In this document: positions 1 to 23,681 of the stretch, one piece after another | Position numbering within the stretch: the first letter of the stretch is position 1 | Layout of the letters: the number at the start of each line of letters is the position of its first letter | Assembly (NCBI GenBank): GCA_020345785.1 | Contig: CP070771.1 | Location: forward strand, 6,586,026-6,609,706 | Direction: 5' to 3' | Length of the DNA stretch: 23,681 nucleotides | DNA from: Desulfobacterales bacterium | Lineage (GTDB): Bacteria > Desulfobacterota > Desulfobacteria > Desulfobacterales > JAFDCJ01 | Translations under genes and position numbers: made by a program | Notes under the pieces: model-generated | The model's input: only the letters and a program-made list of their open reading frames with translations | The model's database searches: none | Told to the model about the DNA's origin: nothing

Positions 1-1
1 G

Positions 2-577
2 ATTCTGGCCTCAAAATCACCCCGTCGGCGTGATCTTCTGGAACAGGCAGGACTTGAATTTTCAGTCGTAGCCAGTGAATTTGACGAGAATTCGGTAATC
101 CCGTCATCCCCCGAAACATATGTCAAATATCTGGCTGAATCCAAAGCGCAGGACATTTCAAGGAAATATCCCGACAGTTGGGTAATTGGTGCTGATACGA
201 TTGTATTCATCAACGACAACATTTTGGGAAAACCCACTTCCAGCGACGAGGCCCGCAGGATGCTCAAAATCCTGAACGATACAACCCATCAGGTCGTTAC
301 GGGTTACTGTATATGCCATCAAAATAAGCCGTGCTCCTTTTCTGAAACAGTTAAGACCGATGTGCGTTTTAAAAAACTGACGCAAAAAGAGATTGAATGG
401 TACATCAATTCGGGAGAGCCCTTTGACAAGGCCGGAGGGTATGCTATTCAGGGTCTCGGAATGTTTCTGGTCAAGCGCATTAATGGTTCATATACCAATG
501 TGGTTGGACTTCCGGTGTGTGAGGTCTTAGATTATCTCATTAAGCACGAAGTTGTGGAGTTGACGGGAGGGCGCTGA
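2..577 (+). CDS. maf: Maf family nucleoside triphosphate pyrophosphatase (5' partial)
   Basis: Maf proteins are cytosolic pyrophosphatases that hydrolyse non-canonical or surplus nucleoside triphosphates to monophosphates. The visible 191 codons begin at the N-terminal strand (ILASKSPRRRDLLEQAG), which carries the SPRR nucleotide-binding motif, so only a few codons are missing before the window. The catalytic-acid motif GADTIV and the late motif DKAGGYAIQG are present. The second matches the YhdE-type (dTTP/UTP-preferring) signature DKAGAYGIQG rather than the YceF type, so I infer dTTP/UTP pyrophosphatase activity. The stop at 575-577 lies one base before the TTG start of the next gene, so the two are very probably cotranscribed and translationally coupled. 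The family is certain; the substrate preference is inferred from the motif. Confidence 0.93.
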   Translation: MLASKSPRRRDLLEQAGLEFSVVASEFDENSVIPSSPETYVKYLAESKAQDISRKYPDSWVIGADTIVFINDNILGKPTSSDEARRMLKILNDTTHQVVTGYCICHQNKPCSFSETVKTDVRFKKLTQKEIEWYINSGEPFDKAGGYAIQGLGMFLVKRINGSYTNVVGLPVCEVLDYLIKHEVVELTGGR

Positions 578-578
578 T

Positions 579-1262
579 TTGAAAGATCGGCTGGAAATGG
601 TAAAAGAACGGATGAGACGGGCAGCAGAAGCCTGCCGGAGACCGGTGGAATCTGTTCGTCTGATAGCTGTCAGCAAAACCATGCCAGCCGAGGTCGTCCG
701 TGAAGCGATCGAGGCCGGTGTGACCGATCTGGGTGAAAATTATATCCAGGAGGCCAAGGATAAAATCAACAGCCTGGCAAGATTTTCGGTCAATTGGCAT
801 TTTATCGGGCATCTGCAGTCGAATAAAGCCAAATATGCCGTCCGGATGTTCGATCTGATCCATTCAGTTGATTCCCTGAAACTGGCAAAAGAACTGAACA
901 AATATGCTAAAAACAATGGTAAGACTCAATCGGTTCTGATTCAGGTCAATGTTGCCAGGGAGGATTCAAAGTCCGGTGTCTATGCCGAAGATACCTTAAA
1001 GCTGCTGACAGACATCAGCCGTCTTGAGAATATTGCCGTTAAAGGCCTGATGACCATGCCGCCCTTCTTCAACGCTCCCGAGAAAGTTCGGCCTTTTTTT
1101 GCCGCATTGCGCAAACTGCGGGACCAAATCAAAGCAGAAGACATACCCAATATTGCCATGGATGAATTGTCCATGGGTATGACGGGGGATTTTGAAACGG
1201 CTATCGCGGAAGGTGCGACCATGGTGCGCATCGGTACGGCTATTTTTGGAGAAAGATATTGA
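579..1262 (+). CDS. yggS: YggS/PROSC family PLP-binding protein
   Basis: This 227-aa protein is a full-length member of the YggS (PLPBP) family, single-domain TIM-barrel proteins that bind pyridoxal 5'-phosphate and maintain PLP homeostasis without a known enzymatic reaction. The PLP-lysine motif is LIAVSKTMP (Lys33), followed by the family hallmarks LGENYIQEA and WHFIGHLQSNKAK. The C-terminal phosphate-binding part reads LSMGMTGDFETAIAEGATMVRIGTAIFG. I accept the TTG start at 579 because GGGAGG at 565-570 sits 8 nt upstream; the first ATG (597-599) has no comparable ribosome site. The gene follows maf by one base and overlaps queH by 4 nt in a TTGA junction, a tight operon arrangement. Confidence 0.95.
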   Translation: MKDRLEMVKERMRRAAEACRRPVESVRLIAVSKTMPAEVVREAIEAGVTDLGENYIQEAKDKINSLARFSVNWHFIGHLQSNKAKYAVRMFDLIHSVDSLKLAKELNKYAKNNGKTQSVLIQVNVAREDSKSGVYAEDTLKLLTDISRLENIAVKGLMTMPPFFNAPEKVRPFFAALRKLRDQIKAEDIPNIAMDELSMGMTGDFETAIAEGATMVRIGTAIFGERY

Positions 1263-1789
1263 AGATATTATTGCACATATGCTGCGCCCCGTGCTCCATA
1301 TACCCCGTTAAAACGCTTAGAGCCGGGAGTCTGGAAGTCATGGGCTTTTTTTACAGGCACAACATCCACCCCTACTCCGAATGTCTCAAACGCCAAGAGA
1401 CCCTGCAATCCTACGCCCGGCAGATCGATCTGCGCGTCATCTACCAGGAAGGTTACGACCTGGAAGGATTTATCCGTAATGTGGTTTACCGGGAAAAGGA
1501 TCGCTGCAAATACTGTTATCACGATCGCCTGCAAACCACTGCCCTGATGGCCAGACGCGGTAAATTCGATTATTTCACCACGACCCTGCTTTACAGTAAA
1601 TTTCAGAACCATGACCTGATCAAGTCGATTGGTGAATCGGTCGGCAGTTCCGTAGGCGTGCCCTTTCTATACGAGGATTTTCGTGAGGGATGGAAAGAAG
1701 GGGTTGAAACATCAAAGAATCTGGCGATGTACCGCCAACCCTATTGCGGCTGCATATACAGTGAAAAGGAACGGTTTTTTCGGTCCTGA
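1259..1789 (+). CDS. queH: Epoxyqueuosine reductase QueH
   Basis: QueH (DUF208) reduces epoxyqueuosine to queuosine in the wobble base of GUN-anticodon tRNAs; it is the non-orthologous replacement for cobalamin-dependent QueG. The 176-aa protein has the family cysteine pattern: HICCAPC near the N terminus (C8, C9, C12), DRCKYCYHDR (C83, C86) and QPYCGC (C163, C165). These cysteines hold the iron-sulfur cluster and associated metal in characterised members. The TTG start at 1259 overlaps the yggS stop codon (TTGA), and translation probably depends on coupling to yggS because I see no separate strong ribosome site. Length is slightly short but typical. Confidence 0.93.
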   Translation: MKILLHICCAPCSIYPVKTLRAGSLEVMGFFYRHNIHPYSECLKRQETLQSYARQIDLRVIYQEGYDLEGFIRNVVYREKDRCKYCYHDRLQTTALMARRGKFDYFTTTLLYSKFQNHDLIKSIGESVGSSVGVPFLYEDFREGWKEGVETSKNLAMYRQPYCGCIYSEKERFFRS

Positions 1790-1842
1790 GTGATGCTGAA
1801 ACCAAATAAATCTGCCGCTGAGGCGGATCCAAGTGGGATTCT

Positions 1843-3678
1843 ATGTTCGGAAATTTCATTTATTTCATTCTTGTTCTTCTCATCTATCTTACCTATCCAC
1901 CCTCAACCGAAACCAACTTTACGGCGTTTGAATCTTTTACGCTGTTTCTGGGTTTGATTGTGCTGTTTGCATTTTTTTCCCGATTTCAATTTCTGAGGAT
2001 CGAAAGAAGGATTGCCAGGGGCAGCTATTATCGAATTGATCATCAGTTCAACAATACCTTGCTCCAGCAGTCCGTTTTGGCGGTCTTTCTGTTTGCCATC
2101 GACGTATACGGATTGAATCTATCATCATTTCTGATAAACATTGCTCCCTTCAGGACAATTCCAACCCTTCTGGCCCTGCTGTTTCTTCTGCTGTTCATAC
2201 TCTATCTGACGATCGTGTGGACATTCGCCTATCGCCCCTACCAAAAGCTATACAAACTCGGCATTTCCAGACGCACCTATGTCTTTTCCAATATATCCTT
2301 TTCGATTCCGGTTTTATTGCCCTGGCTGTTTCTTTCCGGCATTGCCGATATTATTCATGCCCTGCCTTTTGCGGCCCCGAAGCAATTTTTGAGCACCACC
2401 GAGGGCGAAGTTGCCTACTTTCTGTTTTTTCTGGTCGGCGTGGCCATCCTTGGACCGCTTTTGATCCAAAAATTCTGGCGCTGTAAACCTTTGGAAGACG
2501 GTTATCATCGCCACCGCATCGCAAGCTTGTGCCAGCGCGCGGAAATGGCCTATGCCGATATTCTCTACTGGCCCATCTTCGGCGGTAAAATGATTACGGC
2601 CGGTGTCATGGGTCTCATTAGGAAATTCCGTTATATTTTGGTGACACCATCCTTGCTGCACATGCTGGAGCCGGAAGAGATCGATGCCGTTATTGCCCAC
2701 GAAGTCGGACATATCAAAAAGAAACATCTTTTGTTTTATCTGATGTTTTTTGTCGGCTATATGCTTTTGACCTATGTCAGCCTGAATTTTATTATCTTTG
2801 CCATCATATATGCCAGACCCGTATACTGGTTGATCGAGCAAAGCGGTTTCAGCCAGGCTACCGTCATATCGGCCATTTCCAGCGTGGTCATTATTTGCCT
2901 GTTTTTAATTTATTTCAGATTCATTTTTGGTTTCTTTATGCGCAATTTTGAACGACAGGCAGACACATATGTGTATGCATTGTTTGACAGCGCCAAACCA
3001 CTGATATCCACCCTGGAGAAGATCGCCTCCACCAGCGGACAGTCGGCCGACCGACCAAACTGGCATCATTTCAGCATCAAACAGCGCATCGATTACCTGC
3101 TGAAGTGCGAATCTAATTCGAGCTGGATTACGCGACAGGAACGCAAAGTGAAAAGAAGCATCGGGATATACCTGTTGTGCTTATTGCTTTTGGGAGGACT
3201 GGGATATCAATTGAATATCGGTGTCATGGAAGGTCAGATTGATTATGGCTATTTGGAAAGACAGGAAAAGATCATCCGCAGAGAAATTGAAGCAAATCCC
3301 GATAATCCGATTTTGTACAGCCAGCTGGGAAATATTTGCTACAATGCCAAAAATTGGCCTGGCACAAGGGACGCCTGGGAAAAATCACTGGCGCTGAAAC
3401 CTGATAATGCCCTTGTTCTCAACAATCTGGCCTGGCTCTACGCCACCTGCGAAGATGAACGATTTCGAGACCCTTACCGCGCGCTGGCCCTGGCCCAACT
3501 GGCCATCAGGCTGGATAACTCGCCCCATGTCTGGGACACCCTGGCAGAAAGTTATTATGTCAACGGCATGTACCGCGACGCAGTTGAGGCTGGACGACAA
3601 GCCCTGTCCCGGGCCGGGAGAAAACGATCCTATTACGAAGAGCAGCTCAAAAAATTTGAAGCCGCCGCAAGTCAATGA
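1843..3678 (+). CDS. Membrane M48 (Ste24/HtpX-like) metalloprotease with C-terminal TPR repeats
   Basis: This 611-aa protein starts with several hydrophobic segments (about residues 4-20, 28-42, 70-90, 100-125 and 145-165), as in CAAX-protease-type M48 enzymes. The zinc motif is HEVGH at residues 286-290 (AHEVGHIKKKH). The third ligand is predicted to be E370 in ERQADTYVY, after two further membrane spans. Residues about 484-610 form TPR-like helices (NPDNPILYSQLGNICYNAKN, then DNALVLNNLAWLYATCED) that probably bind substrates or partners. The enzyme is predicted to cleave membrane or membrane-proximal proteins in quality control; the substrate is unknown. It lies 53 bp after queH on the same strand, with a GGGA ribosome site 5 nt before the ATG. 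The functional link to queH is unclear. Confidence 0.9.
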   Translation: MFGNFIYFILVLLIYLTYPPSTETNFTAFESFTLFLGLIVLFAFFSRFQFLRIERRIARGSYYRIDHQFNNTLLQQSVLAVFLFAIDVYGLNLSSFLINIAPFRTIPTLLALLFLLLFILYLTIVWTFAYRPYQKLYKLGISRRTYVFSNISFSIPVLLPWLFLSGIADIIHALPFAAPKQFLSTTEGEVAYFLFFLVGVAILGPLLIQKFWRCKPLEDGYHRHRIASLCQRAEMAYADILYWPIFGGKMITAGVMGLIRKFRYILVTPSLLHMLEPEEIDAVIAHEVGHIKKKHLLFYLMFFVGYMLLTYVSLNFIIFAIIYARPVYWLIEQSGFSQATVISAISSVVIICLFLIYFRFIFGFFMRNFERQADTYVYALFDSAKPLISTLEKIASTSGQSADRPNWHHFSIKQRIDYLLKCESNSSWITRQERKVKRSIGIYLLCLLLLGGLGYQLNIGVMEGQIDYGYLERQEKIIRREIEANPDNPILYSQLGNICYNAKNWPGTRDAWEKSLALKPDNALVLNNLAWLYATCEDERFRDPYRALALAQLAIRLDNSPHVWDTLAESYYVNGMYRDAVEAGRQALSRAGRKRSYYEEQLKKFEAAASQ

Positions 3679-3948
3679 AAGGTGTCATCCGAACGACGAA
3701 AGTCGAACAAAAAAAAGAACGTCGAACATCGAACGTCCAACTTTGAACATCGAATAATGATGTCGCTGCGCTTCGCGATTTCATTATAAATTTGGCAAGT
3801 TAATTTGCATTCGAAGATCTAATGCCCAAAATTAATGGTTGCTCCGCTGCTTCACCTTTTATTATTCAAAATTCGATGTTGGACGTTCGATGTTCGGTCC
3901 CTTCAATGTTCAACGTGTTCATCTATTAATTCTTACCAGCCTCCGACC
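3679..3948. repeat. Inverted pair of 7-nt-period arms (GAACRTC type), no gene
   Basis: No gene is visible here. A left arm at about 3717-3760 and a right arm at about 3861-3919 are inverted copies around a 100-nt AT-rich loop. Read on the + strand, the left arm is a run of degenerate heptads GAACGTC, GAACATC, GAACGTC, CAACTTT, GAACATC, GAATAAT. The reverse complement of the right arm contains the same ATCGAACGTCCAAC core. The loop contains two similar GC-rich stretches (around 3764-3785 and 3839-3858). The pair could fold into a long stem in RNA or in single-stranded DNA. It belongs to the same type as the element at 16953-17230. Confidence 0.75.
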
Positions 3949-4113
3949 TCAGTCCTTATCATCCTTTCCGGCACCATCGCCTTTTAGCTTGCGATAATTC
4001 TCATAGATCTTCCGGCCTCCTCCCATGATCAATAAAATTCCCAACAGATAAAAACAAACGTAGATAAACCAGATCGCCGAGGAAAAGTATTCGATAGTTT
4101 TTATTTTGGGCAT
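3949..4113 (-). CDS. Small membrane protein, paralogue of the adjacent 85-aa gene; possibly N-terminally truncated
   Basis: This 54-aa reading frame has one hydrophobic segment (AIWFIYVCFYLLGILLIMGG) followed by a basic stretch (GGGRKIYENYRKLKGDG) and an acidic tail. It aligns directly with the C-terminal two thirds of the neighbouring gene: IKTIE matches IKSIE and GGGRKIYENYRKL matches GGGKKLYSNYRLL. The similarity continues upstream of the ATG, where in-frame codons read FLVPQVMPKIK against FQIPQAMDRIK in the paralogue. No start codon or first membrane helix is found before an upstream stop. I therefore suspect loss of the N-terminal helix, with repeat sequence at 4132-4164 now occupying that place. 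The ATG at 4113 could still serve, with AGG 3 nt upstream (a short spacing). I do not recognise the family. Confidence 0.5.
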   Translation of the reverse strand: MPKIKTIEYFSSAIWFIYVCFYLLGILLIMGGGRKIYENYRKLKGDGAGKDDKD

Positions 4114-4131
4114 GACCTGGGGGACCAGGAA

Positions 4132-4164
4132 ATGAAGATTGATAAATGAAGATTGAATATTTAA
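4132..4164. repeat. 7-nt-period arm (GAAGATT type), left member
   Basis: The sequence reads as heptads GAAGATT, GATAAAT, GAAGATT, GAATATT. Its reverse complement resembles the arm at 4658-4683 (TTCAATC twice), so the two form an inverted pair enclosing the 85-aa gene and the REP doublet. This arm lies where the first helix of the 54-aa paralogue would be expected. Confidence 0.55.
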
Positions 4165-4199
4165 GGATTGGGTCTAATTATAGAATAAAAAATTACCCT

Positions 4200-4457
4200 T
4201 CAAGCAATATTATCATCATCATTGGCATCTGTTTTTTCCAATAACCTGTAATTGCTGTATAGTTTTTTGCCCCCCCCGACCAACAAGCCCAGGTCGATAA
4301 GATAAAGACAGAAATAAACAAATCCAATCTCCAAGGTAGAAGATTCGATGGATTTAATTCTGTCCATCGCCTGAGGAATCTGAAAGAAAAAGGCTATGCT
4401 CATTAGGACAAGTAATGCGCCCCAGACCAGCTGCAAATGTATTTTGTTCTTATCCAT
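4200..4457 (-). CDS. Small two-helix membrane protein of unknown function
   Basis: This 85-aa protein has two predicted membrane helices, about residues 9-26 (VWGALLVLMSIAFFFQI) and 44-63 (IGFVYFCLYLIDLGLLVGGG). They are separated by a short loop (PQAMDRIKSIES) and followed by a basic-aromatic stretch (GGGKKLYSNYRLLEK) and an acidic C terminus. I do not recognise the family. The downstream frame at 3949-4113 is a clear paralogue, which supports both being coding. The glycine motif is encoded by a run of eight G followed by C and six A (complement of 4263-4277), a potential slippage site. Its flanks are repetitive DNA on both sides. Confidence 0.65.
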   Translation of the reverse strand: MDKNKIHLQLVWGALLVLMSIAFFFQIPQAMDRIKSIESSTLEIGFVYFCLYLIDLGLLVGGGKKLYSNYRLLEKTDANDDDNIA

Positions 4458-4490
4458 TGATAAAAAAGTTCACTTAATATGCTCTTGCGA

Positions 4491-4560
4491 TGGGAGCGGT
4501 TTTTTACCGCGATAAAAACCGCAACCCTATATAACCAATCGCGGCTGAAAGCCGCTCCCA
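4491..4560. repeat. REP-like palindrome doublet
   Basis: Two 23-bp units in inverted orientation lie at 4491-4513 and 4538-4560. Each has the form TGGGAGCGG, short loop, CCGCGAT, so each can form its own hairpin, and the two also pair with each other. This is the arrangement of bacterial REP/BIME elements, which are mobilised by RAYT (Y1-type) transposases elsewhere in a genome; no RAYT gene lies in this window. It sits upstream of the 85-aa gene and downstream of the crotonase gene, where it could also act as a transcript end. Confidence 0.75.
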
Positions 4561-4657
4561 CAGACAGATACCTATTTTATGCTCCCGCCTGTGCGGTGTG
4601 GCAGATATTAACAAAATCATTCGTATAAAAATTTTAGAAATAGACAGGATTCCATAA

Positions 4658-4683
4658 TTATTCAATCTTCAATCGACAATAGT
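4658..4683. repeat. 7-nt-period arm (TTCAATC type), right member
   Basis: The stretch contains TTCAATC twice in direct heptad succession and is the inverted counterpart of the arm at 4132-4164. It ends essentially at the stop codon of the crotonase gene. Confidence 0.5.
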
Positions 4684-5474
4684 CATTCCGCAAGGGCTCC
4701 TTTAAATTCCGCTTTGCGCTTTTCGAGAAAGGCGCTGGTGCCCTCTTTGGCATCCGGGCTGGCGTAGCAGAGGGAAAATGCGTCGATCTCAATATTGCAG
4801 CCGCTCGCAAGGTCCACATTCATCCCATTGTTGATCGCCTGTTTGGCGGCTCTCAGGGAAGCTTTTCCTTTGGAGGCAACAGCACGGGCGGTTTGAATCA
4901 CTTCTTCCATGAGATTATCCTGGGGGACGACCTTGTTGACCAAACCAATTTGAAGGGCTTCTTCGGCTGATATCATTTTACCGGTAAAGATCAGTTCTTT
5001 GGCCATATTGGTGCCGATCAATCGTGGCAGTCTCTGGGTGCCGCCGAAACCCGGAATGACGCCGAGATTTATTTCCGGCTGGCCGAATTTGGCGTTTTCC
5101 GATGCATAGATAAAATCGCAGGCAATGGCAATTTCGGTGCCGCCGCCCAGGGCAAATCCGTTTACCGCCGCGATCACTGTGATCGGCAGCTGCTGCAGCT
5201 TGTTAATAATAATGTGTCCGCTTGTGGCGAAAACCTTGGCTTTAAGGGAGTCAAATGTAGCCAGTTCGGATATGTCGGCGCCCGCCACAAAGGATTTGTC
5301 CCCGGCACCGGTCAGGATGAGTACGCGAATGTTTTCGTCCGCCGCAATATTGTCCAGGGCCTGGGAAAATTCAGCAAGCAGCGCGCTATTGAGGGCATTT
5401 AGCGCCTTGGGCCGGTTAAAGGTGATGGTAGCAATTCCCTCTTTGACTTCATAGACGATGTTTTCGTATGCCAT
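4683..5474 (-). CDS. Enoyl-CoA hydratase (crotonase family)
   Basis: This 263-aa protein is a full-length crotonase that adds water to trans-2-enoyl-CoA thioesters in beta-oxidation or butyrate-type pathways. The oxyanion-hole region is FVAGADISEL (residues 62-71), with GGGTEIAIACD (110-120) and GQPEINLGVIPGFGGTQRLPRL following. The two catalytic glutamates of true hydratases are both present (E114 and E134). The sequence resembles short-chain enoyl-CoA/crotonyl-CoA hydratases, but exact chain-length preference cannot be read from it. The start is supported by GGAGG about 7 nt upstream (TGACGGAGGTTAAAATG). The gene stands alone behind its own promoter at 5517-5545. Confidence 0.93.
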   Translation of the reverse strand: MAYENIVYEVKEGIATITFNRPKALNALNSALLAEFSQALDNIAADENIRVLILTGAGDKSFVAGADISELATFDSLKAKVFATSGHIIINKLQQLPITVIAAVNGFALGGGTEIAIACDFIYASENAKFGQPEINLGVIPGFGGTQRLPRLIGTNMAKELIFTGKMISAEEALQIGLVNKVVPQDNLMEEVIQTARAVASKGKASLRAAKQAINNGMNVDLASGCNIEIDAFSLCYASPDAKEGTSAFLEKRKAEFKGALAE

Positions 5475-5516
5475 TTTAACCTCCGTCAGTAGTTTGTAAA
5501 ATTAAATGATGCGTGT

Positions 5517-5545
5517 TGGATAAAGCATCAAAGACTTTTTGTCAA
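5517..5545 (-). promoter_or_regulatory. Sigma70-like promoter for the crotonase gene
   Basis: On the minus strand a perfect TTGACA (5545-5540) is followed after exactly 17 nt by TATCCA (5522-5517). A start of transcription near 5510 would leave a leader of about 36 nt before the ATG at 5474. The -10 box is only a moderate match. Confidence 0.5.
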
Positions 5546-5561
5546 ATTGAAAGCGAGGAAA

Positions 5562-5712
5562 TGTCCGTTGTCAATTGTCCATTGTCGGTTGCACAATGAT
5601 TGATGAATGTATTTTTAAAGAGTCAGGCAACGCTGCAACCGGATTTGAGGTTCTCAAGGTACATTTGAGGTTCTCAGGGTACAACGGACCACGGACCACC
5701 GACAACTGACAC
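5562..5712. repeat. Inverted pair of 7-nt-period arms (TTGTCNN type) with a tandem 20-bp repeat inside
   Basis: The left arm at about 5562-5593 reads as heptads TTGTCAA, TTGTCCA, TTGTCGG. The right arm at about 5681-5712 is CGGACCA, CGGACCA, CCGACAA, CTGACAC. The arms are approximately inverted relative to each other around about 90 nt. Within the loop a 20-bp unit (ATTTGAGGTTCTCARGGTAC) is repeated in tandem at 5643-5662 and 5663-5682 with one difference. No gene lies in this gap. Confidence 0.6.
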
Positions 5713-5727
5713 TTTTTTATAAGTAGT

Positions 5728-6618
5728 TCACTTTCTCTCGCCCGATGCCGCTATATATATTGCCGACAAGATAAACAGCCCTCCGACAAATTTCAGCCAG
5801 GTTAATCCTTCGTTGAAAATAATGTAGGCCAGTATGGTACTCCCGATTGGTTCGCCCAGTAAAGCAACCGCCACCAAAGAAGTGCTGAACCATTTTAGTG
5901 CCCAATTGTAACTGGAGTGCCCGATGATTTGTGATACCAGAGCCATGGCCCAGAACGCCGCAACCGTTTGACTGCTGTAGCCGGTAATTGGTAGATTTAA
6001 CAAAAGAACGACGATCCAGAGAATAACAGCCGCACTGCCGTAACAAACCGTGACATACGCCAGCAGAGAAAGCTTGCGCCTCAGGTTGCGTCCCAGTAGC
6101 AGGTAAATGGCGGCACACATGGCGCCGACAACTGCCAGCATATCTCCCTGGAGGGCGCTGCCGCCGGCTGCGAAATCGCCGAAACCGATAATTGCACCGC
6201 CGATGACACTGAGAGCAATACTGGCGATGGTTGTCGTCATTATCCTGTCTCCTGTGATCAGGGGTGTCAGCAAGCCAACCCAGAGGGGAATGGTATTGAC
6301 CAGGACCACGCTGTTGGCGATGGCCGTGTAATCCAGGGAGGAAATCCAGGTGGCAAAATGCAGCGCCAGAAACAAGCCGGAGAGCACCGCCAATTTAGCA
6401 TCAGCCAGGGATAATCCGAGCAATTCATTCCTTGCCTTCCACAAGGCAATCGGGATTAAGATTAGAGCTGCCAGTCCTACCCGATAGGCAGCCGTAACCA
6501 GAGCCGGTGCATCAGCCAGGCGCGCAAAAATCGAACCGGTGGACACGCCGATGATGCCGACTACCAGGACCACATACGGATTGAAAGGTATTTTGGTATT
6601 TTCTTTTTTGCTATCCAT
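5728..6618 (-). CDS. EamA family (DMT superfamily) transporter
   Basis: This 296-aa inner-membrane protein has about ten hydrophobic helices arranged as two EamA repeats, the usual drug/metabolite transporter architecture. The first repeat starts at VVLVVGIIGVSTGSIFARLA and the second at LQGDMLAVVGAMCAAIYLLL. The family exports small metabolites or amino acids; the substrate cannot be read from the sequence. The last helix ends in SAIYIAASGERK at the C terminus. No strong ribosome-binding site precedes the ATG at 6618. The gene is separated from the crotonase by a repeat-filled 253-bp gap, so it is probably its own transcription unit. Confidence 0.88.
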   Translation of the reverse strand: MDSKKENTKIPFNPYVVLVVGIIGVSTGSIFARLADAPALVTAAYRVGLAALILIPIALWKARNELLGLSLADAKLAVLSGLFLALHFATWISSLDYTAIANSVVLVNTIPLWVGLLTPLITGDRIMTTTIASIALSVIGGAIIGFGDFAAGGSALQGDMLAVVGAMCAAIYLLLGRNLRRKLSLLAYVTVCYGSAAVILWIVVLLLNLPITGYSSQTVAAFWAMALVSQIIGHSSYNWALKWFSTSLVAVALLGEPIGSTILAYIIFNEGLTWLKFVGGLFILSAIYIAASGERK

Positions 6619-6661
6619 AACCGCTGTCGTTCAAATTATACCCAGCATCATAATTAGTGCC

Positions 6662-6816
6662 TGAACGAAAAGCCCTGATTCCCGGTAGGTTGGGTAGAGC
6701 CCGACCGATAATGTTGGGTTTCGTTCCTCAACCCAACCTACGACAATTAAGCTATTACGCCAATATGGATTCCTGAGGGCGAAACCCAACACAGCCGTTT
6801 GACGGGTTTTCGTTCA
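6662..6816. repeat. Nested palindromic intergenic repeat
   Basis: Three inverted pairs are nested or interleaved here. TGAACGAAAAGCCC (6662-6675) faces GGGTTTTCGTTCA (6804-6816). GTAGGTTGGGT (6685-6695) faces ACCCAACCTAC (6731-6741). ATGTTGGGTTTCGTT (6712-6726) faces the GCGAAACCCAACA at 6780-6792. The GTAGGTTGGGT / AACCCAACCTAC motif resembles a dispersed intergenic repeat I know from many proteobacterial genomes. No coding potential is seen. It lies just upstream of the EamA gene. Confidence 0.65.
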
Positions 6817-6984
6817 TCCACTGATTAATTCTGTATTCGCATTTTTATGCTTGGTTTTCAATCTACCGCACAGGATCAAATAGACAGAACGCTGTGTATG
6901 TATGCACCATGATTTGTGTCGTTATGTATAACTTCTTCAGGGAGGATTCTTAATAGAGGATAACAGGGGATGTTGTCAATTATA
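6817..6984. other. Gap between the nested palindrome and the four-helix-bundle relic
   Basis: I see no gene, clear promoter or repeat in this AT-rich stretch. Confidence 0.4.
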
Positions 6985-7310
6985 AGAAAGGCGAATCCAC
7001 CTGAGGCGGATAAATATCGAATGATGAATATCGAATATCGAATGTCGAAGGAAGGAATTCTATCGATTTTTTATAGTAACGGTTGAAAGTTAGCCAAAGA
7101 ATGGCGGAGCAGATAGAAGTCAGGATCTATAATCTTGAAGGCCGATTAATTGATATTTGCCACCAGTATAAGAACGGCAAAAAACGGCAAGAAAAAATTC
7201 CCGGAATTGGATAGTATTGAATTATTGGTGAGGTCTTATTTTAAATAGTTAGAGCGAAGCGACTCCACCCTTCGACATTTGATATTCGATATTCTGCGGT
7301 TCGCTTTTTT
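6985..7310 (+). mobile_element. Four-helix-bundle cassette, internally deleted copy
   Basis: This segment matches the larger cassette at 21087-21680 along both ends. The left heptad arm (to about 7054) has GAATATC units ending in GTCGAAGGAAGG. A conserved leader (CTATCGATTTTTTATAG) follows, then the start of the gene at 7101. The matching trailer (TAGTATTGAATTAT through TAGAGCGAAGCGA) precedes the right arm at 7269-7310 (CCTTCGACATT, GATATTC units, TTCTGCGGTTCGCTTTTT). The left end is disturbed by extra sequence (TCCACCTGAGGCGGATAA) after GCGAA. About 288 nt of the coding core are missing relative to the other copy. Confidence 0.7.
7101..7214 (+). pseudogene. Deletion remnant of a four-helix-bundle (23S rRNA intervening-sequence-type) protein gene
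   Basis: The frame starts MAEQIEVRIYNLEGRLID, almost identical to the start of the copy at 21175. It then jumps to sequence corresponding to the last part of that gene (ATTTGCCACCAGTATAAGAAC here, ATTTGTCACCAGCATAAGAAC there). The jump removes about 288 nt (equivalent to 21228-21515) and shifts the reading frame. The remaining 37 codons therefore end in an unrelated tail. The protein family forms small helical bundles; this remnant cannot fold that way and is almost certainly non-functional. Confidence 0.8.
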
Positions 7311-7359
7311 CAGGGTTCTGCGGTTGCTTTGCCCAGGTTCGGCGGTTCGCTTCTCCAGG
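7292..7359. repeat. Three degenerate tandem units of 22-24 bp
   Basis: Units at about 7292-7315, 7316-7337 and 7338-7359 share the form TTCTGCGGTTCGCTT followed by YNCAGG. The first unit is also the outer end of the four-helix-bundle cassette and recurs once at 21662-21680. The other two units are extra copies outside the cassette end. Confidence 0.6.
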
Positions 7360-7388
7360 ATTCAATGGTGTTAACCGACAATGGCCTA

Positions 7389-9440
7389 TCATCCATTGAT
7401 TTCCGGTTTCGGTCGGCTTTTCAGAAAAGCGGTGGGCGATGTCTCTTTGATATACTTTTTGATTCCCAGAATGATGGCTTCACACAAGCGTTCCTGGTAT
7501 TGTGGATTGACCAGTCTCTTGCATTCTCGTGGATTGCTGATAAATGATGTTTCGACCAATACGGCCGGCATCTGGGCCCCAAGCAGAACATAAAAAGGTG
7601 CCTGTTTGACCCCTTTGTCCCGGATGCGGCTGTATCGTTTGCTTTTTAAATGTCCGACCATCGAGCCTTGAATATAGCCGGCCAGACGGCTAGATTCATT
7701 AATTTTAGCGTTCTGCATCAAATCAAAAAGGATGGTCTGCAGGTCACTGATATTTTTGGTGGACGTCGCATTTTCCATGGCTGCTACCCGAATTGCGTCA
7801 TCGTCAGTGGCCAGGTTCAAGAAATATGTTTCGATGCCGTAAGCTCGGTTGTCTCTATGAGAATTGGTATGGATGGATATGAATAAATCAGCATTTTTTG
7901 TGTTGGCGATTGCGGTGCGCTCCTCCAGGGTCAAAAATTCGTCCCTGTTGCGGGTCAAAAAAACCTCGTATTTTAATTCCTGGCGGATCTTTTTGGCCAG
8001 CCGGCGGGAAATTTGTAGAACGACGTCTTTTTCATGAACTCCCTTTAAATAACCCGGCGCACCATAGTCCCGGCCGCCATGCCCCGGGTCAATAATTATC
8101 CGGCTGACGCCCAGGGCCAGCTGTTTGGCCAGCGCACCGGCGGGAAGCTTGCCGCTTTTTTTCGCTGATACACCTGGCAGTGCCAGTGACAGTTTTTCAT
8201 CGCCGGAATCGCCCCAGACATCAATCACGATACGAAAAGGATCCTTCAGTGAAAAAATCTTATACGTCTTAAATGACTTGATATCGACCACCACCCTGAC
8301 CGAATCAGGAGTATACTGTCCGGCTCGGGCATTGGTCAGCAGATCGTCATTTATGGGGATGGTCTTTTTGATGTTGTCCCCCAGGCGAGTGCCTTTCAAA
8401 TCAACATACAGGCGCTGGGGCTTGTTGAGGGCCGGATCTTTTCTCAGGAGATTGTGATAGTATGATGTTTCGTGACTGGCATCGATGACAACCCGCGTGT
8501 AATTCGGGTTCGACCAGAAGCGCAAATTTTCCACTGTCCCCATGCCGTTATTGAGCGGTCGGCCGTCTTGAGCACTGCTCCCGGTTCCGGTTGAGGAAGA
8601 TTCCGCATCGGCGTCGATGATTTTTGCAAGATCATCATCTTTGCTCGATGAATTCTTTTTTACCCATTGCGGCATTGCCGCGATAAGCAATTCCGCTTTG
8701 ACCTTGAAGCGGCTGTCCGCAAAATTATCGATGACCCGCTCATACATCGTATGGGCTGCCTCCAGATCCGATTTTCGACGAGAATACTCATAAAGATCGG
8801 CGTAGAGTTTGCCGGTCATAAAAAGACCGGCTGCTGCCTGGGGCCCAGCGGGGTCGTTGCGGTAAACGTCGTAGAATTTATCCAGGCAGCGCAGCCAGTT
8901 ATCACGGTATTTCATTTTGGCGGTGCTTTGCCGTAAACTGCTGTAACAGGATTCGGCTGCCTGGTATTTTTCGTCGACCGAAGGCGCCGAAGCTTGAACG
9001 GGTTTTTTTTCGCCGGACTTTTTTCCCTCATTATGCGATGCGCCGATACCGTTAAGTTTTACAGCGGCTTTGCGCCGGTAACGGCTTTCGGGGAAGCGTT
9101 TGATGATGCGCTCATAAATATCGCGGGATTCCTGCAGGTCCGATTCTTGTCCTGAACGGCTGGCCAGCTCCTGGTATAGTATGCCCGACATATAGAGACC
9201 GGCCGCCGCCCAAGGCCCGTCCGGGTCCAAACGATAAACCCGCTGAAACTTTTCAATACACTGCATCCAGTTGTGGCGGTATTTCATTTTTTGGGCGGAA
9301 TTGCGCAGGTTTTTCTGGCAGGATTCAGCATCGTGATAGGCCTGTTTCGGCGTTAGGCCCTCGGATGAAACGCTAAACAAAAGGCTGGTAAATATACAGA
9401 TCAATAGTGCAAGTGATATGTGAACTATTTTGTGAGGCAT
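7389..9440 (-). CDS. N-acetylmuramoyl-L-alanine amidase with AMIN domain and duplicated helical N-terminal region
   Basis: This 683-aa periplasmic enzyme is predicted to cleave the amide bond between MurNAc and the stem peptide of peptidoglycan. A signal peptide (IVHISLALLICIFTSLLFSV, about residues 5-24) is followed by two homologous TPR-like blocks at about 34-128 and 157-252. Each block starts AESC and contains MKYRxNWxxC and an AAAGLxMxGxLY motif. An AMIN domain follows (about 303-410), which targets AmiC-type amidases to the division site. The catalytic Amidase_3 domain (about 446-665) has all expected residues: H454 (DPGHGG), E470 (HEKD), H524 (SIHTN) and E630 (LVETSF). No Shine-Dalgarno sequence precedes the ATG; a TTGTCNN-type repeat arm abuts the 5' region. 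Confidence 0.93.
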   Translation of the reverse strand: MPHKIVHISLALLICIFTSLLFSVSSEGLTPKQAYHDAESCQKNLRNSAQKMKYRHNWMQCIEKFQRVYRLDPDGPWAAAGLYMSGILYQELASRSGQESDLQESRDIYERIIKRFPESRYRRKAAVKLNGIGASHNEGKKSGEKKPVQASAPSVDEKYQAAESCYSSLRQSTAKMKYRDNWLRCLDKFYDVYRNDPAGPQAAAGLFMTGKLYADLYEYSRRKSDLEAAHTMYERVIDNFADSRFKVKAELLIAAMPQWVKKNSSSKDDDLAKIIDADAESSSTGTGSSAQDGRPLNNGMGTVENLRFWSNPNYTRVVIDASHETSYYHNLLRKDPALNKPQRLYVDLKGTRLGDNIKKTIPINDDLLTNARAGQYTPDSVRVVVDIKSFKTYKIFSLKDPFRIVIDVWGDSGDEKLSLALPGVSAKKSGKLPAGALAKQLALGVSRIIIDPGHGGRDYGAPGYLKGVHEKDVVLQISRRLAKKIRQELKYEVFLTRNRDEFLTLEERTAIANTKNADLFISIHTNSHRDNRAYGIETYFLNLATDDDAIRVAAMENATSTKNISDLQTILFDLMQNAKINESSRLAGYIQGSMVGHLKSKRYSRIRDKGVKQAPFYVLLGAQMPAVLVETSFISNPRECKRLVNPQYQERLCEAIILGIKKYIKETSPTAFLKSRPKPEING

Positions 9441-10051
9441 ATTATCATTGAGTTGTCGGTTGTTCTTGCTCGGTTGTCCGGTTCATAAAGATATAAATAC
9501 CCTCACCCCGACAAGCCGCAACAGATTGCCACCAAGGCACGAAGCAAAACCTTTGGTTAATATTAATTTCTTCGAGTCTTTGGGTCTTAGTGGCTAAAAT
9601 ATTTTTTCATAAAATGCAAAGAAATGACCATTAACTTAAAACGCCTGCGCTTGAACTATGGCCTATAATAACAGATTTATCTGAAAGTTCCAAACCCTTA
9701 AGTATTTGGTCCCGGGGCAACATCAAAGCAAATATTCAACCGGCTCATCAGAAGGATTGACAAGACCATAAAATCACAAATCTCAAGCACCAAATCACAA
9801 ATAAATACCAAATTCCAATATTCAATGACCAGAACCTTCACCACACTTCTATCATATCGCTTCACAAACCCAGGTCTACCGGTGATGATGCCGTCAGGCA
9901 AATCGGTAGACGAAACCTTTGTTTGGTCCACCGGCGGCGGATGGGTCATTGGGATTTGTTTGGAATTTGATTTTTGTGATTTGGGATATAATGAATCTAT
10001 TTTCGGATTGTTCAAAACTATCCAACCAATTGGCGTCATACAAATTGCAGA
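9441..10051. repeat. Gap of 611 bp with three short-period repeat structures, no gene
   Basis: Three separate structures are present. At 9451-9485 a single arm of TTGTCNN heptads lies directly upstream of the amidase gene. At 9525-9600 an inverted pair with 8-nt period is seen (GCCACCAAGGCACGAA against the reverse complement GCCACTAAGACCCAAA) around a short AT-rich loop. At 9771-9990 there is a larger inverted pair, listed separately. Open frames crossing this gap consist of repeat sequence and match nothing I recognise. Confidence 0.65.
9771..9990. repeat. Inverted-repeat element of CAAATNN heptads, copy 1
   Basis: The left arm (9771-9830) contains CAAATCT, CAAGCAC, CAAATCA, CAAATAA, then ATACCAA, ATTCCAA and TATTCAA, ending in TTCAATGACC. 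The right arm (9944-9990) begins GGTCATTG, and its reverse complement carries the same CAAAT / ATTCCAA units. The enclosed 113 nt have no recognisable gene. The element at 14606-14848 has nearly the same left arm and the same inner ends (CAATGACC / GGTCATTG). Confidence 0.75.
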
Positions 10052-12679
10052 CTAAGAAAGATTTTTCTTCGCATCCTGCTGCAGTTCATTTAAAAAATTT
10101 AACGCATCCAGGGGAGTCATGCGCGAGATATCCGCCTGATTTAGCTTTTTGATAAGCCTGTTTTCCGGTCTGTGGAAAAGATCAAGTTGGACCGGCCCCT
10201 GTTTGGTTTTTTCTTCCCTGATACCGCGCACGGCGACTTCACCGGCGGCAAATTCTCCCTGTTCAATATTGTAGAGGATTTTTTTGGCCCGTTTGATCAC
10301 CCGTTCCGGAATGCCGGCCAGTCGCGCCACTTGGATGCCGTAACTTCGGTTGGTGCCGCCCTCAACCAACTTGCGCAAAAAAATTATTTCATCATTCCAT
10401 TCTTTGACGGCAATATTGAAGTTTTTGACCCTTGGCTTGGTCTGGGCCAGTTCCGTTAATTCATGGTAGTGGGTTGCAAAAAGCGTTTTAACCCCTTTGT
10501 TTTTTAACTCGTGCAGATACTCGGCAACCGCCCAGGCGATGCTGAGACCATCAAAGGTGCTGGTACCGCGGCCGATCTCATCCATGATCACCAGGCTGTT
10601 TTCGGTGGCATTGTTTAATATGTTGGCGGTTTCTTGCATTTCCACCATGAACGTGCTCTGCCCGTGGGAAAGATTGTCCAGCGCGCCGACCCGGGTAAAA
10701 ATTCGATCTGTTATACTTATGGTTGCTTTGGCGGCAGGAATAAATGCACCCATCTGGGCCATCACCACCATCAGTGCCACCTGGCGCAACACGGTCGATT
10801 TGCCTGCCATGTTCGGTCCGGTTATGATTAAGATCTGGTTGTTCTGATTGTCCATCTTAATCGTGTTGGGAACAAAGCGCTCTCCGCTGATCATTTTTTC
10901 CACCACCGGATGGCGGCCGTCTTCAATTATTATGGTGCCGTCGGTGACCATGGCGGGTCGGCAGTAATCATTTTGATCGGCAATCTCGGCCAGATTTGTC
11001 AGACAATCAGTGCGAGCCAAAAAATGGGCGACATCCTGCAGGCGTCGGTTGTTTTTTGCAACTGTATCTCGAATTTCGCTGAACAATTCATACTCGAGCG
11101 CTGCTCTTCGATCTTCCGCGCCGAAGACCTTCATTTCAAAAGACTTGAGCTCATCGGTGATATAGCGCTCGGCATTTACCAGGGTCTGTTTGCGGACATA
11201 ATTGGCCGGAACCTCTGCCGAGCGACTTTTGGGAACTTCAATGTAGTAGCCAAATACTTTATTGTATCGGACCTTAAGCGCGTTGATTCCGGTGGTTTCT
11301 TTCTCGTCGACTTCCAACCGGGCCAGCCAGCCTTTTGCATCCCGGCTTATTTGCATCAGTTCGTCCAGTTCTTCATTGTAACCGGTTTTGATGATTCCCC
11401 CTTCGTTGATGGTGGGCGGGGCATCCTCTCGAATCGCTCGATCAATGAGATCTGCTAATTTATTCAGTTGGTCAAGATCCCCGGGGACAAGGAACAATTC
11501 GGATTTTAGTTCCGACAACAATGACCACAAATCCGGCATCATCATTAGGGACGCTTTCAGCGCCGTCAGATCTCTGGCGTTGGCATGTCCCATAACAATT
11601 TTGCTGCCGATCCGTTCAATGTCTGAAACCGATTTGAGATTCTCACGAATGGCCCGGCGGAGTTGAATGTTTGCTTTTACTTCTTCCAATGCATCGTGGC
11701 GCAGACGAATTTGCGCTGTGTCTACCAGGGGATAGCGCATCCAGTTGGCCAGCAGTCGGGCACCCATGGCCGTGGTGGTGCGGTCGAGGATGCCAAGCAG
11801 CGTTCCCCGCCGTGAGCCGGTACGGATATTTCTGGACAATTCCAGGTTTTGTCGGCTTAATTCATCAACCAGCAGGTAGCTGTCCAGCCAGTAAGTTTCG
11901 ATGCCGGTCAGGTGTTCCAGCTTTTGCTTCTGTGTTTCACCGACATAGAAAATAACCGCTCCAGCAGCGCAGATACCTGCTTGCAGTTTTTCACAACCGA
12001 ATCCCTCCAAGGAAATGGTTTTGAATTGATCGGTGAGTCTCTCATAGCCGCTTCTGAGGTCGAAGGCATGTTTGTCCAGGTAGGTTGTCGCAATCTCACC
12101 CAGTATCGCCTTAAACGGAAAATAAACCGGGTCGTTCTTGGCCGATGCGGGCAGAAGCACTTCGCTGGGTGAAATACGTTGAATCTCCTGTGCGATTAAA
12201 GCCGAGTCCTGTGATTCGGTTACCCGGAAAGTACCGGTGGAAATATCCAGATAAGCAATGCCGCTGCCATCGTCCCGACAAGAGACAGCAAGCACGTAAT
12301 TGTTGGATCGTTCATCCAATAACTCATTTTCTATCACCATTCCGGGCGTAATTACCCGCACCACATCCCTTTTCACCAGGCCTTTGGCTTTGGCCGGGTC
12401 TTCAACCTGGTCACAAACGGCTACCTTGTAGCCATTGTCGATCAGACGGGCGATATAGCTCCGGGCCGCGCGATGGGGAACGCCGCACATCGGCACGGGT
12501 GAATCGTCATTTTTGTTGCGTGAAGTTAAGGTGATTTCGAGGACCCGCGATGCCACTTGGGCATCCTCAAAAAACATTTCGTAGAAATCGCCCATCCGGT
12601 AAAACAGGATCGCATCAGGATACTGCTGCTTGATGGACAAGTACTGCTTCATCATTGGAGTGGATTTAGGAGGACTCAT
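10052..12679 (-). CDS. mutS: DNA mismatch repair protein MutS
   Basis: MutS recognises mispaired and looped bases and starts methyl- or nick-directed mismatch repair with MutL. The 875-aa length is normal for MutS1. The N-terminal mismatch-binding domain carries the Phe-X-Glu wedge in GDFYEMF (F32, E34). The connector, lever and clamp regions are intact. The C-terminal ABC-type ATPase has Walker A GPNMAGKST (about 621-629), the Walker B/D-loop DEIGRGTSTFDG (D700, E701) and FATHYHEL. The C terminus ends in the small helical dimerisation part (SRMTPLDALNFLNEL). The gene lies 23 bp downstream of the lapA-like gene, so it is probably the last gene of the HIT-lapA-mutS operon. Confidence 0.98.
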   Translation of the reverse strand: MSPPKSTPMMKQYLSIKQQYPDAILFYRMGDFYEMFFEDAQVASRVLEITLTSRNKNDDSPVPMCGVPHRAARSYIARLIDNGYKVAVCDQVEDPAKAKGLVKRDVVRVITPGMVIENELLDERSNNYVLAVSCRDDGSGIAYLDISTGTFRVTESQDSALIAQEIQRISPSEVLLPASAKNDPVYFPFKAILGEIATTYLDKHAFDLRSGYERLTDQFKTISLEGFGCEKLQAGICAAGAVIFYVGETQKQKLEHLTGIETYWLDSYLLVDELSRQNLELSRNIRTGSRRGTLLGILDRTTTAMGARLLANWMRYPLVDTAQIRLRHDALEEVKANIQLRRAIRENLKSVSDIERIGSKIVMGHANARDLTALKASLMMMPDLWSLLSELKSELFLVPGDLDQLNKLADLIDRAIREDAPPTINEGGIIKTGYNEELDELMQISRDAKGWLARLEVDEKETTGINALKVRYNKVFGYYIEVPKSRSAEVPANYVRKQTLVNAERYITDELKSFEMKVFGAEDRRAALEYELFSEIRDTVAKNNRRLQDVAHFLARTDCLTNLAEIADQNDYCRPAMVTDGTIIIEDGRHPVVEKMISGERFVPNTIKMDNQNNQILIITGPNMAGKSTVLRQVALMVVMAQMGAFIPAAKATISITDRIFTRVGALDNLSHGQSTFMVEMQETANILNNATENSLVIMDEIGRGTSTFDGLSIAWAVAEYLHELKNKGVKTLFATHYHELTELAQTKPRVKNFNIAVKEWNDEIIFLRKLVEGGTNRSYGIQVARLAGIPERVIKRAKKILYNIEQGEFAAGEVAVRGIREEKTKQGPVQLDLFHRPENRLIKKLNQADISRMTPLDALNFLNELQQDAKKNLS

Positions 12680-12702
12680 AGATTTCTTGGGGAAATCAGC
12701 TG

Positions 12703-13191
12703 TTATTGAATCTTTTCGTCCGTTTTTTCCTCTTTATTCTCGCTGGGGTTGGACACCTCGCTGTCAAGGGCATATTCCTCCGTTTTATCGGCGTCTCCCG
12801 CATCGGCAATCTTTTGGGTTTCATCCATATCGATTTTAACTGTATCGGCTTGATCTTCCTCCGGGGTTTCTATGCCCTTTAATGTATTAAGTTCTCGTTT
12901 TAACTCGGACAATTCACCATTTTGCGACGTGATGGTTGCATTGAGTTTTTTGATTGTGCGTTTGGCTTTGAAGCGGGCTGAAAAGCTAAACAAATAGGCA
13001 ATCAGAAGACCGACAAAAAAGAAAATTAGAACAAGAATGGCAATGGGCAGTTCCGGCGAATGGTATTCCTCAAATACACCAAGGTTGATGCGAAGGGTTT
13101 GCTTGGATAGAAAAAAGGTCTGATTTTGAAAAATCACCAGTGCAATAAATCCGAAAATAATCACCCAGATGATCAGCGTGGCTTTTTTCAT
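12703..13191 (-). CDS. LapA-domain (DUF1049) inner-membrane protein
   Basis: This 162-aa protein has two membrane helices, roughly ATLIIWVIIFGFIALVIF and LPIAILVLIFFFVGLLIAYL. They are separated by a short periplasmic loop and followed by a coiled-coil-prone stretch (AKRTIKKLNATITSQNGELS) and a long acidic tail. This is the LapA/DUF1049 architecture; the E. coli homologue works with LapB to control LPS synthesis through FtsH and LpxC. The LapB partner is not in the window, so the role here is inferred. I chose the ATG at 13191 because GGAG (13201-13198) lies 6 nt upstream; an ATG four codons earlier (13203) has no ribosome site. It sits between the HIT gene and mutS. Confidence 0.85.
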   Translation of the reverse strand: MKKATLIIWVIIFGFIALVIFQNQTFFLSKQTLRINLGVFEEYHSPELPIAILVLIFFFVGLLIAYLFSFSARFKAKRTIKKLNATITSQNGELSELKRELNTLKGIETPEEDQADTVKIDMDETQKIADAGDADKTEEYALDSEVSNPSENKEEKTDEKIQ

Positions 13192-13208
13192 AGAATTCTC
13201 CATTAGTA

Positions 13209-13694
13209 TTAGATGGTTAAGTTCAGGGTGTCAAAGTGTGGTTTTAGATTATTGTAGGTGGTTTTTAGGTGTTCGGGAATGACCCTCACCTCTGCAAAGA
13301 CGGTAAGTGCGTTCGTATCACCGAACCATCTGGGAACGATATGAAAATGCAGATGTTCTTCCACCCCTGCCCCGGCAACTTTGCCCAGATTAAGTCCAAC
13401 GTTAAATCCATCGGGACGCATGACGCGCTTTAAAATTTCTATTGACTGTTGTACGGTGGCCAGCAACTCACCCATTTCGTACTTGCTGAGCTGTTCCAGC
13501 GCAGAAAGGTGCCTGACCGGCGCCACTAAAAGATGACCGTTGATATAGGGAAATTTATTCATCATTACCATGGTATCGTTTCCCTTAAAAAGGGTCAGAT
13601 CCTCATTTTTCGAAAGGGCATCACAAAATACGCAACCGTCTTCTTTATTGTCCAGAATGTAGTCCATTCGCCATGGAGCCCACATTGTCTTCAT
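13209..13694 (-). CDS. HIT family nucleotide hydrolase/phosphorylase
   Basis: This 161-aa protein has the histidine-triad motif HLHFHIVPRW (H114, H116, H118) and an N-terminal zinc-type CVFC (C21-C24). It also has the conserved start MWAPWRMDYI seen in bacterial HIT proteins annotated as Ap4A phosphorylase/hydrolase-like. Such enzymes cleave dinucleoside polyphosphates or adenylyl conjugates via a nucleotidyl-histidine. The exact substrate is uncertain. The stop is only 17 nt from the preferred start of the lapA-like gene, indicating cotranscription. An alternative start at the internal Met4 is possible. Confidence 0.92.
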   Translation of the reverse strand: MKTMWAPWRMDYILDNKEDGCVFCDALSKNEDLTLFKGNDTMVMMNKFPYINGHLLVAPVRHLSALEQLSKYEMGELLATVQQSIEILKRVMRPDGFNVGLNLGKVAGAGVEEHLHFHIVPRWFGDTNALTVFAEVRVIPEHLKTTYNNLKPHFDTLNLTI

Positions 13695-13793
13695 ATTCCG
13701 CCAACCTTTCCATTATTCCAGTTCGACGGATCCACAATGGTGGTCGTCTTTACCTTTTTTAAACCGCTAACTTACGCTGTTTACCACGAAAAC

Positions 13794-14540
13794 TCAACCT
13801 TTTTTTCCTGGCGGATTAATAAGAGGGACGACCTCAAGATCTCCCCAGATACCGATTTTGTTCCCTACAATAATGATAATGCCGCCTATTTTATCGATCC
13901 TCTTGCCGGCGGTGATGGCATCATTAATATGCGCAGGCGACTGAATCAGGTTGCCGATTGAGGTTGCAGCAGCATCCGCAACAGCACATGAATCGGCAAC
14001 CACGCACACGGCATCTGCCTTGCCGAAGCTCAAAGAGTGCCCCACCGTGCCCGATGACGTACACACAGCTACCGGCTGTTGCTCACAACGCACTCGAATG
14101 CCGAGCTGCATGCTTAAAGGGGATTTGCCGGCCCAAATCCCCACCGTCACCGGCATCTCTGTCTTAATAAATACATCGCCCCCGTTTTCCAAAATGACCT
14201 GGTTCGTAATTCTTAACAGCCCCAATCCTACGTGTTCGGCAACGGCTCCTGCGATGGCGGCCATTGGTCCGACACCGGCATTTGTTCCCGCGTTGATCAT
14301 ATCTCTGACAATACTCGGTGCGGGGCCATCAAGGCGCCAGGGACTAAGGGCAGCCTTAAAATCCGGATGGGCGTTGATAAATGCTTCAATGTAGCCCCGC
14401 TGCTCCAGCACCAGTTCCCTGGTTTCTCCCACCAGTTTCCTCTCGGCATGCACCAGCAGATCGGTTTCCTTCACTACGACCTGAAAGGTGGACAGCTTTT
14501 CAGTCTTCACTAAATTGCGGTAAGTACGTTCCTCATACAT
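13794..14540 (-). CDS. UPF0280 family protein (ApbE-like fold)
   Basis: This 248-aa protein matches the UPF0280 family, which is distantly related to ApbE flavin transferases; its biochemical role is not established. Recognisable segments are DMINAGTNAGVGPMAAIAGA, ENGGDVFI, TSSGTVGHSLSFGKADAV and DSCAVADAAATSIGN. These parallel the ApbE pattern, in which the TSG and DA motifs bind FAD and metal. No signal peptide is visible, so a cytosolic location is likely. It lies 99 bp upstream of the HIT gene on the same strand and may head that transcript or share it. The ribosome site is weak. Confidence 0.85.
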   Translation of the reverse strand: MYEERTYRNLVKTEKLSTFQVVVKETDLLVHAERKLVGETRELVLEQRGYIEAFINAHPDFKAALSPWRLDGPAPSIVRDMINAGTNAGVGPMAAIAGAVAEHVGLGLLRITNQVILENGGDVFIKTEMPVTVGIWAGKSPLSMQLGIRVRCEQQPVAVCTSSGTVGHSLSFGKADAVCVVADSCAVADAAATSIGNLIQSPAHINDAITAGKRIDKIGGIIIIVGNKIGIWGDLEVVPLINPPGKKG

Positions 14541-14896
14541 TTCTATCGTATTTCGAATCAGATATTAACCACTCCTAAATTTTGAAATAAATGCTCCAAC
14601 CATTGTAAATAACAAATAACAAGCACCAACTTACAAATAAATCTCAAATTCCAATTTTCAATGACCAAAACGCAAACAAGAAGCATCGTAGTCATTTGCA
14701 TTATTCTAATTATCGATGAACAAAGTTTAGTAAGTCATTAGAATGATCATATAAAAATTTGGCCTGTGAGGAGCTGAGCCGTTTCGAATTTTGAATTTCG
14801 GTCATTGGAAATTGTTTGATATTTGGTGCTTGTTATTTGTAATTTCCAATAGATCTCCGTGCAAAATAATATGAGGATATTGGTCTTCTTAAACAA
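14541..14896. repeat. Gap with CAAATNN heptad inverted-repeat element, copy 2
   Basis: The element spans about 14606-14848. The left arm reads CAAATAA, CAAGCAC, CAACTTA, CAAATAA, then ATCTCAA, ATTCCAA and TTTTCAA, ending in CAATGACC. The right arm starts GGTCATTG at 14800 and ends near TTGTTATTTGTAATTT; its reverse complement repeats CAAATAA, CAAGCAC, CAAATAT. A short extra palindrome (CGAATTTTGAATTTCG) lies at 14785-14800. The loop of about 130 nt has no gene I recognise. The element separates the dGTPase-like gene from UPF0280 on the same strand. Confidence 0.75.
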
Positions 14897-16075
14897 CTAA
14901 GCTATCTCTACCCGCGGTCTCATACTTTCCGGACACTGATCCAAAAAAAATTGATCGGTCATACCGGAAATAAAGTCTCTGACAATCTCAGCCGGCTTAT
15001 GCTGCTCGACATATTCCGGTGTCATGTCTTTTAAAAATTGGCGGAAAATGACGGATGATTCCCGTTGTTTCTGTATATCATCCAGAAATTTTTCGAAAAG
15101 AATTTCAAACAATTTTTTTATGCGGCGCGTATGCTGCTTAATTTCAGGATTCAGATAAATGCACTCAAGGTTGAATGCTTTTAGTTGTATCAAAGCCTCG
15201 GACACTTCCGGACTAAAAGCGATATAGGGATTTTGGAAACTGTTGAGGATGATATCGGTAACCAGGTTAAACACGATCGTACCGTTGGTATCTCCGAGTA
15301 CATTCACACTGTTGCGCGGCAAATCGGACCGGCTGATGAGTCCAAGACGGATGGCGTCCTCGATGTCCCGTCCAATATAACTGACCGTATCGGCCATTCT
15401 TACCAGACACCCTTCTAAAGTCATCGGTATAAGTTCGGTGGCGGGATCATTCCTTTTGGCGGCAATTTGTGCCTCCATTTTGGCAAATGTTTGATCGGTT
15501 GCCGGCAGCAATCTTTCACTGTGCAATTCTCCATCATGGCATAGTATTCCATCCAACGTTTGAAGACACAGATTCCATCCTTTGCCTTTGCGTTCAACCC
15601 GTTCGAGGAATTGAACACTCTGCAGGTTGTGCTGAAAGAAACCGATGCCGCTTTTTCGGCAGATTTCGGAAAGAAAACGCTCGCCGTCATGTCCAAAGGG
15701 CGCATGGCCGATATCATGCCCCAGTGCGATGGCTTCGATCAGATCTTCATTGAGACCCAGAAAGCGACCGATGGTTCTGGCTATTTTCGAAACCAACTGC
15801 ACATGGAGCACACGATGCGTAATGTGATCGTTTTTCACCAGATAAAACACCTGGGTTTTGTCAATGTAGCGGGCATAGGCCAGCGAGTGCAGAATTCGAT
15901 CCACGTCGACTGAAAACGCCTGACGGTAACCCGAATCAAGGCGTTCATCAGGCACCCGTCGGACTCCTTGGGCATTTTTTGCCGCCAGGGGCGAAAGAAT
16001 TTCGGTTTCCTGCCGGTTCAAAAATGCCTTCAGTTTCACCAGGGATGTCGCTTTTTCAAATTTCTTCATTTTCAA
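14897..16075 (-). CDS. dGTPase-like HD-domain triphosphohydrolase
   Basis: The 392-aa protein belongs to the dGTPase (Dgt) branch of HD phosphohydrolases, which split dNTPs into deoxynucleoside and tripolyphosphate. It has the hallmark region RILHSLAYARYIDKTQVF, the first ligand in HITHRVLHVQLV (H91) and HDIGHAPFGHDGE (H120, D121). Short members of this type are often annotated as dGTPase-like protein. The start is uncertain: TTG at 16075 has GGA 8 nt upstream, while ATG at 16069 lacks a ribosome site at normal distance. The 5' end overlaps the ATP-grasp gene by 20 nt, so the two are translationally coupled. Confidence 0.9.
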   Translation of the reverse strand: MKMKKFEKATSLVKLKAFLNRQETEILSPLAAKNAQGVRRVPDERLDSGYRQAFSVDVDRILHSLAYARYIDKTQVFYLVKNDHITHRVLHVQLVSKIARTIGRFLGLNEDLIEAIALGHDIGHAPFGHDGERFLSEICRKSGIGFFQHNLQSVQFLERVERKGKGWNLCLQTLDGILCHDGELHSERLLPATDQTFAKMEAQIAAKRNDPATELIPMTLEGCLVRMADTVSYIGRDIEDAIRLGLISRSDLPRNSVNVLGDTNGTIVFNLVTDIILNSFQNPYIAFSPEVSEALIQLKAFNLECIYLNPEIKQHTRRIKKLFEILFEKFLDDIQKQRESSVIFRQFLKDMTPEYVEQHKPAEIVRDFISGMTDQFFLDQCPESMRPRVEIA

Positions 16076-16847
16076 TCATTTTTTCCATTAATTGAACATA
16101 ATTGATTCCGGCCTGTCGGAATCCTTCTTTGCCGTATTTCATGTTTGCTTCGAGCACGTAGAATTCATTCTGGTAGCAGCAGATATCGATTCCCACGTCG
16201 TTCCATCGGCAGGAACGCGCGGTGTGTAGGGCCAGATCAAGCGCTTGCGCGGGTACGGCGTTCAAACTGACCCTGCCGCCGACGGCAATGTTGGAGCGGA
16301 ACTCATCTTGGGGTGCAATCCGCCAATAGGCATGTACAATCCGATCACCGATCACAATGACTCGGATGTCACGATCCACCGGCAGATACTCCTGGATATA
16401 TGCGACATCCGTGAGTTTGAGATAATCGAAAAGCTCGTCTTTCTGCTGAATGAGATAAACGCCGCGTCCCATGGCCGAACCGCGTGGAATTTTCGCCACA
16501 AACGGAAACCTGAAATGCTCGGTAATGGAATTTTTCTGCCGTTTACCGTAATATACTCTGGTGCGCGGGTGGGGAATTTTAAGCAGTTCGAACAATGCTG
16601 TCTGTTTGATTTTGTCTTGCACGCATTTGTAAGTGTGATAGCTGGGAAAAATGGGTTTGCCCATCGCATCGAACAAATCCGCATAAAATGGCGAGGGGTA
16701 ATAGATCTTCTCGGCGCTGCGAATCAATTCCGCCTCCCGGCGGCCGTAATCCGAAAAATTGGATCGAACGCCGAGGGTGATTACATTTCTGCAATCCCTG
16801 AGGCGGCCTTCGAGGGCGATGGCCTTAAAATTGGTGTTTTTTGCCAC
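16056..16847 (-). CDS. RimK-like ATP-grasp ligase
   Basis: This 263-aa protein has the ATP-grasp core: FPFVAKIPRGSAMGRGVYLI, a beta-strand lysine and glycine-rich loop at about residues 114-133; YIQEYLPVDRDIRVIVIGD; and the metal-binding end VGIDICCYQNEFYVLEANMK. ATP-grasp ligases of the RimK type join a carboxylate, through an acyl phosphate, to an amino group, typically adding glutamate or another amino acid. The acceptor is unknown. The N-terminal part is short and lacks an obvious substrate domain of a known family. The start is GTG at 16847 with AAAGG 8 nt upstream. It overlaps the dGTPase-like gene by 20 nt; I know of no established functional link. Confidence 0.85.
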   Translation of the reverse strand: MAKNTNFKAIALEGRLRDCRNVITLGVRSNFSDYGRREAELIRSAEKIYYPSPFYADLFDAMGKPIFPSYHTYKCVQDKIKQTALFELLKIPHPRTRVYYGKRQKNSITEHFRFPFVAKIPRGSAMGRGVYLIQQKDELFDYLKLTDVAYIQEYLPVDRDIRVIVIGDRIVHAYWRIAPQDEFRSNIAVGGRVSLNAVPAQALDLALHTARSCRWNDVGIDICCYQNEFYVLEANMKYGKEGFRQAGINYVQLMEKMIENEEI

Positions 16848-17248
16848 AGTTCAGACCTTTTAGTTCCCCGATGTTCTTGATCTTTAGGTTGTTTAGAGGC
16901 CATTTAAGGTTTCAGGTGTCCGCGGCCAGTTTGATCGATAAAAGAAACTAATGAACGTCGAACATCGAACGTTTAACGTCCAACATCGAATGTTGAATTC
17001 TGTCAATTTAAAAATTGCTGAACAACACGTGGCGCATACGCCTCTACCCAGCGTCAGGCGCTACCGCAGCGCTAGCGTGTGCACAATGTGTGCGGTGCGC
17101 GATCGACTTAACCATTCGAAATCCGACTCGGTTGAGCGCGTTGCAGACTTCGGTTCATCTTTGATCGACAAAGCGTAGCGCCATCCATATTGGACGTTCG
17201 AAGTTGGATGTTCGATGTTCGACGTTCAATCTATTTACTATTACAACT
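16848..17248. repeat. Gap with GAACRTC-type inverted heptad arms
   Basis: The left arm (16953-17000) reads GAACGTC, GAACATC, GAACGTT, TAACGTC, CAACATC, GAATGTT. The right arm (17190-17230) reads TTGGACG, TTCGAAG, TTGGATG, TTCGATG, TTCGACG, TTCAATC, and is its inverted counterpart. The roughly 190-nt interior is GC-rich with several short palindromic GCGC stretches. It contains fragments of open frame but nothing I can assign. Confidence 0.7.
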
Positions 17249-17740
17249 TCATGAAGTTTCATGGGAGGTTTCAGGACTGTCTTCATCAAACAATCTCTTA
17301 ATCCTATCCATAGAACGCTCGGTATGGCTTCCCCGCCAAAAGATTCGCTCGCATTGTCGACACAGGCTGAAATTATCATGGGTTTCCCAGACGTAATCGG
17401 GCACCAGGCCGTATACGGTCTCTTTGCCGATATTGACAATAGGGGTATTGCATTCAATGCATCTTGAAAAAGGACGGATTTCGTTAAAGGTGATCGCCAG
17501 GTCGTCGACTACCTGCGCCAGCTGTTCAAACAGGTCGTTGGCTTCAATGAATATCAGCCTGCGCGCGGCAAACCTCTGGCGAATCTTTCCTGTTCGCGTC
17601 AGCAGGACCCGTGTTTCATCCAGGTGTTCATAAAACCAATTGCTCGAGACATCCGTCTCACAAATGGTATCAAACCCCATCAGGCGCAGCCATTTGGCCA
17701 GCTTTCCCAAGGTTCTGTCTGTGGCGAAAGAGAAATTCAT
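17249..17740 (-). CDS. Mut7-C (DUF82) PIN-like RNase domain protein with zinc ribbon
   Basis: This 163-aa protein matches the Mut7-C family, a PIN-like nuclease fold fused to a zinc ribbon. The N terminus is FATDRTLGKLAKWLRLMGFD, with the expected first acidic residue D8. The zinc-ribbon cysteines are C94/C97 (SRCIECN) and C127/C130 (LCRQCERIFWRGSH). One oddity is that the usual LLTRD motif reads LLTRT (T50), so one conserved acidic residue of the presumed active site is missing. The enzyme may therefore be weak or inactive, or may use another acidic residue. Immediately before the ATG lie GGTTCAR-type heptads instead of a Shine-Dalgarno sequence. Confidence 0.85.
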   Translation of the reverse strand: MNFSFATDRTLGKLAKWLRLMGFDTICETDVSSNWFYEHLDETRVLLTRTGKIRQRFAARRLIFIEANDLFEQLAQVVDDLAITFNEIRPFSRCIECNTPIVNIGKETVYGLVPDYVWETHDNFSLCRQCERIFWRGSHTERSMDRIKRLFDEDSPETSHETS

Positions 17741-17778
17741 GGTTCAAGGTTCAGGGTTCAGGGTTCAAAGGTTAAAAG
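17741..17778. repeat. 7-nt-period tract (GGTTCAR) abutting a start codon
   Basis: On the + strand the units are GGTTCAA, GGTTCAG, GGTTCAG, GGTTCAA, then AGGTTAA. Seen from the Mut7-C gene they read TTGAACC/CTGAACC right up to its ATG. I find no inverted partner nearby. Confidence 0.7.
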
Positions 17779-17890
17779 GCTATTACCGGCGCAGTTCCGT
17801 CGCCGGCTGATCCCTGTTCGACCTTTTGTTTTCCTGCCTGCCACATTTAAATTCCTCAGCCCTCATCATTCAGACCTCAATGTTTTACTC

Positions 17891-17984
17891 TATGCCCTCT
17901 GCCCTCTGCGCTTTGCCGTTTTTCCGACTTCCGCATGCTAGCCGCGGTGTCTTGTCCCGTCGTAGCTCGAAGAGCGAAGACGGG
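17891..17984. repeat. TGCCCTC heptads and a GC-rich hairpin
   Basis: TGCCCTC, TGCCCTC, TGCGCTT, TGCCG run in direct succession at about 17893-17918. Further on, CCCGTCGTAGCT and AGCGAAGACGGG at 17956-17984 form an imperfect hairpin. The stretch lies between the ends of the Mut7-C and DnaJ genes and has no coding signal. Confidence 0.5.
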
Positions 17985-18002
17985 TCCGAATTCCGACTTC
18001 AA

Positions 18003-18458
18003 TTATTTCGATTTTAATTCATCATACGCCCGCTGTATCTCCTTGAACCGCTTTTCTGCAAGCACCCTGAATTCATCGCCCAGATGTTCCACTTTATCCG
18101 GATGATATTTGCCGGCAAGCTCTCGAAAGGCCTTTTTGACGGTTTCTTGAGATGCACCGTTTTCAACGCCGAGGATCCGATAGGGGTCCCACTGTGAAGA
18201 TGATTCGCGATTATTTTTGTGTCCCCGAAATTCATTGCCCCCCGCGGTTCGGTTGTCATCATTGTATGCTTGTTGACTGTTTTTATAATATTTTTGAAAG
18301 GTCTCCCTTTTTTTCTTTTGCGCATAGAAATATCTCAGCAAAAAACCGAGAATAACCAGATCATCGAGCCACCCCCAGCCGACCAGCAAATCAGGCACGA
18401 GGTCATAGGGATTCAGGATATACAGTATTAACAGTATGATTAAGATGATTTTCCACAT
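18003..18458 (-). CDS. DUF1232-DnaJ fusion membrane protein
   Basis: This 151-aa protein begins with a DUF1232 (YkvA-like) segment, a hydrophobic hairpin with the typical [20 protein letters not shown] (residues 14-33). A polar linker follows (about 50-88), and then a C-terminal J domain starts at [20 protein letters not shown] with the HPD tripeptide at 119-121. The J domain should stimulate an Hsp70 (DnaK) ATPase, here at the inner membrane. No J-protein partner or DnaK is in the window. The gene is divergently placed from the large kinase-like gene across about 150 bp. The ribosome-binding site is weak. Confidence 0.88.
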
Positions 18459-18560
18459 GCCCGAGATTATAAATTAAAGTGGCGATCGGGTCAACGGTGG
18501 TGTCCCTGCTTCTGCTGTGAAATGATCTTTCCGCTAAAGTTCCCGAAATTTAAACCGATC

Positions 18561-18606
18561 TATAATTATCCAAATGAAAACATGATCGACTCCTTGGCCA
18601 GGGGAA
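18561..18606 (+). promoter_or_regulatory. -10 box and Shine-Dalgarno that fix the kinase-like gene start
   Basis: A consensus TATAAT lies at 18561-18566; the region 17 nt further upstream (GTTCCC) is a poor -35. AGGGGAA at 18600-18606 lies 8 nt before the ATG at 18615. If transcription starts near 18573, an ATG at 18522 in the same frame is outside the transcript, which favours 18615 as the true start. Confidence 0.45.
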
Positions 18607-18614
18607 TTTTTCAG

Positions 18615-21053
18615 ATGCGCAATTTTTTAAAAACGGTCGTTATACTCAGCGTTCTCGCAGTTGTTGGTGCCGCTTTATTCATTCATTTTACCGATAAGGA
18701 GGTTATCATATTAAATGACGGCACCATCAAAACAGTCGACGCAACCTGGCAATCCGGCGATGCCGTCTTCTTTGAAATTGACGGTCAGATCGATTTTTAT
18801 GACAAGGATGAAATAAAAACCTACGGCAAACGAAATTTAATGCATTTCATCCTGGGAGTTAAACTGAAGGTAACCTCAAAATGGGACCAACTTGAATCCG
18901 ACCTGGACAAGCTCCTCAAAAAAAACAATCTCCCCACCAACATTAATTTGAATACTTCTCTGATTCTGCTGGCTATTATTTTTGTCTTTTTTGTGTGGCT
19001 GCGGAGGAAGCGCTCAGTCAAAGAAATCCCCAAAGACAACGCCGGGCAGGAACAGAAGGTGGTGTCCGAGGAAATCAAAGATGAACTCCCTAACCGCCTG
19101 GATATCGTTCGTTTCTTTTTAAACCTGTTTAAGTATCAAATCGGCGCGGAGCCGGATGCCAAAGCCGAGTTTGTGCCGTTGATGTCCAAAACTGCGGGGC
19201 CCAATAATATTTATGAACTGCGTGTCAAGCACACGGAAGATTGGGCCAAACGGCGCATGACCATCGGACCGCTGGGTGAAGAAGCCGGCAGCAAAAGCAA
19301 ATGCTATTATGTGATCTACGACGTGCATATGGTAGTCAAGGTCCCGGCCAGGCCGATAACCGACTTCGAGCGATACATCGAAAGTATTAAAAAGGAAGTG
19401 GCCATTGTCAACAAGCTCATTCCCAAGGAGTGCATCATACCCAAAGTGTCTGTAATTCTTGGGTTGATTCATACATTCCCTTACAGTGAGGATATCCCTG
19501 CCGATCGCCTGGAAGAAAAATACATCGATTGGGTGCGCCGATCGACTGAATTTCAAGACTTTTTAAAGATCAACAGCACCTTTGTCTATTTCATGGATTT
19601 ATCCCAATACTATTTTCTGGGCCATATTCTCGAAGAATTGCATGACATCAAAAATCTGATTGCTCGGGAAATTTTTGAAAACGCCGAAATCATATTCGAA
19701 CCGGCCAAATTTAAAGGTCGCTACGGTGTCGAAAATGATGCTATCTTTGAAGTAAGGGAAGTATACAATCGAGTTGAAGCCGAAATTCGCAAGCTGGTTG
19801 CCCAAAACGGCATTAACGCCAACATTCCGCTCTATCAATTTCAATCCTGGTTTTATACGCATCTGGCCGAAAGGGAAGTAACCGAAGACAGCGGCAATTA
19901 CCCCGAAACTTTCATTAAGCAATTGAATCTCGCAATAAAAAAGGCCATACAGGACAATTTAGAGGTAATTGATGCCTACCGCAAAACCATAAAAAACTAT
20001 GTTTACATGTCCTCCTTTGAACAAAACAGTGCCCAGATGACCGCCATCACGATTAACCTGCTTGATATTCTGGCCTGGTTCAGACAAAAACGAGTGTCCA
20101 TGCGTGATCTCAAGCCTGACAATTTATTTGTGGCCGGAGACCCTGAAAGATACCCGTTGTTCTTGCGATCCGACCGGGAGTTTTCACTGGGCATTATTGA
20201 TGTTGAGACCGCTGTCGATTTTGAAAAATCCAAATACACCAAGACGAAACAGCCTCTGTTGGGCGGCACCCCTTTCTACGCGACGCCTTCACATTTTATT
20301 AGAAATGAAGTGCTGACAATTAAATACAACAATCTTGGCAAAATTCTGCACCTGCAGGACTGGCATGCGACCCTGGTAATGATTTACAAAGTGATCACAG
20401 GCGAGCTGCTGTTTGATCAGACCGCCAAACTGTTCGGCGATTTGCGCGACATGATGATCCGTGCCAATAGACCTGAAAATTATCACAGCGACATTTTTGA
20501 AGAAGCCAGTCGAATGTTCTGGCACAGTGCTGTTGTTGAATTTCAGGTCAAACTCGGTGAGAAGGAAAAAACGCTGAAGGCGATTGAGGTGCGCCTGCCT
20601 GAAACGGTCAAGTATATGTTCGGCAAAGTGGTGGTCAAGGAGCGTAAATCGCTTGCCCTGGCAATCAAAGAATGTGTCGAGTCGCAGAACATTTTTGAAA
20701 AACAGCAGATCCGTGAACAATTAATGAATTCATCCTATGCCAAAACCTGCCAGTTTAAAACAGAGCTGGAAAACAATGCCAGGCGTTCACAAAATTCCAA
20801 AGCCCTGCGAGTGGAAGCGATCACCTTTTTACACCGGCTGGCGGACTTGAAAGCGTTATTCGGACAACAAATCTACATGCACAAGCTGTTGTCAAAGCCT
20901 GGCGCCGTGGTGACGGCCCATGATATTTTGACATTTATGTTTAATGTGGTGCTAAACAATATGTATCCACCCCAATGGAAGCCCCTGTTCGGCGAGGCCG
21001 TTAATATGTGTGACATGCCGGACGAAGAAACCGCCATGGAGGCGACCGCTTGA
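18615..21053 (+). CDS. Membrane-anchored divergent Ser/Thr protein kinase-like protein
   Basis: This 812-aa protein has a first membrane helix (about residues 5-24), an exported segment of about 85 residues with an SH3-like beta pattern (LNDGTIKTVDATWQSGDAVF), and a second helix (about 114-130) followed by RRKR. The large cytosolic part after that carries kinase-fold signatures in order. A glycine-loop-like GPLGEEAGSKSKCYYVIYD precedes VVKV (Lys242) and KKEVAIV (Glu261). The catalytic loop is MRDLKPDNLF (Asp498, Asn503; the usual His is Met), with IIDVETA (Asp529) in place of DFG. An activation-segment end GTPFYATPSH is followed by the alphaF-like DWHATLVMIYKVITGELLF. Lys242 to Asp498 spans 256 residues against about 95 in ordinary kinases, so a helical insertion of about 160 residues sits in the domain. 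All key polar residues are present, so activity is plausible. Confidence 0.72.
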   Translation: MRNFLKTVVILSVLAVVGAALFIHFTDKEVIILNDGTIKTVDATWQSGDAVFFEIDGQIDFYDKDEIKTYGKRNLMHFILGVKLKVTSKWDQLESDLDKLLKKNNLPTNINLNTSLILLAIIFVFFVWLRRKRSVKEIPKDNAGQEQKVVSEEIKDELPNRLDIVRFFLNLFKYQIGAEPDAKAEFVPLMSKTAGPNNIYELRVKHTEDWAKRRMTIGPLGEEAGSKSKCYYVIYDVHMVVKVPARPITDFERYIESIKKEVAIVNKLIPKECIIPKVSVILGLIHTFPYSEDIPADRLEEKYIDWVRRSTEFQDFLKINSTFVYFMDLSQYYFLGHILEELHDIKNLIAREIFENAEIIFEPAKFKGRYGVENDAIFEVREVYNRVEAEIRKLVAQNGINANIPLYQFQSWFYTHLAEREVTEDSGNYPETFIKQLNLAIKKAIQDNLEVIDAYRKTIKNYVYMSSFEQNSAQMTAITINLLDILAWFRQKRVSMRDLKPDNLFVAGDPERYPLFLRSDREFSLGIIDVETAVDFEKSKYTKTKQPLLGGTPFYATPSHFIRNEVLTIKYNNLGKILHLQDWHATLVMIYKVITGELLFDQTAKLFGDLRDMMIRANRPENYHSDIFEEASRMFWHSAVVEFQVKLGEKEKTLKAIEVRLPETVKYMFGKVVVKERKSLALAIKECVESQNIFEKQQIREQLMNSSYAKTCQFKTELENNARRSQNSKALRVEAITFLHRLADLKALFGQQIYMHKLLSKPGAVVTAHDILTFMFNVVLNNMYPPQWKPLFGEAVNMCDMPDEETAMEATA

Positions 21054-21086
21054 ATACCAAATGCTGAATATCCAAGTAGATGAATT

Positions 21087-21680
21087 AAAAGCGAATATCG
21101 AATAATGAATATCGAATGTCGAAGGAAGGAATGCTATCGATTTTTTATAGAATCGGTTGAAGGGTAACCAAAGAATGGCTGAGCAAATAGAGGACAGGAC
21201 CTATAATCTTGAAGGTCGATTAATTGATTTTGCTGTTCGTATAATTCGGACGGCGGAATCCTTGCCCAATACCCAATACACAGGTAGCCAATCATATTGC
21301 CGGGCAACTGATCCGTTGCGGCACCTCGCCTGCTCCCAACTATGGGGAAGCCCAAAGCGCCGAATCGCGAGCCGATTTTATCCACAAAATGAAAATATGC
21401 CTTAAAGAGCTGCGTGAGACAAGAGTCTGGCTATTGATGATTGTAAGAGCCATGCTGATTAAACCAGTCTCCAAGCTCGACTCCCTGATTCAAGAGAACA
21501 ATGAGCTAATCTCTATATTTGTCACCAGCATAAGAACTGCAAAAAAGGGCAAGAAAAAAATTCCCATAGCTGTGTAGTATTGAATTATAGTTGAGGTCTT
21601 ATTTTTAAATAGCTAGAGCGAAGCGATTCCACCCTTCGACATTCGACATTCGATATTCGATATTCTGCGGTTCGCTTTTT
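21087..21680 (+). mobile_element. Four-helix-bundle cassette with terminal inverted heptad repeats
   Basis: The left end (21087-21126) starts AAAAGCGAA, followed by ATATCGAAT units and GTCGAAGGAAGG. The right end (21633-21680) is its inverted counterpart: CCTTCGACATTCGACATTCG, GATATTC units, then TTCGCTTTTT. Between them lie a leader (CTATCGATTTTTTATAG), a broken gene of the 23S rRNA intervening-sequence protein type, and a trailer. Leader, trailer and both arms recur at 6985-7310. No transposase and no clear target-site duplication are seen. The cassette lies between the kinase-like gene and the promoter of the Memo-AMMECR1 gene. Confidence 0.75.
21175..21577 (+). pseudogene. Four-helix-bundle protein gene broken by a 7-bp tandem duplication
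   Basis: The first frame reads MAEQIEDRTYNLEGRLIDFA and on to ESLPNTQYTG. The second, shifted frame continues with VANHIAGQLIRCGTSPAPNY, then GEAQSAESRADFIHKMKICL, KELRETRVW and a C-terminal NNELISIFVTSIRTAKKGKK to the TAG at 21575-21577. Together they give a complete member of the four-helix-bundle family (PF05635-like) of 23S rRNA intervening sequences, related to the Avd accessory protein of diversity-generating retroelements. At the break CCCAATA occurs twice in tandem (21265-21271, 21272-21278). Removing one copy restores ESLPNTQVANHIAGQL and a single 133-codon frame. The rest of the gene is intact, so the mutation looks recent, or is possibly reversible. Confidence 0.85.
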
Positions 21681-21965
21681 CACGGTTGTTCATTCCACCG
21701 CGCCCGCCTTCAGCAAAATTCGCCGTTCAATCCATGCCTGGCGAAGGCCGTAAGCCTTAAACCATTCAAATTATTTGACAGTTTCCCGTTACCGATGTAT
21801 TAAATAAGTATAAAATATTTAGAATACCGTCCTACGACGTTCGATGTTTCACGCCTCGGCGTGATTCATTAGTTTGTTTTTCGATCAACCTGCCCGCACG
21901 CACCTTGCATCGCAGGGCGGGATTGTCGATATGACGGCGCTAAGCGCCTAAATAGGTAATGTCCT
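21681..21965 (+). other. Leader region of the Memo-AMMECR1 gene
   Basis: After the cassette this gap holds the promoter (listed separately) and a leader of about 150 nt with several small hairpins. These are the perfect CACGCCTCGGCGTG (about 21851-21864), a GC-rich pair in GCCCGCACG / CGCAGGGCGGG (about 21890-21921), and GGCGCTAAGCGCC (21936-21948), 17 nt before the ATG. A short GACGTTCGATGTTTC heptad remnant lies near 21837-21851. I see no known riboswitch consensus. Confidence 0.45.
21775..21803 (+). promoter_or_regulatory. Sigma70-like promoter upstream of the Memo-AMMECR1 gene
   Basis: A perfect TTGACA at 21775-21780 is followed after 17 nt by TATTAA at 21798-21803. Transcription would start near 21810 and give a leader of about 155 nt before the ATG at 21966. 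Confidence 0.6.
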
Positions 21966-23462
21966 ATGAAGCGTATGACCAAACCGCTCATACTCCTTGC
22001 ATTGCCTCTCGCTTTAGCAGTACTTTTTATCTCAGGTCAGATCCAAGCAGAAGTTGTGCGCAAACCAGTCTGGGCCGGTCGATTTTACGAAGCCGATCCT
22101 TCCAAATTAAATCGGATCATCAATCAACTCACCCGCAAGGCCAAAAAAAGCCGGGTTCGGATTCCGGCGAACAAACAACTCCGAGCCATTATTATGCCCC
22201 ATGCGGGCTACATCTACTCGGGGTGGACCGCCGCCCACGCTTCGCTGGTGCTGCATGCCAATCAATTTTCAAAAGTAATTTTACTAGGTCCCGACCACCG
22301 CATCGGGTTCAGCAAGGCTGCCATCTGCAACGTCACGGCCTATGAGACTCCTTTAGGGAAAATATACCTTCACAATGATGTGGATAAATTGTGTCTGCAG
22401 CCGAATTTATTTCAATCCCTGCCGGTCGCCCGCGATCAGGAACATTCACTGGAAGTGATTCTGCCTTTTTTACAGAACTATCTCGGAGAATTTCAACTGA
22501 TACCGGTTATTGTCGGACATGCTGAGGTTCGTCGTCTGTCCAAGGCCCTGGATACGCTGGTTGACAAAAATACACTGCTGGTAGTCAGCTCCGATCTTTC
22601 GCATTTTCTTGCTTACTCTGAAGCGGTCATCAGAGACCGGGAAACCATCGACGAGATCCTTCGCCTGAAGCCGATGAAGCTGGTCAAGACGGAAAACAGG
22701 GCTTGCGGGAAGATACCGCTTTTAATTTTAACAGAAATCGCCCGGCGTCATCACTGGCATCCGGTGTTGCTGCATTATTCCAACAGCGGCGACACCGCCG
22801 GGGATCGATCAAGGGTGGTGGGATATGCCGCCATCGCCTTTTTTGGAGATCTACCTATGGAAAATAAAGACAATTCCGGTGCGCAATTTAATGAAGCGCA
22901 AGGTCAGATACTGGTTAAACTGGCCCGCCAAACAATTGCGGATAAACTGGGGGCAAATGTCACCGATCCTGAGGCCGGCGCCTCGGATCGTATCTTGCAG
23001 GACGACAGCTTTAAACGACACTGCGGGACATTTGTCACCTTGAAAATAAAGGGGCAATTGCGCGGGTGTATCGGTAATTTGACCGCCAGCGAATCGGTTC
23101 TGGATGGTGTTCGCCGCAATGCCATCAATGCCGCTTTTCATGATCCCCGTTTTTCTCCACTGTCGAAGGATGAACTGGATCGTACTGAAATTGAAGTCAG
23201 TATATTATCGGAACCCCAACCCCTCGAATTTCGCGACGAACAGGATCTCATTGCAAAGCTTCGCGTCAATGTAGACGGCGTCATTATTCGTAAAGGCCAT
23301 GCCAGCGCCACTTTTTTGCCCCAGGTATGGGAACAATTGCCCGAGCCTGATGATTTTCTCACCCATCTGTGCATGAAGGCAGGCTTGGCTTCCGATGCCT
23401 GGAAAAGCTCCCAATTGGAAGTTTTGACGTACCAGGTTCAATATTTTGAAGAAAAACACTGA
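21966..23462 (+). CDS. AmmeMemoRadiSam system Memo-AMMECR1 fusion protein, predicted exported
   Basis: This 498-aa protein fuses two AmmeMemoRadiSam components. An N-terminal hydrophobic segment (PLILLALPLALAVLFISG, residues 7-24, followed by QIQAE) looks like a Sec signal peptide or anchor. Residues about 31-296 form a Memo domain with the metal ligands known from human MEMO1: H79 (MPHAGYIYSG), H111 (GPDHRIG) and C247 (NRACGKIP). Residues about 308-495 form an AMMECR1 domain with HCGTFVTL, LRGCIG (365-370) and AFHDPRFSPL. The biochemical role of this system is unknown; MEMO1 homologues bind copper or iron. The radical SAM member is not in the window. A weak AGG lies about 9 nt before the ATG. 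The stop overlaps the next gene by 17 nt. Confidence 0.93.
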   Translation: MKRMTKPLILLALPLALAVLFISGQIQAEVVRKPVWAGRFYEADPSKLNRIINQLTRKAKKSRVRIPANKQLRAIIMPHAGYIYSGWTAAHASLVLHANQFSKVILLGPDHRIGFSKAAICNVTAYETPLGKIYLHNDVDKLCLQPNLFQSLPVARDQEHSLEVILPFLQNYLGEFQLIPVIVGHAEVRRLSKALDTLVDKNTLLVVSSDLSHFLAYSEAVIRDRETIDEILRLKPMKLVKTENRACGKIPLLILTEIARRHHWHPVLLHYSNSGDTAGDRSRVVGYAAIAFFGDLPMENKDNSGAQFNEAQGQILVKLARQTIADKLGANVTDPEAGASDRILQDDSFKRHCGTFVTLKIKGQLRGCIGNLTASESVLDGVRRNAINAAFHDPRFSPLSKDELDRTEIEVSILSEPQPLEFRDEQDLIAKLRVNVDGVIIRKGHASATFLPQVWEQLPEPDDFLTHLCMKAGLASDAWKSSQLEVLTYQVQYFEEKH

Positions 23463-23681
23463 TCGTGCCATTATCCGGGTGGTAATTGCCACCGGTATTT
23501 CCTCCGTTGTGACCCAGCTGCTGACCATTCGCGAATTTTTAACCCAATTCCAGGGTAATGAAATGATCATTGCCCTGATTCTCTTCAACTGGCTGGTTCT
23601 GGGAGGGCTGGGCACGCGGCTGGCCCGTGTGATCAGCAAACGCTATCAGGCCGCAGCCGACAGACTGGCCTGGCTTTCCAT
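23446..23681 (+). CDS. Membrane spermidine-synthase-like protein (3' cut by window)
   Basis: The visible 78 codons begin at a TTG start inside the end of the Memo-AMMECR1 gene, with AGG about 10 nt upstream. They read KKNTDRAIIRVVIATGISSV, then TQLLTIREFLTQFQGNEMII and ALILFNWLVLGGLGTRLARV. This is the typical first helix pair of multi-spanning proteins with a spermidine-synthase domain, which often neighbour AmmeMemoRadiSam genes in this kind of bacterium. The catalytic part lies outside the window, so function is only suggested. The 17-nt overlap indicates coupling with the upstream gene. Confidence 0.7.
   Translation, partial: MKKNTDRAIIRVVIATGISSVVTQLLTIREFLTQFQGNEMIIALILFNWLVLGGLGTRLARVISKRYQAAADRLAWLS

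Follow-up and report, generated by a model that had tools for sequence, protein, structure and literature searches.

The genes for the four-helix-bundle proteins of the TIGR02436 family are, as a general trait of the family, enclosed by inverted arms of tandem seven-base units (heptads), and the resulting cassettes probably form a dispersed family of mobile elements, the full unit being a heptad arm, a four-helix-bundle gene and an inverted heptad arm. One such cassette occupies positions 21082-21680 of the window, by which we mean the whole 23,681-nt stretch of Desulfobacterales DNA analysed. Tandem heptads of the AATATCG type are followed by the gene and then by inverted heptads, all described here on the forward strand. 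The left arm (21082-21131), in which AAAAGCGAA precedes the heptads, was recognised as a period-7 island and as inverted repeat I5; the right arm (21623-21680), with TTCGCTTTTT at its end, was recognised as an inverted repeat and a period-7 island and by the conservation of its end. Between 21093-21132 and 21626-21665, the two arms are 88% complementary over 40 nt. The gene (21175-21577), located by profile match and ORF reading, contains a frameshift near 21262-21276, and its two halves are read in different frames. The downstream part matches TIGR02436 (23S rRNA intervening sequence (IVS) protein, Avd-like) with 30.6 bits, at a cut-off of 24, and Pfam family PF05635 with 13.5 bits, below the cut-off of 33.8. 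An earlier note on this DNA had proposed a four-helix-bundle gene; the family assignment stands, for a window gene that is broken. Between the gene and the right arm is a trailer (21578-21622) common to both window copies (direct repeats D2 and D7).

The other copy, at 6985-7310, is an internal deletion that has kept the two ends of the gene and lost a middle part of about 285 bp. It consists of a left end and arm (6985-7061), a gene remnant in which the first and last gene parts are fused (7098-7214; direct repeats D1 and D9, with the junction read directly), and the trailer with the right arm (7239-7310), all on the forward strand; both arm-bearing parts were found by repeat search and as period-7 islands. 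The copies match at 86% identity (7010-7157 versus 21084-21231) and 93% identity (7239-7294 versus 21603-21658), and the arms of the deleted copy (7026-7056 and 7264-7294) are 90% complementary over 31 nt. These values confirm that the two cassettes share arms, leader, gene ends and trailer, and that their ends are inverted heptad repeats, both as the earlier note had it. A large segmental duplication was ruled out, as the similarity ends at the cassette ends. Within the left heptads of the deleted copy there is a small palindrome with terminal GGCGGAT (6990-7012), also seen in loci L117, L125 and L133. The cassette has no transposase of its own, and its IVS-like architecture is located outside rRNA, again as claimed before: no rRNA match was found in the window or in 20 related gene loci, and Rfam searches of the window with seven loci (two chance-level hits) and of the 20 gene loci gave nothing that passed the threshold. 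The predicted RNA fold of the window cassette has a z-score of -5.0.

Four samples of the family were surveyed: (a) the 80 closest among 492 relatives from a species-genome collection, representing at least 12 phyla; (b) the best 30 family matches from 10 genomes; (c) the best 30 loci, one per genome, from 118 genomes belonging to the same phylum-level group as genome G001, 69 of which carry TIGR02436; and (d) 14 of the 23 plasmid records with a match. Samples (b) and (c) are top-scoring, not random. Of the 151 different TIGR02436 genes, six were dropped and 145 had enough flanking sequence to be scored; in one scoring round, 4 of 81 loci were left out as too short. The cut-offs were chosen by us: an arm score of 30 for the survey of 145 genes, an arm score of 34 for the comparison with control ORFs and for sample (c) alone, and a heptad value of 0.5. 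At a score of 30, inverted arms flank 110 of the 145 genes, while 35 have none at this cut-off; by sample, the counts are (a) 66/76, (b) 16/27, (c) 16/28 and (d) 12/14. The best arm period among the 110 is 7 in 98 cases, 8 in seven and another value in five. Sample (c) alone, with one of 30 loci dropped, gives period 7 as the best at 24 of 29 loci and period 8 at five, and 17 of 29 reach the score of 34. Twelve of the 14 plasmid loci have a lag-7 value of at least 0.6, 11 of the 12 being cyanobacterial.

Heptad arms are strongly associated with the family genes, being present at 50 of 96 of them versus 3 of 662 other ORFs of the same loci; all three of these control ORFs adjoin a family gene. 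Inverted flanks scoring 34 are found at 67 of the 96 and at 17 of the 662, respectively. Compared with each other, the two arms of a locus score a median of 45.5, versus 19 for arms taken from different loci, 13% of which reach 30, and the 62 left flanks with a clear run contain 49 different heptads. Heptads are thus particular to their locus, and arms from different loci are mostly unlike; what stays fixed is the period, while the sequence varies. Clear runs most commonly contain 4-5 units (27/62 on the left, 28/50 on the right), partly because shorter runs miss the cut-off. The excess of G-U-compatible mismatches in the arms, which would be expected if RNA pairing were selected, is weak (119 versus 90, p = 0.053). 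A second type of arm without heptads, CCATAAGCGCTAACTTAA, was seen beside related genes in Brocadiaceae and Desulfobacterales (loci L005-L007, L016, L020, L047 and L196). Genome G042 is unusually rich in the family for its 2.1 Mb, with 14 matches and 56 first-look candidates.

Heptad arrays also occur apart from the gene. The window contains 17 period-7 islands, 14 of them in seven inverted pairs (scores 27-55), one with a partner near 9950 and two unpaired. Hairpins without a four-helix-bundle gene are formed at 3705-3900 (arm score 47), 14602-14851 (AAATAAC type, 48) and 16949-17243 (45), and a weak one at 5557-5720 (27). A weaker hairpin at 4130-4693 (34) surrounds an 85-residue ORF on the reverse strand (4200-4457), which by eye looks membrane-bound and does not belong to the four-helix-bundle family. 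The array with the complementary stretch near 9950 is at 9784-9827 (score 34). The islands at 17726-17784 (GGTTCAG) and 17877-17933 (CCCTCTG) are close together and mutually non-complementary, with no inverted partner nearby. Over 668 kb, comprising 80 loci and the window, we counted 228 period-7 islands versus 8 in one first-order resampling. The corresponding numbers are 24 versus 5 for period 6, 21 versus 4 for period 8 and 93 versus 10 for period 9, the last excess being expected because 9 is a multiple of 3 and the DNA is coding. Within the phylum-level group, 20 genomes with at least five TIGR02436 genes have 59 islands in 302 kb (19 from one genome), and 20 genomes without the gene have six in 292 kb (three of the 20 gene-less stretches being all N). 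With kinship ignored, any island is present in 13 of the 20 gene-rich versus 5 of the 20 gene-less genomes (p = 0.025, or 0.049 excluding the N stretches).

Judged by its genes, the nearest relatives of the window are Desulfobacterales-type bins, and the cassette as query found a match in all 12 genomes of related loci. Genomes G001 and G002 yielded at least 72 and at least 67 matching pieces, with 40 of 256 and 40 of 118 candidates scored; these are not counts of elements, because an element may be represented by two or more pieces and the scoring covered only part of the candidates. Of 40 places examined in the two genomes, two contain a full cassette and the other 38 a short or partial copy; 36 of 38 copies lie outside any ORF of at least 120 residues. 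Short copies with both ends measure about 130-190 bp and consist of heptads, a short common core and inverted heptads. Three copies in G002 (L131-L133) retain the 3' end of the gene, as the deleted window copy does. Dispersed copies with sharp ends had been anticipated by the earlier note, and the ends are sharp. On the right, conservation falls from about 0.9 to 0.3-0.5 directly past TTCGCTTTT(T) (19 and 18 aligned copies in the two genomes); on the left, it drops outside AAAAGCGAA (13 and 9 copies, in an alignment anchored on that motif). A weak GAAACT is found immediately outside 12 of 23 left ends versus 2 of 23 farther out. Predicted RNA folds of three short copies have z-scores of -5.0 to -5.7, and that of a lone left arm has -0.6, as expected because its partner arm is absent. 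The earlier proposal of a non-autonomous element fits these short copies, but the gene-bearing form falls outside that support. Right in the main, the earlier note had missed the family-wide heptad arms, the coexistence of gene-bearing and gene-less forms and the frameshift in the window.

The core of some short copies in G001 is split between two GAGCGA by a CCTCCGGCTCGTAGGGG...CGCCTACGCCTCGGA palindrome, which looks like a nested insertion; stretches containing it include L116, L117, L119, L121, L124 and L126-L129. The motif CTCCGGCTCG is present in 10 of the 40 stretches examined.

Sites without the cassette were found both for the window and on plasmids, as had likewise been anticipated. 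In the window, the cassette directly follows the ORF at 18522-21053, relatives of which are present in 16 of 30 genomes. The spot after this ORF contains a full cassette in G001, a short copy in G002, no cassette in G016 and, by eye, a different heptad hairpin in G018; in G013 and G014, 95 and 205 nt, respectively, are followed by a shortened next gene. The G001 relative of the window gene has an open frame and the same upstream gene, and the two full cassettes may reflect plain inheritance.

Two plasmid sites in Nostoc could be compared base by base. In Nostoc C052, a CGTAATT-type cassette of about 420 bp is located on plasmid pC052_A; at its place, pC052_D of the same strain and three more plasmids have 188-198 bp of other DNA. 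Between pC052_A and pC052_D, flank identity is 91.7% on the left and 99.9% on the right. In three Nostoc plasmids a DNA cytosine methyltransferase gene, whole in two relatives, is split by a CAATTCG-type cassette, 328 bp being replaced by about 466 bp; the three probably descend from one event. Target DNA was thus lost at both sites, at insertion or later, and no target-site duplication was established at either. None of the six cassette-free sequences compared contains a heptad array (lag-7 runs of 3.7-6.8 versus 26 per filled arm), and therefore the gene and its arms arrived together. The occurrence of CAATTCG in undisturbed methyltransferase sequence suggested that heptads are taken from target DNA; as a rule for all copies this was ruled out, the same heptads being shared by copies from separate locations in G001 and G002. 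At the L302 site, four of the seven listed records with both flanks were compared. Relatives without the cassette exist for L303, too diverged for exact junctions, and for L299 and L309 most of the matches listed are one-sided.

Several plasmid cassettes in cyanobacteria and one member of the Chloroflexota (L300, L303, L305, L306, L307 and L311) are located in defence clusters. They separate drmD from a methyltransferase or restriction gene (helicase/drmD beside a methyltransferase or MmeI gene), cas1 from cas2, or csx2 from cas1. No common neighbour function was seen across the annotated plasmid loci. Viral contigs, scanned with the neighbour gene 18522-21053 only, gave no relative; the four-helix-bundle protein itself has distant relatives in two phage records that lack annotation.

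The four-helix-bundle gene is under purifying selection, with a median dN/dS of 0.106 for 77 usable pairs of 82 overlapping pairs at 80-97% identity (five had no usable dS). It has also crossed phyla, on top of strong clustering by phylum: in a tree of 72 of the 80 proteins, with four very long branches, there are 25 phylum changes, where the minimum possible is 13 and the shuffled mean 47, contamination of metagenome bins being a possible contributor. Profile matches to solved structures are to 2rld (1e-34) and 2gsc (1.8e-21), each with five chains; 2gsc is the Xanthomonas S23p XCC0516, and the Xanthomonas S23p is described as a homopentamer (PMC4990558).

Might the arms be resident regulatory hairpins, acting at transcript ends, in stability or in pausing, with the protein an RNA-binding regulator that benefits the host and moves by ordinary horizontal transfer? 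Such roles are suggested for cyanobacterial STRRs (PMC2670836), and the position of 36 of the 38 copies outside ORFs, the good RNA folds and the purifying selection on the protein all agree with them. Cassettes that split a methyltransferase gene and replace target DNA do not, and neither do the dozens of near-copies in G001 and G002 or the lack of a shared neighbour function in the annotated plasmid loci, making this account unlikely. We regard it as very unlikely that the heptads are products of polymerase slippage among which the gene merely sits. Over-representation of heptanucleotides and the idea of slippage are both found in the literature (PMC4679880, PMC4692102), but slippage accounts neither for a single gene family being flanked left and right by inverted arms that match each other nor for a common core sequence in dispersed copies. 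The gene could also have entered the loop of pre-existing heptad hairpins that spread by themselves, a notion invited by gene-less hairpins outnumbering gene-bearing ones in the window, G001 and G002. The six cassette-free sequences lack heptads, however, and the leader and trailer are common to full, deleted and short copies, leaving this order of events very improbable.

Two further accounts place an enzyme elsewhere in the cell. PF05635 is related to Avd of the diversity-generating retroelements (PMC10053308), which would suit retrohoming in trans by an Avd-like protein and a distant reverse transcriptase. Among the 118 genomes, RVT_1 was found in 25 of the 69 with TIGR02436 versus 15 of the 49 without (p = 0.56); not being enriched, reverse transcriptase was ruled out as a specific partner. 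The cassette also differs from diversity-generating retroelements in that 44 of the 69 carriers have no RVT_1, although incomplete bins may hide some, and retrohoming appears highly improbable. Movement of the kind known for REP elements, driven in trans by a Y1 (HUH) transposase, is favoured by the association of Y1_Tnp with the gene (56/69 versus 23/49, p = 1.4e-4). About as strong, however, is the association of ParE, taken as an unrelated accessory gene (58/69 versus 27/49); 13 of the 69 carriers have no Y1_Tnp; and heptad arms were found at none of 26 Y1_Tnp genes (3 of 29 Y1 loci and 2 of 30 gene loci having been dropped), in which the cassette is unlike REP/RAYT. The Y1 transposase was ruled out as a specific partner on the ParE association and the absence of heptad flanks, and an action in trans is extremely unlikely.

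Among known systems, the 23S rRNA IVSs resemble the cassette in their protein family and in a gene enclosed by complementary ends. Tandem heptamers directly precede the S23p start codon in the Coxiella IVS, where RNase III cuts at the first repeat (PMC4990558). The same paper mentions earlier suggestions that IVSs are mobile elements or remnants of transposition, and its conclusion is that S23p is probably unexpressed in Coxiella (PMC4990558). The cassette differs from the IVSs in being present in intergenic DNA, operons and genes, in many copies per genome and in gene-less forms. Its location outside rRNA makes it a variant of the IVS kind rather than an IVS, 23S rRNA being the place that defines these; the rRNA IVSs may be the rRNA-inserted form of the element. 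The nearest precedent is the Coxiella paper, which notes heptamers in one IVS (PMC4990558); no report of heptad arms as a general rule of this family was found in the searches of open-access full texts.

The STRRs of cyanobacteria are 7-bp repeats able to form hairpins (PMC2670836), like the cassette arms by description, but in the cassette a gene lies inside the hairpin, and the rule extends across many phyla. In two Xanthomonas genomes, 70 and 75 inverted pairs of GGGAATC heptad arrays are described as intergenic, with no general association with mobile elements and with raised stability nearby (PMC4692102). These pairs resemble the arms, and Xanthomonas also encodes S23p; they differ in being read as quadruplex-forming (PMC4692102). 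Likened by their published descriptions, the IVSs, the STRRs and the Xanthomonas heptads could be one thing. Heptads are also described in Beggiatoaceae (PMC4679880) and Geobacter (PMC2700814). The short copies are like MITEs in being short and gene-less, with terminal inverted repeats, derivation by internal deletion and many sharp-ended copies; the cassette is unlike them in its period-7 arms and in a full-length form that carries TIGR02436 rather than a transposase, Y1_Tnp being the transposase family searched for.

For a mobile family, then, count the deleted intermediates (the second window copy and three in G002), and against it the 35 armless genes of 145 and the loss of target DNA at both resolved sites. 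If such an element is transcribed, base pairing of its arms would give a long RNA stem open to cleavage by RNase III and, going by published work on IVSs, insertion into operons, gene ends and 23S rRNA would therefore be tolerable; an rRNA IVS would be the same element located in rRNA. The four-helix-bundle protein may bind the repeat units and take part in copying or insertion, the chemistry of which could come from host enzymes, and the short copies may be internally deleted forms served in trans. Tentatively, one might go further and think of a class of element whose sole protein is a non-enzymatic, pentameric four-helix bundle. Each subunit would hold one 7-nt unit and the hairpin would be re-folded or re-primed, the host copying it to new sites; units would be renewed in step, such that the sequence could drift but the period could not. 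The rRNA IVSs, STRR hairpins and Xanthomonas heptads would then all be members. Five subunits correspond to about 35 nt, and the arms commonly have 4-5 units. We consider this version possible but doubtful.

A mobile family of this kind would join three puzzles: the IVSs with an S23p gene in rRNA, the over-represented seven-base repeats and the role of the 'four helix bundle protein'. Hitchhiking would offer a simple reason for the presence of the gene within CRISPR and DISARM operons, and the cassettes in defence clusters may account for the listing of the 23S rRNA IVP with CRISPR-linked genes (PMC10910872). The hairpin packages look like a widespread, little-understood form of mobile DNA, and the familiar inserts of ribosomal RNA genes may be an instance of it.
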